A stretch of 64,000 bases of DNA from Wenzhouxiangella limi (GTDB lineage: Bacteria > Pseudomonadota > Gammaproteobacteria > Xanthomonadales > Wenzhouxiangellaceae): positions 1-64,000 of the forward strand of contig NZ_JAAGSC010000031.1 of the NCBI RefSeq assembly GCF_010499265.1, written 5' to 3'. The notes below the pieces were generated by a model. That model was given only the letters and a program-made list of their open reading frames with translations, was not told where the DNA came from and ran no database searches. Position 1 is the stretch's first letter, and every line of letters begins with the position of its first letter. The translations under genes and the position numbers were made by a program. Positions 1 to 64,000 of this stretch are shown in pieces.

Positions 1-117
1 TGCTGGTTGTCGCGCTCTGGGCGCTGCGGCGTCAGGCCGAGCGCGAGGATGCCGAGATGGCCGAGATGTTCGGCGAGCAACACGCCGCCTGGCGGTCGCG
101 GACGGGGCGGTTTTGGC
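1..117 (+). repeat. Direct repeat copy A (end of methyltransferase-like gene)
   Basis: Bases 1-95 are identical to 826 minus 94 through 826 (732-826). Up to base 117 only three positions differ (96, 99, 103). The similarity stops abruptly at 118. The left end is cut by the window edge, so the repeat may be longer. The two copies bracket the higBA module. Confidence 0.95.
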
Positions 118-131
118 TATTCGAACTATGA
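1..131 (+). CDS. C-terminal end of an isoprenylcysteine methyltransferase-like membrane protein (5' partial)
   Basis: The reading frame enters at base 3 and stops at TGA 129-131. The translated tail has a hydrophobic segment (LVVALWALRR) followed by an acidic/aromatic block (EDAEMAEMFGEQHAAW, then GRFW). This resembles the C-terminal end of ICMT/PEMT-type membrane methyltransferases, where an E...FG..Y..Y...GRFWP pattern sits in the methyl-donor site. The body of the gene lies before the window. The last residues (LFEL) differ from the second copy at 665-889, so this copy has a replaced tail. The family call rests on one short motif. Confidence 0.45.
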   Translation, partial: LVVALWALRRQAEREDAEMAEMFGEQHAAWRSRTGRFWLFEL

Positions 132-159
132 CTTTTGTTCTGACTAAGCCTTCGGTGCA

Positions 160-189
160 TTGGCGACGATATACAAAATATTGTATAGT
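160..189 (+). promoter_or_regulatory. Predicted higBA promoter
   Basis: A -35 like TTGGCG (160-165) and a -10 like TATAGT (184-189) are 18 bases apart. Counting seven bases beyond the -10 puts the transcript start on base 196, the A of the higB ATG, which predicts a leaderless or nearly leaderless mRNA. The palindrome at 170-187 lies between and over the promoter elements, as expected for autorepression. Confidence 0.45.
170..187. promoter_or_regulatory. Palindromic operator candidate upstream of higBA
   Basis: TATACAAAATATTGTATA: two perfect 7-base arms (TATACAA/TTGTATA) around a 4-base spacer, ending 8 bases before the higB ATG. HigA-type antitoxins bind palindromes over their own promoter, so this is the natural operator. 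It stands out as AT-rich in a GC-rich genome. Confidence 0.65.
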
Positions 190-195
190 GAGTAC

Positions 196-374
196 ATGGC
201 CATGCTGAAATCCGTCGAGTTTCGCGGTCGCTCTCTTGAAGATCTCAGGGAGTTTCCTCTTCCAGCTAGACGTGAGGCGGGTTATCAACTCGATCGGTTG
301 CAAAAACAAGCAAGGCCGATCTTGACTTGGCCTCCAAACGGTTCCGGGAATTGGTGCAGGAGCTAAATCAATGA
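196..374 (+). pseudogene. higB-like toxin remnant with the catalytic middle deleted
   Basis: The first 35 codons (MAMLKSVEFRGRSLEDLREF, then a REAGYQLDRLQ block) match the N-terminus of HigB/Gp49-type RelE-fold mRNA interferases. From about base 303, in a different frame, the sequence resumes with the family's usual C-terminus (KTSKADLDLASKRF, then RELVQELNQ) and stops at TGA 372-374, overlapping the higA ATG as ATGA. The core between (W-K-P, REIRI and RVIYVA regions, about 45-50 residues in the family) is missing, and the junction shifts frame near 301-306. The original-frame product would run to 366 with a nonsense tail. It is almost certainly not an active RNase. Confidence 0.8.
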
Positions 375-652
375 TCAATCAGAGATTTTTTAGCGTCTGG
401 GATGCTATTGAAGACACGCCGGAAGAGGCCGAAAACATGAAGCTTCGTTCTATGCTGATGATGGCGCTCAAGCACCATCTTGACCGCACTGACATGAATC
501 AGGCACAAGCTGCCAAGCTATTCGGCGTCACGCAGCCGCGAATCTCCGATTTGATGCGCGGCAAAATCAATCTGTTCAGTCTGGATGTGCTCGTGAACAT
601 GGCCACTGCAGCCGGGCTTCAGATTGAGATGCGGGTCGTTGAAGCGGCCTGA
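371..652 (+). CDS. higA: HigA-like XRE-family antitoxin (intact, partner toxin broken)
   Basis: 93 residues. The N-terminal block WDAIEDTPEEAENMKLRS is characteristic of antitoxins paired with HigB/Gp49 toxins. Residues about 40-75 form a helix-turn-helix (NQAQAAKLFGVTQPRISDLM). Its ATG overlaps the toxin remnant's stop. The gene is full length with no lesion, so it may persist as an autoregulated DNA-binding protein or as an anti-addiction factor against related toxins. The order toxin-antitoxin is the HigBA order. Base composition is visibly more AT-rich than the flanks, suggesting acquisition. Confidence 0.85.
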   Translation: MINQRFFSVWDAIEDTPEEAENMKLRSMLMMALKHHLDRTDMNQAQAAKLFGVTQPRISDLMRGKINLFSLDVLVNMATAAGLQIEMRVVEAA

Positions 653-664
653 AATAAGAAAAAA

Positions 665-889
665 TGGGCCGGATACGCCCTCCTCTACGCCGCCTCTGCC
701 GTCTATACCGCCACCGCCGTCAGCCTGGGACTGCTGGTTGTCGCGCTCTGGGCGCTGCGGCGTCAGGCCGAGCGCGAGGATGCCGAGATGGCCGAGATGT
801 TCGGCGAGCAACACGCCGCCTGGCGGGCGGGGATGGGGCGGTTTTGGCCGGCGGTTAGAACCAGCACCGGGGCGACTCAGCGCTGCTGA
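665..889 (+). pseudogene. Second C-terminal fragment of the methyltransferase-like gene
   Basis: An open frame without its own start codon begins right after higA (WAGYALLYAASAVYTATAVS and on) and runs through the direct repeat to TGA 887-889. It encodes a membrane helix and the same E-D-A...FGEQHAAW...GRFWP block as the window's first bases, and here the more canonical GRFWP is kept. It looks like the original gene end, separated from the rest of its gene by the higBA block. Its tail overlaps the end of the brnA-like gene on the other strand. Confidence 0.6.
732..848 (+). repeat. Direct repeat copy B (end of methyltransferase-like gene)
   Basis: Second copy of the 117-base direct repeat, 114 of 117 positions identical to 1-117. 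It lies 80 bases downstream of the higA stop. The near identity indicates a recent duplication or a duplication formed when the higBA block was acquired. Confidence 0.95.
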
Positions 890-1149
890 CGTTCGACGTC
901 TTCTGCCAGCCAGGCCTTGATGAGCGACTGGCAGGGCATATCGCGCTTGTTGGCTTCGATGCGGATGCGATCGAGCAGCGTTTCGGGCAGGCGCAGCGAG
1001 ATCGTCCGGGTTGACGGTTTGAGTGCAGGCAGGCGAACCGAGCGCGCCTGGCTCCAGTCAACCTGATCGCTGGAGTCATGGGATTCCCAGTATTCGCGTT
1101 CGTCAGCTCCCGTCCTGAATGCTGGCCGGGCCTTGCTGGACTTTGGCAT
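877..1149 (-). CDS. BrnA/CopG-family antitoxin, apparently without its toxin
   Basis: 90 residues. The N-terminal part (EYWESHDSSDQVDW) and the KPSTRTISLRLPETLLDRI ribbon-helix-helix segment followed by NKRDMPCQSLIKAWLAE are typical of the CopG_antitoxin/BrnA family, which neutralises BrnT RNases and represses its own promoter. BrnT normally lies immediately upstream, but here that space is filled by the vapC remnant, whose stop is 14 bases before this ATG. It is therefore an orphan, either left by deletion of brnT or acting in trans. Confidence 0.75.
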   Translation of the reverse strand: MPKSSKARPAFRTGADEREYWESHDSSDQVDWSQARSVRLPALKPSTRTISLRLPETLLDRIRIEANKRDMPCQSLIKAWLAEDVERQQR

Positions 1150-1163
1150 AAATGTCTCGTTCC

Positions 1164-1361
1164 TTAGCGGCTCAGGGGGCCTTTGATGTCTTTTGCTGGC
1201 AGGAGGAAGTGGCAGCGTGGTGCCGGGCTGTTGGCCAGCTTATGATCCAGCGTGGCCAGTTGTACACCGAGCTGTTCGGCAATGGCAACATACCAGGCGT
1301 CATAGCTCGTGATATTGCAGCGAAGCGCCCATATTCTCTAGGTGAACACGACGATGCTCAT
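1164..1361 (-). pseudogene. vapC (PIN toxin) remnant with an internal deletion
   Basis: ATG at 1361 overlaps the antitoxin stop (ATGA). The first residues MSIVV are the usual PIN-domain start, but the catalytic Asp that should follow is absent and codon 8 is TAG. In the same frame the sequence continues as a normal VapC C-terminus: RIWALRCNITSYDAWYVAIA, then EQLGVQLATLDHKLA, ending PLSR and TAA (1164-1166). About 70-80 central residues, including the second catalytic acidic residue, are gone. The retained C-terminal half still has the YDAWY motif (third acidic residue) and TLDHKL. Confidence 0.8.
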
Positions 1362-1594
1362 CTGCGGTCGGCATCGCGGGCGGCCAGCAAATCACTAGCG
1401 GACAGGGTTTTGTTTGCGCCGGCCTTGCGGAGCCGAATGCGCTCCAGCAATTCTTCCGTCGATGGCCGGGTCGCCATGACTTCCAGTTGCTGACGCAGGA
1501 ATTCCTGCATGGACTGTCCTCTGCGCGCCGCGCGGGCCGCCAGCTCATCGCGCACATTGTTCGGGACGTTACGAACTGTGATTTGAACGCTCAT
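1358..1594 (-). CDS. vapB: FitA-like ribbon-helix-helix antitoxin (VapB), intact
   Basis: 78 residues: an N-terminal RHH DNA-binding domain (SVQITVRNVPNNVRDELAAR, then ARRGQSMQEFLRQQL) and a C-terminal toxin-wrapping tail (STEELLERIRLRKAG...LLAARDADRR). In the FitA family the tail occupies the PIN active site and the RHH dimer represses the operon. The start ATG is at 1594; the stop overlaps the vapC remnant. The gene shows no damage although its toxin is broken. Confidence 0.8.
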   Translation of the reverse strand: MSVQITVRNVPNNVRDELAARAARRGQSMQEFLRQQLEVMATRPSTEELLERIRLRKAGANKTLSASDLLAARDADRR

Positions 1595-1717
1595 AACAGG
1601 ACGATAAGGACCGTGCATGCAAAATGCAAGCAGGAAGCGCAGCTGGCTGACGTGGTACTTTCTCAACGGTCTGGCGTTGCAGAAAGCCGGCCGTTGAAGA
1701 TGATCTGGACATAGCCG

Positions 1718-2143
1718 ATGCGAAAACTGTTGCTGATCCTGTTGGTCGGCTGGCTGCTGCTGGCCGGCTTTGAGTGGCTGAGCGAGCCGGGCGGATGGTC
1801 GTCGCCGCAGGGGGATGCGACCGAGCTCAGCGATTCGGCCCTGGTGGTCGAAGGCGTGGCGGTGCGCGACCTCGATGGCCAAGTGGCCTGGCGTGGCGAT
1901 GTCGATCTGGGCCCCGTGCTGGCGCGCATCGAGCGCGGTGAGCGTGACCCGCACCGCAACGACGGCGGGGTGTTCCAAAACCGCGAGAGACTTCTGCCTA
2001 ACCGGCCCGGCGGGCATTACCGCGAGTACGTCATCCGCACGCCCGGGATCGGTCATGCCGGCCCGCAGCGCCTGGTGGTCGGGCGCGATGGTGAGCTGTT
2101 CTATACCAGCGACCACTACCGAAGTTTCCGGCGGGTTCGGTGA
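1718..2143 (+). CDS. Barnase/RNase N1-T1-family ribonuclease with N-terminal hydrophobic anchor
   Basis: 141 residues. Residues 4-20 form a hydrophobic segment after MRK, a signal or membrane anchor placing the enzyme outside the cytoplasm. The ribonuclease domain (about 60-140) contains DGGVFQNRERLLP, REYVIRTPG and TSDHYRSF. By alignment with barnase, E103 (REY), R118 (PQR) and H133 (DHY) correspond to the catalytic Glu73, Arg87 and His102. These enzymes cleave RNA after guanosine through a 2',3'-cyclic phosphate. The stop overlaps the next gene's GTG, a barstar-type inhibitor, so production of enzyme and inhibitor is coupled. It could serve nutrition from extracellular RNA or competition. 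Confidence 0.85.
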   Translation: MRKLLLILLVGWLLLAGFEWLSEPGGWSSPQGDATELSDSALVVEGVAVRDLDGQVAWRGDVDLGPVLARIERGERDPHRNDGGVFQNRERLLPNRPGGHYREYVIRTPGIGHAGPQRLVVGRDGELFYTSDHYRSFRRVR

Positions 2144-2568
2144 GCGCGCCGGGTGCCTGGCGCGCGCGCCTGCTCGACTGGCTGGCCGGCGATCAGCCGG
2201 TACTGTTTTTAGCCGAGGCCGAGGCCGACGACGAGCAGCTGCTTTTGCAACTAGAGCAGGCCGGATTCGATCCGGTGGCGGTCGATTTGGCCGGGGTTGT
2301 CGACAAGTCCGGTCTGATGGCGGCCATGCGCGATGCGCTGGGTCTGGATGCCTGGTTTGGCGCCAACTGGGACGCGCTGAGCGATGCGCTGTACGGCCCC
2401 GAAGCGCCGATTGAGCGGGCCCAGGTGCTTGTTCTTCAGCTACCGCCGTCCGGTCTGGAACTGGATGCGGCGGATTTGCGCATCCTGCTGGACATCGTCG
2501 CCGAAGTGGCAGGCTCAGAGCGCAGCACCTTGCGCGGTGCCATCGTGACTGGAGGTTGTGCCCTCTAA
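2140..2568 (+). CDS. Barstar-family ribonuclease inhibitor
   Basis: 142 residues, starting at GTG 2140 within the barnase-like stop (GTGA overlap). The signature WFGANWDALSDAL (about 72-84) matches the barstar YGENLDALWDCL helix, whose acidic residues plug the barnase active site. The rest (FDPVAVDLAG, VLVLQLPPSG, LLDIVAEVA) fits the barstar alpha/beta fold, with an N-terminal extension of about 40 residues beyond B. amyloliquefaciens barstar. No signal peptide, so it is a cytoplasmic guard against unexported enzyme. Its stop overlaps the convergent DUF3313 gene by four bases. Confidence 0.85.
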   Translation: MSAPGAWRARLLDWLAGDQPVLFLAEAEADDEQLLLQLEQAGFDPVAVDLAGVVDKSGLMAAMRDALGLDAWFGANWDALSDALYGPEAPIERAQVLVLQLPPSGLELDAADLRILLDIVAEVAGSERSTLRGAIVTGGCAL

Positions 2569-3215
2569 AGCCCGTCGAGCTGTTCGACGAGGGTGCGGGC
2601 CCATTGCCGGATCACGCGCTCGCCCTCGCGCTCGTTGATGAAGCGGTCGGTGAACTCCAGCGGGCGGGCGGTGCGGGCGATTTCCTTGTCGCTGATGCGC
2701 GCGACGATGGCGCCGCTTGCGGCGTCTTTCAGCTCACCGACCAGGGTCACGCGGCCGAATTCGGAGACGTAGGTGCGCACCCGGCTCGAACTCATCCGGT
2801 CTTCGGGGGCGTTGATGACCAGGTCGATGATTTTCGGCTCGAACACCAGGGTGTTCTCGCCCGCCTCGTCGACCAGTTCGAAGCGTTCGGAGCCCTCCAG
2901 CTCGCGCCGGAAGGTGCGGTCGAACAGCTCGGCGGCATCGCGCCGGATTTCTTCGCGCTTGTCGTCGCTCAGCCGCAGCCGGCTGCCGGTCCGGCGCGGG
3001 TCCCAGTGGGGGTCGAAGGCGACTTCGACCGGCTCGACAAACAGGTTTTCATAGCTGGCGAAGTCGGTGCCGGGCCGGACCCAGACCTCATCGAGTCCGC
3101 GCACCTCGCGCAGTTCCAGACCGTCGTGGGAGTAGTCCGACTGCGGCGTGGTCGCGCAGCCGGCCACAATCAGGGCGGCAGCGGTGAGCAGAGCAAGGCG
3201 TAGCGTGGCTGACAT
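2565..3215 (-). CDS. DUF3313-family lipoprotein
   Basis: 216 residues from the ATG at 3215, chosen because AGGA lies 8 bases upstream and the protein then opens with a clean lipoprotein signal (SATLRLALLTAAALIVAGC, lipobox VAGC). A frame eleven codons longer would bury the signal. The mature part (GLDEVWVRPGTDFASYENLF, VEVAFDPHW, LVFEPKIIDLVINAP) matches DUF3313, envelope lipoproteins of unknown function found widely in proteobacteria. Monocistronic and convergent with barstar. Confidence 0.7.
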   Translation of the reverse strand: MSATLRLALLTAAALIVAGCATTPQSDYSHDGLELREVRGLDEVWVRPGTDFASYENLFVEPVEVAFDPHWDPRRTGSRLRLSDDKREEIRRDAAELFDRTFRRELEGSERFELVDEAGENTLVFEPKIIDLVINAPEDRMSSSRVRTYVSEFGRVTLVGELKDAASGAIVARISDKEIARTARPLEFTDRFINEREGERVIRQWARTLVEQLDGL

Positions 3216-3288
3216 GGTGATGGTCCTGTTGCTTGATCGAGGAATCAAGCATAAGACAAGCTGGCATCAGCGATGTTCACCGTGCTAT

Positions 3289-3308
3289 AAATGACCATAT
3301 GTACATTT
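3289..3308. promoter_or_regulatory. Palindromic operator candidate and -10 upstream of phd-vapC
   Basis: AAATGACCATATGTACATTT is an imperfect palindrome (AAATG..CATATG..CATTT) ending 20 bases before the antitoxin ATG. A TATAAA hexamer at 3286-3291 overlaps its left edge and can act as -10. Phd/YefM antitoxins bind such sites to repress their operon. Confidence 0.5.
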
Positions 3309-3327
3309 TGTAGTGGAGGGCTTTGCC

Positions 3328-3555
3328 ATGAAAACGGTCGCGGTGGTGGATGCGCGCAAGCGTTTCGCGCAGCTGCTGGCTTCGGTTGAAGCCGGTGAGG
3401 AAGTGGTCATCACCCGTCGCGGACGGACCGTCGCGCGCCTGGTGCCCGAGCGGCCGCGCACGGCGGCCGAGGTGTTTGCCCCGCTGTGGGACGAGGCTTT
3501 TAGCGATCTTGAGGCGCCGGATGATCTTCCCGCCACGCCGGTCAGCGCCTGGTAA
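3328..3555 (+). CDS. Phd/YefM-family antitoxin
   Basis: 75 residues from ATG 3328; GGAGG at 3315-3319 gives ideal spacing, so the ATG at 3313 is not the start. The sequence (KTVAVVDARKRFAQLLASVE, AGEEVVITRRGRTVARL) is the Phd/YefM DNA-binding fold, and the acidic C-terminus (FSDLEAPDDLP) is the usual toxin-binding tail. The stop TAA directly abuts the toxin ATG. Confidence 0.9.
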   Translation: MKTVAVVDARKRFAQLLASVEAGEEVVITRRGRTVARLVPERPRTAAEVFAPLWDEAFSDLEAPDDLPATPVSAW

Positions 3556-3975
3556 ATGACTCGCTACCTGCTGGATACCAACATCCTGATTGCTGCCATC
3601 AAGGGTGTGACGTCGATCCGGGCCCGGTTGGCGTCGGTCGACGCCTCGGAAATCGTATTGTCGCCGATCGTGCTGGGAGAACTGCAGCTGGGCGTTGAAA
3701 AAAGCCGCTTGCAGTCGGCCAACCGGGCGGCCCTGGCCCGGGTCATGCAGTCGTTCGCCTGCTTGCCGCTGGATGGCGAGGTGGCCCGGCACTACGGTGA
3801 GATTCGGGCCCGCCTTGAGCGGCTCGGGCAGACCATCGGAGCCAACGATTACTGGATCGCCGCGCAGGCCCGGGCGCTGGATCTGACCCTGGTGTCGGAC
3901 AATGTGGGCGAGTTTCAGCGTGTCGATGGCCTGCGCCTGGAGAACTGGCTACGCGATCTTCAGGCGCCGCGGTAG
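3556..3975 (+). CDS. vapC: VapC-family PIN-domain toxin RNase (intact)
   Basis: 139 residues. The four PIN acidic residues are visible: D7 (LLDTN), E42 (LGELQLG), D98 (ANDYWIAA) and D115 (VSDNVGEF). PIN toxins cut tRNA or rRNA with Mg2+ when freed from the antitoxin. ATG immediately follows the antitoxin stop. The 3' end runs 16 bases into the convergent aguB gene. Nothing suggests inactivation, unlike the vapC at 1164-1361. Confidence 0.9.
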   Translation: MTRYLLDTNILIAAIKGVTSIRARLASVDASEIVLSPIVLGELQLGVEKSRLQSANRAALARVMQSFACLPLDGEVARHYGEIRARLERLGQTIGANDYWIAAQARALDLTLVSDNVGEFQRVDGLRLENWLRDLQAPR

Positions 3976-4862
3976 CGCTTGAGCAGGTCGGCGTAGGCGT
4001 CGATGCGGCGGTCTCTCAAAAACGGCCAGATGCGGCGCACGGTTTCGGAGCGGGCCAGGTCGATGTCGGCGACCAGCACTTCGGCCTCGGTTCCGGCCTC
4101 GTCGATGATTTCGCCCTGGGGGCCGGCGATCAGGCTGTGGCCCCAGAACTCGGCGTCCAGGCCTGAGCCTGAGCGGTCGGGCTCGAAGCCGACCCGGTTG
4201 ACCGACAGCACCGGCAGACCGTTGGCCACGCCGTGGCCGCGCTGGATGGTGCGCCAGGCGTCGAGCTGGCGGTGCTGCTCGTCGACCGTGTCGTTGGGAT
4301 CGCGGCCGATGGCGGTGGGATAAACCAGGATCTCGGCGCCGGCCAGCGCCATCAGGCGGGCGGCTTCCGGGTACCACTGGTCCCAGCACACCAGCACGCC
4401 CAGGCGCCCGACCGAGGTATCGATGGGCTCGAACCCCAGGTCGCCGGGGGTGAAGTAGAACTTCTCGTTGTAGCCGGGATCGTCGGGGATGTGCATCTTG
4501 CGGTAGACGCCGGCCAGCGCGCCGTCGCGTTCGAGCACCAGGGCGGTGTTGTGGGCCAGGCCGGGCGCGCGCTGCTCGAAGATCGAGCCGACGATGACCA
4601 CGCCGTGGCGCTCGGCGGCTTTTGCCAGGATCTGGCGGCTGGGCCCGTCCAGGGGCTCGGCCAGGTCGAACAGGTCCGGGTCCTGGTATTTGCAGAAGTA
4701 CTCGCTGGCGTGCAGTTCGGGCAGCACGATCAGCCCGGCGCCGTCGGCGGCGGCCTGCGCGATGCCTTCGAGGCTGGCGGCATGGTTGGCCTCGCGGTCC
4801 GGGCCCATGGCGTGCTGAACCAGGGCGACGCGCAGGCTGCCGCGATCGGATATCGGCGTCAT
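3960..4862 (-). CDS. aguB: N-carbamoylputrescine amidase
   Basis: 300 residues of the nitrilase superfamily. The catalytic triad is E49 (LPELHASEYF), K122 (YRKMHIPDD) and C159 (VCWDQWYPEAAR); the YNEKFYFTPGD and DEQHRQLDAWRTIQRGH segments are typical of this amidase. It hydrolyses N-carbamoylputrescine to putrescine, CO2 and ammonia, the last step of the agmatine route. Its ATG overlaps the aguA stop (ATGA), so the two are translated together. Length matches the family. Confidence 0.93.
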   Translation of the reverse strand: MTPISDRGSLRVALVQHAMGPDREANHAASLEGIAQAAADGAGLIVLPELHASEYFCKYQDPDLFDLAEPLDGPSRQILAKAAERHGVVIVGSIFEQRAPGLAHNTALVLERDGALAGVYRKMHIPDDPGYNEKFYFTPGDLGFEPIDTSVGRLGVLVCWDQWYPEAARLMALAGAEILVYPTAIGRDPNDTVDEQHRQLDAWRTIQRGHGVANGLPVLSVNRVGFEPDRSGSGLDAEFWGHSLIAGPQGEIIDEAGTEAEVLVADIDLARSETVRRIWPFLRDRRIDAYADLLKRYRGA

Positions 4863-5848
4863 GGCAGCGCGGCCGGGATGTGCATGCTGGCGCAGTGGGG
4901 GCCGCCGTATTGCTCGATCATGACTGACGCCGGCACGCTTTCGACGTCGCGCTTGGGCAGGGTCTCGGCCAGGATCTCGCGCGCTTCGGTGTCGGTTTCG
5001 ACGCCGTAGGCCGGCACCAGGCAGGCGCCGTTGACGAAGACGAAATTGACGTAGTTGGCCGGCAGCGTGGGATCCACGCCTTCGGGGTGGGGCAGTTCCA
5101 GCAATCGATAGGCCTGGCCGTCGGCACGCTCCAGCGCGTCGAGCTGGCCTTTCAGGATACGGCTGCGCTGCGCGTCGGGCTGGCGCTGCCAGGCGATGGT
5201 GTCGGTGCCGACAAAGCGGGCCAGGGTGTCGATGTGGCCGTCGGTGTCGTCGCCGGGCAGCGGTTCGATGTCCAGGCCCAGTACGCGCTGGACGTTGAGC
5301 AGGGCAAACAGTTCGTACTCGATCTCGGCCCGGCTCAGGTGCGGGTGGCGTTCGTGCAGGCAGTGCCAGTTGACCAGCAGCGTGCCCTGGCCGTCGCTTT
5401 CGATCGCCCCGCCTTCAAGTTCGAACAGGTACTGGCGAAAGTGCAGGCGCGAAAACAGGGCGTGGCGGGCGAGCAGGGTGTTGACCCGGTTGTCGCGCGC
5501 GGCCGGGTACTTGCCGCCCCAGCCGTTGAACTGGAAATCCAGCGCCAGGCGCTCGCCGCCGCTGACCAGCGTGATCGGGCCGTAGTCGCGGCACCAGGTA
5601 TCGTCGTAGGGCATTTCGGCCAGGTGCAGACCGGGCAGGGCGCCCAGCCGCTCGGCGGCCTCATCGCTGCCGGGCGGTACCAGCAGCACAACCGGCTGGC
5701 GCGGCGCGATGGCTTGGACGAGCTGGACGTATTCCTGCTGAATGCCGGGCAGGCGTTCAGACCAGTCCGAGGCCGGGTGGGGCCAGGCCAGCAGGGTGGC
5801 GCTTTGCTGCTCCCACTCTGCCGGCAGCCGGTAGTCGGTGTGCGGCAT
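4859..5848 (-). CDS. aguA: Agmatine deiminase
   Basis: 329 residues of the peptidyl-arginine-deiminase/agmatine deiminase fold. Visible are DDTWCRDYGP (82-91), LEGGAIESDG (144-153), the catalytic DTDGHID (His205) and the C-terminal nucleophile Cys319 in GGPHCASM. It converts agmatine to N-carbamoylputrescine, which aguB then uses. This gives putrescine from arginine-derived agmatine; no arginine decarboxylase is in the window. First gene of a two-gene operon. Confidence 0.93.
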   Translation of the reverse strand: MPHTDYRLPAEWEQQSATLLAWPHPASDWSERLPGIQQEYVQLVQAIAPRQPVVLLVPPGSDEAAERLGALPGLHLAEMPYDDTWCRDYGPITLVSGGERLALDFQFNGWGGKYPAARDNRVNTLLARHALFSRLHFRQYLFELEGGAIESDGQGTLLVNWHCLHERHPHLSRAEIEYELFALLNVQRVLGLDIEPLPGDDTDGHIDTLARFVGTDTIAWQRQPDAQRSRILKGQLDALERADGQAYRLLELPHPEGVDPTLPANYVNFVFVNGACLVPAYGVETDTEAREILAETLPKRDVESVPASVMIEQYGGPHCASMHIPAALP

Positions 5849-5871
5849 GGTGATACGGGCAGCCGCCGGGG

Positions 5872-6204
5872 CTAGTTCTGGCGGTCGGACACTTCGCGCA
5901 TGACGACCTCGGGATGGAGCACGCTTTCGATGACCAGGTCGTGCTCGAAGTAGACGCTGTAGCCGTCGTAGGTCCAGCGCGTGATCGGCGGCTCACCCAC
6001 CGCCGGCGCGCGCTCGGTCGGGCTGCCGAAACGCTGCTCGACTTCGGCCATGCTCAGGCCGTTGCCGGGCAGGTCGCGGTTCATGCGCTCCATGACCTTT
6101 TCGATCAACAGCATGTCGCCGTCGGTCTGGCGGTCGGCCAGCGCTGCGCCGGCACTGCTCAGCGCCAGGGCCAGTAAACCCAATACCGTCAAACGTCTGA
6201 TCAT
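5872..6204 (-). CDS. Small exported protein with a possible SmpA/BamE-like domain
   Basis: 110 residues. A signal peptide (MIRRLTVLGLLALALSSAGA, cleavage near ALA-DR) precedes a mature part with SMAEVEQRFGSPTERAPAVG, then ITRWTYDGYSVYFEHDLV. The pattern 'V...FG.P....VG....TRW.Y....VYFE...V' resembles the short BamE/SmpA-like fold. No lipobox cysteine, so periplasmic rather than lipid-anchored. It lies 23 bases upstream of aguA on the same strand and may be co-transcribed with it, but nothing links its role to agmatine. Confidence 0.6.
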   Translation of the reverse strand: MIRRLTVLGLLALALSSAGAALADRQTDGDMLLIEKVMERMNRDLPGNGLSMAEVEQRFGSPTERAPAVGEPPITRWTYDGYSVYFEHDLVIESVLHPEVVMREVSDRQN

Positions 6205-6295
6205 CGCAGCCTCCAGTCTGATTCATCCCCGGCCCGCGTCCGGGTCACCGCCGAAGATTACCACAGGCGCCGGCCGAAATAACCCCGCCGGAGCC

Positions 6296-8404
6296 TCAGT
6301 CGGCCTGGAATCGGTCTCTGAACAGGATGTTGGCGGAGCGGATGGCGTAGGCGCCGGCGGCGAAGATCAGCGGGTCGCCGGCATTGACTTCCACCCCGCG
6401 CTCGGCCCCCAGGAGATCCGCTTCATTGGCGTAGAAAGAGTCGTCGCAACGGAAGGCTGGGCTGTCCGCGCTCACGGTCCAGTCGCCGCGCTGCGGGCCG
6501 CCGAAGTCCGGGTCTTTACCGATGACGTTGTTGGGCCTTCTGGCTTCGGCATCTACGGCTTCAGGATCGTGGGTGACTACGCAATCGGCGAGGTCAAGGA
6601 TGCCTTCTTCCAGTTCGAAAAAGCTCGACTCGCCGAAATCAGGCTCCCAGACGATGCTGGAAATCAGGTCGAGCGTGGGGCGTACATCATCCTCGAGGGC
6701 GTCGAACCGGAGTTGGAACAGGGGTTGTGTGCCGCCCGCAGAAACGTTGCCGGCCATCGTGGTCCAGGCGATTCGGACATCGCCTTCGCTCTCGACGATG
6801 CCGCCGATCTGGTTATCCACGATCAGCGAGGATGTGATATCGACTTCCGGGGCGGCTGAATCTTTTTCGAGAGTGCTGATCAGGGAGCTTGCGCCGCCAC
6901 CGCTGTTGCCACGAATCACCGTTCGCTCGATTGCCAATTCACCGGCCGAGATACGCATCGCGACGCCTGTTGCGATATCGGAAGTTTGACGGTTGTTGAT
7001 GATCTGCGAGCAGCCGTCTGGGCCGTCGGCAACCGGACAGTCGCCGTCTTCGGACTGCTTGATCGTCAGGCTTGTGGGGCCTCCGAACTGCGAGATACCG
7101 GGAACTCTGCGGGCTTCGTTGTCTTCGATGCGGACATCCCTCAAGTTCACATCGGGGCTGCTGTCAAAAGCCGTTTGGAGGTGCATGGCACCGTAATCGT
7201 CGTCGGAAATGTTACCCGACAGGTAGACGGGCTGATCTTTCGTGGAATGGCTGCGGTCGCCGCCGTCGATGTTCAGGGCGGAGGCCGATTGGACCCAGAT
7301 GCCGCCGGCCCCGGATAATCCGAACTGGCCTTCCGGCGTTCTGGCCACGTTGTTCTGAATGCCCTGGTCCGGGCCGCTGGCATAGATGTCGACGTTGCAT
7401 GAAGCAAGGTACAGCCCACCGCCCCTTCTGGCTTCGTTGTCGTGCACCAGTCCGTCGGTCATGGTGATTTCAGGCCGGGCGCCGGGATCGCCGGACAGGC
7501 CGAAGCAATGAAGGCCGCCACCCCAGCCGTCGGCCTGGTTGCCGTCGATCAATGGCTGGCTGTCGATCTGGGTCGTTGCCTCAAGCACGATTTTCGAGCG
7601 GCCCCTGACGGAAATGCCGCCACCATTTCTGTCGGCGGAGTTGGCGTGAATGCCGGCCACGACCTGGCCGTTGTCAAGCTCACCGGCGCGCAGGGTCAGA
7701 TCACAATTGTCCAGGTAGATGCCGCCGCCTGTACCGCCGTTGCCTTCATCATCGACCACGGCCCGATTACCGCTGATCAGGGCAGCGTTGATATCGACTT
7801 GGACGGTCGGGTCGGTGTCTTCGGGTTCCTCGCAGTAGATCGCGCCGCCAAGGTTGGCCTGGTTGTTGGTCATTTCGGTGCGCGGTGAATCGACCGACAC
7901 CCCTTGGCGGAGATTGCCGTTCATGAAGATCGCTCCGCCATTGCCCGTCGTGGTGTTGCCGTGGATACGGACGTTTTCCAGCGACAGAATGGTCGGGTTG
8001 CTTAGCCGAATGGCGGCGCCGTCGTCGGTCGTTTCGACCCCGGTAATTTCAAGGTTGATCAGATTGACTTCATAGGGGCCTCCGTCGCCGTCTATTTCGA
8101 TGGCGGTGCTGCTGCCTGTACCCAGCACGGTGCGTCCGTCAGGCGTATCGCTGGAGCACGACTCGTACCCGCCTTCCAGGGTGAGAGATTTCCCTGCGAT
8201 CCTGATCGAAACGCCGTCGTAAGACTGGTTATCGGTGATCAGGATGGTGTCGCCGCTGCCGGCCTTGTCGACGGCATCGGAGAGATTGTCGATATCACAG
8301 CGGTCATCAGTACCGACCCGGATGGTCGCGGCATCAACCGCCGCTGCCGAGCCGAGCAGCACGCCGGCGAGAATGGCTTGGGTGAAGGGGTTGGTTTTGA
8401 ACAT
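6296..8404 (-). CDS. Exported right-handed parallel beta-helix protein
   Basis: 702 residues. A signal peptide (about 1-25, ending AAAVDA) is followed by repeated short strands with GG-A-I/GGGIYL/GGGLHC/GGGLYL turns and many 'N.A..GGG' motifs, the hallmark of pectate-lyase-like right-handed beta-helices and polymorphic outer-membrane-type repeats. Paired cysteines are scattered (CEEPED, CDLT, CFGLSG, CNVD). The extreme C-terminus is ILFRDRFQAD after a short strand. There is no autotransporter barrel. It is probably secreted or surface-displayed; the substrate is unknown. Convergent-free, with its own promoter region in the 167-base divergent gap to the SDR. Confidence 0.75.
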   Translation of the reverse strand: MFKTNPFTQAILAGVLLGSAAAVDAATIRVGTDDRCDIDNLSDAVDKAGSGDTILITDNQSYDGVSIRIAGKSLTLEGGYESCSSDTPDGRTVLGTGSSTAIEIDGDGGPYEVNLINLEITGVETTDDGAAIRLSNPTILSLENVRIHGNTTTGNGGAIFMNGNLRQGVSVDSPRTEMTNNQANLGGAIYCEEPEDTDPTVQVDINAALISGNRAVVDDEGNGGTGGGIYLDNCDLTLRAGELDNGQVVAGIHANSADRNGGGISVRGRSKIVLEATTQIDSQPLIDGNQADGWGGGLHCFGLSGDPGARPEITMTDGLVHDNEARRGGGLYLASCNVDIYASGPDQGIQNNVARTPEGQFGLSGAGGIWVQSASALNIDGGDRSHSTKDQPVYLSGNISDDDYGAMHLQTAFDSSPDVNLRDVRIEDNEARRVPGISQFGGPTSLTIKQSEDGDCPVADGPDGCSQIINNRQTSDIATGVAMRISAGELAIERTVIRGNSGGGASSLISTLEKDSAAPEVDITSSLIVDNQIGGIVESEGDVRIAWTTMAGNVSAGGTQPLFQLRFDALEDDVRPTLDLISSIVWEPDFGESSFFELEEGILDLADCVVTHDPEAVDAEARRPNNVIGKDPDFGGPQRGDWTVSADSPAFRCDDSFYANEADLLGAERGVEVNAGDPLIFAAGAYAIRSANILFRDRFQAD

Positions 8405-8571
8405 GGATTGCAGTCAGGTTTGGGCCTTGCCCAAGTCAACGAGAAAGGCGGGCGCGTTCTGCCAGTCGATTTTGCCCGCGCTTGATCTGCGCGGCCGCTG
8501 GCGCCATCTCGAGGAGATGGCAACCGACGTTCACTTTTCACGCTCACCGATCATTTTTGCAGGAGAGATCC

Positions 8572-9240
8572 ATGGCTACAGCACTGATTACCGGCGCCAA
8601 CCGCGGCATAGGCTTTGAACTGACCCGCCAGCTCAAAAACGCCGGCCACGACGTGATTGCGGTCTGCCGCCAGTCCTCGGACGAGCTCGACGCCCTCGGG
8701 GTTCGGGTCGAGGCCGGCATCGACATCACCGATGGCGGCAGCCTGACCGAGCTGGCCGATCGCCTGCAAGGCACCCAGCTCGATCTGCTGATCAACAACG
8801 CCGGGGTGATGCGCTCGACCAGCCTGGAAGACATCGAGGACCAGCTTGATGATTTCCGCCTGCAGTTCGAGGTCAACTCGCTGGCCCCGCTGCGGGTGAC
8901 CCGGGCGCTATTGGGCAATCTGCTTGACGGCGGCAAGGTGGTGATCATTACCTCGCGCATGGGCTCGATTGCCGACAACACCTCCGGCGGCAGCTACGGC
9001 TACCGCATGTCCAAGGCGGCGGTGAATACGGCCGGGGTCTCGCTGGCCCATGAGCTCAAGGATCGCCAGATCGCCGTCGGCCTGCTCCACCCCGGCTACG
9101 TGCGCACCGGCATGACCCGCCACACCGGCCACGTCGACCCCGATGAGGCCGCCGCCAACCTGATCAAGCGCATCGACGAGCTGAGCCTGGACAACACCGG
9201 CAGCTTCCGCCACGCCAACGGCGAGGAACTGCCCTGGTAG
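8572..9240 (+). CDS. Short-chain dehydrogenase/reductase
   Basis: 222 residues from ATG 8572, preceded by GGAGAG at 8562-8567; a longer frame upstream has no good ribosome site. The NAD(P)-binding TGANRGIG (7-14), NNAG (75-78), catalytic Ser128 (ITSRMGS), Tyr144 and Lys148 (YGYRMSK) are all present, so it should be active. It resembles the CsgA/sniffer-like group of small cytoplasmic SDRs, whose substrates are usually unknown. Single gene. Confidence 0.85.
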   Translation: MATALITGANRGIGFELTRQLKNAGHDVIAVCRQSSDELDALGVRVEAGIDITDGGSLTELADRLQGTQLDLLINNAGVMRSTSLEDIEDQLDDFRLQFEVNSLAPLRVTRALLGNLLDGGKVVIITSRMGSIADNTSGGSYGYRMSKAAVNTAGVSLAHELKDRQIAVGLLHPGYVRTGMTRHTGHVDPDEAAANLIKRIDELSLDNTGSFRHANGEELPW

Positions 9241-9270
9241 CGACCCTGATGGTGCGAGGCGAAAGTTCTC

Positions 9271-9720
9271 CTACCGAGGCGTTTGCCGATCGGGCGGTGG
9301 GGTGTCGAAGGGGTTGACGATCCGGACGCTGTCGACGCGCTGCCCGGAGGCCAGATCCTCGCTCAGGACGATGTCGCACTCGGCCTGACAGGCCGCGGCG
9401 AGGATGAGCGAATCCCACCAGGAAAACCGGTAGCGGTCTTCCAGCTTCCACGCCCGTTCGAGCACGGGATGATCGATGGTGATGGGGTTCCAGGCGGCCA
9501 GGTCGCGCACATCGGCGCGGGCGGCTTGCGGATCCAGGCCGGGTTTCAACTTGCGGGTGACGGTCTGGTAGTACTCCTGCAACACCTGGGTGCTGATCCG
9601 ACCGGACTGCTGCGACCACAGCCAGTCCATCCAGGCCAGCGCGCGCGGTTGCTTGTCTGGCTCGCTGGCATCGCGCGCGTAGACCAGGACATTGGTATCG
9701 ACGAAAACGCTACCGGTCAT
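9271..9720 (-). CDS. vapC: VapC-family PIN-domain toxin RNase
   Basis: 149 residues. Acidic active-site residues: D8 (FVDTNVLVYA), E49 (LQEYYQ), D103 (WWDSLILAAA) and D122 (LSEDLASGQ). This is the PIN group that pairs with RHH antitoxins. The start overlaps the antitoxin gene by 11 bases, so translation is coupled. Complete and apparently functional. Confidence 0.88.
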   Translation of the reverse strand: MTGSVFVDTNVLVYARDASEPDKQPRALAWMDWLWSQQSGRISTQVLQEYYQTVTRKLKPGLDPQAARADVRDLAAWNPITIDHPVLERAWKLEDRYRFSWWDSLILAAACQAECDIVLSEDLASGQRVDSVRIVNPFDTPPPDRQTPR

Positions 9721-9940
9721 GCAGGCTGTCGCGCTCGGGGTAGCTCTCGTTCGCCGATTTCAGAGGAACCGCTTCTCGCCCGCGATAACGCTCCAAGGCG
9801 GCGCGGTACTCGGAATTGCGTAGGCGCTGTTGCTGGAGCAGTTCCCCGATCAATCGCGAGACGCTGGTTCCACGCTGGGCGGCCTCGATTCGCACCCAGC
9901 GGGCGGTGTCTTCATCCATGGTGACGGTGACGTTCTTCAT
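9710..9940 (-). CDS. vapB: Ribbon-helix-helix antitoxin partner of the PIN toxin
   Basis: 76 residues. The N-terminal MKNVTVTMDEDTARWVRIEA and GTSVSRLIGELL segments form an RHH (CopG/Arc type) DNA-binding domain; the C-terminal tail (YRGREAVPLKSANES) would bind VapC. There is no Shine-Dalgarno sequence before the ATG, and the promoter at 9947-9975 predicts a transcript beginning at the ATG itself. Confidence 0.85.
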   Translation of the reverse strand: MKNVTVTMDEDTARWVRIEAAQRGTSVSRLIGELLQQQRLRNSEYRAALERYRGREAVPLKSANESYPERDSLHDR

Positions 9941-9946
9941 GCCACG

Positions 9947-9975
9947 ATTCTAGTGGGCCACGAAGTTCGTGTCCA
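9947..9975 (-). promoter_or_regulatory. Predicted vapBC promoter giving a leaderless mRNA
   Basis: On the minus strand TGGACA (9975-9970), a 17-base spacer and TAGAAT (9952-9947) form a strong sigma-70 promoter. Seven bases beyond the -10 is base 9940, the A of the antitoxin ATG. No Shine-Dalgarno exists, consistent with a leaderless message. Confidence 0.6.
9959..9971. promoter_or_regulatory. Palindromic operator candidate inside the vapBC promoter
   Basis: CACGAAGTTCGTG, a perfect 13-base palindrome (6-base arms around one base), sits in the promoter spacer and touches the -35. An RHH dimer bound here would block RNA polymerase, the usual autoregulation of VapBC. Confidence 0.6.
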
Positions 9976-9995
9976 GTGCTCGGCCGCCGGCCGAC

Positions 9996-10871
9996 TCAGC
10001 GCTGAAGGCGTCGCTGCTCGGCCAGCAGGCGCAGCCAGGCGGCGTGGCGGGAGGCGGGGATTTCGCCGTTTTCGGCTGCCACGCGCACGGCGCAGCCGGG
10101 TTCGCTGTCGTGGCGGCAGTCGCGGAAGCGGCAGCGCGCGGCGTGGGGCGCGAATTCGGGGAAGCCGCGCTGCAGTTCGGCCGGCGGCATGGCCCACAGG
10201 CTGTATTCCCAGACCCCTGGCGTGTCGATGATGACCGCGTTTTCAGAGACCGGATAGACGGTGGCGGTGGTCGTGGTGTGGGTGCCCTTGCCGGTGACCT
10301 GCGACAGGGCGCCGGTGCGCTCGTCCAGGTCGGGGATCAGGGCGTTGAGCAGCGAGGTCTTGCCGACCCCGGACTGGCCGGTGAGCAGGCTGGCGCCCGT
10401 GCCCAGCAGGTCGGGCAGTTCGGCCAGATCGGCGGCCGGCTTGCAGCGGGTATGGACGATGCGATAGCCCAGCGCGTCCAGATCTTTCAGGTCGGCAAAC
10501 GGGCCGGTCTCGGGCAGCGCCAGGTCGGCCTTGTTGACCACCACCAGCGCCTCGATGCCGTGGATCGCGGCGCCGGCCAGGTAGCGATGGATCAGGTCGG
10601 GACTGGGCGCGGGTTCCGGCGCGATGACGATGACGGCGCGATCAAGATTGGCAGCCACGGCGCGAAAGCGACCGCGGGCATCGCCGCGGCCGAACTCGTT
10701 TTTCCGCGGTAGCACTTCGATCAGCGAATCCTGCGCGTCCAGCATGATCCGGTCGCCCGGCAGCGGGCGGATCAGGCGGCGCGGAAAATGGAACGGGACC
10801 AGCGGGCCCTGGTCGAGCTGGGCGATGCCGCGGTTGGCCCACGCCCTGACGACCAGCCCCGCTTGGCTCAA
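9996..10871 (-). CDS. rsgA: Ribosome small-subunit biogenesis GTPase RsgA
   Basis: 291 residues starting at TTG 10871; no ATG or GTG fits. It begins with an OB-fold region (VPFHFPRRLIRPLPGDRIML), then a circularly permuted GTPase: NKAD (113-116) precedes GQSGVGKTS (165-173) and DTPG (216-219). A zinc knuckle follows (C247, C252, H254, C260). RsgA checks late 30S maturation and releases with GTP hydrolysis. It is shorter at the N-terminus than E. coli RsgA, as in many species. Divergent from orn, a common pairing. Confidence 0.92.
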   Translation of the reverse strand: MSQAGLVVRAWANRGIAQLDQGPLVPFHFPRRLIRPLPGDRIMLDAQDSLIEVLPRKNEFGRGDARGRFRAVAANLDRAVIVIAPEPAPSPDLIHRYLAGAAIHGIEALVVVNKADLALPETGPFADLKDLDALGYRIVHTRCKPAADLAELPDLLGTGASLLTGQSGVGKTSLLNALIPDLDERTGALSQVTGKGTHTTTTATVYPVSENAVIIDTPGVWEYSLWAMPPAELQRGFPEFAPHAARCRFRDCRHDSEPGCAVRVAAENGEIPASRHAAWLRLLAEQRRLQR

Positions 10872-10886
10872 CGCCCGGCCCCGCGC

Positions 10887-10895
10887 TGGTATAGT
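10887..10895 (+). promoter_or_regulatory. Extended -10 promoter for orn
   Basis: TGGTATAGT: an extended -10 (TG-n-TATAGT) 30 bases before the orn GTG, expected start near 10902. No good -35 at 17 bases, which extended -10 promoters tolerate. Confidence 0.5.
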
Positions 10896-10924
10896 CGCCG
10901 ACAGGCTTTGCGCGGAACTGTCTC

Positions 10925-11506
10925 GTGGACGAAAACAACCTGATCTGGATCGACCTGGAGATGACCGGGCTGGACCCGGAGACCGACACCATCATCGAGA
11001 TCGCCACCATCGTCACCGACAGCCAGCTCGAGGTTCTGGCCGAGGGCCCGGTGCGCGCCATCGCCGTCAGCCAGGCGCGGCTGGCCGGCATGGACGAGTG
11101 GTGCACCAGGACCCACACCGAGTCGGGCCTCGTCGCGCGCTGCCTGGAGGAGGGCGTGGGACTGGAGGCGGCCGAGGACGAAACCCTGGACTTTCTGGCC
11201 CGCTACGTGCCGGCCGGCCAATCGCCGATGTGCGGCAACTCGATTTGCCAGGACCGCCGTTTCCTGGCCCGCTACATGCCGAAGCTGGAGGCCTTCTTTC
11301 ACTACCGCAACCTCGACGTCAGCACCATCAAGGAACTGGCCAGACGCTGGGCGCCGGAGATTGCCGAAGGGCTGAAAAAGGAGTCGGTCCATCTGGCGCT
11401 GGAGGATATCAGGGATTCCATCGCCGAGCTACGCTACTACCGCGGCTTCATGGGGCCGCTGGCCGGCGGCACCGAGCCGGGCGGCCAGGATCAGGCGTCC
11501 TGCTGA
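10925..11506 (+). CDS. orn: Oligoribonuclease
   Basis: 193 residues starting at GTG 10925 ([15 protein letters not shown]). DEDDh exonuclease motifs: D10 and E12 ([11 protein letters not shown]), the [11 protein letters not shown] block with its catalytic Asp, and the [14 protein letters not shown] block with the final His/Asp. Orn degrades 2-5-nt RNA to mononucleotides, including pGpG from c-di-GMP turnover, and is usually essential in gammaproteobacteria. The final about 12 residues ([11 protein letters not shown]) are a species-specific tail. Confidence 0.95.
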
Positions 11507-11541
11507 TCTCTACCGAGGCTTGCGCGGGCGTCGTATTCGTG

Positions 11542-11553
11542 GTTACATGTAAC
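11542..11553. promoter_or_regulatory. Palindromic operator candidate upstream of mazEF
   Basis: GTTACATGTAAC, a perfect 12-base palindrome 25 bases before the mazE ATG. A possible promoter TTGCGC (11520-11525), 17 bases, TTACAT (11543-11548) overlaps it, so an antitoxin bound here would repress the operon. Confidence 0.5.
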
Positions 11554-11578
11554 GCTGAACTTTTCGGGATCACGACGA

Positions 11579-11791
11579 ATGAGCCAGTCGACGCGTGAGC
11601 GCGTAGCGGCTTACCGCATCAACCTGCGACGCGCTGGCCTGCGGCCTATCCAGATCTGGGTGCCCGACGCACGCCGCCCCGGTTTTGCCGAAGAGTGCCG
11701 GCGTCAGTCCAGGCTGCTGCACGGTGATCCGCACGAAGCACAAACCATGGCGTGGCTGGAAGAGGTGGCTGATCCAGACGGCTGGCAATGA
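11579..11791 (+). CDS. mazE: MazE-like antitoxin (DUF3018 type)
   Basis: 70 residues: TRERVAAYRINLRRAGLRPI then QIWVPDARRPGFAEECRRQS and a tail MAWLEEVADPDGWQ. The 'R..YR..LRA.GLRPVQ.WVPD.R.P.F..E.RRQ' pattern is that of the DUF3018 antitoxins paired with MazF. The start lies in AT-richer sequence than the flanks. Stop and toxin ATG overlap (ATGA). Confidence 0.88.
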   Translation: MSQSTRERVAAYRINLRRAGLRPIQIWVPDARRPGFAEECRRQSRLLHGDPHEAQTMAWLEEVADPDGWQ

Positions 11792-12111
11792 AGCGCGGCG
11801 ATCTGGTCACGGTCACGCTCAAGGGAGACTACGGCAAGCCCCGACCCGCGCTGGTGATTCAGTCGGACCTGTTCGATGCGCACCCATCGGTGACCATCAT
11901 GCCGGTGACCGGGGAGTTGCGCGACACGCCTTTGTTTCGGCTGGATATAGAGCCCTCGGAGCGAAACGGCTTGCGCAAGCTCTCGCAGGTCATGATCGAC
12001 AAGATTCATACCGTCAGTCGCGAACGCTGCGGCAAGCCTTTCGGTTACCTGGAGGAAGACCGCATGGTTGCGGTCAACCGTCTGATGGCCTTGTTTCTGG
12101 GCATGGGCTGA
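11788..12111 (+). CDS. mazF: MazF-family endoribonuclease toxin
   Basis: 107 residues. MKRGDLVTVTLKGDYGKPRP and ALVIQSDLF, the conserved R and S/T of the PemK/MazF active site (LRKLSQVMIDKI), and the GYLEEDRMVAVNRLMALFLG C-terminus are typical. MazF cuts mRNA at short sequence-specific sites. Full length and intact. Its stop is 18 bases from the convergent ppsA stop. Confidence 0.92.
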   Translation: MKRGDLVTVTLKGDYGKPRPALVIQSDLFDAHPSVTIMPVTGELRDTPLFRLDIEPSERNGLRKLSQVMIDKIHTVSRERCGKPFGYLEEDRMVAVNRLMALFLGMG

Positions 12112-12129
12112 ATGCGCCAGCCCTGCGTC

Positions 12130-14478
12130 CTACTTGGCCAGCTTGCGCCAGGTATCGACCACCGTGTCCGGATTGAGCGACATGCTCTCGATGCCCTGGT
12201 CGAGCAGCCACTGGGCCAGGTCCGGGTAGTCTGAGGGGCCCTGACCACAGATGCCGATGTATTTGCCCTTCTCGCGACAGGTCTTGATCGCCATGGCCAG
12301 CAGGGCCTTGACCGCGCCGTCGCGTTCGTCGAAGCGGTGGGCGACCAGGCCGGAGTCGCGGTCCAGCCCCAGGGTCAGCTGGGTCATGTCGTTCGACCCG
12401 ATCGAGAAGCCGTCGAAATACTCCAGGAACTCCTCGGCCAGAAGCGCGTTGGACGGCAGCTCGCACATCATGATGATCTTCAAGCCGTTTTCGCCGCGCT
12501 TGAGGCCGAACTGATCCATCACCTCGACCACCTCGCGCGCCTCGCCCAGCGTGCGCACGAATGGCACCATGGCCCAGACGTGGTCCAGGCCCATCTCTTC
12601 GCGAACTTTTTTCAGGGCCTTGCATTCGAGTTCGAAGGCCGGCTTGAAGCTGTCGTCGACGTAGCGCGAGGCCCCGCGCCAGCCGATCATGGGGTTTTCC
12701 TCGTGCGGCTCGAAGGCCTCGCCGCCGATTAAGTTGGCGTACTCGTTGGTCTTGAAGTCCGACAGGCGCACGATCACCGGGTTGGGGCCGAAGGGCGCGG
12801 CGATGGTGGCGATGCCTTCGGCCAGCTTGTCGATGTAGAAAGAAACCGGGTCAGGGTAGCCGGCGATGCGCTTGTCGATTTCGGCCTTGAGATCGTCGGA
12901 CTGGCGGTCGTATTCGAGCAGCGCGCGCGGATGGATGCCGATCATGCGGTTGATGATGAACTCCAGCCGGGCCAGGCCGATGCCGTGGTTGGGGATCTGG
13001 GCGAAGTCGAATGCCCGGTCGGGGTTGGCCACGTTCATCATGATCTTCAGCGGGGCTTCGGGCATGTCGTCGAGGCTGTCTTCGGCGATGCTGAACTTGA
13101 GATTGCCCTTGTAGATGCGGCCGGTATCGCCCTCCGAGCACGAAACCGTCACTTCCGAGTCGTGCGGCACGTTGCTAGTGGCGTCGCCGCAGCCGACCAC
13201 GGCCGGAATGCCGAGCTCACGGGCGATGATGGCGGCGTGGCAGGTGCGGCCGCCGCGGTTGGTGACGATGGCCGAGGCGCGCTTCATGATCGGCTCCCAG
13301 TCGGGGTCGGTCATGTCGGTGATCAGCACGTCGCCGGCGACCACGTCGTGGATCTGGTCCAGGCTTTCGATCACCTTGGCCTTGCCCTGGCCGATGCGCT
13401 GGCCGATGGCGCGGCCCTCGGACAGCACCTCGCTTTTTTCTTCCAGGCGGAAGCGCTCCATGGTCTGGGCGCCGCGGCTCTTGACCGTCTCCGGCCGGGC
13501 CTGGAGGATGAACAGCTCGCCCGTCTCGCCGTCCTTGCCCCACTCGATGTCCATCGGCCGGCCGTAGTGTTTTTCGATCGTGATCGCCATGCGGCCCAGA
13601 GCCTCGGCGTCTTCGTTGCTGATGGCGAAGGCGTGGCGCAGGTCTTCGGGGGTTTGTTCGGTGACCACGCCGCGTTCGGGCTTGTAGAGCATGCGCGTGG
13701 CCTTGGAGCCCAGGGTCTTGCGCAGCAGGGCCGGTTTGCCGACTTCCAGGTTGGGCTTGAACAGGTAGAACTCGTCGGGGTTGACCGCGCCCTGGACCAC
13801 GCTCTCGCCGAGACCGTAGCTGGCGGTGACGAACACCACCTTGCGGTAGCCGGACTCGGTGTCGAGCGAAAACATCACACCGGCGGCACCCTTGCCGGCG
13901 TGGACCATCAGCTGAACGCCGGCCGACAGCGCGACGTCGTGGTGGTCGAAGCCGTGGTGGACGCGGTAGGCGATGGCGCGGTCGTTGTAGAGGCTGGCGA
14001 ACACCGCGTGCAGCTTTTCGAGCACGTCGTCGATGCCGCGCACGTTCAGGAAACTCTCCTGCTGGCCGGCGAACGAGGCGTCGGGCAGGTCTTCGGCGGT
14101 GGCCGAGGAGCGCACGGCCACGGCCACATCGTCACCGTAGCGCTCGCACATGTTGGCAAAGGCGTCGCGGATTTCGCTCTCCAGGCGCTCGGGCAGCGGG
14201 GTGTCCATGATCATGGCGCGGATTTTCTGACCGGCGGCGGCCAGCGCCCGGGTGTCTTCGGTGTCCAGGGTCTCGAGTTCGGCGCGGATGCGCTCGGCCA
14301 GGCCCGACTGGTCGAGAAACGCGCGAAAGGCGTCGGCGGTGGTCGCGAAGCCGCCCGGCACGGCCACGCCGGCCTCGCTTAAGTGACTGATCATTTCTCC
14401 CAGCGAGGCGTTCTTGCCTCCGACCTTCTCGAGGTCCCCCATACCCAGCCGGTCCAGCCAAAGGATATACTCGCTCAC
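12130..14478 (-). CDS. ppsA: Phosphoenolpyruvate synthase
   Basis: 782 residues from GTG 14478, with AAGGAG six bases upstream. It has the N-terminal ATP-grasp domain ([38 protein letters not shown]), the phosphohistidine domain with the swivelling His in [20 protein letters not shown] (about 420) and the C-terminal PEP/pyruvate barrel ending with [10 protein letters not shown]. It makes PEP from pyruvate and ATP (releasing AMP and Pi) for gluconeogenesis. Divergent from ppsR, which inactivates it by phosphorylation. Confidence 0.96.
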
Positions 14479-14542
14479 GGTTTCTCCTTAAGAAAACGTT
14501 TGTTGTGATTCGACCTGACATTGTAAACGCCCGGGGCTGCCC

Positions 14543-15358
14543 ATGAGACGCACCGCGTTCTTCGTTTCCGACGGCACCGCGATTACCGCCGAGACCTTCG
14601 GGCACAGCCTGCTGACCCAGTTCAACAAGGTGGATTTCCGCGAAATCCGGCTGCCGTTCGTCGATACCGAGGCCAAGGCCCATGATGCGGTCAGCCTGAT
14701 CAACAAGGCGGCCGAGGCCGGCGAGGACAAGCCGCTGGTGTTCAGTACCATCGTCAACCACAAGGTCGGGCGGGTGTTAACCAACGCCAACGCCCACATA
14801 TTCGACATGTTCGCCACCTTCATGGAGCCGCTGGAGCGGGTGCTCGGTATCGAGAGCTCGCCGCGCATCGGTCGCGCCCACGGCATGGGCGACAGCGATA
14901 CCTACGAAGACCGCATGGAGGCGACCAACTACGCCCTGACCCACGACGACGGCATTTCCAAGCGCCTGGACAAGGCCGACGTCATCCTGGTCGGGGTCTC
15001 GCGCTCGGGCAAGACGCCGACCTGCCTGTACCTGGCGCTGCATTACGGCATCAAGGCGGCCAACTATCCGTTGACCGAGGAAGACCTCGAGCAGCCGCGC
15101 CTGCCGGCCTTCCTGCGCGAGCACAAGGCCAAGCTGTTCGGCCTGACCATCGACCCGGAGCGGTTGTGCAAGATCCGCGAAACCCGCCGCCCGGGCAGCC
15201 GCTACGCCTCGGTCAAGCAGTGCCGCTACGAGGTTGATGCGGCCGAGAGCCTGCTGCGCGCCGAGGGCGTGCCAATGCTGTCTTCGACCGGCTCGTCGGT
15301 GGAGGAACTGGCCAGCCGGATTATCCTCCACCTGGGACTGCAAAAAGACGCGTCCTGA
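14543..15358 (+). CDS. ppsR: PEP synthase regulatory kinase/phosphorylase (DUF299)
   Basis: 271 residues. RRTAFFVSDGTAITAETFGH at the start and the P-loop GVSRSGKTPTCLYLA (about 151-165) mark the DUF299/PpsR family, which phosphorylates PEP synthase with ADP and reverses this with phosphate. The 64-base gap to ppsA holds both promoters. The partnership is by family knowledge and adjacency. Confidence 0.95.
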   Translation: MRRTAFFVSDGTAITAETFGHSLLTQFNKVDFREIRLPFVDTEAKAHDAVSLINKAAEAGEDKPLVFSTIVNHKVGRVLTNANAHIFDMFATFMEPLERVLGIESSPRIGRAHGMGDSDTYEDRMEATNYALTHDDGISKRLDKADVILVGVSRSGKTPTCLYLALHYGIKAANYPLTEEDLEQPRLPAFLREHKAKLFGLTIDPERLCKIRETRRPGSRYASVKQCRYEVDAAESLLRAEGVPMLSSTGSSVEELASRIILHLGLQKDAS

Positions 15359-15415
15359 CGACGACGCGCTGACCCCCTAGGCGAAACGCTTCGGCTGTGA
15401 TACGCTTCCGCGGCC

Positions 15416-15919
15416 ATGCTGACCCGAGTCCGAAATCTTCATCCGCCGACCCGCGTTCTGGCGCGCCGCCTGCCGGAATTGCACACGGCCGTCTTCCGCG
15501 CGCTGGGCGCCATGCTGCCTGAAGGTCTGAACCGCAGTGACTGCCTTGTTTCGCGCGTCGGTTCCGGGCCGGACCTGTTCTTGCAGGTCATCGAGCGCCA
15601 CAACTACACCAGCTACATCCGCCTGACCTACGTGATCGGCGACGAGCAGCAGCACAATCCCAACGCCCATATTCGCATCTACCATGATGCGCGCATGGCC
15701 GAGGCGACTGCGTTCAGCCCGGAACAGGGCATCGAGCGCTTTGCCGGGCCGGAAATCCCCATGCACGGGCTGGTGATTCGCAACTGGCGCCTGAACCAGG
15801 CGCTGCTGAAGTGGCTGGACTACCTGCTGGCCGAGGGTCATGGGGCCGACACGCTCAAGCCCGTGGAAGAAACGCCGCCGTTTCTCGATCTGCCGGTCGA
15901 CCAGGAAGCCGCGGGCTGA
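15416..15919 (+). CDS. DUF1249-family protein (YqiB-like)
   Basis: 167 residues, no signal or membrane segments. LLVQVIERHNYTS-type core (FLQVIERHNYTSYIRLTY), PNAHIRIYHDARMAEA and a basic RLNQALLKWLDYLL helix match DUF1249. The family is widespread in proteobacteria, often near the ADP-ribose diphosphatase and tolC genes in other species; its function is unknown. Here it stands alone between ppsR and carA. Confidence 0.85.
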   Translation: MLTRVRNLHPPTRVLARRLPELHTAVFRALGAMLPEGLNRSDCLVSRVGSGPDLFLQVIERHNYTSYIRLTYVIGDEQQHNPNAHIRIYHDARMAEATAFSPEQGIERFAGPEIPMHGLVIRNWRLNQALLKWLDYLLAEGHGADTLKPVEETPPFLDLPVDQEAAG

Positions 15920-15991
15920 GGCCGGCGCGCGGGGGCAATTTGGCTGGCCCCTTTCTTGCGCTTTGGTTACAATCCGTGATGTAGTGCCCAG

Positions 15992-16021
15992 ACGGGTCGG
16001 CTGATTCTCGGCCAGGCCCGT
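15992..16021 (+). promoter_or_regulatory. Hairpin in the carA leader
   Basis: ACGGG (15992-15996) pairs with CCCGT (16017-16021) around an inner GGC/GCC stem, 26 bases before the carA start. A TACAAT hexamer at 15968-15973 could be the -10. carAB operons are often controlled by pyrimidines and arginine, but I see no definite attenuator (no T-run) or ARG-box. Confidence 0.3.
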
Positions 16022-16046
16022 TTCGCATATTCGGAGGTCGTTCATC

Positions 16047-17186
16047 TTGTCTCGACTGCAGGCAATACTGGCGCTGGAAGACGGTCGCACGTTTTCCGGC
16101 CATGGTTTCGGTGCGCCCGGCCAGCGCGTCGGCGAGGTGGTATTCAACACCGCCATGACCGGGTATCAGGAAATCCTCACCGATCCCAGCTACGCCAGGC
16201 AACTGGTGACGCTGACCGCCTCGCACGTGGGCAATACCGGCGTCAACGCGCTGGATCCGGAGTCGGACCGGGTCTACTGCAACGGCCTGATCGTGCGGCA
16301 CTATCCGCGGCGCTACAGTTCCTGGCGGGCGCAAGCCTCGCTGTCGGACTACCTGGCCGACCACGGCGTGCCCGGTATTGCGGGCCTGGATACCCGCAGC
16401 CTGACCATGCATTTGCGCGAGCACGGGGCCCAGAACGGCTGCCTGATGGTGGGCGAGGAGGTTGATGCTGACCAGGCGCTGGGGCTGGCGCGCGGCTGCG
16501 AGCCCATGGCCGGTCAGGACCTGGCCAGTGGCGTGACCTGTTCGTCGCCGTATGCCTGGACCGAAGGCGCGCTGGATTTGTCCAGCGGTCGCTTCGGGCC
16601 CAGCCGTGGGCGTCATCACGTCGTCTGCTACGACTTCGGCGCCAAGCGCAACATCCTGCGCATGCTGGTCGACGCCGGCTGCCGGGTGACCGTGGTGCCG
16701 GCCCGCCACCCGATCGACGGCCTGCTGGCGCTGCAGCCCGACGGCGTCATGCTGTCGAACGGCCCGGGCGACCCCGAGCCCTGCACGTACGCCATCGACG
16801 CTATCGCCCGCCTGCTCGAGCGCGGCGTACCCACCTTTGGCATTTGCCTGGGCCATCAGCTGCTGGCGCTGGCGGCCGGCGCGCGAACGGTCAAGATGAA
16901 GTTCGGCCACCACGGCGCCAACCATCCGGTCAAGGACCTGGCTACCGGCCAGGTGCTGATCACCAGCCAGAACCACGGTTTTGCCGTCGACGAGGACTCG
17001 CTGCCCGAGCACGTTGTCCCCACCCACCGCTCGCTGTTTGACGGCAGCCTCCAGGGCATCCGCATCGACGGCAAACCCGCAATGGGCTTCCAGGGCCACC
17101 CCGAGGCCAGCCCCGGCCCGCACGACCTGCGCGGCCTTTTCGGCCAATTTGTAAAGATGATTGAAACCGCAGATGAACGCGGATGA
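16047..17186 (+). CDS. carA: Carbamoyl-phosphate synthase small (glutaminase) subunit
   Basis: 379 residues from TTG 16047, chosen because GGAGG (16033-16037) is correctly spaced and the protein then begins [20 protein letters not shown]. The class I amidotransferase triad is present: Cys in FGICLGHQ (about 267), and His and Glu in [12 protein letters not shown]. It hydrolyses glutamine and feeds ammonia to CarB for arginine and pyrimidine synthesis. Its last seven codons and stop lie within the left inverted repeat of the GxxExxY cassette, so the native C-terminus may have been changed by insertion. Confidence 0.96.
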
Positions 17187-17195
17187 ACGCAGATG
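17165..17195 (+). repeat. Left inverted repeat of the carA-carB cassette
   Basis: 31 bases made of roughly three tandem GCAGATGAAC-like units (GCAGATGAAC, GCGGATGAAC, GCAGATG). It is the inverse of 17563-17593 with only two mismatches, which swap the A/G variants between units. It encodes the last residues of CarA and the start codon of the GxxExxY gene. Confidence 0.95.
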
Positions 17196-17557
17196 TGAAT
17201 GCTTTGACGGAGCGAGTCATTGGCTGCGTCTACGCCGTAAGCAATGGACTGGGTGCCGGCTTTCTGGAATCGGTCTACGAAAATGCTCTGGCATTGGAAT
17301 TGGCGGCTGCCGGGATTTGCTTTCAGCGACAGAAATCACTTCGAGTCTATTACGCTGGGGAAGTGGTCGGGCAGTTTGCTGTAGACCTCCTTGTCGAAGA
17401 TTGCGTACTGGTCGAACTCAAGGCGGTTCGTGCGTTGCTGCCAGAGCATCAAGCCCAGCTGATCAACTACCTGAAAGCTGCCCGACTCAGCGTCGGCTTG
17501 CTGGTCAATTTCGGTACGCCGAAAGCCCAGATCAAGCGCATGGTCCACCAGCTATGA
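17183..17557 (+). CDS. GxxExxY-family protein
   Basis: 124 residues. The name-giving motif is [11 protein letters not shown] (about 25-35), followed by [22 protein letters not shown], then ELKAV, and the C-terminal [20 protein letters not shown]. The family has a PDDEXK-nuclease-like core (E...D...ELK) but no demonstrated function that I know. The ATG overlaps the carA stop and lies in the left repeat; transcription from the carA promoter is likely. GC content is lower than in carA and carB. Confidence 0.88.
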
Positions 17558-17562
17558 ACTTG

Positions 17563-17593
17563 CATCCGCGTTCATCTGCGTTCATCTGCGGTT
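17563..17593 (-). repeat. Right inverted repeat of the carA-carB cassette
   Basis: 31 bases, inverse of 17165-17195 with two mismatches. It ends 10 bases before the carB ATG and leaves carB with an A-rich leader (TTAAAAAATCTC) lacking a clear Shine-Dalgarno sequence. Confidence 0.95.
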
Positions 17594-17603
17594 AAAAAAT
17601 CTC

Positions 17604-20830
<3,227 letters not shown>

Positions 20831-20834
<4 letters not shown>

Positions 20835-21313
20835 GCCAGATTCCGATTACGCGCGCGGGCGCCGAGCGCCTGCGCGCAGAACTCGATCGCCTCAAAAAAA
20901 CCGAGCGTCCGGCCGTCATCGCCGCCATCGCCGAGGCGCGCGCCCATGGCGACCTGAAGGAAAACGCCGAGTACCACGCCGCGCGCGAGCAGCAGGGCTT
21001 TATCGAGGGCCGGATCCAGGAACTGGAAAGTGCCCTGGGCAACGCCCGGGTTATCGACGTGGCCACGGTCAACGCCGGCACCAAGATCGTGTTTGGCGCC
21101 ACCGTGACCCTGCTCGAGGAAGTCGAGGGCGCCGAGGAGGTGACCTGGCAGATCGTCGGCGATCTGGAGGCCGACGTGAAAGAGCGGCGGCTGGCCATCA
21201 GCGCGCCGCTGGCCCGTGCCCTGATCGGCAAGGAGGAAGGTGACGTGACTGAATTCGACGCACCCAACGGTCGTCGGGTCTACGAAATCGTCGAGGTCGC
21301 CTACAACGGCTGA
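20831..21313 (+). CDS. greA: Transcription elongation factor GreA
   Basis: 160 residues. The N-terminal coiled coil ([39 protein letters not shown]) with acidic tip residues reaches into the RNA polymerase secondary channel and stimulates cleavage of backtracked RNA; the C-terminal FKBP-like domain (about 80-160) has the [18 protein letters not shown]-type motif. ATGA overlap with carB; carAB-greA is a common gammaproteobacterial cluster. Confidence 0.97.
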
Positions 21314-21318
21314 CGACG

Positions 21319-22224
21319 GTGATCATCGTCGCGGTTCCGGAGCTCGACGCGCTGCTGAGCGGACAGCCCGCGCTGCCGCCCCGCCTGCGCGCGATGCTGG
21401 CCCGCGGCCAAAGCCGGGCGCTGGATGAGTCCGCCTGGGCCGCCGAGCTGGTAGCCGGCCGCGCCGTGGCCGCCGCGCCCCTGACCCGGCGGCTGGACGC
21501 ACCGGAGGACGCCGAGGGGTTCTGGCTGCGGGCCGATCCTGTCGTCTTGACCCCTGACCTGAGCGCGGTCTGGATTCGGCCGGGCGCGCGGCTGGATGCC
21601 GGCAGTCCGGCGGTTTCAGAGCTGCGCGATGTCCTGGCCGAGGCCGGGCTGGCGTTCGACCTGCCGCATCCGGAGCGTGGCTATATCCGGCTCGAGCGTC
21701 TTCCCGAATGCCGCTTTGTGCCGCCAGCCGAGGTGCACGGCGAGAGCATGGATTACGTGCTGCCGGCCGGTCCGGACGCCGCGCGCTGGCGCCGACTGCT
21801 CAACGAGTGCCAGGTGATCCTGCACCAGCAGGCCGACGCGGCCGATCCGGGCCGTCCGGGCGGCCTCTGGTTCTGGGGGGCGGGCAGCCTGCCGCCGCGC
21901 GACCAGATTCGGCCGCGGGTTCGCCATTTGTCCGGAGCCGATCCGCTGTGGTCGGCGCTGGCGGCCTGGCTGGGTCTGGAGCACGCGGCCGAGGCTGACG
22001 CTGGCCCGGCGCGCGACGGCAGTCTGATCGAATGGCAACCGGATCCCGCGCTCGACCAGGGCGCCAACCTTGCTGCGCTGGATGAATGGCTCACGCCGTT
22101 GTGGCGCAGACTGCGATGGGGTCGGCTGCACGCCCTGGAGATCGCCGGACGGCGTCGCGTCTGGCGCCTGAGTCCGGCGGCCGCATGGTGTTTCTGGCAG
22201 CGTTCAGCCACGCTGCCGACATGA
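21319..22224 (+). CDS. Uncharacterised RecJ-linked protein (COG4255-like, often labelled phosphoglycerate mutase)
   Basis: 301 residues from GTG 21319. Recognisable segments are WLRADPVVLTPDLSAVWIRP, RLLNECQVILHQ and GGLWFWGAGSLPP. Homologues lie just upstream of recJ in xanthomonad-type genomes and are often annotated as phosphoglycerate mutase; I see no metal-binding or catalytic mutase residues supporting that. No signal peptide. ATGA overlap with recJ implies coupled expression. Function unknown. Confidence 0.7.
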   Translation: MIIVAVPELDALLSGQPALPPRLRAMLARGQSRALDESAWAAELVAGRAVAAAPLTRRLDAPEDAEGFWLRADPVVLTPDLSAVWIRPGARLDAGSPAVSELRDVLAEAGLAFDLPHPERGYIRLERLPECRFVPPAEVHGESMDYVLPAGPDAARWRRLLNECQVILHQQADAADPGRPGGLWFWGAGSLPPRDQIRPRVRHLSGADPLWSALAAWLGLEHAAEADAGPARDGSLIEWQPDPALDQGANLAALDEWLTPLWRRLRWGRLHALEIAGRRRVWRLSPAAAWCFWQRSATLPT

Positions 22225-23933
22225 TCCGTACGGTCGCCATCCGCCGGCGCGAGCGTGCGCCACAGGCCATGACCGATGTCCACCCGGTACTGGCGCGGGT
22301 GCTGGCCGGGCGCGGCCAGCGCGAGGCGCCGGACTACTCGCTCAAAGGGCTGCTGCCGCCCACGATGGGTGGGCTGGAAGGCGCGGCCAAACTCTTGGCC
22401 GAGGCCATTCAGGCCGGCCAGCGCATCCTGGTGGTCGGCGACTTCGATGCCGATGGCGCGACCGGCACCGCGCTGGCGGTGCGCGCGCTGACCAGCCTGG
22501 GGGCGCGGGACGTGGCCTGGAAAGTCCCCGATCGCTTCCGCCACGGCTACGGTCTGAGCTCGGCCCTGGTCGAAGAAATCGCATCGCCCGCCCCCGACGT
22601 GCTGGTCACGGTGGACCAGGGCGTGAGTTCGGTTGCCGGGGTGGCGGCCGCGCAGGCCAAGGGCATGCGGGTAATCGTCACCGACCACCATCTGCCCGGC
22701 CCGCAGCTGCCCTCGGCCGAAGCCATCGTCAATCCCAACCTGGCCGGCGAATCCTTCGGCTCGACCGCGCTGGCCGGGGTCGGGGTGATGTTCTACACCG
22801 CCATGGCGGTGCGCGCGCGCTTGCGCGAGCTGGGCTGGTTCGACCGCCGGCCGATTCCGCGCCTGGACGGTCTGCTGGACCTGGTGGCCTTGGGCACGGT
22901 GGCCGACCTGGTGCCGCTGGATGAAAACAACCGCCGCCTGGTCTACCAGGGCCTGGCGCGGATGCGGGCCGGCCAATGCAGCCACGGCGTGCGCGCGCTG
23001 CTGGAGGTTGCCGGGCGCAATCTGCGCCACGTGCAGGCGGCCGATCTCGGTTTCGCGGCCGGTCCGCGCCTGAACGCTGCCGGCCGACTGGAGGACATGG
23101 GCATCGGCATCCGCTGCCTGCTGGCCGACTCCGAGCGTGCGGCGCGCACCCTGGCCGGCGAGCTGGACGTGCTGAACAATCAGCGCCAGGCCCTTCAGGC
23201 CGACATGCTCCAGGCGGCCGAGGCCCAGGCCGATGAACTGGCCGGACGCCTCGACGGCACCGTCCAGGGCCTGTGCGTGTTCGATCCGGACTGGCACCAG
23301 GGCGTGGTCGGTCTGGTCGCCGGACGACTGATGGAGCGCCTGCAGCGCCCGGTAATGGCGTTTGCGCCGGCCGAGCCGGGCAGCAGCGAACTGAAGGGCT
23401 CAGGGCGCTCGCCGGCCGGGCTGCACATGCGCGATCTGCTGGTCGATATCGATACCCGGCAGCCGGGGCTGATGGCTCGCTTCGGCGGCCACGCCCGCGC
23501 CGCGGGGCTGAGCCTGGAGCGCGACCGGCTCGCCGCCTTCAAAAGCAGCTTCGACGAGTGCCTGGCCCGGCACGAGTTCGCCGATGAAGTGGTGCTGACC
23601 GACGGTGAACTGGGTGCCAGCGAGCTGAGCGCGGAAACGGCCGCGGTGCTGGAGCGGGGCGGGCCCTGGGGCCAGGCCTGGCCAGAGCCGCTGTTCGACG
23701 GGCGCTTTCGGGTCCTGGAGCGGCGTATCGTCGGCCAGGCGCATTTGAAGATGAGGCTGCAGCCCGAGAGCGGCGGCGAGGCCGTCGAGGCGATCGCCTT
23801 TCGCGCCGGCAGCCTGCTGCGCAACGAGCTGCCTGATCCGTTCCACGTGACCTACCGCCTTGAGCTGAACCGCTGGCGCGGTCAGATCAACCCGCAACTC
23901 AACGTCCAGCACCTGGTCGAAAGCGGTCCCTGA
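22221..23933 (+). CDS. recJ: Single-stranded-DNA-specific exonuclease RecJ
   Basis: 570 residues. The start ATG 22221 overlaps the previous stop; longer frames upstream are shadows. DHH phosphoesterase motifs: DFDADG (74-79), VTVDQGVS, DHH (155-157) and LVALGTVADLVPL; the DHHA1 motif GGHARAAGLSL lies near 400, with a C-terminal OB domain after it. RecJ degrades ssDNA 5' to 3' in RecF-pathway recombination and mismatch and base-excision repair. Confidence 0.96.
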   Translation: MIRTVAIRRRERAPQAMTDVHPVLARVLAGRGQREAPDYSLKGLLPPTMGGLEGAAKLLAEAIQAGQRILVVGDFDADGATGTALAVRALTSLGARDVAWKVPDRFRHGYGLSSALVEEIASPAPDVLVTVDQGVSSVAGVAAAQAKGMRVIVTDHHLPGPQLPSAEAIVNPNLAGESFGSTALAGVGVMFYTAMAVRARLRELGWFDRRPIPRLDGLLDLVALGTVADLVPLDENNRRLVYQGLARMRAGQCSHGVRALLEVAGRNLRHVQAADLGFAAGPRLNAAGRLEDMGIGIRCLLADSERAARTLAGELDVLNNQRQALQADMLQAAEAQADELAGRLDGTVQGLCVFDPDWHQGVVGLVAGRLMERLQRPVMAFAPAEPGSSELKGSGRSPAGLHMRDLLVDIDTRQPGLMARFGGHARAAGLSLERDRLAAFKSSFDECLARHEFADEVVLTDGELGASELSAETAAVLERGGPWGQAWPEPLFDGRFRVLERRIVGQAHLKMRLQPESGGEAVEAIAFRAGSLLRNELPDPFHVTYRLELNRWRGQINPQLNVQHLVESGP

Positions 23934-23993
23934 GGACCCGTCAGATCGTCGGCAGCGTGTTGCGACAACCCTGTGGCCGAGGCTTTGCGGTCC

Positions 23994-24710
23994 TCAGGCG
24001 TCGGCTTCTTCGGCCACCAGATCGAGGTTTTTCAGCCGGAAGCGGTCGCTGATCCAAAGCAGCAGGCGTTCGGGGGCGGACAAATCGTTGCGCGCCCCCA
24101 TCACCTGTCGCGCCAGGGCAGGCTTGACCTCGCGCAGGGTTGGCGTGTGCTCGGCGGCATAGGCCGGGTCGAACCAGCTGCCGATATCGATCCCGGCCAG
24201 ATCGGCCATGGTGGCGTTCCATACCTTCAGATCGATACCGGCCATCTTCATGAAGTCGCTGTCGTGGGCGACCACGATCTGGCCGTCGGCGGTCTCCTGG
24301 ACGTCGATCTCGACCCAGTCGCTTTGTTCGACCAGGGCCTGCTCGACGGCGGCCATGCTGTTCTCCGGCCGCGTGACGGATGCGCCCCGATGGGCGATGA
24401 TCTCGATCTCGCGCTCGGCGCTGACGCGCTCGGCCATCACGGCCACATCAAGGACGCTGACGACAATGGACAGGCTGGCGAGCGTCAGAGCCCCGATCAA
24501 CCCCGCCGGCGTCAGCAGGAATCACGCGATGTCCTGGTCGGTGACCGCGTCCTGTCCCGATGCCGCCAGGGCGGCGGCCAGCCCAAGGCCTGCCAGCGGT
24601 ACGATGACCGCCGCCACCAGCAGCCGGACCGCCAGATGAATCAGCGTGAACGCCCCCAGAAAGCCCAGGGCGGCGCGATAACTTGCGAGAACCTCGCGCA
24701 AAACGCTCAC
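23994..24710 (-). pseudogene. Membrane-type glycerophosphodiester phosphodiesterase, broken by a stop codon and an internal deletion
   Basis: From a GTG at 24710 the protein reads SVLREVLASYRAALGFLGAF and hydrophobic helices of the GDPD membrane domain, then DQDIA and an in-frame TGA (24522-24524). The same frame continues FLLTPAGLIGALTLASLSIV and the start of the GDPD barrel with its catalytic residues (IAHRGAS, ENSMAA, EIDVQ, AHDSDFMK). After TPTLREV it jumps to KPALARQVMGARNDLSAPER, then LLLW, which resembles the family's C-terminal tail, so over 100 barrel residues seem missing. Downstream fragments could still be translated from the Met/GTG codons after the stop, but a working enzyme is very unlikely. 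Confidence 0.75.
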
Positions 24711-24899
24711 GGCTGCGTTTGCGCTCCGAAACCCGACCGCCACGACCGCATCGATCTCAAGCCCGGCAGGGCCTGTTTGTCTGAAGAACGGGTGCTGCTC
24801 TGCATGCGGGGAGTATAGAGCGGCCCGTGTTGTAGGACACGGAGCGGGCGGGTACACTTCGGCAAGGCTCGAAACCGCAGCCACCACAGGAGAGCAGCA

Positions 24900-25802
24900 G
24901 TGATCCGATTTCCGCGCAGCGGCGGCCGTCTTGCCCTGGCAGCGCTTATGCTCATCGTCGCCGGCGGTTGCGCCAGCCTCGATACCGCCCGCATTCCGCC
25001 CGTCGATACCGCCGGCATCGAGCCCATTCCGGGCAAGATCGTGTGGCATGACCTGCTCACCGAAGACCCGGCAGCGGCGCGGCGTTTCTACGCTGGGCTG
25101 TTCGGCTGGACCTTCCGCGACGTTGACCTCGGTCGCGGCCAGACCTATACCGTCATCGAGCACGAGGGGCGCGTCATCGGCGGACTCGTCGACGCCCGCG
25201 GCATCAGTCGCGAGGCTAACGTTTCGCAGTGGGTTCCGGTGCTCTCCATTGCCGAGATGGACGCGGCGATGGCCGCGCTGGACGCTGCCGGCGGCCAGGT
25301 CTTCCAGGCGCCCCTGGAGATTCCGCAAAGAGGTCGGCTTGCCGTGGTTGCCGACCCCCAGGGCGCGCTGCTGACCTTGCTCGAGCCCCGTGAGGGCGAC
25401 CCGCCGGATCGCCCCGCCAGGCCTGGCGACTGGCTTTGGAGCGAGATCTGGACCTCGGATCCGGAGGCTACGCTCGCTTTCTATCAATCTCTGGTGTCGG
25501 CTTACCGGGTCGAGCGCGTGGGTGAGAACGGCGAATATCGTATTCTCAGTACGGGCGGTATTCCGCGAGTCGGCGTGGTGCGCAAGCCGGTCGAACGCAT
25601 CGCCGATACCTGGCTGGCTTACGTGAACGTCGCGGATCCGGCGGCCACGGCTGCCGCCGCCGAACGGCTCGGTGGCGAGATTCTTCTGCCGGTTCGTGAT
25701 GACCCGCGCGGCGGCGAAGTTGCCATCCTGAACGACCCTGCCGGCGCCGGTTTCCTGGTGCAGAGCTGGGAACCCGCGACAGAGCAAAAGGCAAACCGCT
25801 GA
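24900..25802 (+). CDS. Lipoprotein with two VOC (glyoxalase-fold) domains
   Basis: 300 residues from GTG 24900. The signal ends with lipobox AGGC (LALAALMLIVAGGC), so it is lipid-anchored in the envelope. Two tandem vicinal-oxygen-chelate modules follow: one from WHDLLTEDPAAARRFYAGLF to LLTLLEP, the other from WSEIWTSDPEATLAFYQSLV to GFLVQSWEP. VOC proteins use such pairs for metal-dependent chemistry or ligand binding. Metal ligands are incomplete by eye (H at WHD), so catalysis is uncertain. An exported VOC protein is less usual than cytoplasmic ones. Confidence 0.8.
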   Translation: MIRFPRSGGRLALAALMLIVAGGCASLDTARIPPVDTAGIEPIPGKIVWHDLLTEDPAAARRFYAGLFGWTFRDVDLGRGQTYTVIEHEGRVIGGLVDARGISREANVSQWVPVLSIAEMDAAMAALDAAGGQVFQAPLEIPQRGRLAVVADPQGALLTLLEPREGDPPDRPARPGDWLWSEIWTSDPEATLAFYQSLVSAYRVERVGENGEYRILSTGGIPRVGVVRKPVERIADTWLAYVNVADPAATAAAAERLGGEILLPVRDDPRGGEVAILNDPAGAGFLVQSWEPATEQKANR

Positions 25803-25822
25803 GGAACCAAGGAGAACAACCC

Positions 25823-26035
25823 ATGCGAACCGTGATCGGCCCGACCCATTCCCGCCGCATCAGATTCCGCGCCGGACGGCGTGTGGTGCTTGCCGCGGTC
25901 TGTCTCGCGACCGCGCTTATGCTGACCGGCTGCTCCAGCGGCGGGGTTTATGCCAATGTCGGCATTGCCGGCCCGACCGTAAACCTGGGTCCGGTGTCCG
26001 TTCGAACCGGGGTGAATATCGGCCGCTGGCTCTGA
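25823..26035 (+). CDS. Small lipoprotein of unknown function
   Basis: 70 residues, 20 bases downstream of the VOC gene with AAGGAG upstream of its ATG, so likely the same operon. A basic stretch (HSRRIRFRAGRR) and hydrophobic helix lead to lipobox LTGC; the mature peptide has only about 34 residues rich in G and V (YANVGIAGPTVNLGPVSVRT), an amyloid- or beta-like pattern. I do not recognise the family. Confidence 0.6.
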   Translation: MRTVIGPTHSRRIRFRAGRRVVLAAVCLATALMLTGCSSGGVYANVGIAGPTVNLGPVSVRTGVNIGRWL

Positions 26036-26077
26036 GCCAGCGGCGCCGGAAAATCCCCTGGCCTGGTTCGCGCGGGC

Positions 26078-27316
26078 TCAGGTGGTGCGGATGAACTGCC
26101 GCACCTCGGGATAGACCTGGTTGCGCCAGCGTCGTCCGCTGAAGATGCCGTAATGGCCGGCTTTGGGCACTTCGTAGTGCTGGCGGGAAGATTCGGGCAG
26201 GGCCGTGCACAGCTCGTGGGCCGCCCGGGTCTGGCCGAGGCCTGAGATGTCGTCGTATTCGCCTTCGATGGTCAGCAACCGGGTGTCGGTGATCGCGGTC
26301 GGGTCGACCCGCTCATCATCGACGAACCATTCTCCGCGCGGCAGCAGGTGATCCTTGAACACGACGCGGACGGTGTCCAGGTAGTACTCGCCGGGCATAT
26401 CGAGTACGGCGTTGTATTCGTCGTAGAAGCGGCGATGGGCGTCGGCGTCTTCGAGATCACCGGCGATGAGCTGCTTGTAGAAATCCCAGTGTGAACTGAC
26501 GTGCCGGCGCGGGTTCATGGCCATGAACCCGGCGTGCTGCATGAATCCGGGATAGACGCGCCGACCGGCGCCGGGGTAGTGCATGGGCACCGGGTGAACC
26601 AGGTTGGCGCTGAACCAGCGCATGGAGCGGGTGGTGGCGAGATCGTTGACCCCGGTTGCGCTGACCCGCGCATCCACCGGGCCGCCCATCAGGGTCAGGC
26701 TGGCCGGGGTTTCCTCGCCCCGGGCTGCCATCAGCGAGATTGCGGCCAGGACCGGCACAACGGGCTGGCAGACGGCCATTACGTGCAGGTTTTTGGCGCC
26801 GATATGGCGGATGAAGGTTTCAATGTAGTCGACGTAGTCGTCCAGCCCGAATGGACCGGCTGCCGCCGGGATCATGCGCGCGTCGATCCAGTCGGTGATG
26901 TAGACCTTGTGCTCGGGCAGCATGGTGCGCACGGTGTCGCGCAGCAGGGTCGAGTGATGCCCTGACAGCGGTGCGACGATCAGCACGACCGGATCTTCCT
27001 TGAGATCGGCGATGGTCTGCGGGTCGTCGGTGTAGCGCTTCATTCGCAGCAGGTTGCAAAACGGCAGGCCGAGCGATTGCAGCTGGACGACCGGGACTTC
27101 ATGACCGTGCGCGGTGACGCTGTGGATGCCGAACTCGGGCTTGGTGTAGTCCTTGCCCAGGCGATGGAACAGCTCGTAACCGGCCGCCAGGCGTTCGGCG
27201 CCGGGCACGCGCGAAAAGGCGCTGCCCGGCATGGTCAGCGACCGTGCCGCGGCCTCGGCCCAGATGCTGAACGGGCTCATCAGGGAGCGCTGGAATTCGT
27301 AGAACTGGTAAAGCAT
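26078..27316 (-). CDS. phaZ: Intracellular polyhydroxyalkanoate depolymerase
   Basis: 412 residues from ATG 27316; the frame extends far upstream but only as a shadow of mlaA. The alpha/beta-hydrolase nucleophile is Cys183 in MAVCQPVVP, as in intracellular PhaZ of Cupriavidus, with Asp and His later (IEGEYDDI, KAGHYGIFSGRRW). PLSGHHSTLLRDTVRT, YITDWIDARMIP and the N-terminal MLYQFYEFQRSLMSPF are family hallmarks. It releases hydroxyacids from native PHA granules. No PHA synthase is in the window. It follows mlaA on the same strand by 112 bases. Confidence 0.93.
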   Translation of the reverse strand: MLYQFYEFQRSLMSPFSIWAEAAARSLTMPGSAFSRVPGAERLAAGYELFHRLGKDYTKPEFGIHSVTAHGHEVPVVQLQSLGLPFCNLLRMKRYTDDPQTIADLKEDPVVLIVAPLSGHHSTLLRDTVRTMLPEHKVYITDWIDARMIPAAAGPFGLDDYVDYIETFIRHIGAKNLHVMAVCQPVVPVLAAISLMAARGEETPASLTLMGGPVDARVSATGVNDLATTRSMRWFSANLVHPVPMHYPGAGRRVYPGFMQHAGFMAMNPRRHVSSHWDFYKQLIAGDLEDADAHRRFYDEYNAVLDMPGEYYLDTVRVVFKDHLLPRGEWFVDDERVDPTAITDTRLLTIEGEYDDISGLGQTRAAHELCTALPESSRQHYEVPKAGHYGIFSGRRWRNQVYPEVRQFIRTT

Positions 27317-27428
27317 GGCTGAAGCGTGTCTGTTCGGATACTGCAGCGCACAATAGCACGTCGAGGTTGATCGGGGGCTGGGTGCCCGGGCGCCGAGCAC
27401 GGGATCCTTCTCCGCCCTCATCGGGCTT

Positions 27429-28169
27429 TCAATCGAAATCCTCGTCGAGAAAGGCTTCATAGTCCGGCATCTCGGCTTCCTCGCCCTGAATCCTGAAGTT
27501 GCGGCGCTGCAGGTAGCCGTCGCGGATGAACAGGTAAGGGTCGAAGGCCTCCTCGATGCGTTCGTCCAGCGGCAGCAGGTCGGCGCGGATCTGGATCGCG
27601 TCCAGGGCCAGAACGCCGTAGGAGCCCTGCTTGCGCACGCCGTCAAGGACCGGGTTGACGAAGCTGTCGCCATAAAAGCCGATCCCGTCGCGCAGGGTCG
27701 AGGGACCCACGAACGGGAGCATGAGGTAGCGCGAGTCCTCCCAGCCCCAGGTCGCAAACGTCATGCCCAGGTTGGTTTGGTGCTCGGGCATGTCGGCCCG
27801 GTCGGCCAGATCGAAGATGCCGCCGATGCCGTAGACGGAGTTGACGAAAAAGCGCTCGAACTGGGCCAGGCTATCGCCGGGTCGGCCCTGCAGCAGCAGG
27901 TTGACGATGGTCACCGGTGAACGCAGGTTGTCGAAGAAGTTGGTCACGCCGGTGCGCACCGGTGCCGGTGTGATGTGCTTGTAGCCGCGCGCGACCGGTT
28001 TCAGCACGGCCCGGTCGGCGGTCCGGTTGACGGCGTAGACCTGGCGATTGAACGGCTCCCAGGGATCGGCCGGCGAGCGTTCTTCCGGCGGCGGCGCCTG
28101 GGTGGTGGCGCAGGCGCTGAGCACCAGCGCCAGCGCGAGCAGACTCACCGACCGCTTCAGGCGCAGCAT
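27429..28169 (-). CDS. mlaA: MlaA (VacJ) outer-membrane phospholipid-removal lipoprotein
   Basis: 246 residues from ATG 28169. Signal with lipobox LSAC (SLLALALVLSAC). Family motifs: DPWEPFNRQVYAVNRTADRA, NFFDNLRSPVTIVN, FFVNSVYGIGGIFDLA, TFATWG and YLMLPFVGPSTLRDGIG. MlaA forms a pore in the outer membrane that takes surface-exposed phospholipids and passes them to MlaC. The C-terminal tail is acidic. It is the last gene of the mla operon, overlapping mlaB by 13 bases. Confidence 0.96.
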   Translation of the reverse strand: MLRLKRSVSLLALALVLSACATTQAPPPEERSPADPWEPFNRQVYAVNRTADRAVLKPVARGYKHITPAPVRTGVTNFFDNLRSPVTIVNLLLQGRPGDSLAQFERFFVNSVYGIGGIFDLADRADMPEHQTNLGMTFATWGWEDSRYLMLPFVGPSTLRDGIGFYGDSFVNPVLDGVRKQGSYGVLALDAIQIRADLLPLDERIEEAFDPYLFIRDGYLQRRNFRIQGEEAEMPDYEAFLDEDFD

Positions 28170-28489
28170 TGGCGGTCGTCCTCGTCGGATTCGAAATCGA
28201 CGGCTCGCCATCCCAGCAGCTGGCCGATCTGGCTCAGCGAGGCCAGGACGCACAGCGAGCGCGGCACGTTGATGATGCGCAGCTCGCGTTCGGCCGCATC
28301 GGCCCAGCTGCGCCACTCCAGCAGCAGGGCCAGCGCGCTGGAGTCGGCGCGCTCGACGTCAGCAAGATCGATCACGTCGGGCAGCCCGTGCTTTTGCCAG
28401 GGCAGGCTGGACCGGTACAGTTCAGGCACCTGCTTGCTGGTCAGCGCGCCGCTGAGCGCCACGCGACCCTTGGCATCAGCTTTCAACAT
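28157..28489 (-). CDS. mlaB: MlaB STAS-domain subunit
   Basis: 110 residues from ATG 28489 (an ATG two codons upstream is also possible). STAS fold: KGRVALSGALTSKQVPELY, DVIDLADVERADSSALALLL and a LGWRAVDFE end. The Ser-Ser of ADSSALALL sits where MlaB/SpoIIAA proteins have their key Thr/Ser. MlaB binds MlaF and is needed for assembly and activity of the ABC transporter. It overlaps both mlaC and mlaA. Confidence 0.85.
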   Translation of the reverse strand: MLKADAKGRVALSGALTSKQVPELYRSSLPWQKHGLPDVIDLADVERADSSALALLLEWRSWADAAERELRIINVPRSLCVLASLSQIGQLLGWRAVDFESDEDDRQCCA

Positions 28490-29093
28490 CGACATCCAGT
28501 TCGATGTCGCCGGCCTGCAGTCGGGCCAGCATGCTGTCAAAGCCGTCGCGCCGGATCTCCTCACCGATCTGGTTGCGGAAGGTGGCGACGTAGGAAATGC
28601 CTTCGATAATGACGTCGAACACGCGCCATTGATCGTCTGAGCGGCGCAGCACGTAGTCGACCGGGGCCTGTTCGCCGGAGTCCAGTTCCAGCCGGGTGCG
28701 CACCCGGGTGGCGCGCTCGGTGTTATCGCCGGCCAGCGGCAGGATCTCGACCTGGTCGCGGCTTTCGAAGTCGAGCAGCCCGGTGGCGTAATTGCGCATC
28801 AGCACGTTCGAAAGGGCTTCGGCGAAGGCTTCGATTTTTTCCTGCTCGAGGCCGCGGCCGTGTCGACCGAGCACCAGACGGGCGGAGTAGACGGTGTCCA
28901 GGTGCGGCAGCAGGCGCTCGCGCAACGCCTCCTGCAGGCGCTCGGGATCCTGCTCGAACTCGCTGCGGTTTTGATCGATCAGGGTAAACAGCTCTTCGGT
29001 GGTCTGGCGGATCAGTTCCACCGGCTCGGCCGGGTTGGCCAGGGCCGGCATCCCGGTCGCGAGGGCCAGCACCAGGATGAGTATCTTGGGCAT
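28476..29093 (-). CDS. mlaC: MlaC periplasmic phospholipid carrier
   Basis: 205 residues with a signal peptide (KILILVLALATGMPALA). The mature part has the MlaC/Ttg2D pattern: PVELIRQTTEELFTLID, RERLLPHLDTVYSARLVLG, FAEALSNVLMRNYATGLLDF, and APVDYVLRRSDDQWRVFDVI then EGISYVATFRNQ. It shuttles a phospholipid between MlaA and the MlaFEDB complex. Its ATG overlaps the mlaD stop by one base (TGATG). Confidence 0.94.
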   Translation of the reverse strand: MPKILILVLALATGMPALANPAEPVELIRQTTEELFTLIDQNRSEFEQDPERLQEALRERLLPHLDTVYSARLVLGRHGRGLEQEKIEAFAEALSNVLMRNYATGLLDFESRDQVEILPLAGDNTERATRVRTRLELDSGEQAPVDYVLRRSDDQWRVFDVIIEGISYVATFRNQIGEEIRRDGFDSMLARLQAGDIELDVDVES

Positions 29094-29557
29094 CAGTTTT
29101 CTTCTCCTTCGCTGTTGAACAGATAGCGGCTGATCAGCTGCTCGAGCACCAGCGCCGAGTTGGTCAGCAGGATCTTGTCGCCGTCGCGCAGAAACTCGGG
29201 CGAGCCGCCGGGCTCCAGGCTGACGTACTGGTCGCCGAGGATGCCGGCGGTCACGATCGAGGCCGAGGTGTCTTCGGGCAGTTCGTCGAACTGCTCGCCG
29301 ATGCGCAGCGTGACGCGTGCCTCGTAGGTGTTGGCGTCGAGCTCGATGCGATCGACCGTGCCAACGGTGACGCCGGCCATGTTGACCTTGGCCCGGGGCT
29401 TGAGGCTGCCGATGTCGGAAAACGCCGCGGTAACGGTGTAACTGCCGCCGGAGACCACGCCGCGATCGGTGGCCTGCAGGGCCAGAAAGACGAGTGCGGC
29501 GACGGCCAGGACCATGAACAGGCCGGCGGTCAATTCAATCTGGTGGGAGGATTTCAT
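29093..29557 (-). CDS. mlaD: MlaD MCE-domain subunit
   Basis: 154 residues. One N-terminal transmembrane helix (LTAGLFMVLAVAALVFLALQ) and one MCE domain (YTVTAAFSDIGSLKPRAKVN, MAGVTVGTVDRIELD, GILGDQYVSLEPGG). MlaD hexamers form the periplasmic ring on MlaE that receives or delivers lipid. Length matches E. coli MlaD apart from a shorter tail. Confidence 0.95.
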   Translation of the reverse strand: MKSSHQIELTAGLFMVLAVAALVFLALQATDRGVVSGGSYTVTAAFSDIGSLKPRAKVNMAGVTVGTVDRIELDANTYEARVTLRIGEQFDELPEDTSASIVTAGILGDQYVSLEPGGSPEFLRDGDKILLTNSALVLEQLISRYLFNSEGEEN

Positions 29558-29575
29558 GAGCGTGACGGATCCAAT

Positions 29576-30346
29576 TTACAGCATCAGGGCAGAAAGAACG
29601 AAATCGACGAACAACACGACGATGGCGGTGGCGATCACGGTCTGGGTCGTGGCCAGGGCCACGCCTTCGCCGGTGGGACGGGCGGTCCAGCCGTAGAAGA
29701 CGGCCAGCCACGCCGCGATCAGGCCGAAGATCACCGATTTGAGCATGCCGTGACCGAAATCGCGCCCGAGCTCGACCGAGCTCTGGATATTGCCCCAGAA
29801 CACCAGCGAGTCGGTTCCCATCAGGAAGACCGCGTAGACCACCCCGCCCAGCAGCGCGGTGACGTTGAAGATCAGCACCAGCGCCGGCACGGCGATGATC
29901 CCGGCGATCAGGCGCGGCTGAACGATGCGCTCCAGCGGATCGATCGCCATCAGGTCGAGCGCGTCGAGCTGCTCGGTGGCGCGCATCAGGCCGATCTCGG
30001 CGGTGATCGAGGTGCCCGCGCGGCCGGCGAACAGGATCGCGGTCAGGACCGGCCCGAGCTCGCGGAACAGCGACAGCGACAGCAGCGTGCTGGTGGCGTC
30101 GGCGGCGCCGAAGCGGGCCAGGGCGTCGTAGGACTGCAGGGTCAGCACCAGGCCGACAAAGAAGCCGCAGGTGACGATGATGACCAGCGAGCGCACGCCG
30201 GCGAAATAGATCTGGCGCAGGGTCTCGGCCAGCTGCAGGCGGGTGAAGCGCATGCGCGAGATGACCTTGACCAAAAACAGTCCCGCCCGCCCGATCTGGC
30301 GCAGCGATTCCATCGGTCCGCGGCCGGGAACGGCCGGCGCGCTCAT
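29576..30346 (-). CDS. mlaE: MlaE permease subunit
   Basis: 256 residues with five to six membrane helices. The conserved MlaE signature is present: RELGPVLTAILFAGRAGTSITAEIG broken here as RELGPVLTAILFAGRAG, then EIGLMRATEQLDAL and DPLERIVQPRL. It is the transmembrane core of the MlaFEDB ABC transporter. Stop and start overlap mlaF (ATGA) upstream; 18 bases separate it from mlaD. Confidence 0.96.
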   Translation of the reverse strand: MSAPAVPGRGPMESLRQIGRAGLFLVKVISRMRFTRLQLAETLRQIYFAGVRSLVIIVTCGFFVGLVLTLQSYDALARFGAADATSTLLSLSLFRELGPVLTAILFAGRAGTSITAEIGLMRATEQLDALDLMAIDPLERIVQPRLIAGIIAVPALVLIFNVTALLGGVVYAVFLMGTDSLVFWGNIQSSVELGRDFGHGMLKSVIFGLIAAWLAVFYGWTARPTGEGVALATTQTVIATAIVVLFVDFVLSALML

Positions 30347-31164
30347 TGCGCACCCCGGCCGAGCATGTCGCTGGCGATATCGGGTGCCGGGTAATGAAAA
30401 GCGACCGGACCGTCGGGATGTCCGCGCATGAACTGCCGGACGAGCTCGTGGTCGCTGGCGGCCAGTTCCTCCGGCGTGCCGCTGGCGATCAGGCTGCGGT
30501 CGGAGATGATGAAGCAGTGATCGGCCAGGCGGGCGACTTCGTCGACGTCGTGGGTGATGACCACGCTGGTGGTGTCCTGCACGTCGTTGACCTCGCGGAT
30601 CAGGCGCAGCGAAACGCCCAGCGAGATCGGATCGAGCCCGGCAAAGGGCTCGTCGTAGAGCATGATGTCGGGGTCGAGCGCCATGGCCCGGGCCATGGCG
30701 ATGCGCCGGTTCATGCCGCCCGACAGCTCGCGCGGATACATCTCGGCCGCGCCGCGCAGGCCGACGGCCTGCAGCTTGATCAGGACCAGCCGGCGGATCA
30801 GGGTTTCGGGCAGGTCGGTGTGCTCGCGCAGGGGCAGGGCGACGTTGTCGAAGCAGGTCAGGTCGGTGAACAGGGCGCCGTTTTGCAGCAGCACACCCAG
30901 GTTACGCCGGAATCGACCCAGCGCCCGGCCCTTGAGCGTGTCGACCCGCGTCTCGCCGACCAGCACCTGGCCGGCGTCGGGCCGGATCTGGCGGGTGATC
31001 AGGCGCATCACGGTGGTTTTGCCGGCGCCGCTGGGACCCATCACGGCGGTGACCTGGCCGGCCGGGATCTCGAGGCTGAAATTCTCCAGGATGGTCCGGC
31101 CACCCAGGCGCACGGTCACGTCGCGCAGCGCGACCGCCGCATTCGGTGCTTTACTATCGACCAT
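30343..31164 (-). CDS. mlaF: MlaF ATP-binding subunit
   Basis: 273 residues. Walker A GPSGAGKTT (43-51), Q-loop near LLQNGALFTDL, signature LSGGM (147-151), Walker B IMLYDEPFAGLD (167-178) and H-loop in VVITHDVDEVARLA. ATPase of the phospholipid transporter that maintains outer-membrane lipid asymmetry. First gene of the mlaFEDCBA operon, read leftward; the 123-base gap to hslU should hold its promoter. Confidence 0.96.
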   Translation of the reverse strand: MVDSKAPNAAVALRDVTVRLGGRTILENFSLEIPAGQVTAVMGPSGAGKTTVMRLITRQIRPDAGQVLVGETRVDTLKGRALGRFRRNLGVLLQNGALFTDLTCFDNVALPLREHTDLPETLIRRLVLIKLQAVGLRGAAEMYPRELSGGMNRRIAMARAMALDPDIMLYDEPFAGLDPISLGVSLRLIREVNDVQDTTSVVITHDVDEVARLADHCFIISDRSLIASGTPEELAASDHELVRQFMRGHPDGPVAFHYPAPDIASDMLGRGAQ

Positions 31165-31257
31165 GTGGGGTTCCCAACGTCCTCAAGAATACTTCTGACC
31201 CTGACTGCAGCCGCAATTTTAGCCTTCCGACCTGTCATGAAACAGTGACAGAGATCA

Positions 31258-31280
31258 CGGCCGGGGACCGGGCCCGGCCG
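31258..31280 (-). terminator. GC hairpin downstream of hslU
   Basis: CGGCCGGG (31258-31265) and CCCGGCCG (31273-31280) form a perfect 8-bp stem with a 7-base loop, 7 bases past the hslU stop. No T-run follows on the minus strand, so it may slow or protect RNA rather than terminate by itself. Confidence 0.35.
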
Positions 31281-31287
31281 CACAGAC

Positions 31288-32628
31288 TTACAGAATGTAG
31301 CGACTGAGATCCTCGTTACCCGCCAGGTCAGCCAGTGACTCATCGACCCACGCGGCATCGACTTCCAGGCTCTCGCCCGATCGGTCCGGCGCGGTGTAGG
31401 AGATATCGTCGAGCAGCCGTTCGAGCACGGTGTGCAGTCGGCGCGCGCCGATGTTTTCGGTCGATTCGTTGACCGCGTAGGAGATCTCGGCCAGCCGGGT
31501 GATGGCTTCGTCGGCAAAGCGCAGATCCACGCCTTCGGTGGCCATCAGGGCCCGGTACTGCTCGGTCAGCGAGGCGTCGGGCTCGGTCAGGATGCGCTTG
31601 AAGTCATCGACCGACAGCGCCCGGAGCTCGACCCGGATCGGCAGCCGGCCCTGCAGTTCGGGCACCAGGTCCGACGGCTTGGCGACGTGAAAGGCACCGG
31701 AGGCGATAAACAGCATGTGGTCGGTCTTGACCGCGCCGTAGCGGGTGTTGACGGTGCAGCCCTCGACCAGCGGCAGCAAGTCGCGCTGGACACCTTCGCG
31801 CGAGACTTCGCCGCCGCCGTGGCCCTCGGAGCGGCGCGCGACTTTGTCGATTTCGTCGAGAAAGACGATGCCGTTCTGTTCGGCCATGGTGATCGCCTGC
31901 TGCTTGACCTCCTCGTCGTTGATCAGGCGCGCGGCTTCTTCCTCGATCAGGACGGGAATGGCGTCCTTGACCTTCATCTTGCGCGTTTGCTTCTTGCCGC
32001 CGGAGAGGCTGGAAAACATCTGCTGCAGCTGGCTGGTCATTTCTTCCATGCCCGGCGGGGCCATGATTTCCACGCCGATGCTGGAGGACACGTCGATCTC
32101 GATCTCGCGCTCGTTGAACTCGCCGTTGACCAGCTTGGTGAACATCTTGCGCCGGGTCTCGGAATTCTGTTCAACCGGCTCTTCGGGCGCGTTGGCAAAG
32201 CCGGAAGACTGGCGGCGCGGCAGCAGGATGTCGAGCACGCGCTCGATCGCGGCGTCCTCGGCGCGCGAGCGCACCTGGGCCATGGCGTCCTCGCGCGCCA
32301 TCTTGACCGCGGTTTCGACCAGGTCGCGCACGATCGATTCGACGTCCTTGCCGACGTAGCCGACCTCGGTGAACTTGGTCGCCTCGATCTTGATGAACGG
32401 CGCGTTGGCCAGCGCGGCCAGGCGCCGGGCGATCTCGGTCTTGCCGACCCCGGTCGGTCCGATCATGAGAATGTTCTTGGGCGTGATCTCGGGTCGGAGC
32501 TTCTCATCGACCTGCAGGCGCCGCCAGCGGTTGCGCAGGGCGATGGCCACGGCGCGCTTGGCCGCCGACTGGCCGATGATGTGCCGGTCCAGCTCCTGGA
32601 CGATTTCGCGGGGGGTCATCTGGGACAT
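31288..32628 (-). CDS. hslU: HslU (ClpY) unfoldase of the HslUV protease
   Basis: 446 residues; ATG 32628 gives [20 protein letters not shown], the family start. AAA+ features: Walker A GPTGVGKT (57-64), the pore motif GYVGKDVES, the inserted I-domain (about 110-240), Walker [11 protein letters not shown] and the C-terminal DLSRYIL that docks into HslV. It unfolds substrates for HslV during heat shock. It lies 8 bases after hslV. Confidence 0.97.
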
Positions 32629-32636
32629 GGATTCAG

Positions 32637-33188
32637 TCAACTTCCTTGCTTGGTTTCCAGGGTTTCGACGGTGAAGTTCTGGTTGGTGTAGATGCAGATT
32701 TCCCCGGCAATGCCCAGCGCTTCCCGGCACACGGTTTCGGCGTCGAGCTCGCTGTGGCGTAACAGGGCGCGGGCGGCGGCCTGGGCATAGGGCCCGCCCG
32801 AGCCGATGGCGATCAGGCCTTCCTCCGGCTCGATCACGTCACCGTTGCCGGAGATGATCAGCGAGGCCTCGGTATCGGCCACGGCCAGCAGGGCTTCCAG
32901 ACGCCTGAGCAGGCGATCGGTGCGCCAGTCCTTGGCCAGTTCGACGGCCGAGCGGGTCAAGTGGCCGGAATGCATTTCCAGCTTGGACTCGAAGCGTTCG
33001 AACAGGGTGAAGGCATCGGCGGTGGCGCCGGCGAAGCCGGCAATCACCTGGCCCTTGTAGAGCCTGCGTACCTTGCGCGCGTTGGCCTTCATCACCGTGT
33101 TGCCCAGGGTGACCTGACCGTCGCCGGCGATCACGACCTGATGCCCGCGGCGGACCGAAACAATGGTCGTGCCGTGAAACTGTTCCAT
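32637..33188 (-). CDS. hslV: HslV (ClpQ) peptidase of the HslUV protease
   Basis: 183 residues from ATG 33188. The proteasome-like core begins [19 protein letters not shown], with the nucleophile Thr, and has [17 protein letters not shown] and [17 protein letters not shown]. Here six residues (MEQFHG) precede the Thr, so a propeptide must be removed; E. coli HslV has only the initiator Met. No alternative start codon lies between. Operon with hslU and probably xerC upstream. Confidence 0.96.
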
Positions 33189-33260
33189 AAAAACTCGCTT
33201 GCGTGCCGCGTGAAAGGTCAACTTGGGGGCGGCGGCAGGGTGTAGCAAGTGGGCTTGGTT

Positions 33261-34178
33261 TCAGCGCGGCTTCTTGGCCCGCGGATGGGCCTGGTCGTAG
33301 ACCTTGGCCAGGTGCTGGAAATCGAGATGGGTGTAGATCTGGGTGGTGGAGAGATTAGCGTGGCCCAGCAGTTCCTGGACCGCCCTCAGGTCACCGGAGG
33401 ATTCCAGAATGTGCGAGGCGAAGGAGTGGCGCAGCTGATGGGGATGGACGCGCTGGTCCAGACCCTGACGCTGCGACCAGTAGGCGACCCGCTTCTGGAT
33501 GGCGCGGGTTGTCAGGGGTTTGCCGTTCAGGCCGGTAAAAATCCGGGGCTGGCAACCGTCGGCCAGCGTGCGGTGGATGCTTTGCCAGCGGCCAAGCGCG
33601 GCCAGCGCATGGCGTCCCACCGGGACCAGTCGTTCCTTGCGGCCCTTGCCCATGACCCGGATCATGCCTTCGCCGAAGTCCAGCTGGTTCCAGTTCAGGC
33701 CGGCCAGTTCGCTCAGACGCAGGCCGGCGCCGTAAAACAATTCCATCATCGCCCGGTCGCGCACGCCCAGCTCGCTGTCGTCGGGGATTTCCAGCAGCGC
33801 CATGATCTGGTCGATATCCAGCGTTTCCGGCAGCCGCCGGCGCACTTTCGGGGCGCGCACGCCCTGGGTCGGATCGTCCTTGCGTTCGCCGCGCTCGCGC
33901 AGGAACCGGAAAAATCGCCGCAGGGCGGACAGGCGACGCTGGATGCTGCGCGGGTTCAGACCCCGGCGGTGTTCGGCGGCAGCGAAGGCGCGAATGTCCG
34001 CCTGGCCGATGTCGCCGGGCTGGCTGAGGCCGCGCTCTTCGGCCCAGCGGCCGAAGCGCTGCAGATCGCGGCGGTAAGCGTCCAGGGTGGCCGGGCTGAC
34101 GCTGTCGCCCAGCTGCTCGAAAAACGCCTTCAGCGAGCGGTCGACGGGAGACAGGCTGGCAGGGGCTGGTTCGGGCAA
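33261..34178 (-). CDS. xerC: Tyrosine recombinase XerC
   Basis: 305 residues from TTG 34178, one base after the DUF484 stop; no ATG is available. Catalytic residues: R154 (GAGLRLSEL), K178 (GKGRKER), H247 and R250 (HQLRHSFA), H273 (LLGHANLS) and Tyr282 (TQIYTH). With XerD it resolves chromosome dimers at dif. Its position after dapF and DUF484 is the classical arrangement. Confidence 0.95.
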   Translation of the reverse strand: MPEPAPASLSPVDRSLKAFFEQLGDSVSPATLDAYRRDLQRFGRWAEERGLSQPGDIGQADIRAFAAAEHRRGLNPRSIQRRLSALRRFFRFLRERGERKDDPTQGVRAPKVRRRLPETLDIDQIMALLEIPDDSELGVRDRAMMELFYGAGLRLSELAGLNWNQLDFGEGMIRVMGKGRKERLVPVGRHALAALGRWQSIHRTLADGCQPRIFTGLNGKPLTTRAIQKRVAYWSQRQGLDQRVHPHQLRHSFASHILESSGDLRAVQELLGHANLSTTQIYTHLDFQHLAKVYDQAHPRAKKPR

Positions 34179-34179
34179 T

Positions 34180-34860
34180 TCAGGCGCGCTTGCGGTCGTC
34201 TTGTTCCACCAGTTTCAGGCGCCAGGCGATGGTGTTGCCCAGCAGGTCCAGAAACAGCGTGCCGATGCCGGGGTGAAAGTGGTCTTCGCGAACGGCGCCG
34301 ACTGCAAGCAAGCCGCTGCCGGCCACCGGGACCAGGGCGCAGGACCCGACCGTGACTTCGGCGGCGGGGAACAGCTTGCCAAGCTTTTGCCGGGTCAGGC
34401 GGCCGCAGTAGGTTTCGTCTCTGGACACCAGCTGATCCAGCCACTCGGGCAGATCGCCGTCATGAATCACCACGCCGGCGTGCTCGGCCAGTTCCGGATG
34501 AGAATGAACCAGGTGCAGGCGCACTTCGTCGGCCTTGAAGTCCCGACCCATGCAGGTCAGCACGCGATCGACGAAGGCGTTGCCGCAAGGCGCGCTCATG
34601 ACTTCCAGCGTCAGCTGGTGAAGACGCTGCATGAGGCGCTCGTTTTCACCGGCAATGGCGGCGAGCTGGCGCAGCCGCTGCTCCAGCTGCTCGTTTTGCT
34701 GGCGCAAACGCAGGGCCCGGTGCTGAGCCAGCGAAACCGCCTGCTTTGGCTCCGGCAGCTGCAGCTCATCAATGAGATCGGGGAACCGACACAGCAGGTC
34801 GGGATGGCGGCGGATCCACTCGGCAACGCGTTCCGGGGTCAGCGGGTCTGTTTCGCTCAT
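34180..34860 (-). CDS. DUF484-family protein (GAF-like)
   Basis: 226 residues. The N-terminal helix set (VAEWIRRHPDLLCRFPDLID) and coiled region (LRLRQQNEQLEQRLRQLAAI) lead to a GAF-like domain (VRLHLVHSHPELAEHAGVVI, GSCALVPVAGSGLLAVGAV, FLDLLGNTIAWRL). This gene is conserved between dapF and xerC (yigA in E. coli); its function is not established. Overlaps dapF by ATGA. Confidence 0.9.
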   Translation of the reverse strand: MSETDPLTPERVAEWIRRHPDLLCRFPDLIDELQLPEPKQAVSLAQHRALRLRQQNEQLEQRLRQLAAIAGENERLMQRLHQLTLEVMSAPCGNAFVDRVLTCMGRDFKADEVRLHLVHSHPELAEHAGVVIHDGDLPEWLDQLVSRDETYCGRLTRQKLGKLFPAAEVTVGSCALVPVAGSGLLAVGAVREDHFHPGIGTLFLDLLGNTIAWRLKLVEQDDRKRA

Positions 34861-35690
34861 GTCAGGCAGGTTCCGTCAAAGACCCGGCGAGCCGGGCCGG
34901 TCATCCAAAGCGGGCTTTCCTCGCCGGGCCAATCTATCACAAGCCTTCCCCCGGGCTGGTCGACGTTGACCGGGGATTTTGCCGCTCCGGTCATGATCAG
35001 CAAGGCCGCCGTTGCACAGGCGGCGCTGCCGCAGGCCGGGGTCGGTCCGACACCGCGTTCGTGGACGCGAAGACGGACCGCACCGTCGTCACCCCGGGTG
35101 GCGAAACTGACGTTGACGCCGTCTTGAAAGCCCGCGTGCCGGCTCAAATGCGAGCCGGCCTGCTCGACCAGGGCGGCGGTTGGCGGCTGCTCCAGCAGCA
35201 GTATCAGGTGGGGGTTGCCCATGGAAACCAGCCCGGCATCGAGCCGTCCGGGGATCCCGGCAAGGAGGTCATTCAGCGCAAGGCCAGGCTCCAGCCCGAC
35301 CGCCGCGGCGCCGAAATCCGGTCGACCCATGTTGACCCGGACCTGGTTGTCGCCGCGGATCTCGACCTCGACGGCGCCGGCCGGTGTGGCGAGGCGGAAG
35401 CGGTCGCGCCCGGGCTGCTCGTCTGCGAGCCAGCGCGCGATGGCGCGCATGCCGTTGCCGCACTGGCGTGCCGGGCTGCCGTCGCAGTTGAAGATGTGGA
35501 CCCGGCAGTCGTCGGCGTCTGCAGTGCCAGGGTGCAGCGCCAGCAGCTGGTCGAAGCCGATACCGCTGCGGCGGTCGGCCAGCGCGCGGATGCGTTCCGG
35601 ACCCGGATCGGGTTGGCCATCGCGGTGGTCGAGCAGGACGAAATCGTTGCCCAGGGCCTCGAGTTTGGTGAAAGACTGATTCGGGCTCAC
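34857..35690 (-). CDS. dapF: Diaminopimelate epimerase
   Basis: 277 residues from GTG 35690, overlapping the previous stop (GTGA), the start that gives the family's FTKLEALGNDFVLLD. The two catalytic cysteines are C77 (RQCGNGMRA) and C220 (TPACGSAACA). It converts LL- to meso-diaminopimelate for lysine and peptidoglycan. The usual NADGS before the first cysteine is NCDGS here, a small deviation that adds a third nearby Cys. Confidence 0.96.
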   Translation of the reverse strand: MSPNQSFTKLEALGNDFVLLDHRDGQPDPGPERIRALADRRSGIGFDQLLALHPGTADADDCRVHIFNCDGSPARQCGNGMRAIARWLADEQPGRDRFRLATPAGAVEVEIRGDNQVRVNMGRPDFGAAAVGLEPGLALNDLLAGIPGRLDAGLVSMGNPHLILLLEQPPTAALVEQAGSHLSRHAGFQDGVNVSFATRGDDGAVRLRVHERGVGPTPACGSAACATAALLIMTGAAKSPVNVDQPGGRLVIDWPGEESPLWMTGPARRVFDGTCLT

Positions 35691-36358
35691 GCCGGTGCCG
35701 CGGGCAGGAAGCCGCTGGCCATCCAGTGGCGCTCGGTGGGCCGCGACAGGCGCAGCGATGCCAGACCGGCCTGCTCGTACTGGTCGCGGACCTCCTCGAT
35801 GGTCCAGGCGGCGAGCAGGCTGTTGTAGAAGTCCTGGCGCAGGATCTCGGGAGCGTCGGCGGCGTGCTGATCGACCAGCCAGCGCGCCCGGGCCACGGAG
35901 TCGGGACGATGCAGGTCCATGATCTGGATATAGGCGCCCGGCGCGGCGAGATCGGCGACGGCGCGCCACAGGGACATGTGGTCAGGCAGGTGGTGCAGCA
36001 GGCTGTTGGAAACCACGGCGTCGAAGCGTCCGTCCAGGCCGTGTTCGGGCAGCCGGGCATGAACCAGTTCGATGCGCTCGGCCAGGTCAGCGGCGGTCAC
36101 CGCCTCGCCGGCCAGGCTGAGCATGTTGGGGCCGGCGTCCAGCCCGACGATGCGCCAGTCCGGCAGGGCGCGCGCGATGCGCAGGCAGATGTCGCCGGGC
36201 CCGCAGCCCAGATCGACCAGCTGCCCGGGAGTTTGGCCAGCCAGTTGCCCGGCCACGGCCTCGGCGAACAGCTGGTTGGGCTCGGAAAAGTCGGCTTCGG
36301 CGTAGGCCCGCGCCTGGGCCGGCTCGTCCATCAGTTCAGGCTCGGGAATTCTCTGCAT
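35687..36358 (-). CDS. Class I SAM-dependent methyltransferase
   Basis: 223 residues from ATG 36358 (MQRIPEPELMDEPAQARAYA); a GTG four codons upstream is possible. Motif I LVDLGCGPGDICLRIA, motif II/post I IVGLDAGPNML, motif IV VVSNSLLHHLPD, then LAAPGAYIQIMDLHRPDS. Methyl acceptor unknown; the LHHL motif suggests a small-molecule or lipid-type target. It is inserted between lptM and dapF, usually adjacent, and overlaps lptM. Confidence 0.85.
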   Translation of the reverse strand: MQRIPEPELMDEPAQARAYAEADFSEPNQLFAEAVAGQLAGQTPGQLVDLGCGPGDICLRIARALPDWRIVGLDAGPNMLSLAGEAVTAADLAERIELVHARLPEHGLDGRFDAVVSNSLLHHLPDHMSLWRAVADLAAPGAYIQIMDLHRPDSVARARWLVDQHAADAPEILRQDFYNSLLAAWTIEEVRDQYEQAGLASLRLSRPTERHWMASGFLPAAPA

Positions 36359-36506
36359 CTTCGGGCTCACTGTCTGGTGCTGTGTCGTCCTGTTCCTGCG
36401 GTTCGGCGGCTTCCGGCGGCAGGTAGAGATCGTCCTTCAAGCCGCAACCTGACACAACGCCGGCGGTCAGCAGGGCGGCAACGATCAGGGGTAAACTTGG
36501 GCGCAT
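36336..36506 (-). CDS. lptM: LptM (YifL-like) small lipoprotein
   Basis: 56 residues. MRPSLPLIVAALLTAGVVSG ends in lipobox SGC, followed by GLKDDLYLPP, matching the LptM signature (CG.KGPLYLP). LptM assists disulfide maturation of LptD at the LPS translocon. Its usual neighbour is dapF, found here 646 bases on. The tail is acidic (QEQDDTAPDSEPEDAEN). The ATG (36504-36506) shares the CATG with the divergent esterase ATG (36505), so its promoter must lie inside that gene. Confidence 0.85.
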   Translation of the reverse strand: MRPSLPLIVAALLTAGVVSGCGLKDDLYLPPEAAEPQEQDDTAPDSEPEDAENSRA

Positions 36507-37185
36507 GGAATCGCAATCACGTCAACTTCTGGAATCCGTCGTGCGCGAAACCGGCCCGGATCCCCGGCACGCCGTGATCTGGCTGCATGGACTCGGTGCC
36601 GACGGCAACGACTTTGCGCCGATTGTACCCCAGCTCCAGAGCGCGGCCCGGCGCCCGGTGCGCTTTGTTTTTCCGCATGCGCCGGTTCGGCCGGTCACCG
36701 TCAACGGCGGCATGGCCATGCGCGCCTGGTACGACATTCTGGGGATGGAAATCGACCGCGACCAGGACCGTGAGGGTATTCGCGCCTCGCTGGCCCAGGT
36801 CAACGACCTGCTTGACGATCAGATCGAGCGCGGCATCCCGGCGGAAAACCTGATTCTGGCGGGATTTTCCCAGGGTGGTGCGATTGCCTTGCGCTGTGGC
36901 CTGGCGCGGCGGCCTGTGCTGGCGGGAATCATGGTGTTGTCGGCGTACCTGCTGGATGCCGACAGGCTCGCCGAATGGGCCGTGAGCGAAGCGATGGACG
37001 TGCCCATTTTCATGGGTCACGGCAGTCAGGATCCGGTGGTGCCGGCGCGCCTGGGTCAGGCCAGCGCTGAACGGCTGCAGGCGGCCGGATATGCGCCGGA
37101 GTGGCAGACCTGGCCGATGCCGCACTCGGTCTGTCCGGAGGAAATCGCGGCAATAGACCAGTGGCTGGAACGCTGCTGGGCGTGA
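36505..37185 (+). CDS. Carboxylesterase/phospholipase-type alpha/beta hydrolase
   Basis: 226 residues. Oxyanion HGLGADGNDF near 29-38, nucleophile Ser in GFSQGGAIAL, Asp in GSQDPVV and His in PMPHSVC, the triad of the small carboxylesterase/acyl-protein-thioesterase family (PF02230). Cleaves short acyl esters. The ATG 36505 lies within the divergent lptM start codon; an in-frame GTG at 36541 is an alternative start, still before the first motif. Its stop overlaps the LytTR regulator's GTG. Confidence 0.9.
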   Translation: MESQSRQLLESVVRETGPDPRHAVIWLHGLGADGNDFAPIVPQLQSAARRPVRFVFPHAPVRPVTVNGGMAMRAWYDILGMEIDRDQDREGIRASLAQVNDLLDDQIERGIPAENLILAGFSQGGAIALRCGLARRPVLAGIMVLSAYLLDADRLAEWAVSEAMDVPIFMGHGSQDPVVPARLGQASAERLQAAGYAPEWQTWPMPHSVCPEEIAAIDQWLERCWA

Positions 37186-37895
37186 CTGGTGGCCTGAAGG
37201 TGCTGGTGGTCGATGACGAGACACCGGCGGTGCGGAGGCTGGAACGGCTGCTCTCGGCGCGAGACGACGCCGTCTGTGTTGGCGCCGCCCACAACGGTGA
37301 GCAGGCGCTGGATGCTGCTGCGCGGCTGCGCCCGGACGTTGTCCTGATGGATGTGGAAATGCCCGGCATCGACGGGGTGGAGGCAGCGCACAGGCTGCAG
37401 TCACAGACGTCACCGCCGGCGATCATCTTCGTGACCGCTTTCGAGCGTTACGCGGTGGATGCCTTCGATTTGCAGGCGGTGGATTACCTGGTCAAGCCGG
37501 TTCGGGCCGAACGCCTGGGGCAGGCGCTGGAACGGGCGGCAGCGGCCAAATCCCGGGCTTCGACAGGACCGGCCACGCTCAGCGCGCGCCTGGGCGAGCG
37601 CCTGCTGGCCATCCGGGTCGCCGATATCCGATTGCTGCAGGCCGAAGACAAGTACACCTGCGTCCATCACCTGGGCGGCGAAGCGCTGATCGAGGATTCG
37701 CTGCTCAGTCTCGAAGACCGCTTCGGCGATCGTTTTCTGCGGGTCCACCGCTCGGCCCTGGTTTCGCGCCGACATCTGCGCGCGCTGTTTCGCGATGAGC
37801 AGGGGCACGACCGGGTCGAGATCGATGACTGCCCGATCCAGCCCGAGGTCAGCCGTCGCAACCTGGCGGCGGTGCGGCGAGCACTCCAATCCTGA
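37182..37895 (+). CDS. LytTR-family response regulator (AlgR-like)
   Basis: 237 residues from GTG 37182 (GTGA overlap with the esterase). REC domain: acidic pair VVDDETPA, phosphoacceptor Asp in VVLMDVEMPGIDG (about 55), Lys in YLVKPVRAERLG. LytTR DNA-binding domain from about 130: IRLLQAEDKYTCVHHLGGEA, RFLRVHRSALVS. AlgR sits immediately before hemC in Pseudomonas, as here, so AlgR is the best comparison. No sensor kinase is next to it in the window. Confidence 0.9.
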   Translation: MTGGLKVLVVDDETPAVRRLERLLSARDDAVCVGAAHNGEQALDAAARLRPDVVLMDVEMPGIDGVEAAHRLQSQTSPPAIIFVTAFERYAVDAFDLQAVDYLVKPVRAERLGQALERAAAAKSRASTGPATLSARLGERLLAIRVADIRLLQAEDKYTCVHHLGGEALIEDSLLSLEDRFGDRFLRVHRSALVSRRHLRALFRDEQGHDRVEIDDCPIQPEVSRRNLAAVRRALQS

Positions 37896-37917
37896 TAACG
37901 AAAGACGGGGAAAAACA

Positions 37918-38835
37918 ATGATCCGACTGGCTACCCGAAAATCGCCGCTGGCTTTGTGGCAGACCGAGTACGTTGCCGACGAACTGCGCCGACACTATCC
38001 CGAAACAAGCATAGAGTTGTTGCCGCTGAGCACCCGCGGCGACGAGGTGCTGGATCGTTCGCTGTCAGAAATCGGCGGCAAGGGCGTGTTCCTCAAGGAA
38101 CTGGAGCGCGCGCTGCTGGAAAACGAGGCCGACATCGCGGTGCATTCGCTCAAAGACGTCCCGGCCGAGTCGCCGCCGGGCCTGAAACTTTCGGTCGTGA
38201 TGCCCCGCGGCGACTGGGCGGACTGGTGGCTGACCGCCGATGGGCGCACGCCCGACGAACTGCCTTCGGGCGCCCGCGTGGGCACCTCGAGCCTGCGTCG
38301 CCAAAGCCAGCTGATCCGTCAGTACCCGGACCTGGACGTCGTGCCGATCCGGGGAAGCGTGCAGACGCGCATGGGCTTGATGACCAGTGGCCAGGTCGAT
38401 GCGGTCATCCTGGCCGCGGCCGGCCTGCAGCGTCTGGCGTTCCCGCTTGAGCATCGGCTGGCGCTCGGGCCGCCGGCGTTCATCCCCTCGCCGGGTCAGG
38501 GCGTTATCGTGACCCAGTGCCGGGCCGATGACGAGCACACACAGCAACTGCTGGCACCGCTGGGCTGTCCCGATACCGCCGACCAGGTCGCGGCCGAGCG
38601 GGCCGTGGTGGCGACCCTGGGCGGCGATTGCCGAATGCCGCTGGCCGCGCTGGCCCAGATCGATGGGAAGGGTCGTTTGACGCTGCACGCGCGGCTTTGC
38701 AGCCCGGATGGACGGCTGGCTGTTGAGCGCGTGGTCGAAGGTGATCGGCAGGATGCCGAGGCGCTGGGTCTCGAGGCCGGTGAGTCTATCCTCGAGCACG
38801 GCGGTCGCGAGATCATTGCCGCGCTGCCGGCATAG
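37918..38835 (+). CDS. hemC: Hydroxymethylbilane synthase
   Basis: 305 residues from ATG 37918 with GGGG upstream. RLATRKSPLALWQTEYVADE, HSLKDVP (catalytic Asp80), RRQSQLI and Cys238 (LGGDCRMPLAA), which carries the dipyrromethane cofactor. It polymerises four porphobilinogens into hydroxymethylbilane for haem and sirohaem. 22 bases after the regulator. Confidence 0.97.
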   Translation: MIRLATRKSPLALWQTEYVADELRRHYPETSIELLPLSTRGDEVLDRSLSEIGGKGVFLKELERALLENEADIAVHSLKDVPAESPPGLKLSVVMPRGDWADWWLTADGRTPDELPSGARVGTSSLRRQSQLIRQYPDLDVVPIRGSVQTRMGLMTSGQVDAVILAAAGLQRLAFPLEHRLALGPPAFIPSPGQGVIVTQCRADDEHTQQLLAPLGCPDTADQVAAERAVVATLGGDCRMPLAALAQIDGKGRLTLHARLCSPDGRLAVERVVEGDRQDAEALGLEAGESILEHGGREIIAALPA

Positions 38836-39047
38836 GCTGGCCTGAAAAAATCCGTCATTCGGGGTAGACAATCCCGATGTGAGGTGGCATCATCGTGTCC
38901 AATTACAGAGGTGGGGGTTCATCAAGGTTCGCTTTCCGGGTGCCGTCTACGACCTTCTCTGTTGAAGTGCGTCCCCCTACTGCCAACGCCAACACGCAAG
39001 CCCCCAGCACTTTGGCGGGGTTGGTCAGGCACCCGGAATTTATCCCC

Positions 39048-39075
39048 AGAAAGCCTGCCGGCCGGCGGGCTTTCT
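39048..39075. terminator. 28-base near-perfect hairpin between hemC and hemD
   Basis: AGAAAGCCTGCCGG and CCGGCGGGCTTTCT pair along 14 bp with a single G-T wobble and no real loop, followed by GCTTTTCAGC. It could be an intrinsic terminator or part of a dispersed palindromic element. It lies 28 bases before the hemD ATG, which would separate hemD from hemC transcription. The 268 bases from hemC to hemD hold nothing else I can identify; an unconvincing 70-codon frame crosses them. Confidence 0.5.
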
Positions 39076-39103
39076 GCTTTTCAGCGGTCTGCTTTTCGAA
39101 GCA

Positions 39104-39883
39104 ATGAAACGCGACGCACTCATTCTGGTGACTCGCTCCGGTGATGACGGTGCTCGCCTTTGCCGGGCGCTTCAGGCACACGACTTTCGGGCCCGGCATT
39201 TCGCGCCCGTCCGTCTTGACGGTCCCGAAGACCCCGAGCGCTGCCGCCGGGAGTTGCTGTCGGCACTGCCTTGCGATCGCTTGATCGTTCCCTCCGCCGA
39301 AGCACTGCGCCAGGCCGCTGCCCTGGTCGGGGTCGAGCCTTTGGCCGGTATCGCGCTGATAGTGCCTGGCGCGGGAACGGCCCGCATCGCCCGTGCGCTC
39401 GGCTTTACCAATGTGAGCCACCCGGCGTCCGGCGGTACCAGCGAGCAGATTCTTCGTCTTCCCTGCCTGCGCGAAGCCGACGGCCTGCGCGTTCTTGTGC
39501 TGGCCGCTGCCGGGGGGCGCGAGGCGCTCGGCCGCGAACTCGACCGGCGTGGCGCGACGGTGCAGCGGCTGCATGTCTATCGGCGCCTGCGTCAGCCGAT
39601 CCCGTCGAAGCTGCAGGCTGAGTTGCTCGGTTGTCCGGAGGTGATTACCTTGCTCGCCAGCGGCGGTGCGCTTGCCGCGCTGGAAGCCGCGCTCGGGCCG
39701 GCGGCCTGGACCCATCTGGCATCGGGCCTGATGATCGCACCGTCGCCGCGAGTGGCGACCCTGGCGCGGGCGGCCGGGGGCGATCAGGTCGAACTGGCTG
39801 ATGGCGCCGATGATGCTTCGATGCTGCGCGCGCTGGCCCGGGCACGCAGCGACCTGCAGGTTTGCGTTACCCTTGAATCATGA
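39104..39883 (+). CDS. hemD: Uroporphyrinogen-III synthase
   Basis: 259 residues. Two-lobed HemD fold with LILVTRSGDDGARLCRALQA at the start, DRLIVPSAEALRQAAALVG, GTARIARALGF, VLVLAAAGGREALGRELDRRG and VYRRLRQP. It cyclises hydroxymethylbilane with inversion of ring D. Sequence is weakly conserved in the family, so identity rests partly on position between hemC and hemX. Confidence 0.9.
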   Translation: MKRDALILVTRSGDDGARLCRALQAHDFRARHFAPVRLDGPEDPERCRRELLSALPCDRLIVPSAEALRQAAALVGVEPLAGIALIVPGAGTARIARALGFTNVSHPASGGTSEQILRLPCLREADGLRVLVLAAAGGREALGRELDRRGATVQRLHVYRRLRQPIPSKLQAELLGCPEVITLLASGGALAALEAALGPAAWTHLASGLMIAPSPRVATLARAAGGDQVELADGADDASMLRALARARSDLQVCVTLES

Positions 39884-39902
39884 ACGGGAACTAAAGAACA
39901 GC

Positions 39903-41114
39903 ATGAGCAGCAACGAGGACAAGACGGTTGAATCAGGCGGACAGTCGGAGAGCGAACGCGAGCCGCCGTCATCACCCGAGCCACCGCGTCGGGGCGGCCG
40001 GGTTCTTGGCACGCTGGCGCTGCTGCTGGCTCTGGCCGCCCTTGGCCTGAGCGGCTGGCTGGCCTACCAGGCGTATCTGGAGCCGGTTGATGGGCAGGCA
40101 TCGAGCGATCGATCATGGCTGGAAGAACAGCTGCAGGTTTTGCCGGCCCTGGAGCAGAAGGTCGACAGCCTGGCCGAGCAACTGGTCACGCTGGAGCGCC
40201 GTCAGCAATCCCAGGACGATCGTGCCGACAGGATCGAGGACCGCCTGGATAGCCGGGTTGATCAGCTGGGTTCGCTGGAACAGGGGCTGGGAAGAGTCGA
40301 CGAACGCACCGAGGGGCTGGTTCGCCGCGTCGATGGTCTGGAGCAGCAGCTGGCAGACCGGAAGGGGGAAACGGCCGACCTGAGTCGTCGTCTTGAGGAC
40401 GCGGTTCAGCAACTGGACGCCCGCGGTGATCTCCAGCGCGAGGTCGACCGCGATTTGCGCCAGCAGATGCTGATGCTGGAGGCGGCCGGTCTGCTGCGTA
40501 TCGGGCAGGATCTGGCCGAAGTGCGGGGCAACAGCCGCGAGGCGCAGCGCGCCTTCGAGCGGGCCCGCGAGCGTCTGAGTGCGGCAGAAAACGCTCGCCT
40601 GGATCCGGTCATGCGCACCCTTGCCCGGGAGATCGAGGCGCTGGCCGCCCACGACCCCCTGAACCTTGATGCCGAACTGGCGCGGCTGGAACGTCTGGGA
40701 CGCGCAAGCGAGAACTGGCCGCTGCAGCTCCCGGAGGCCGAATCGGCGGCCGAGACGGCCAATGAAGGCGATGGCTGGCGGGATCGGCTGGGTCGAACCT
40801 TCGGCGCCCTGGTGCGGGTGGAAAGCCGTGATTCTCTGGGCCGTGACGAGGAACAGTTCGAGGCGGCGCGCGAGCAGCTGCGTTTGCGCCTGGTTGCCGC
40901 CGAGCTCGCTTTGCTTCGGCGTGATGCAGCGACCCTGGCGGTGCAGGCGGAAGCCGCCGCCGGTCTGCTCGAGGAGTGGTTTGTCGTCGACGCCGAGCCG
41001 GTGGCAGCGGCGCGCGAGCAGCTGCAGCGCCTGGCGGGGCTGGATCTCAGCCCTGACTTGCCGGCGCTGGGGGCGGCGCTGGAACAGCTGCAAGCGCGAC
41101 TGGACGAGTCGTGA
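39903..41114 (+). CDS. hemX: HemX-family membrane protein
   Basis: 403 residues from ATG 39903. A charged, Pro/Ser-rich cytoplasmic N-terminus, one transmembrane helix (VLGTLALLLALAALGLSGWL, about 34-55) and a long periplasmic coiled coil (LEQKVDSLAEQLVTLERRQQ, LGSLEQGLGRVDERTEG) followed by an alpha-helical domain (LLRIGQDLAEVRGNSREA, RLVAAELALLRRD). Once called uroporphyrinogen methyltransferase, but it has no such domain; a scaffold role in haem synthesis is suspected. Confidence 0.9.
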   Translation: MSSNEDKTVESGGQSESEREPPSSPEPPRRGGRVLGTLALLLALAALGLSGWLAYQAYLEPVDGQASSDRSWLEEQLQVLPALEQKVDSLAEQLVTLERRQQSQDDRADRIEDRLDSRVDQLGSLEQGLGRVDERTEGLVRRVDGLEQQLADRKGETADLSRRLEDAVQQLDARGDLQREVDRDLRQQMLMLEAAGLLRIGQDLAEVRGNSREAQRAFERARERLSAAENARLDPVMRTLAREIEALAAHDPLNLDAELARLERLGRASENWPLQLPEAESAAETANEGDGWRDRLGRTFGALVRVESRDSLGRDEEQFEAAREQLRLRLVAAELALLRRDAATLAVQAEAAAGLLEEWFVVDAEPVAAAREQLQRLAGLDLSPDLPALGAALEQLQARLDES

Positions 41115-42328
41115 AGAAGCTCGTTCTGATCGTGGCCAGCCTGGCTGTCCTGGCGATGGCCGCGCTGTTGGCGCCGCCGTTGCTGGAAGATCCTGGCCGG
41201 GTCGTGATCGATATCGGCCGCTGGCGCCTGGAGATGTCGGCCCTGGTTCTGGTCGGGCTGGTGCTCGCACTCTGGATTGGTCTGGCCCTGGTGATTGGCC
41301 TGGTGAGGCTGCCGGGCCGGGCCCTGCGTCGAGCCCGGGCTGCGCGCGGCCGGCGTCAGCTGGAGAACGGATTCCTCGCCCTGGCGGAGGGCGACTGGCC
41401 AAGGGCTGAGCGGCAGTTGCAGCGCGCGCTGAATCACCAGCCCTCGACTGCGGGTTATCTGGCCGCGGCGCGGGCGGCTGAAGGACAGTCAGATCCCGAA
41501 GGGCGTGATCGCTGGCTTGAGCTGGCGGACGCACGCTTCGGCCGGCGCCATTTTGCCACCGGCCTGGCGCGAGCGCGAATGCTGGTGGGAGAGGGCCGTG
41601 CAAGCGATGCCATCGTTGTGCTTGAGCGTCTGCACCTGAAAAAACCCACCCACCAGGGGGTGTTGCGGCTGTTGCTGCAGGCGTATCAGGATGCCGGTCG
41701 CTGGCGCGATTTGCGCCTGCTCACCCCGGCGCTGTACAAGGCCGATATTGTCGATGCGCGGCGCCGTGACGAACTGGCGGTTCATGCCGGCGTGCGTGAA
41801 CTCGAACAGACCGAGCACGTTGCCGCCCTGGAGTCGGCCTGGCGGGCTTTGCCCAGACGCCAGCGCTCCCAGCGTGATCTGATCCTGGCGTATGCGCGAA
41901 GAGCGTCCGAGCTTGGACGGTCGGCGCTGGCCGGCGCGCAGCTCAAGCGCCTGCTCGAGGAAACACCGGACACCGAAGCGTTGCGGGTCTATGCGCTGGT
42001 GGAGGCGGGCGATCGGCCGGGACGGATTCGCGACTGCAAACGCTGGTTGCAAGCTCACCCCGACCACGCCGGTCTGCACCTGGCGCTGGGGATGATGCTA
42101 CTCGACGAGCGCGACTACGATCAGGCCCGTGAGCATCTGGAAAAGGCCGTCGCGCGCCAGCCTGACGGTGATGCCTACGCCTTGCTGGGGCGTATTCTGG
42201 ATCGTTCCGGTCGCCTGGAGGCGGCCGCGCAATGCTATCGCAACGCCCTGCGCATCAAGAGCGGGCGGGGTGCAGAGCCGCTGCCGCCCCCCGACCCCGC
42301 AGACGGCGGCGAGCTTGAATCGAGCTGA
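41111..42328 (+). CDS. hemY: HemY-family membrane protein with TPR repeats
   Basis: 405 residues from GTG 41111 (GTGA overlap with hemX). Two N-terminal membrane helices (VLIVASLAVLAMAALLAPPL; ALVLVGLVLALWIGLALVIG) then tetratricopeptide repeats: GFLALAEGDWPRAERQLQRA near the start and LGMMLLDERDYDQAREHLEK, YALLGRILDRSGRLEAAAQC near the end. HemY is a protoporphyrin/haem-pathway accessory protein of unknown biochemical role in proteobacteria. End of the hem operon. Confidence 0.92.
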   Translation: MKKLVLIVASLAVLAMAALLAPPLLEDPGRVVIDIGRWRLEMSALVLVGLVLALWIGLALVIGLVRLPGRALRRARAARGRRQLENGFLALAEGDWPRAERQLQRALNHQPSTAGYLAAARAAEGQSDPEGRDRWLELADARFGRRHFATGLARARMLVGEGRASDAIVVLERLHLKKPTHQGVLRLLLQAYQDAGRWRDLRLLTPALYKADIVDARRRDELAVHAGVRELEQTEHVAALESAWRALPRRQRSQRDLILAYARRASELGRSALAGAQLKRLLEETPDTEALRVYALVEAGDRPGRIRDCKRWLQAHPDHAGLHLALGMMLLDERDYDQAREHLEKAVARQPDGDAYALLGRILDRSGRLEAAAQCYRNALRIKSGRGAEPLPPPDPADGGELESS

Positions 42329-42422
42329 AGCGGCTGGAACCTGGTCGTTTTTGCGCAGTCCAAGCGAGCGAACCAAAAACGGATATTGAGTCTGCCGAGG
42401 CTATGCCCGCCTCACGGTGGAC

Positions 42423-42431
42423 TGTTACACT
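42423..42431 (+). promoter_or_regulatory. Extended -10 promoter candidate for rpoH
   Basis: TGTTACACT (TG-n-TACACT) 27 bases before the rpoH ATG, without a clear -35. A GGGAG Shine-Dalgarno precedes the ATG. No sigma-E-type GAACTT element was evident. Confidence 0.35.
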
Positions 42432-42458
42432 TGAAGAGATTAGTAACGGGAGTGTTGG

Positions 42459-43316
42459 ATGAGTAATCAGCTTGTACCGAGCCATCTGCTGGCACCTGCT
42501 GGCACCGGTTCCCTGGATGCCTATATTCAGGAGGTTAACCGGCTGCCGGTGCTGAGCCTGGACGAAGAACAGGATCTGGCGCGACGCTTTCGCGACGACG
42601 AGGATCTGGACGCGGCCCGCCGAATGGTGATGGCCCACCTGCGCTTCGTGGTCCACGTGGCGCGCGGCTACGCTGGCTATGGGCTGCCGCTGGGAGACCT
42701 GATCCAGGAAGGCAACATCGGCCTGATGAAGGCGGTCAAGCGCTTCGACCCGGACCAGGGCGTCCGTCTGGTCTCGTTTGCGGTTCACTGGATCCGGGCC
42801 GAGATCCACGAGTTCATTCTGCGCAACTGGCGCATCGTCAAGGTGGCCACCACCAAGGCCCAGCGCAAGCTGTTTTTCAATTTGCGCCGGCAGAAGAAGC
42901 GTCTCGGCTGGCTCAACCAGGCCGAAGTCAACCGCGTGGCAGAGGATCTTGGCGTCAAGCCCGAAGTGGTCACTGAAATGGAGTCGCGTCTCTCCGGTCA
43001 GGATATCGGCTTTGATCTGACCAACGACGATGACGATTCCTCGTATGTTGCCCCGGCGGCCTATCTGGAGGGTCTGACGGTTTCTCCGCACGAGGCGGTC
43101 GAGGCCCAGGACTGGGAGGACCATCACCACAATCTGCTGTTCGACGGCATGGGCGATCTTGACGAGCGCTCCCGCGACATCATCCAGAGCCGCTGGCTGG
43201 TTGATCCCAGGATCACCCTCCAGGAACTGGCCGACAAGTACGGCGTTTCGGCAGAACGCATCCGTCAGCTGGAATCCGCGGCGCTGAAAAAGCTCAAGGC
43301 GCGGTTCGAAGCCTGA
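42459..43316 (+). CDS. rpoH: RNA polymerase heat-shock sigma factor RpoH (sigma-32)
   Basis: 285 residues. Region 2 ([54 protein letters not shown]), the RpoH box QRKLFFNLR (135-143) that distinguishes it from RpoD/RpoS, and region 4 helix-turn-helix ([20 protein letters not shown]). It directs heat-shock genes such as the hslUV operon in this window. Convergent with murB. Confidence 0.97.
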
Positions 43317-43339
43317 AGGTTGAACAACGCGGCCGGGCG

Positions 43340-44362
43340 TCAGGCGCGGCCGATCAGGATGGGTTCCGGCTCCAGCCGAACGCCGAAACTCCTTTGAATG
43401 TCGGCCCTGATCGCATCGACCAGCGCGCCCAGCTGTTGCGCCGAAGCCCCGCCGCGGTTAATCAGGACCAGGGCGTGATTCGGGTAGACGGCCGCGGCGC
43501 CCACTGACTTTCCCTTCCAGCCGCGTTGCTCGATCATCCAGCCGGCGGCCAGCTTGACCTGACCGTCGGCCATCGTCCAGTGGGGCAGGTGGGGATGGTC
43601 GGAAAGCAGGCTTGAGGCAAAATCTCCGCTGACCACCGGGTTTTTGAAAAAGCTGCCGGCATTGGCCAGCCGGGCCGGATCGGGCAGGCGGTGGCGGCGC
43701 AGTCGCATGACGGCTGCAGTAAGCGCCCGCGGTCCGGGAATCCGATCGCCATGACGGCGCTTGAGTTCGGCCGCGAGGCTCTGGTAGCCGATCTGCGGCC
43801 TGAATTCATGCCGCAAACGCAGCGTGATGGAAGTGATCAGAAAGCGGCCCCGGTCTGCGTCCCGGAAACGGCTGGCGCGATAACCGAAGCCGCACGCTTC
43901 GGCGGGAAGCTGTCGCAGGCGGTTTTGCCGCCAGTCCCAGGCCGTGACCGACTCGAGCACGTCGGCAATTTCCACGCCGTAGGCGCCGATGTTCTGGATC
44001 GGGGCTGCACCCACCGAGCCGGGGATGAGAGCCAGGTTTTCCAGACCGTGCAGGCCGTGGTCCAGGCACCAGCGAACCAGTCGATGCCAGTTCTCGCCCG
44101 CGGCAACGCGCACGCGGCTGTCCCGTTGGCTGGCGCGTTCCACCGAAATGCCGCGTAGACGGTTGACCAGCACCGTGCCCGTCCAGTTGGCCAGAAAGAT
44201 CGTGTTTGAACCCCCGCCCAGCACCAGGAGGGGGTGGCCGTAGGACAGCCCCGCCAGCTGATCAAGATTGTCGAGGAAGATGACTTCTGCCGCCCGGGCT
44301 GGCAGCCGAAAGGTGCTCAGCGCCGCCAGGTCGGCGTCGAATCTGCGCTCAGGCTGCGGCAT
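43340..44362 (-). CDS. murB: UDP-N-acetylenolpyruvoylglucosamine reductase
   Basis: 340 residues from ATG 44362 (PQPERRFDADLAALSTFRLP); an ATG eight codons upstream at 44386 also fits, neither has a strong ribosome site. FAD domain VLGGGSNTIF, GLENLALIPGSVGAAPIQNI, FGYRASRFR (active-site Arg), NAGSFFKNP (proton-donor Ser) and the C-terminal Glu in LEPEPILIG. It reduces UDP-GlcNAc-enolpyruvate to UDP-MurNAc. Its 5' end overlaps pyrD by 14 bases. Confidence 0.95.
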   Translation of the reverse strand: MPQPERRFDADLAALSTFRLPARAAEVIFLDNLDQLAGLSYGHPLLVLGGGSNTIFLANWTGTVLVNRLRGISVERASQRDSRVRVAAGENWHRLVRWCLDHGLHGLENLALIPGSVGAAPIQNIGAYGVEIADVLESVTAWDWRQNRLRQLPAEACGFGYRASRFRDADRGRFLITSITLRLRHEFRPQIGYQSLAAELKRRHGDRIPGPRALTAAVMRLRRHRLPDPARLANAGSFFKNPVVSGDFASSLLSDHPHLPHWTMADGQVKLAAGWMIEQRGWKGKSVGAAAVYPNHALVLINRGGASAQQLGALVDAIRADIQRSFGVRLEPEPILIGRA

Positions 44363-45383
44363 GGGGCGCGCTCTTGCCCCAGGCATGGGTGCAGGCGCGG
44401 ATCAGTCCGGGGCCTTCGTAGATAAAGCCGGTATAAAGCTGGACCAGGTCGGCGCCCGCCGCGTGCTTTTCCCGGGCATCGTCGCCGGAGTGAATGCCAC
44501 CGGAGGCCAGGATGGGAAAGTCGGGACCCAGGACAACGCGGGCGCGGGCAAGGACTTCGGTGGATGAAGCCATGAGTGGCCGGCCGCTCAGGCCGCCGGT
44601 CTGTTCGGCATTGGGGTGGTCTTCAACCGTGGCCCGGCCCAGCGTGGTATTGGTCGCGATCAGACCGTCGAGCCCGGAATGGCCGATGACTTCCAGCGCC
44701 GCATCCAGGGCCTTTTGATTCCAGTCCGGCGCAATCTTGACCACGATTGGGCGGTAGGTTTCGCTTTTGGCCTGCAGCGCGGTCCGCGCCTGAACCAGTT
44801 CTTCCAGCAGTTCCTTCAGCGGCCCGGTGTCCTGCAGCTCGCGCAGGTTGGGGGTATTGGGCGAGGAGATATTGACGGCGATGTAGTCGCACTCCCCGTA
44901 AAGCTTTTCCAGGCAGATCCGGTAGTCTCCGGCCGCCTGGTCGGTGGGCGTGTCTTTTTGACGGCCGATATTGGCGCCGACCACGCCGTCGTACCGAACC
45001 TGTCGCAGGCGTTGTGCGAGGTGATCGACGCCCTTGTTGTTGAACCCCATGCGATTGATGATGGCTTCGTGTTCAGGCAGCCGGAACAGGCGCGGCCTGG
45101 GGTTGCCCGGCTGGGGTTTGGGGGTCACCGTGCCGACCTCGATATGACCGAACCCGAGTGCGCCCAGAGCGTCGATGAAATCACCGTTCTTGTCGAAGCC
45201 GGCGGCCAGGCCGACCGGATTGGGGAAGCTCAGCCCCATTAGCTCGACCGGATGTTCAGGACGCGGGCCGGCAAAGACCCGGCTCATGCCGGTCAGCTGC
45301 CCGGCCGCCATGGCGCGCACCGCGACCTCGTGCGCTGTCTCCGGCGACAGCAGGAACATGCCCTTTCTCAGCCAGCGATACAT
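44349..45383 (-). CDS. pyrD: Dihydroorotate dehydrogenase (quinone), class 2
   Basis: 344 residues. The N-terminal helices (MYRWLRKGMFLLSPETAHEV) bind membrane and quinone, typical of class 2. FMN barrel motifs: NPVGLAAGFDKNGDFIDAL, the catalytic Ser in NISSPNTPNLRELQ, VVKIAPDWN, ILASGGIHSGDDA and GADLVQLYTGFIYEGP. Oxidises dihydroorotate in pyrimidine synthesis, complementing carAB. Overlaps murB. Confidence 0.97.
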   Translation of the reverse strand: MYRWLRKGMFLLSPETAHEVAVRAMAAGQLTGMSRVFAGPRPEHPVELMGLSFPNPVGLAAGFDKNGDFIDALGALGFGHIEVGTVTPKPQPGNPRPRLFRLPEHEAIINRMGFNNKGVDHLAQRLRQVRYDGVVGANIGRQKDTPTDQAAGDYRICLEKLYGECDYIAVNISSPNTPNLRELQDTGPLKELLEELVQARTALQAKSETYRPIVVKIAPDWNQKALDAALEVIGHSGLDGLIATNTTLGRATVEDHPNAEQTGGLSGRPLMASSTEVLARARVVLGPDFPILASGGIHSGDDAREKHAAGADLVQLYTGFIYEGPGLIRACTHAWGKSAPHAAA

Positions 45384-45410
45384 CGCAGTCCCGCCGCGCC
45401 GCCGGCTTGC

Positions 45411-46940
45411 TCAGAGGCCAAACTTGATGCCCTGGGCCAGCGGCAGTTCCGTCGACCAGTTGATGGTGTTGGTCTGGCGGCGCATGTAGGCCTTCCAGGC
45501 ATCCGAGCCCGACTCGCGTCCGCCGCCGGTTTCCTTTTCTCCGCCGAAGGCGCCGCCGATTTCGGCGCCCGAGGTGCCGATGTTGACGTTGGCGATCCCG
45601 CAGTCCGAACCGCGGTGGGACAGGTAGTATTCGGCGCTGCGCAGGTCGGTGGTGAAAATCGCCGAGGACAGGCCCTGACGGACGTCGTTGTGCAACTGCA
45701 AGGCCTCTTCCAGGGTCTTGTAGCGAATGACGTACAGAATGGGCGCGAAGGTCTCTTCCTGGACGATGTCCCAGTGGTTTTCGGCGCGAATGATGGTGGG
45801 TTCGACGAAAAAGCCTTCACCCTCGATGCGCTTGCCGCCGGTCAGGACTTCGCCGCCGGCCTGGCGGGCGCGCGCGACGGCCTGCTCGAAGCGCTCGACG
45901 GCCGCGGCGTCCGTCAGCGGGCCCATCAAGGTGCCCGGCTCCAGCGGGTCGCCGATACGGACCTGCTGGTAGGCCTTGACCAGGGTATCGCTGACATCAT
46001 CGGCGATCGATTCATGCACGATCAGGCGGCGGGTGCTGGTGCAACGCTGACCGGCGGTGCCGACCGCGCCGAATACGATGCCCGGAATGGCGATCTTGAG
46101 ATCGGCGGTTGGGTCGAGAATGATGGCGTTGTTGCCGCCCAGTTCGAGCAGGCTTTTGCCGAAGCGCCGAGCAACGCGCTCGCCGACCATGCGGCCGACC
46201 TGACTGGAGCCGGTAAACGACATCAGGGCGACGCGCTCATCATCGATGAATCGCCCGGCCAGCTCGTGGCCCGATTCCATGAAAGAGGTGAACACCGGCG
46301 GGTAGTCGGTATCGGCCAGCGCTTCGTTGACGATGTTCTGGACGGCTGCACAGCACAGCGCGCCTTTCGGTGACGGCTTCCATACCGTGGCATTGCCGCA
46401 GATCGCCGAGAGCAGGGCGTTCCAGGCCCAGACCGCGACCGGGAAATTGAACGCGGTGACCACGCCGACCACGCCCAGCGGATGCCACTGCTCGTACATC
46501 CGGTGGCCCGGCCGCTCGGAATGCATGGTCTTGCCGTAGAGCATGCGCGACTGGCCGAGGGCGAAGTCGCCGATGTCGATCATTTCCTGAACCTCACCGT
46601 CGCCTTCAGGCTTGATCTTGCCCATTTCCAGCGCGACCAGGCTGCCGAGCGGATCCTTGTAGTCCCGAAGAGCATCGGTGACCCGGCGCACCGCCTCGCC
46701 GCGAACCGGGGCGGGGATCATCTTCCAGGCCTCCGCTGCTTCCTGCGCCACGGTGATGACGCGGTCATAATCGGCCTCGGTGGCTGCACTGATTCTGCCG
46801 ATGACCTGGCCGTTGGCGGAGTTGATGGCCTCGAAGGCGCGGTCAGCTGAAGGCGTGGACCACTGCCCCGGGCCGAAACAGGCGCCGGGCTGGAGGTCGG
46901 GAATGCCGAGTCGATCGAGAATCTGCTGCTGTTTGCTCAT
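45411..46940 (-). CDS. ALDH7-type aldehyde dehydrogenase (L-piperidine-6-carboxylate/aminoadipate-semialdehyde dehydrogenase)
   Basis: 509 residues. Catalytic Cys in [12 protein letters not shown] (about 300) and Glu in LLELGGNNA; cofactor site [11 protein letters not shown] and [11 protein letters not shown]. The pattern [39 protein letters not shown] and [20 protein letters not shown] is that of antiquitin/AmaB enzymes, which oxidise aminoadipate semialdehyde in lysine catabolism. Alone here, 27 bases from the pyrD start, on the same strand. Confidence 0.88.
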
Positions 46941-47062
46941 GTGCTTGGAAGCCTTTTCGATGGTTTTCGATAGTGGCTGCCATTATCGCACCGCGCCGGG
47001 CGGACTGCAGGGGCGCCCATGCTATTCTTCCCGTGCTTCACTCCTCGCGACACGAAACTAAT

Positions 47063-47097
47063 CGATCGGGCCGCTGTCCAGAACAGTGTCCCGATCG
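47063..47097 (+). promoter_or_regulatory. Hairpin in the rpoE leader
   Basis: CGATCGGG (47063-47070) and CCCGATCG (47090-47097) form a perfect 8-bp stem; inside it CTGT (47074-47077) pairs with ACAG (47083-47086). It ends 24 bases before the rpoE ATG. It may govern transcript stability or translation, or be a protein-binding dyad. No known RNA family recognised. Confidence 0.45.
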
Positions 47098-47121
47098 TCG
47101 GACAGCCGCAAGACAAGGCCA

Positions 47122-47703
47122 ATGGGCGAACGGGAAGTTGATCAGCTACTGGTAGAGCGAGTCCAGAAAGGCGACAAGCGGGCCTTCGACATGCTGGTAT
47201 TGAAGTACCAGCACAAGATCATCAGCCTGGTGTCGCGCTACGTTTCGGACCATGCCGAGGCCATGGATGTTGCCCAGGAGGCGTTCATCAAGGCCTACCG
47301 GGCGCTCAAGCGCTTTCGCGGCGACAGCGCCTTTTATACCTGGCTGTACCGGATCGCGATCAACACGGCCAAGAACTACCTGGTGGCGCAGAGCCGCCGT
47401 CCGCCGCAGTCGGATGTCGACGCCGGTGACGCGGAACAGTACCAGGTTGATTCGCGGCTGAAGGATCGCGCTTCGCCCGAACACGAGCTACTGCGAGAAG
47501 AGATCGAGCAGACCATTCATGATGCGATTGCCGAGTTGCCGGAAGACCTGCGGATCGCCATCACCCTGCGCGAGATGGAAGGCATGAGCTACGAGGAAAT
47601 CGCAACGACCATGGAGTGCCCCATCGGCACCGTGCGCTCGCGAATTTTTCGGGCCCGCGAAGCCATCGATCAGCGGCTCAGACCGCTGCTTGACAACCAG
47701 TGA
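47122..47703 (+). CDS. rpoE: Envelope-stress sigma factor RpoE (sigma-E)
   Basis: 193 residues from ATG 47122, which aligns with the family start (GEREVDQLLVERVQKGDKRA); a GTG 12 codons upstream lies in the leader hairpin and is less likely. Region 2: YQHKIISLVSRYVSDHAEAM, DVAQEAFIKAYRAL, FYTWLYRIAINTAKNYLVAQ; region 4: REMEGMSYEEIATTMECPIG, TVRSRIFRAREAI. ECF sigma factor for misfolded outer-membrane-protein stress, held by RseA. Confidence 0.97.
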   Translation: MGEREVDQLLVERVQKGDKRAFDMLVLKYQHKIISLVSRYVSDHAEAMDVAQEAFIKAYRALKRFRGDSAFYTWLYRIAINTAKNYLVAQSRRPPQSDVDAGDAEQYQVDSRLKDRASPEHELLREEIEQTIHDAIAELPEDLRIAITLREMEGMSYEEIATTMECPIGTVRSRIFRAREAIDQRLRPLLDNQ

Positions 47704-47724
47704 AACGGAATAACGAGAGTAATC

Positions 47725-48333
47725 ATGACTGAAGCCAACCGAGAGCAGCTTTCCTGCCTGATGGACGGTGAACTCGAGCGCCGGGGGCGCGATTTCCTGG
47801 TGCGGCGCCTGGCCGGCGACCGCGAACTGGCGGATCGATGGCAACGCTATCACGTGATCAAGGCCTGCCTGCAGCGCGAGTTTGCCGGCGAGACGGGTCT
47901 CGCCGGCCGCGTCGCTGCCGCCCTGGACGACGAGCCGGCGTTGCCGGAGCGCAGGGACTCCGCGCTTGGCCGATGGCTCAAGCCGGCCGGCGGCATGGCG
48001 ATTGCCGCCAGCGTGGCCGTCGCGGCGCTGGTGGGCATCAACTCCAGCGTTCTCGAACAAAGCCAGGGCGAGCGTTCAGCCGACCAGCCCGGCTTTGTCA
48101 GTCAGGCTACGGCCCTGGATCGGCCGTTCAACCAGCCGCTGGTGCCCGTCAGCCTCAACGAAACCTCGGCCGCGGACCGCCAGCGGCTCAATACCTACCT
48201 GCTGCGTCATAACCAGGCTGCCGGCAGCTCGGGTTTCGTCTCCTACGTTCCGATCGTGGTCGGCGCGGGCAACCTGCCGTCCGCGCCGCAGGCCAAGCCG
48301 GATTCGGCGCCTGCAGGATCGCGGGGCCGCTGA
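47725..48333 (+). CDS. rseA: Anti-sigma-E factor RseA
   Basis: 202 residues. Cytoplasmic N-terminal sigma-binding domain (REQLSCLMDGELERRGRDFL, RWQRYHVIKACLQ), one membrane helix (GMAIAASVAVAALVGINSSV, about 90-110) and a periplasmic tail that RseB guards and DegS/RseP cleave. The tail ends with a basic, Pro/Ala-rich stretch. 21 bases after rpoE. Confidence 0.93.
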   Translation: MTEANREQLSCLMDGELERRGRDFLVRRLAGDRELADRWQRYHVIKACLQREFAGETGLAGRVAAALDDEPALPERRDSALGRWLKPAGGMAIAASVAVAALVGINSSVLEQSQGERSADQPGFVSQATALDRPFNQPLVPVSLNETSAADRQRLNTYLLRHNQAAGSSGFVSYVPIVVGAGNLPSAPQAKPDSAPAGSRGR

Positions 48334-48337
48334 AACG

Positions 48338-49342
48338 ATGAAGCCGGGCAGGAGCTGGCGAAGTGGGCTGCTCGGCCTGGTGCTGAGCGGCCTGGCGATG
48401 GTTCCGGCGCAGGCCGACGAAGACGTCAGCGCCTGGCTGGATCGAATGTCCAGGGCGGTTGATTCGCTCAACTACCGTGGCACCCTGGTGCACATGCGCA
48501 ACGGCCATGTCGACACCCTGCGCATCATTCACCGCGCCGACGAAAACGGCATTCGCGAACGAATCTATTCCATGGACGGCCAGCCGCGCGAGATCCTGCG
48601 CGAGGGCAATCAGGTGCGGACGCTGCTGGAGGGCAATCAGCCGCTGATCGTGGAGGGTCGCATCGGGGCCCGGCTTTTGCCGCATCTGCCGGTCAGCCAG
48701 CTTTCGAGTCCCATCCTGGCCTATCGCATGGACTTTGCCGGTACCGAGCGGGTCGCAGGCATGAATACCCGGGTGATCGAGATTCGGCCCCGAGATCAGT
48801 TCCGCTACGGCCACCGGTTCTGGCTGGAAGAAAAAACCGGCATGCTGCTGCGGTCTGCCCTGCTGGATCACGCCGGCCGGCATTTGCAGAAACTGACCTT
48901 TGTTGATATCGAGCTGGGTGTGCCGATCAGCGACAGTGAGCTGGCCCCGGCCATTGAAGTGCGTGACGCGCCGGAAGCCACGATGGACGAACATTCGGTG
49001 CCGCCGCCGGCGGCTGCGTCGGAACTGCGGCAGGCGTCCTGGACGCCTGCGCGCCTGCCCGACGGCTTTCGCCTGGCCAGCGTGGGAAGCGGGGTCAGTG
49101 CCGAAGGCCGGCCTTTCGAGCACCTTCTTTTCAGCGATGGTTTGACCAGTTTCTCGGTCTACGTTGAAGAGGCCGGAGGCGGACAGGCGAGCGAACGCAT
49201 CGACGCGATCGGCCCGGTCCACGTCTACACCGGCATGGTTGAGCAGAACCGCGTCACGGTGGTCGGAGAAGTCCCCCCGGCCACCGTTGCCCTGATTGCC
49301 CAGCAGTTACAGCGGCGTGATAAGTCCGGGTCCGACCGCTGA
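48338..49342 (+). CDS. rseB: Sigma-E regulator RseB
   Basis: 334 residues with signal peptide (GLLGLVLSGLAMVPAQA). MucB/RseB pattern: AWLDRMSRAVDSLNYRGTLV, MDGQPREILREGN, the LolA-like domain, and a second domain from SWTPARLPDGFRLASVG to the end. It binds the RseA periplasmic tail and responds to LPS/OMP stress. Four bases after rseA. Confidence 0.95.
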   Translation: MKPGRSWRSGLLGLVLSGLAMVPAQADEDVSAWLDRMSRAVDSLNYRGTLVHMRNGHVDTLRIIHRADENGIRERIYSMDGQPREILREGNQVRTLLEGNQPLIVEGRIGARLLPHLPVSQLSSPILAYRMDFAGTERVAGMNTRVIEIRPRDQFRYGHRFWLEEKTGMLLRSALLDHAGRHLQKLTFVDIELGVPISDSELAPAIEVRDAPEATMDEHSVPPPAAASELRQASWTPARLPDGFRLASVGSGVSAEGRPFEHLLFSDGLTSFSVYVEEAGGGQASERIDAIGPVHVYTGMVEQNRVTVVGEVPPATVALIAQQLQRRDKSGSDR

Positions 49343-49357
49343 TCGCCGGCGTCGGTC

Positions 49358-49849
49358 ATGACCTCGTCGGGACATGTCTGGCAGGCCGGCGTCGTGGTGC
49401 ATTCCACTGAAGCTGCCGCCCGGATTCGCTTCGAACCGTTGACGCATTGTCAGCGCTGCCTGCGGGGCGAGGGCTGTGGGGCGGGCGTGTTCAGTCGGCT
49501 GTTCGCCGGCCGCCGGGCCGAGCTGGATTTGCCTACAGATCACCGACTGGCGCCGGGACAGCCGGTGCGCGTCGGCATCCGGTCCGGCACGCTGGTGCGA
49601 TTGGCGGTCGTGATCTACGGCCTGCCGGTGGTGGTCTTCATTCTGGCTGCAGCCGCGACTGCTACGCTCCTGGCCCCGGGTTGGGAACAGGATGTGCTGA
49701 GCCTGCTCGGCGGTCTGGCGGCAGCCGCGCTCGCGCTGGTCTTTGTCGCTCGCCGGCGCACGGGGGCGTTGAACCCCATCGTGGAAACACTGTCTGCAGG
49801 GGCGGGCCGTCCGAGGCTTGAATCGGGCCCCGACCAAGGCCACATCTGA
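49358..49849 (+). CDS. rseC: RseC/MucC-family regulator
   Basis: 163 residues. Three clustered cysteines (C31, C34, C40 in CQRCLRGEGCG) before two membrane helices (LVRLAVVIYGLPVVVFILAA; VLSLLGGLAAAALALVFVA). RseC family members are membrane proteins associated with sigma-E and redox systems; the Cys cluster may hold an iron-sulfur or disulfide switch. Exact role unknown. Confidence 0.9.
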   Translation: MTSSGHVWQAGVVVHSTEAAARIRFEPLTHCQRCLRGEGCGAGVFSRLFAGRRAELDLPTDHRLAPGQPVRVGIRSGTLVRLAVVIYGLPVVVFILAAAATATLLAPGWEQDVLSLLGGLAAAALALVFVARRRTGALNPIVETLSAGAGRPRLESGPDQGHI

Positions 49850-49880
49850 ACTCGAGGCACTACCCTCAAATGGAGATTGC

Positions 49881-51299
49881 ATGTTGAACAAATCATTGAC
49901 CGTATTCGTTCTGGGGCTGGGGCTGGCGCTGCCGCAGGCTTGGGCCCAGCCGGGTGAGGACTTCACCGACCTGGTCGAGGAATCCGTCCCGGCTGTGGTC
50001 AACGTCGAGACCATCCGCTTCGGCTCCCGGCCCACCCAGCGCCAGCAGGCGCCCGACGATCCGGGCGAAGATATCCCCGACATGTTCCGTCGCTTTTTCG
50101 ACATTCCCTTCGGCGAAGGAGGCCCCGGTGGGGGACGGCCTGACCGGCGCGGCGGTGGCTCCGGCTTTATTATTTCCGAAGACGGGCTGATCGTGACCAA
50201 CCACCACGTCATTGATGAGGCTGACCAGGTCGTGGTGCGGCTGGCCGACCGGCGCGAGTTCGAAGCCGAAGTGATCGGTTCGGACGCCCAGACCGACGTG
50301 GCCGTGCTGCGCATTGATGCTGACGATCTGCCCACGCTGGATTTCGGTGATTCGAGTGATCTGCGGGTTGGCGAGTGGGTCATCGGCATTGGCTCACCGT
50401 TTTCGTTCGAGCAGACGGTCACGGCCGGCATCGTCAGCGCCAAGGGCCGCACCCAGGGTCGTCAGCAGTACGTCCCCTTCATCCAGACCGACGTGGCGAT
50501 CAACCGGGGCAACTCCGGCGGGCCGCTGATTCGCACCGACGGAACCGTGGTCGGCATCAACTCCTGGATCCTGAGTTCCGGCGGCGGCAATATCGGCCTG
50601 TCGTTCTCGATTCCGATCGAGGTGGCGCGCAACTCCATCGACCAGCTGCTCGAATACGGTCGGGTCTCGCGCGGCTATCTCGGCGTCGGGATCGAAGTCA
50701 TCACCCGCGAAAAAGCCGACGCCCTCGGCCTCGACCGTCCGGCCGGGGCGCTGGTCAACCGCGTCGAGCCCGATAGTGCTGCGGCCGAGGCCGGGATCGA
50801 GGTTGGCGACGTGATCGTCGAGTTCAACGGCCAGCCGCTGGACGTGTTCTCCGAACTGCCGCCGCTGGTCGGGATGGTCCGGCCCGGCAGCGAGGTGCCG
50901 GTGGTGTTGTCGCGCTGGGGTGAGGAAATCACCAAGCAGGTGACGATCAAGCAGCTCGATGAGGAACAAGCCATGGCCCAGGGGTCGCAAGGCCCCGACC
51001 GGGAACCCAGCAACGCCCTGGGTCTGGCCGTCGAGTCCATCGACGCTGAAACCCGGCAGCAGCTCGGCGACCCCGACGGCGGTGTGGTCATCAGCGGCGT
51101 GGAAAGCGATGCGGCCTACCGGGCCGGCGTGCGCCGCGGGCAGGTCATCCTGATGATCAACAACCAGAGCATCGGCGGGATGGCTGATTTCAGAGCGATC
51201 GTCGAGGATCTGGAGCCGGAGCGCTCGGTCGCGCTGCTGCTGCACAGCCCGAACGGTTCGACGACCTTTGTCGCCTACACGCCCGAGACCGATGACTGA
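49881..51299 (+). CDS. mucD: Periplasmic serine endoprotease MucD/DegP-like
   Basis: 472 residues from ATG 49881 (TGGAG at 49871-49875). Signal peptide ([17 protein letters not shown]). Trypsin-like triad H109 (TNHHVID), D139 ([10 protein letters not shown]) and S212 (GNSGGPL), followed by two PDZ domains (about 265-355 and 385-470). The long Q-linker before the His has a Gly/Asp-rich stretch ([16 protein letters not shown]). It degrades or chaperones misfolded envelope proteins and completes the sigma-E cluster. Confidence 0.95.
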
Positions 51300-51307
51300 G
51301 CGATGCA

Positions 51308-51323
51308 GCCCGGCTTGCCGGGC
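51308..51323 (+). terminator. Hairpin after mucD
   Basis: GCCCGG-CTTG-CCGGGC: 6-bp stem with a 4-base loop, 8 bases past the mucD stop. No T-run, and the lepA -10 follows 11 bases later, so it may separate the two transcription units only weakly. Confidence 0.35.
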
Positions 51324-51334
51324 CTGCTTGCCGC

Positions 51335-51340
51335 TATAAT
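51335..51340 (+). promoter_or_regulatory. -10 element (TATAAT) for lepA-lepB
   Basis: A perfect TATAAT 58 bases before lepA, expected start near 51347. The best -35 (TTGCCG, 51315-51320) is only 14 bases upstream, so activity may need other contacts. Confidence 0.45.
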
Positions 51341-51355
51341 CGGGTCTTTGAGATA

Positions 51356-51384
51356 CGCCGCCCCTGGCTCGGCCGGGGGCGGCG
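51356..51384 (+). promoter_or_regulatory. GC-rich hairpin in the lepA leader
   Basis: CGCCGCCCC (51356-51364) and GGGGCGGCG (51376-51384) form a perfect 9-bp stem with an 11-base loop, ending 13 bases before the lepA ATG. Only TTGGA serves as ribosome site between. It could mask or restrict initiation. Confidence 0.45.
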
Positions 51385-51397
51385 AAATTATTGGACC

Positions 51398-53203
51398 ATG
51401 AGTCAAATAGCCCGAATCCGCAATTTCTCCATCATCGCCCACGTCGATCACGGCAAGTCGACCCTGGCCGATCGTTTCATCCAGCTGTGCGGCGGCTTGA
51501 CGGAGCGGGAGATGGCCGAGCAGGTGCTCGATTCGATGGACATCGAACGCGAGCGCGGGATCACGATCAAGGCCCAGAGCGTCACCCTGAATTACGATTG
51601 CGACGCCGGCAATCGCTACCAGCTCAACTTCATCGACACGCCCGGCCACGTCGATTTTTCCTACGAGGTCTCGCGGTCGCTGGCCGCCTGCGAGGGCGCG
51701 CTGCTGGTGGTCGATGCCGCCCAGGGCGTGGAAGCCCAGAGCGTGGCCAACTGCTATACGGCGGTGGAGCAGGGTCTGGAGGTCATTCCGGTCATCAACA
51801 AGATCGACCTGCCGGCCGCCGATCCCGACCGGGTCCGCCACCAGATCGAAGACATCATCGGCATTGATGCCTCCGACGCCCTGCTGGTCAGCGCCAAGAC
51901 CGGACTCGGCATTCGCGAGGTGCTCGAGGCCATCGTGGCGCGTATTCCGCCGCCTGTCGATGCCGAGGAAGGCCCGCTGCAGGCGCTGATCATCGACTCC
52001 TGGTTCGACAATTATCTCGGCGTCAACTCGCTGATCCGGATCAAGCAGGGTCGCTTGACGCGGGGCGAGAAGGTTCGCGTGATGTCGACCGGAGAAGAGC
52101 ACCAGGCCGACCAGATTGGCATCTTCAATCCCAAGCGCACCCCGACCGAGGTCCTCGGCTGCGGCCAGGTCGGGTTCGTGGCCGCCGGCATCAAGGAGGT
52201 CCACGGCGCGCCGGTCGGCGACACCTTCACCCGCGCGCGTCAGCCGGCTGAAGCTCCCCTGCCGGGTTTCAAGCCGCTCAAGCCCCGGGTGTTTGCCGGC
52301 ATTTTTCCGGTCGATTCCAGCGACTATCCGGATCTGCGCGAGGCGCTGGACAAGCTGCAGCTCAACGACTCGGCGCTGCAGTTCGAGCCGGAGACCTCGG
52401 TTGCCCTTGGCTTCGGTTTTCGCTGCGGCTTTCTCGGCATGCTGCACATGGAGATCGTGCAGGAGCGCCTGGAGCGAGAGTACGATCTGGATCTGATCAC
52501 CACCGCCCCGACGGTGATTTATGAACTGGCGCTGACCGACGGCGAGATCGCGACCCTGGACAACCCGGCCGGCCTGCCGCCGGCCAACAAGATCAGCGAA
52601 ATCCGCGAACCTGTGATCCTGGCCAATATCCTGGTGCCGCAGGATCACGTCGGCGCGGTGATCGGGCTGTGCGAGGAAAAGCGCGGGACGCAGAAGGACA
52701 TGCGCTTCCTCGGCGGCCAGGTGCAGCTGACCTACGAGTTGCCGCTGTCGGAAGTCGTCATGGACTTTTTCGATCGCCTCAAGTCCTGCTCACGCGGGTT
52801 TGCTTCGTTCGAGTACGACTTTGTTCGATTCCAGGCCGGACCCTTCGTGCGCCTGGATCTGCTGATCAACGGCGAGCGGGTCGATGCCCTGAGTACGATC
52901 GTGCATCGCGATGTCGCAGAGCGACGCGGGCGCGAGCTGGCCGAGCGCATGCGCGAACTGATTCCGCGCCAGATGTTCGACATCGCCATCCAGGCTTCGA
53001 TCGGATCGCATATCATTGCCCGTTCGACGGTCAAGGCCTACCGCAAGAACGTGACCGCCAAGTGCTACGGTGGTGACGTGACCCGCAAGCGCAAGCTTCT
53101 GGAAAAGCAGAAGGCCGGCAAGCGGCGCATGAAGCAGGTCGGTCGGATCGAGATTCCGCAAGAAGCCTTTCTGGCCGTGCTGCGCACCGATAACGATAAA
53201 TAA
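51398..53203 (+). CDS. lepA: Elongation factor 4 (LepA)
   Basis: 601 residues. G-domain: [38 protein letters not shown]; then EF-G-like domains II, III and V and the LepA-specific C-terminal domain ([30 protein letters not shown]). A ribosomal GTPase that acts in translation initiation or back-translocation under stress. 15 bases before lepB. Confidence 0.98.
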
Positions 53204-53218
53204 AGACGTCAATCTTTC

Positions 53219-53995
53219 ATGGACTATGCCCTGATTCTGACCGTTCTGACCCTGATTACGGGTCTGCTCTGGGTGCTGGAACGTTTCTGGATACGACGCC
53301 GCTTCGGCGAGACCGAATCCGGCCCGGCGCACTGGCTGGCCAGCGTGGCCTCGCTGTTTCCCATCCTGCTGCTGGTGCTGGTCTTTCGATCGTTTCTGTT
53401 CGAGCCGTTCAAGATTCCGTCGGGTTCGATGATCCCGACCCTGCAGATCGGCGATTTCATCGTCGTCAACAAGTTTTCCTACGGTTTGCGACTGCCGGTG
53501 CTCAACCGCAAGATTATTTCAACCGGCGAGCCCGAACGCGGCGACGTCATGGTCTTCCGCTTTCCCAAAGATGAGCGGGTCAACTACATCAAGCGCGTGG
53601 TCGGCCTCCCGGGCGACTCCATTACCTACCGCAACAAGGTGTTGTTCATCAACGGCGAGCCGGTAGAGCAGGAACCGCTGGGCCACTGGGAGGGCGAGGG
53701 GCTGAACCGCAACCCGCCCGGCCGAACGCCGATCGAGCGACTGGAGTATCTCGGTGAGGAACCCCACTCGATACTCATCTTTCCCGACCAGCCCGACCGT
53801 GGGGTGCGGACCTGGACGGTGCCGGAAGGCCACTACTTTGTGTTGGGCGACAACCGCGATCAGTCGCTCGACAGCCGGGCCTGGAATTTCGTGCCCGAAG
53901 AGAACCTTGTCGGTCGTGCAACGTGGATCTGGATGCACTGGGACTGCGGGCGCGGCTGCGTGGTCTGGGAACGGATTGGTGATAAGATTCAATGA
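53219..53995 (+). CDS. lepB: Signal peptidase I
   Basis: 258 residues. Two N-terminal membrane helices (YALILTVLTLITGLLWVLER; ASLFPILLLVLVFRSFL), catalytic Ser70 (KIPSGSMIPTL), Lys125 (NYIKRVVGLPGD) and box E GDNRDQSLDSR. Removes signal peptides of exported proteins at the inner membrane. Directly follows lepA, the typical lepAB arrangement. Confidence 0.97.
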   Translation: MDYALILTVLTLITGLLWVLERFWIRRRFGETESGPAHWLASVASLFPILLLVLVFRSFLFEPFKIPSGSMIPTLQIGDFIVVNKFSYGLRLPVLNRKIISTGEPERGDVMVFRFPKDERVNYIKRVVGLPGDSITYRNKVLFINGEPVEQEPLGHWEGEGLNRNPPGRTPIERLEYLGEEPHSILIFPDQPDRGVRTWTVPEGHYFVLGDNRDQSLDSRAWNFVPEENLVGRATWIWMHWDCGRGCVVWERIGDKIQ

Positions 53996-54022
53996 TTGCC
54001 AGTCTGAATGGGGATCGGGACA

Positions 54023-54391
54023 ATGAAGCAGATCAATCGCACACGGGGCATGACGCTGATCGGGTTCCTCCTGGTCCTGGCCCTGGTGTTGTTTGCCGCC
54101 TACATGGGCATCAAGCTGGTCCCGATCTATCTCAACCATTTCTCGGTGGTCAGCGAAATGAAGGCGGTTGCATCGGAACCCGGTACCGCCAACATGCCGC
54201 CCCAGACCGTACGGCGCAATCTCATGACCCGCATGGACGTCAGCTACGTCAAGCATGTTCGGCCTGAGGATGTGCGCGTCGTGCGCGGCGACGGCGTCAA
54301 CCTGGTGGTCAGTTATGAAGTCGAAGAGCACTTGATCGGCAATATCGATGCCATTATCCGCTTCCACCGCGTCGAGCCGCTCAGCAATTAG
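54023..54391 (+). CDS. DUF4845 membrane protein
   Basis: 122 residues from ATG 54023. RTRGMTLIGFLLVLALVLFA resembles a type IV pilin-like N-terminal membrane segment, then MGIKLVPIYLNHFSVVSEMK, VKHVRPEDVRVVRGDGVNLV, YEVEEHLIGNIDAII. DUF4845 genes regularly lie between lepB and rnc in gammaproteobacteria; function unknown. The 3' end overlaps rnc by 44 bases. Confidence 0.88.
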   Translation: MKQINRTRGMTLIGFLLVLALVLFAAYMGIKLVPIYLNHFSVVSEMKAVASEPGTANMPPQTVRRNLMTRMDVSYVKHVRPEDVRVVRGDGVNLVVSYEVEEHLIGNIDAIIRFHRVEPLSN

Positions 54392-55079
54392 CGAGATCGA
54401 TCAGCTTCCGGGCATCGCCTACCGGTTCCGCGATCCGTCGCTGCTGACGCGGGCGCTGACGCACCGCAGTTTCGGCGCCGGCCACTACGAGCGCCTGGAG
54501 TTTCTCGGCGACAGCCTGCTCAACCTGGTGGCGGCCGATCTGCTCTACCATCGCCGGGTGCACGCCACCGAAGGTGATCTCAGTCGCCTGCGCTCGCGCC
54601 TGGTGCGCGATATCACCCTGGCCGAAATCGCCCGCGAACTGGACTTGAGTCGCTACCTGCGTCTGGGCCAGGGGGAACTGCGCAGCGGCGGCTTTCTCCG
54701 CGAATCCATCCTCGCCGACGTGGTCGAGGCGCTGATCGGTGCGGTCTACCTGGACGGCGGCTTCGAGGCCGCGCGCCGGGTCGTGGCCGAGCTGATCGGT
54801 GAACGCCTGGCCGGACTGCCCGATGCGGACCAGCTGAAAGATCCCAAGACCCGGCTGCAGGAACTGCTGCAGTCGCGCGGTCATGGACTTCCCGTTTACA
54901 CCGTGCTGGCCGAAAGCGGCGCCGATCACGCCAAGCGCTTTCTGGTCGAGTGCACGGTCGGAGACCTGGTTGCACCGGTCCGGGCCGAGGCCGCCAGCCG
55001 GCGCAAGGCCGAGCAGGCGGCGGCACGCCTGGCTTACCAGGCCATCCTGGATCGGAGCCTTGGTGGTCCCGATGACTGA
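54348..55079 (+). CDS. rnc: Ribonuclease III
   Basis: 243 residues from ATG 54348, inside the DUF4845 gene; no later start lies before the conserved region. RNase III core HYERLEFLGDSLLNLVAADL with catalytic acidic residues and ADVVEALIGAVYLDGG (the final Glu); a dsRNA-binding domain from DPKTRLQELLQSRGHGLPVY to RKAEQAAARLAYQAI. Processes rRNA and structured RNAs. The stop overlaps era. Confidence 0.97.
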   Translation: MPLSASTASSRSAISEIDQLPGIAYRFRDPSLLTRALTHRSFGAGHYERLEFLGDSLLNLVAADLLYHRRVHATEGDLSRLRSRLVRDITLAEIARELDLSRYLRLGQGELRSGGFLRESILADVVEALIGAVYLDGGFEAARRVVAELIGERLAGLPDADQLKDPKTRLQELLQSRGHGLPVYTVLAESGADHAKRFLVECTVGDLVAPVRAEAASRRKAEQAAARLAYQAILDRSLGGPDD

Positions 55080-55962
55080 GCGCCGCTGCGGCCATGTCGC
55101 CCTCGTCGGACGGCCCAACGTGGGCAAGTCGACGCTGCTCAATGCCCTGGTCGGTGAGCATCTGGCCATTGTTACCCACAAGCCGCAGACCACGCGCCAC
55201 CGGCTTGTCGGCGTGCTGACCGAGGCGCGCGGCCAGATTGCCCTGGTCGACACGCCAGGGCTGCATCAGCGCCGCCCGCATGGCCTCAACCGGCGCCTGA
55301 ATCGCACCGCGGTCGCGGCCCTGGACAGTGTGGATGTGGTGGTGATGGTGATCGATGCCGCGCACTGGACCGCCGAGGACGACCTGGTGGCCGATCGGGT
55401 GGCACGCTTCCCTGGACCGCGTGTGCTGGTAATCAACAAGATCGATCTGCTCGACGATCGTTCCAGTCTGCTCGAAATGACCGCCCGCCTGTCGTCCCGA
55501 TTGACCCCGACTGCCGTGCTGTACACGACCGCCAGCAAAGGCGATGGCCTGGGCGATCTTGTCGATGAACTGTTTGCCTGTCTGCCGCCGGGTGAACCGT
55601 TCTATCCGGCCGACGAATTCACCGATCGGCCGGCGCGCTTCCTGGCCGCAGAGCTGGTGCGCGAGCAGCTGATGCTGCAGCTGCACCAGGAAATTCCCTA
55701 CGGCCTGACCGTGCAGGTCGAGCGCTACGAGCAACAGGCCCGCCGACTGTGGATCAGCGCCCTGATCGTGGTCGCTGAAGATCGTCACAAGGGCATGGTC
55801 ATCGGCCGCCAGGGCCAGGTTCTCAAGCGGGTGGGTTCGCGCGCTCGTCGCGAGATGGCCGAGTTGCTCGGCCAGCCGGTACACCTGGAGTTGCATGTTC
55901 GCACCCGCGCCGGCTGGGTCGACGACGAGCGCGCGCTCGACGAGCTGGGCTTCGCCGACTGA
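55072..55962 (+). CDS. era: GTPase Era
   Basis: 296 residues from ATG 55072, eight bases inside rnc. GRPNVGKST (G1), PQTTRHR, DTPG, NKID and the C-terminal KH domain (RHKGMVIGRQGQVLKRVGSR). Binds 16S rRNA 3' end in 30S maturation, complementing rsgA and rimM in this window. Confidence 0.97.
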   Translation: MTERRCGHVALVGRPNVGKSTLLNALVGEHLAIVTHKPQTTRHRLVGVLTEARGQIALVDTPGLHQRRPHGLNRRLNRTAVAALDSVDVVVMVIDAAHWTAEDDLVADRVARFPGPRVLVINKIDLLDDRSSLLEMTARLSSRLTPTAVLYTTASKGDGLGDLVDELFACLPPGEPFYPADEFTDRPARFLAAELVREQLMLQLHQEIPYGLTVQVERYEQQARRLWISALIVVAEDRHKGMVIGRQGQVLKRVGSRARREMAELLGQPVHLELHVRTRAGWVDDERALDELGFAD

Positions 55963-55968
55963 GCCGTC

Positions 55969-56670
55969 TTGAGTCGGCTGGTCTCACAGCACTGCTGGAT
56001 TTTGCACCGACGGTCCTGGCGCGAAACCAGCCTGCTGATCGAACTGTTCAGCCAGGAGCATGGCCGGGTGGGCCTGGTGGCGCGCGGCGCGCGGTCGGCA
56101 CGCTCGGCCTGGCGGGGTCTCGGCGAGCCTTTCGTGCCGCTGGAGTCGGAGTGGCTGCGGCGCGGCGAGCTGGGCACGCTGGTCCGGCTGGAACAGACCG
56201 GCCCCCGTCCGGCGCTCAACGGCAGAGCGCTGTGGTGCGCGCTCTACGCCAACGAACTGCTGCTGACGCTGATCGGGCGCGATGAGCCGCTGCCGGAGCT
56301 GTTTGCGGCCTACGCCGGCCTGCTGCATGCGCTGGGGTCGGATGCCGGGCTGGGGGGGTCGCTGCGCGCGTTCGAACTGGACTTGCTCAACGCCCTGGGC
56401 GTGGCGCCGGATTTCGAGCGCGAGGCGCATTCCGACCGGCCGATCCAGCCCGACGGCCACTATCGGCTGGAGCCGGAAGCGGGATTCACCGCGGTCGATC
56501 CATTGGCCCGCAACGTTTACGCCGGAGCCGCCATACTGGCCCTTTCCCAAGGCGGGGATGCGAGCCTCGAGCATCGGCGCCAGGCCCGCGACATCACCCG
56601 TGTTCTGCTGGATCACCAGCTGGACGGACGGATACTGAAAACCCGAGAACTGTTCAGGAGCACGCAATGA
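55969..56670 (+). CDS. recO: DNA repair protein RecO
   Basis: 233 residues from TTG 55969, the only start before [20 protein letters not shown]; no ATG is available. OB fold at the N-terminus ([20 protein letters not shown]), then the helical domain ([47 protein letters not shown]). No zinc-binding cysteines, as usual in gammaproteobacteria. Loads RecA in the RecF pathway with RecJ. Overlaps pdxJ. Confidence 0.92.
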
Positions 56671-57413
56671 CTTCGCCTTTGCTTGGCGTCAATATCGACC
56701 ACGTGGCCACCCTGCGCCAGGCGCGGGGCACGTCCTATCCCTCGGTTATCGAGGCTGCCGCCGTGGCCGAGGCGGCCGGTGCCGATGCCATTACCATCCA
56801 TCTGCGCGAGGATCGTCGCCATATCCAGGATGCCGATGTCGTGACCCTCATCGACCGGCTCAAGACCCGCATGAATCTGGAGATGGCCGTGACCGACGAG
56901 ATGCTGGCGATCGCCGAAAGAATCCGTCCGGCCGATGTCTGCCTGGTGCCGGAGCGCCGGGCGGAGCTGACCACCGAGGGCGGACTCGACGTGCTTGGGC
57001 AGCCGTCGCGGATCGAGGAAGCGTGCCGTCGCCTGTCAGCTGCCGGGATTCGGGTGTCGCTGTTCATCGACCCCGAGCCCGAACAGGTTGCCGCTGCACA
57101 GGCGACCGGTGCGAGCGTGGTCGAACTGCACACGGGCTGCTACGCGGAAAGCCGGGGAGAGCAGACCGAGCGCGAACTGGACCGTCTGCGCCGTGCTGTC
57201 GCCGCGGGTCTGGCGGCCGGCCTGCAGGTCAACGCGGGTCACGGCCTGCATGCCGACAATGTGGGCGCCGTCGCGGGGCTGGCGGGTGTGCGCGAACTCA
57301 ATATCGGACATGCGCTGATCGCGCGCGCGCTGTTCATCGGTCTGGATGCGGCCGTGCGCGAGATGAAGCGGGCGATGCAGACCGGTGTCGCTCAGGCCGG
57401 CGAGGTTTCCTGA
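56667..57413 (+). CDS. pdxJ: Pyridoxine 5'-phosphate synthase
   Basis: 248 residues, ATGA overlap with rec[58 protein letters not shown] and [10 protein letters not shown] are the family's signatures. Joins deoxyxylulose 5-phosphate and 3-amino-2-oxopropyl phosphate to make PNP. The era-recO-pdxJ order is common. Its end overlaps the convergent regulator by 22 bases. Confidence 0.97.
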
Positions 57414-58174
57414 ACGCTGAGCGCCTGACCGGTGGCCTGTGCGGTGCGCAGGAATTCCACGTAAGCGCTGCCCGCTGAGGGTTCGTTTGGCTGCAGCAGG
57501 CACTGGCGCAGGTCGCCGCAGACCTGATGCAGCCGCGCCGCGCCGGCAAACCCGCAGGCACCGCGCCACTGGTGCAGCAATTCGGCGGCCCGGGCATGCT
57601 CGCCGCTGCCGATCATGGCATCCAGCTCGGGCAGTTTTTCGCTCAGTTCGGCGGCAAACAGGCGGCTCATGCGGGCCACCAGCGCAGGATCGCCGTTGGC
57701 AGCATCCAGGGCCTGCTCCGGGGCAATCAGGCGGGTTTCTTCAAGCCGGGTTTGAGGCAGCGCATGGGCTTCGACGCCGGGTGCGACCTGCTCCAGGATG
57801 GCGGCCAGTAGTTGCGGGATCGTGATCGGCTTGTTGAGATAGCCGTCGACGCCCTGGTCAAGCAGACGGGCGCGCTCTTCGGGTCTGGCGTCGGCGGTAA
57901 GCATCAGTATGGTGGCATTCTGCGAGGGGCTTTCGGACTGGCGTATGCTTTGACACGCGATCAGACCGTCCATGTGCGGCATATGAAGATCCATCAGCAC
58001 CACGTCGAAGCGCCGGCGCTGGCACAGCGCCACGGCGGCCCGTCCGTCCTCGGCCGCGGCGACCTCGCCGACCACGCCGGACAAGCCGGCGTGCAGAAAC
58101 TCGCGGTTGATGTCGTGATCGTCCACGACCAGCACGCTCAACCGGCCCAGGATCTTGTCGGCAGATGAACTCAT
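57392..58174 (-). CDS. Response regulator fused to a C-terminal Hpt domain
   Basis: 260 residues from ATG 58174 (a GTG eight codons upstream exists). [15 protein letters not shown], phosphoacceptor D62 in [14 protein letters not shown]115 in YLNKPI. A linker leads to an Hpt-like helical bundle with the phosphoacceptor His201 in [13 protein letters not shown], the counterpart of H..KG in classical Hpt domains. No DNA-binding domain. It resembles the detached tail of a hybrid sensor kinase and would pass phosphate between a kinase and another regulator. No kinase nearby. Confidence 0.82.
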
Positions 58175-60216
58175 CGGGTCAATATAGCCGGATCCCACGT
58201 CAATGCAAGAGGCTGGTTGCGGGCCTGTGCCTGGGGGCCTGCGCGGTCGGGGCCGCGTCCGTGCTCGATCTGCAGTCCGGTCCCGGCCGGCTCGGCCCGT
58301 TGTCCTGGGAGGCGCTGGAACTTCGCCGTTTGCCGGGGCAGGAGCGCTCGCCCGGACTGCAGGTCGAGCTCACCGGCCTGGGCCTGGGTGATGGTTTGCC
58401 GTCCGGGGACCTGGCGCTGACCTGTCGACGCTGGGCCTGGGCAAGAGGCGGCGCCGGCTGCAGCGGCGGGCAGCTGGCTGTCCCAGAGGAGTGGCTGGCG
58501 CTGGACGGAGAGCTGGATCTGACGATTGCGCTCGGTCCGGCTGGAGGGTATCGGATTCGGCTGGAGCATCCCCAGTTGCTGGCCGAGCTGGACTGGTCGC
58601 AGGAAGCGGGGGCGGTGCTTCGTCTGGACCGTCTGGATCTCGATGTCATTGCTCCGATGATCGACCCGCTGCTGGCGCTGAGCGCGCTGGGCGGTGCTGC
58701 GACCGGCACGGTGCGCGTTGACGAAGACGGCATTCGCGGCGAGCTGGCGGTGGACGGCGCGTTTTTCGACACACCTGACGGGCTTGCGGCGGGTGACGGG
58801 ATCGAACTGGAGCTGGAGGTGGCCAGCGCGGCCAGCGAGGCGGAATTCAGGGTCTCGCTCCGGCAAACCGCCGGCGAACTGTTGCTGGGTCCGGTCTACC
58901 TGCCGCCGCCCGAACAACCCCTGGCACTGGAGGCCGACCTTGGGCTCGCCGAGCCGGGAAAGATTCAGGTTTCCCGCCTCCGGCTCAGCGACCCGGGCGG
59001 TCTGACGCTGTCGGGCAGCGCGACGCTGGCCGACAGCGATTCTGGCTGGCAGCCCGAGCGGCTGAGCGTTGATGCGCTGGACGTGGACCTGGCAACCCTC
59101 TGGCCCCGCTGGCTGGACGGGCCCGCAGCCGCGGTCGGGTTTCCGGACCTGGCCGCTCGGGGGCGTATTCAGGGCACCCTGGACTGGGCGCGCGCGGGCG
59201 CCGGGCGGATTGATCTTCGGGCCGAGGGCGTGAGCTTGCGCGATTCGCGCGGTCGCGCCGGTGTTCAGGGGCTCAGTGGCGAACTCAGCGGAACCGACGA
59301 GGCACTGCGGATCGCTTTCGGCTGGGAGGCGCTGGCGCTTCTGGGGCTTGACCTGGGCGGGGCGCAGGCGCGGCTGCATTACGACGAAGTCGGCCTGCGC
59401 CTGCTCGAGCCGGTGCGCGTCGCCCTGTTCGACGGGGCTCTGGTGATCGACGGGCTGGCTTTGCTGGTGGCGCCGGACCTGGAGTCGCAGCTGGTGCTGG
59501 ATGCGCGTATCGAGCCGGTCGATCTGGCCCGGCTCACGCGCGCCCTGGACCTGCCCGAGCTCGGCGGCCGGCTCGCGGGCCGGTTTCCCGGTGTGACCTA
59601 TCGCGACCAGCGACTGGCCTTTACCGGCGGGATCGAGATCGACGCTTTCTCCGGACGGATCGGCGTGGAGCAGCTGGTCATCGAGCGGCTGCTCGGCAGC
59701 GCGCCGGCGCTCTCAGCCCAAATCGAACTGGAACGTCTGAACCTGCTTGAACTCACCGGTGCTTTCGGCTTCGGCCGGATGGAAGGCCAGGTTTCCGGCT
59801 GGGCGCACGACCTGCGGCTGCTCAACTGGCGTCCGGCCGCCATGGATGCGCGACTGTATACGCATGAAGATGTGCCCCGGCGGCGCATCAGCCAGCGGGC
59901 GGTCGACAACCTGTCGAGCCTGGGCGGTGGCGGAAGCGCCGTGATCTCTGGCACGATTCTGCGGCTGTTCGAGGATTTTCCGTACCGCCGGGCGGGACTG
60001 GCGTGTCGGTTGGCCAACAATATCTGCCACATCGACGGCGTCGCGCCGCACGAGTCCGGCGGCTTTTTGATCGTCGAGGGACGCGGCTTGCCGCACCTGG
60101 ACATCGTCGGCCATCGGCGCCTGGTCGACTGGCCGCAGCTGATGGATCAGCTGGCTGGCATGATCGAGCGCGGATCAGCCCAGCCCGGTGAGGGCCAGGG
60201 CGGTTCGAGTCCATGA
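58165..60216 (+). CDS. YdbH-like large envelope protein
   Basis: 683 residues. N-terminal signal or anchor (RLVAGLCLGACAVGAASVL). Long amphipathic beta-rich mid part with repeated LEL.L patterns. The C-terminal 180 residues (LERLNLLELTGAFGFGRMEG, SGWAHDLRLLNWRPAAMDAR, FEDFPYRRAGLACRLANNIC, DIVGHRRLVDWPQLMDQL) match the YdbH/'dicarboxylate transport' domain, related to AsmA-like lipid-transfer proteins that bridge inner and outer membrane. The start overlaps the divergent regulator's start by 10 bases, so the exact start is uncertain; the end overlaps ypjD by 42 bases. Confidence 0.75.
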   Translation: MNSSGQYSRIPRQCKRLVAGLCLGACAVGAASVLDLQSGPGRLGPLSWEALELRRLPGQERSPGLQVELTGLGLGDGLPSGDLALTCRRWAWARGGAGCSGGQLAVPEEWLALDGELDLTIALGPAGGYRIRLEHPQLLAELDWSQEAGAVLRLDRLDLDVIAPMIDPLLALSALGGAATGTVRVDEDGIRGELAVDGAFFDTPDGLAAGDGIELELEVASAASEAEFRVSLRQTAGELLLGPVYLPPPEQPLALEADLGLAEPGKIQVSRLRLSDPGGLTLSGSATLADSDSGWQPERLSVDALDVDLATLWPRWLDGPAAAVGFPDLAARGRIQGTLDWARAGAGRIDLRAEGVSLRDSRGRAGVQGLSGELSGTDEALRIAFGWEALALLGLDLGGAQARLHYDEVGLRLLEPVRVALFDGALVIDGLALLVAPDLESQLVLDARIEPVDLARLTRALDLPELGGRLAGRFPGVTYRDQRLAFTGGIEIDAFSGRIGVEQLVIERLLGSAPALSAQIELERLNLLELTGAFGFGRMEGQVSGWAHDLRLLNWRPAAMDARLYTHEDVPRRRISQRAVDNLSSLGGGGSAVISGTILRLFEDFPYRRAGLACRLANNICHIDGVAPHESGGFLIVEGRGLPHLDIVGHRRLVDWPQLMDQLAGMIERGSAQPGEGQGGSSP

Positions 60217-61026
60217 GCGATCCAGCAGCTGCTCGAGGATGAACTTGCTGCCGAAGTACGCCAGCACCAGCGTCACCATGGCCACCAGGGTCCAGTTGAC
60301 CGCCCGGCGCCCGCGCCAGCCCTGCCACCAGCGCGCGCCGAGGAGCAGACCGAACAGAATCCAGGAAATCACCGACAGCACGGTCTTGTGCAGAAGGTGC
60401 TGGGCCAGCAGGTCGTCGACGAAGGTCAGTCCGGCCGCCAGGGCCACGGTCAGCAACAGCCAGCCGGCCAGGATCAGGCGGAACATCAGCTGCTCCAGCA
60501 CCACCAGTGGCGGCAGCATTTCCAGCTGGCGGATCGGCCGTGGATGCCGAAGAAGATAATCCTGGATCCACAGCAGGATGGCGTTGAGGGCGGCGATGGT
60601 CAGCAGGCTGAACGCCATCAGCGCGGTCAGGATATGCAGCTTGAGCATTGCCGGCAGATGGCCAAGGTACATTGCCCCGGGATGCCCCAGCCACTGCAGC
60701 CAGAGCACCAGTGCCGCCCCTGGAAACACCAGGATGCCGGCCTCCATGGACCGGGTGCCCACGCCGGTCAGCACGAGCACCAGCGCGATCATCATGGTCG
60801 CCAGCGAGAGGATATTGACAAAATTGACGTCCAGGCCCATGGGTGTGGCCAGGCGTAACCACACGAATACCGCATGGCCGACGATCGCCAGTAATGCCAG
60901 CAGGATCGCCGCCCGCCGCCAGCGGCTGGTATCGAGATAATGGCCTCTGGCCAGGCCGAAGCCCGCGCCCAGGTAAAGCAGGCCGGCAAGAAGGGCAATC
61001 AATGCGCTGGCGGACAAATCGGGCAA
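60175..61026 (-). CDS. ypjD: YpjD/CcsA-like inner membrane protein
   Basis: 283 residues from TTG 61026. Eight or so membrane helices; conserved HLPAMLKLHILTALMAFSLL and HLLHKTVLSVISWILFGLLL carry the histidines that bind haem in CcsA/ResC cytochrome assembly proteins. The gene is the usual divergent neighbour of ffh. A role in haem handling or, as proposed for E. coli YpjD-like proteins, divalent-cation homeostasis is not decided by sequence. Confidence 0.85.
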   Translation of the reverse strand: MPDLSASALIALLAGLLYLGAGFGLARGHYLDTSRWRRAAILLALLAIVGHAVFVWLRLATPMGLDVNFVNILSLATMMIALVLVLTGVGTRSMEAGILVFPGAALVLWLQWLGHPGAMYLGHLPAMLKLHILTALMAFSLLTIAALNAILLWIQDYLLRHPRPIRQLEMLPPLVVLEQLMFRLILAGWLLLTVALAAGLTFVDDLLAQHLLHKTVLSVISWILFGLLLGARWWQGWRGRRAVNWTLVAMVTLVLAYFGSKFILEQLLDRSWTRTALALTGLG

Positions 61027-61057
61027 CCTCGTTTTCGAATGAGCATCGGACGACCAG

Positions 61058-61063
61058 TATAAT
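61058..61063 (+). promoter_or_regulatory. -10 element (TATAAT) for ffh
   Basis: A perfect TATAAT 38 bases before the ffh ATG; TTCGAA (61034-61039) 18 bases upstream is a modest -35. Expected start near 61070; AAGGG precedes the ATG. It lies only 32 bases from the divergent ypjD start. Confidence 0.5.
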
Positions 61064-61100
61064 GATTCGTTGTGTTCTTTCCCAAGGGTAAGCTGCTGCC

Positions 61101-62474
61101 ATGTTCGATCAGTTGAGTCAACGCCTGACCGGGTCTCTCGAGCGTCTGCGCGGGCGCGGTCGGCTGACCGAGGACAATATCCGCGAGGCGTTGCGCGAGG
61201 TGCGCGTTGCCCTGCTGGAAGCCGACGTGGCGCTACCGGTGGTCAGGGACTTCATCGCCCAGGTCAGCGAACGGGCAATCGGCCGCGAAGTGACGGCCAG
61301 TCTGAAGCCGGGGCAGGCGCTGGTCAAGGTGGTGCACGAAGAGCTCAAGCGTCTGCTTGGCGAAGAGCAGGTCGGGCTGAACCTCGATCGCCAGCCGCCG
61401 GTGGTGATCCTGCTGGCCGGCCTGCAGGGCGCGGGCAAGACGACGACCGCCGGCAAGCTGGCCCACCAGCTCAAGGAACGCCACGCCAAACGCGTACTGC
61501 TGGCAAGCTGCGACGTGTATCGACCGGCGGCCATCGATCAGCTCGAAACCCTGGCCGGCCAGGTGGAAGCGGATTTCTTTCGCTCTGCCGAGACCGCTGA
61601 CGCGGTCCGGATCGCCGCCGATGCGGTGGCCGAAGCCCGGCGCCGCTTTGCCGAGGTCGTGATCGTCGATACCGCCGGTCGGCTGGCGGTCGACGAGGCG
61701 ATGATGGATGAAATTCGCCGGATTCACTCCGCGATCGATCCCGCCGAAGTGCTGTTCGTGGTCGACAGCATGACCGGCCAGGACGCCGCCAATACGGCGC
61801 TGGCCTTCCACCAGGCGCTGCCCCTGACCGGCGTGATCCTGACCAAGACCGACGGCGATGCCCGCGGCGGGGCTGCCCTGTCGGTGCGCCAGATCACCGG
61901 CGCGCCGATCAAGTACCTGGGTACGGGCGAGAAGATTGACGGGCTTGAGCCCTTTCATCCCGATCGTCTGGCGTCGCGGATTCTGGGCATGGGCGACGTC
62001 CTCAGCCTGGTCGAGGAGGTCGAGCGCAAGGTTGACCAGAAAAAAGCGCGCGCCCTGGCCGGCAAGGTCGGCAAGGCCTCGCGACGCTTTGGCATGGACG
62101 ACCTCAAAGAACAGCTGCAGCAGATGGAAAAGCTCGGTGGCGTCGGCTCGATGCTCGACAAGCTGCCGGGGATGAACCGCCTGCCGGAGGCGGCACGTGC
62201 CCAGATGGATGATCGCCAGACCCGACGCATGATCGCCGTGATCAATTCCATGACCCCGAAGGAGCGGCGCTATCCGGACCTGATCAAGGGTTCTCGCAAG
62301 CGCCGCATTGCCCTGGGTTCCGGCCTTCAGATCCAGGACGTCAATCGCCTGCTCAAGCAGCACAAGCAGATGCAGAAAATGATGAAAAAGGTCGGCAACA
62401 AGGGCGCGATGTCGAAGATGATGAAGCGACTTCCCGGGGGCGGCGGTATGCCCGGCGGCGGCATGCCCTTCTGA
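61101..62474 (+). CDS. ffh: Signal recognition particle protein Ffh
   Basis: 457 residues. N domain, then G domain with GLQGAGKTTT (107-116), SCDVYRPAAIDQL, DTAGRL and TKTDGDARGGA; the Met-rich M domain (about 300-440) with the RNA-binding SRKRRIALGSGLQIQDVNRL helix-turn. C-terminus GGGGMPGGGMPF. Binds 4.5S RNA and nascent signal sequences with FtsY. First of ffh-rpsP-rimM-trmD. Confidence 0.98.
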   Translation: MFDQLSQRLTGSLERLRGRGRLTEDNIREALREVRVALLEADVALPVVRDFIAQVSERAIGREVTASLKPGQALVKVVHEELKRLLGEEQVGLNLDRQPPVVILLAGLQGAGKTTTAGKLAHQLKERHAKRVLLASCDVYRPAAIDQLETLAGQVEADFFRSAETADAVRIAADAVAEARRRFAEVVIVDTAGRLAVDEAMMDEIRRIHSAIDPAEVLFVVDSMTGQDAANTALAFHQALPLTGVILTKTDGDARGGAALSVRQITGAPIKYLGTGEKIDGLEPFHPDRLASRILGMGDVLSLVEEVERKVDQKKARALAGKVGKASRRFGMDDLKEQLQQMEKLGGVGSMLDKLPGMNRLPEAARAQMDDRQTRRMIAVINSMTPKERRYPDLIKGSRKRRIALGSGLQIQDVNRLLKQHKQMQKMMKKVGNKGAMSKMMKRLPGGGGMPGGGMPF

Positions 62475-62489
62475 GCGGGGCGATCAGGC

Positions 62490-62518
62490 TTCCTTTTGCA
62501 GCGTCCGCGCGATAGAAT
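62490..62518 (+). promoter_or_regulatory. Promoter candidate for rpsP-rimM-trmD
   Basis: TTCCTT (62490-62495), 17 bases, TAGAAT (62513-62518), 46 bases before rpsP. The leader has a T-rich stretch (CAGTTTTTCGCAGGAGTTTTT), and AGGAG (62553-62557) is the ribosome site. Confidence 0.4.
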
Positions 62519-62563
62519 GGCGAGTTTGCCGTTACAACAACCAGTTTTTCGCAGGAGTTTTTG

Positions 62564-62827
62564 ATGGTCAAGATTCGTTTAAGCCGTGGCGGTGCCAAAA
62601 AGCAGCCGTTTTATCAAATCGTGGTGACCGACAGCCGCAGCGGCCGGGACGGCCGCAATATCGAGCGGCTCGGCTTCTTCAATCCCGTAGCCCGCGGTCA
62701 GGAAGAGCGCCTTCGGCTGGACACCGATCGGGTGGATCACTGGGTCGGCGAGGGTGCGCAGATGAGTGAGCGTGTCAGTCACCTGGTCATCGAGGCCCGC
62801 AAGGCGCAGCAGTCCGCAGCAGCCTGA
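62564..62827 (+). CDS. rpsP: 30S ribosomal protein bS16
   Basis: 87 residues from ATG 62564, six bases after AGGAG (a TTG one codon earlier is not used). [40 protein letters not shown] and a variable tail. Standard length. First gene of the classical rpsP-rimM-trmD-rplS operon. Confidence 0.98.
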
Positions 62828-63348
62828 TGAACGCCGGGTCCGCCGGGGATACGGTCGTCGTCGGCCGCATTCTCGGCGCCTGGGGCGTTCAGGGATGGAT
62901 CCAGGTCTACTCCTGGACCGATCCGCCCGAAGCGCTGTTCACGTATCAGCCCTGGTATCTCGGCGGACCTGACCGGGCCGTCGCCCTGCTTGACTGGAAA
63001 CGCTCCGGCCAACGTCTTGTCGCCCGGCTGCCCGACGTTGATTGCCCGGAAAAAGCGGCCGCCCTGGCCGACGCCTCGATTCTCGTCGGCCGTTCGCAGC
63101 TCCCCGATCCCAGACCCGGACAATACTACTGGCACGATCTCATCGATCTGGAGGTTTTCAATCTCCAGGGTCATCGCTGGGGCCGCATTACCCGCCTTCT
63201 GCCGACCGGGGCGCACGATGTCCTCCAGGTTGTCGGGGAGGACAAAAAGACCATCCTGATTCCCTTTGTGCCCGATCGGTTTATTCGTGAGGTCGATCTC
63301 GCTGCAGGCCAGGTCCGGGTCGACTGGCCGCGGGAGTGGGAGGATTGA
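62827..63348 (+). CDS. rimM: 16S rRNA-processing protein RimM
   Basis: 173 residues; TGATG overlap with rpsP. N-terminal [20 protein letters not shown] and PRC-barrel C-terminus ([42 protein letters not shown]). Binds S19 in 30S head assembly. Confidence 0.97.
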
Positions 63349-63350
63349 AG

Positions 63351-64000
63351 GTGGCGGGGCTGCGCAGAATCGACGTCATTACCCTGTTTCCGGAATGGGT
63401 CGAGAGCCTCAAGGGGCTCGGTGTGACCGGACGTGCCATGGCGCAGGGCACCATCAGTCTGCACTGCTGGAATCCCCGGGATTTTACCGAAGACGTCCAT
63501 CGCAGCGTCGATGATCGCCCCTACGGTGGCGGGCCCGGGATGGTCATGCGCCCCGAACCGCTGGCGCGCTGTATCGAGGCGGTGCTGGCCGAGGATATCG
63601 CCGCGCCGGTCAGCTTCCTCGGTCCGCAGGGCAGGGTGCTCGATCATGACGGGGTCAGCGAGCTGGCTGGGCGCGCGCGCCTGATCTTGCTTTGCGGGCG
63701 CTACGAGGGCGTCGATGAACGCGTTTTGCAGACGCTGGTTGACGAGGAATGGTCAATCGGTGACTACGTGCTTTCCGGCGGGGAACCGGCGGCTGCGGTG
63801 GTCATGGACGCCGTGATCCGGCAGCAACCGGGCGTGCTGGGCCACGAAGAGTCCGCGCTTCGGGATTCGTTCGTCGGCGGACGCCTGGACTGCCCCCACT
63901 ACACTCGGCCGGCGTCCTGGCGATCGCGGGATGTGCCTGAGGTTCTGCTCAGCGGAGACCACGCCCGAATCGAGCGCTGGCGGCTGGCCGAGGCACTGCA
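63351..64000 (+). CDS. trmD: tRNA (guanine37-N1)-methyltransferase TrmD (3' partial)
   Basis: 216 codons visible, running off the window. Start GTG 63351, seven bases after GGGAGG and just past the rimM stop; a TTG two codons upstream is too close. [38 protein letters not shown], the SAM-binding trefoil knot [28 protein letters not shown] and the catalytic Asp in [18 protein letters not shown]. It prevents +1 frameshifts by m1G37. About 40 residues are missing at the end by comparison with E. coli; rplS should follow. Confidence 0.97.

Follow-up and report, generated by a model that had tools for sequence, protein, structure and literature searches.

The essential carbamoyl-phosphate synthase genes carA and carB of Wenzhouxiangella limi are separated, in the window studied here (the whole stretch of 64,000 nucleotides that was analysed), by a small gene of the GxxExxY family lying between two inverse repeats, hereafter arms. 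This arrangement raises the question of whether the gene and its arms belong to one system and, in that case, how such a system is maintained. GxxExxY proteins (PF13366) occur in many phyla and are named by their motif only; the arms provide them with a candidate substrate that can be tested.

Structure of the carA-carB cassette

The locus is composed of the following features:

16047..17186, + strand: carA, carbamoyl-phosphate synthase small subunit (open reading frame; same-genus junction comparison)
17165..17195, + strand: left arm, three tandem units of about 10 bp, AACC GCRGATGAAC... (inverted-repeat search)
17183..17557, + strand: GxxExxY (PDDEXK_3) gene, 124 aa (open reading frame; TIGR04256 and PF13366 profile matches)
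17563..17593, - strand: right arm, matching the left arm in inverse orientation at 29 of 31 positions
17604..20834, + strand: carB, carbamoyl-phosphate synthase large subunit (open reading frame)

The arms, of 31 nt each and with 367 nt between them, are complementary at 29 of 31 positions (94%) and enclose a single open reading frame (17183-17557), in agreement with the initial annotation, which had described 31-bp inverse ends made of tandem units around one gene. The left arm codes for the C-terminus of CarA (..ETADERG) and, by comparison with same-genus junctions, has overwritten the 3' end of carA; it also contains the carA stop codon (17184-17186) and, overlapping it as ATGA, the cargo start codon at 17183. 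The right arm ends at 17593, 10 bases ahead of the carB ATG at 17604. Both boundaries had been proposed beforehand, the left end as the last codons and stop of carA joined to the cargo ATG and the right end as stopping 10 bases before carB, and both were confirmed. Since the inverted-repeat score of the cassette (26.0) lies well above that of 20 shuffles of one flank (10.5 at most, row L015) and since its units recur through the genome, the cassette with its inverse tandem-unit arms is real and not a product of chance. An intervening sequence of the 23S rRNA type was considered and rejected, the site being the carA-carB junction and no Rfam match being present in 17000-17800.

The encoded protein

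The 124-aa protein matches TIGR04256 with 147.1 bits (cut-off 35) and PF13366 with 141.5 bits (cut-off 22), and no other profile matched it. In an alignment of 76 sequences, 75 of them from the best 80 of 564 loci, G26/E29/Y32, D68, E78-x-K80, Q92 and Y96 are invariant; five loci were left out, L111, L122, L153 and L161 by the stop/length filter and L167 by hand. An AlphaFold (AF2) model built with this alignment reached a pLDDT of 95.6 and replaced a model made without alignment (pLDDT 36.7). Its nearest fold is Cas4 (SSO0001), and the predicted core is of the Cas4/RecB-like PDDEXK type; the search for relatives in the PDB by sequence gave a best E value of 0.44, taken as none. The earlier view of an unassigned PDDEXK-like core is thus retained for its PDDEXK part, the fold being now assigned as Cas4/RecB-like. 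The modelled RecB-like PDDEXK core is what the protein would share with Cas4/RecB-type nucleases (SSO0001, 4ic1). It differs from Cas4 by its length of 124 aa, by having no cysteine in any invariant or near-invariant column of the same 76 sequences (from the best 80 of 564), hence none of the invariant cysteines of an Fe-S cluster, and by its neighbours, which are carA and carB instead of cas genes. The dN/dS of the gene is between 0.05 and 0.15 in the five of ten pairs where it could be computed, values that are rough because dS is 1.6-2.4 or saturated.

Arms at GxxExxY genes elsewhere

The idea of a mobile unit would have been weakened if GxxExxY genes elsewhere lacked such repeats; they are, on the contrary, commonly armed, each with its own sequence type. 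An inverted-repeat score of at least 16.5 was obtained for 24 of 27 rows from the own and related genomes, the shuffles giving 12.5 at most. These rows, scored out of 29 (L032 and L033 are the second pieces of two broken genes), include the own gene; 25 of them come from the genus and two from different families within the order. The three rows below this value are L013, cut by a contig end, L018, from another family, and L017, where units flank both sides in a single orientation. Among further rows, 8/9 (7/8 genes) scored at least 16, the failing one (L248) being near a contig end. The arm types encountered include CGCAGATGAA, CACAGATGAA, GCAGATT, CACCGAA (for instance at L031), CGCAAAG, CACAGAG, CACGAAG and CGCCAAG.

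In the genome collection, 51 of the best 80 of 564 confirmed stretches scored at least 14. When only loci with full flanks are taken among these best 80, arms were found in 49/71 and were lacking at this threshold in 22/71, compared with 1 of 240 control windows from the same loci. According to record titles, the armed hosts among the best 80 of 564 belong to Pseudomonadota, Planctomycetota, Acidobacteriota, Verrucomicrobiota, Chloroflexota, Spirochaetota, Cyanobacteriota, Bacteroidota and Methanosarcinales archaea. All three GxxExxY genes on viral contigs are armed (scores 21-26). On plasmids, arms were detected at two of six loci, the other four falling below threshold, and in the four annotated records of the six the gene and both neighbours are co-directional. 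Transport by phages was rejected as a candidate, no GxxExxY match being present in 50,697 phage records, with three loci on viral contigs. By longest open reading frames, the 51 armed loci (best 80 of 564) are oriented 16 ++, 12 -+, 8 +- and 3 --, 12 lacking a neighbour; because this method misplaced the strand of both neighbours at the own cassette, the counts speak, outside the genus, neither for nor against a location within operons. In the open literature, with preprints and most subscription papers lying outside the scope of the search, no account of GxxExxY genes flanked by repeats of this kind was found.

Two individual loci can be mentioned here. In a Methanosarcinales locus (L104:674-1033) the arms are reversed, with their outer AACC ends facing the gene, and differ in this from the other loci viewed by eye. 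At a GxxExxY gene of Verrucomicrobia (L144) the ends are 62 nt long with a difference at a single position, perhaps as the result of a recent copy.

The arm family in the own genome

With a 561-bp query, 41 alignments were obtained in the own genome, 40 of them arm-sized, most arm sites being counted twice as both arms match each site. The unit pattern has 29 forward and 33 reverse matches, compared with 0 for the reversed pattern. Inspection of 21 loci (two of them below threshold) gave 11 inverted pairs, cassette included, and nine single arms, so that 19 arm sites exist besides the cassette: 10 gene-less inverted pairs and 9 single arms. The GxxExxY gene itself is single-copy. As read from the sequence, each arm consists of three tandem direct units and is not a palindrome. 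Among the neighbouring genes are presumably hisF-hisI, guaB-guaA, rpmA-obg, gltB/gltD-like, sufB-sufC and nuoM-nuoN. Beside one single arm (L050, contig C35 of G000, position 220760) lies a second gene ending in ..TADERG-stop, like carA, which we take to be enoyl-CoA-hydratase-like. Given this second case, arms can rewrite C-termini.

The carA-carB junction in relatives

Readable carA-carB junctions were obtained for 21 of 27 cases, G016, G021, G044, G004, G023 and G020 not being resolved. The intact cassette is present in five of the 21 (G000, G002, G015, G018, G024) and a decayed copy in G045. In G009 the junction contains a CACGAAG element with no gene, and in G013 a cassette with GGGACCA-like units that carries a four-helix-bundle gene (TIGR02436, 121 bits). 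The remaining 13 have no such element, some of them bearing other short repeats (in G022, a CACGAAG-like stretch). The gene is therefore not a constant feature of the site in relatives; its constant presence would have spoken against mobility. Among the junctions of relatives, neither a transposition event nor a clean recent empty site was found, and a base-exact empty-site boundary was not obtained from the carA-carB, guaB-guaA and rfbA junctions, where relatives are too rearranged or diverged.

The minimal mobile unit proposed initially is consequently upheld in part. Its ends recur and its gene is not fixed at the site; the gene is, on the other hand, single-copy and common to five species at this same place. 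Since the dispersed units are gene-less arm pairs and single arms, a population of the REPIN/RAYT type describes the data better than one minimal transposon.

Arms and dispersed repeats in relation to the protein

Loci with more similar proteins also have more similar arms, with a Mantel rho of 0.63 (p 0.001) over 21 rows of the own and related genomes scoring at least 19 and of 0.30 (p 0.001) over 45 loci scoring at least 16 from the best 80 of 564. The 858 cross-phylum pairs give a rho of 0.27 (p 0.001), phyla being assigned by hand from titles and each of three unknown phyla treated as distinct. Recognition could underlie this correlation, as could a long shared descent; in both cases the protein and its arms are bound together.

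The pattern CRCRGATRAACRCRGAT (AGATGAA) was scanned with up to 1 mismatch in 30 same-genus genomes. In the seven genomes with a gene of this type, 7 to 113 matches were counted (G000 58, G002 94, G015 113, G018 96, G024 105, G003 74, G010 7), and in the 23 without it 0 to 99, 11 having 0 and 8 having 1-21. The four others are G021 (44), G011 (76), G001 (85) and G005 (99); no intact gene of the type was found in any of them, G011 and G005 being 99% and 88% complete, and G001 and G021 only 65% complete. The presence test gives p 0.0006 for the 30 genomes and p 0.004 for the 15 that are at least 90% complete, with genomes that are not phylogenetically independent and are in many cases incomplete. 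Low numbers were counted in G013, a close relative where the gene is absent (8 matches), and in G045, where it is decayed (6). In G003 the arms of the gene and nearly all listed AGATGAA matches are of the CAC subtype. For the CACCGAA pattern, the two genomes with the gene type have 216 and 180 matches and the others 82 at most (p 0.011, 30 genomes); for CGCAAAG, the association with gene type reaches p 0.002 (30 genomes). Gene types were labelled by hand, G041 and G042, with CGCAAAG-like arms, being counted as without the CGCAAAG type and the GCAGATT-armed genes L009 and L250 being kept out of the AGATGAA type. Outside the genus, 18 genomes from the best 80 of 564 show a weak association of the CACAGAG pattern with arm type, with 70, 9, 4, 18, 16, 12, 3 and 34 matches in armed genomes of the type and 0, 0, 18, 0, 6, 0, 5, 0, 29 and 18 in the ten with other or no arms; the 70 matches belong to Ramlibacter sp. 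Leaf400 (L156).

These scans suggest that dispersed repeats tend to follow the type of the resident gene, with G011, G005 and the two less complete genomes G001 and G021 as exceptions and with few repeats in G010 in spite of its gene; the high completeness of G011 shows that such exceptions are real. Together with the protein-arm co-variation, the scans lend indirect support to the initial suggestion that the ends may be recognised by the protein whose gene they enclose.

The pair G003 and G010 deserves a separate remark. The two genomes are 92.5-93% identical at carAB and rfbA and carry the same cassette, with 74 dispersed matches in the one versus 7 in the other. Recent spread, loss or assembly gaps could account for this tenfold difference; in a 110-kb sample of G010, no further site orthologous to a G003 element was found.

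Evolution of the gene-less elements

In G000, G002 and G003, 38 gene-less elements were compared; their spacers measure 74-109 bp in 28, 10-38 bp in 5 and 118-238 bp in 5. The 35 spacers longer than 25 nt (the three of 25 nt or less being left out) are unrelated to each other except for matches of 11-16 nt. Direct flanking matches of k 2-8 are no commoner at the 38 elements than in re-paired flanks, giving no sign of a target-site duplication. Both neighbours could be called for 30 short elements; of these, 26 are flanked by co-directional genes, 4 by convergent genes and none by divergent genes.

Nine pairs of orthologous sites could be aligned. Between G000 and G002, which have the same type, L178/L258 and L041/L272 have similar arms and unalignable spacers, and in L052/L259 and L056/L269 one partner keeps a single or worn arm only; L181/L261 was the fifth pair aligned between these two genomes. 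A switch of type is seen in G003, where CAC arms occupy sites having CGC arms in G000 (L042/L280 and two sites of L050/L276). A hybrid element of G003 (L278), orthologous to L264 of G002, has one CGC-type and one CAC-type arm. Nesting also occurs, with elements of the CACNGAA type lying within others of the CGCNAAG type in G003 (twice in L288, once in L289 and once in L291), G012 (L320) and G042 (L327, L336), and homologous interiors exist in G012/G042 (L323, L336, L330).

Arms within an element resemble each other no more than arms of different elements (638 versus 649 expected, n 25; 361 versus 363, n 13), so the sequence code is what is kept, and not the pairing. Within the otherwise fixed arms, one base of the linker and the second R of CRCRGAT are free to vary and are often unpaired. 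A hairpin or RNA constraint as main force on the arms was ruled out by this lack of within-element matching. Structured spacer RNA was likewise set aside, the mean folding z over the 38 spacers being -0.5 against simple shuffles (four of them below -2.5), with no Rfam match at the cassette.

Four-helix-bundle cassettes

The gene replacing GxxExxY at carA-carB in G013 has counterparts on plasmids, where 9 of 10 four-helix-bundle (TIGR02436) loci, sampled out of 25 records, score at least 14 for inverse ends, one of the nine lying barely above its shuffles; one viral contig has the same arrangement. Their design is alike, a small gene between inverse tandem-unit ends. It is carried by an unrelated protein and by other units (GGGACCA, GGGAGTA, GGTGACA and others; loci L069:1-518, L361, L368-L377), 7-8 bp long versus 8-10 bp at GxxExxY genes. 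Three of the 10 plasmid loci are situated inside cyanobacterial CRISPR-cas operons, twice at cas6-cas4 and once at cas10-cmr3.

Proposed mechanism and alternative explanations

We favour, with a probability of roughly 0.55, a two-part repeat system comparable to REPIN/RAYT, selfish or domesticated, and run by a minimal nuclease of the Cas4/RecB PDDEXK type. The cassette would comprise the gene of this predicted nuclease and, on either side of it, an arm of about three tandem units of 8-10 bp, the two arms being inverse to each other. The enzyme would recognise the unit sequence, bind the arms and cut or nick them, acting also in trans on elements that lack the gene but have these arms, separated by unrelated DNA of usually 75-110 bp and sometimes less or more. 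Copying and homogenising of the arms would then proceed by cut-and-repair from another element instead of by a classical transposase, and operon junctions would be the places where insertions survive. Cut-and-repair at single arms fits the hybrid element and the lack of relation between spacers better than transposition of whole elements does; the nesting and the shared interiors in G012/G042 indicate that whole elements were inserted too. Because DNA joining is not an activity expected of a PDDEXK nuclease on its own, the model requires host factors. One step further, and only tentatively, these repeats could form a separate mobile-repeat class, in which a lone Cas4/RecB-like nuclease reads a tandem-unit code and copies or overwrites arms throughout the genome without transposase, the four-helix-bundle proteins running a parallel system of 7-8-bp units. 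Such transposase-free copying would explain the species-type arms at orthologous sites, the drifting spacers and the few arms left after loss of the gene.

The strongest rival makes the gene a passenger, the ends being spread by an unlinked recombinase or by replication and recombination with GxxExxY and four-helix-bundle genes as cargo. It owes this rank to the four-helix-bundle genes, which stand in the same design on nine of the ten plasmid loci and take the very place of GxxExxY at carA-carB in G013; the excess of gene-less arm sites over genes in the own genome and the abundance of repeats in G011 and G005, where a matching intact gene was not found, are also in its favour. However, a passenger would not be expected to have arms whose sequence tracks its own across phyla, nor dispersed repeats that tend to match the resident gene, and the ends of the two families differ in unit sequence and length (7-8 versus 8-10 bp) as if each had its own code; we consider this explanation unlikely. 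Still less probable is a fully domesticated regulator, in which the arms would serve the protein as operator-like binding sites between operon genes, their match to it being kept by selection alone. The low dN/dS of the gene, its single copy in the own genome and the position of the sites between operon genes suit this role, whereas each change of type would require a concerted switch at many sites (CGC in G000, CAC in G003 at the same sites), the nesting and homologous interiors of G012/G042 point to movement, and the nuclease residues are invariant. We give the least credit to an action at the RNA level, in which the arms would pair within the operon transcript to give a stem that is processed, for example by RNase III, in the manner of rRNA intervening sequences, and the elements would be kept as operon punctuation. 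Arms of about 30 nt could indeed form a stem, co-directional neighbours predominate (26/30, with no divergent case) and four of 38 spacers are more stable than their shuffles; yet the arms of one element match no better than those of different elements, the free positions are often unpaired, and neither the spacers as a set (mean z -0.5) nor the Rfam search at the cassette gives evidence of a structured RNA.

If the nuclease-driven system is correct, an enzyme type other than HUH would join the systems that maintain dispersed bacterial repeats, and the system may account for a large group of short tandem repeats in inverse orientation between bacterial genes, such as CACAGAG, CGCAAAG and CGCAGATGAA. 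In bacteria and archaea, and on a few viral contigs, many GxxExxY genes are bracketed by a sequence that their protein may read, and would thus offer many natural protein-target pairs for understanding how a minimal Cas4-like nuclease reads DNA.

Comparison with known systems

MITEs are short inverse-ended non-coding elements having their ends in common with a coding element, and they can be nested. The gene-less elements are alike in their short, inverse-ended and non-coding nature, in sharing ends with a coding element and in their nesting; unlike MITEs, they give no sign of a target duplication, no transposase of a known type is present in the cassette, and their interiors are mostly not homologous (with L323/L336/L330 of G012/G042 as exceptions). 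The REPIN/RAYT systems are closer. In the published descriptions (PMC3116915, PMC8049555), the gene is flanked by repeats of its own type, gene-less inverse pairs are dispersed, and several types exist, each with its own gene, repeats being commoner where the gene is present. The GxxExxY gene flanked by its repeat and the dispersed gene-less inverse pairs of several types, few in number where the gene has been lost, correspond to this scheme. The RAYT is described there as an IS200-like tyrosine transposase, whereas the protein here is a predicted PDDEXK nuclease with no IS200/IS605-like (HUH) match; REPs are palindromic, whereas the arms are made of tandem direct units around spacers mostly unrelated to each other. 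Because the enzyme and the repeat design differ, the system acts like REPIN/RAYT and is not a member of it.

Contents of other junctions

The guaB-guaA (L185-L214) and rfbA (L294-L305) junctions differ in nearly every readable same-genus genome. They contain genes that we take, by eye, to be toxin-antitoxin-like, unrelated genes, and arrays of the other short units TTCAGGG, ACACTTC, AACGAACC and GAGTCCC, including some inverse pairs.
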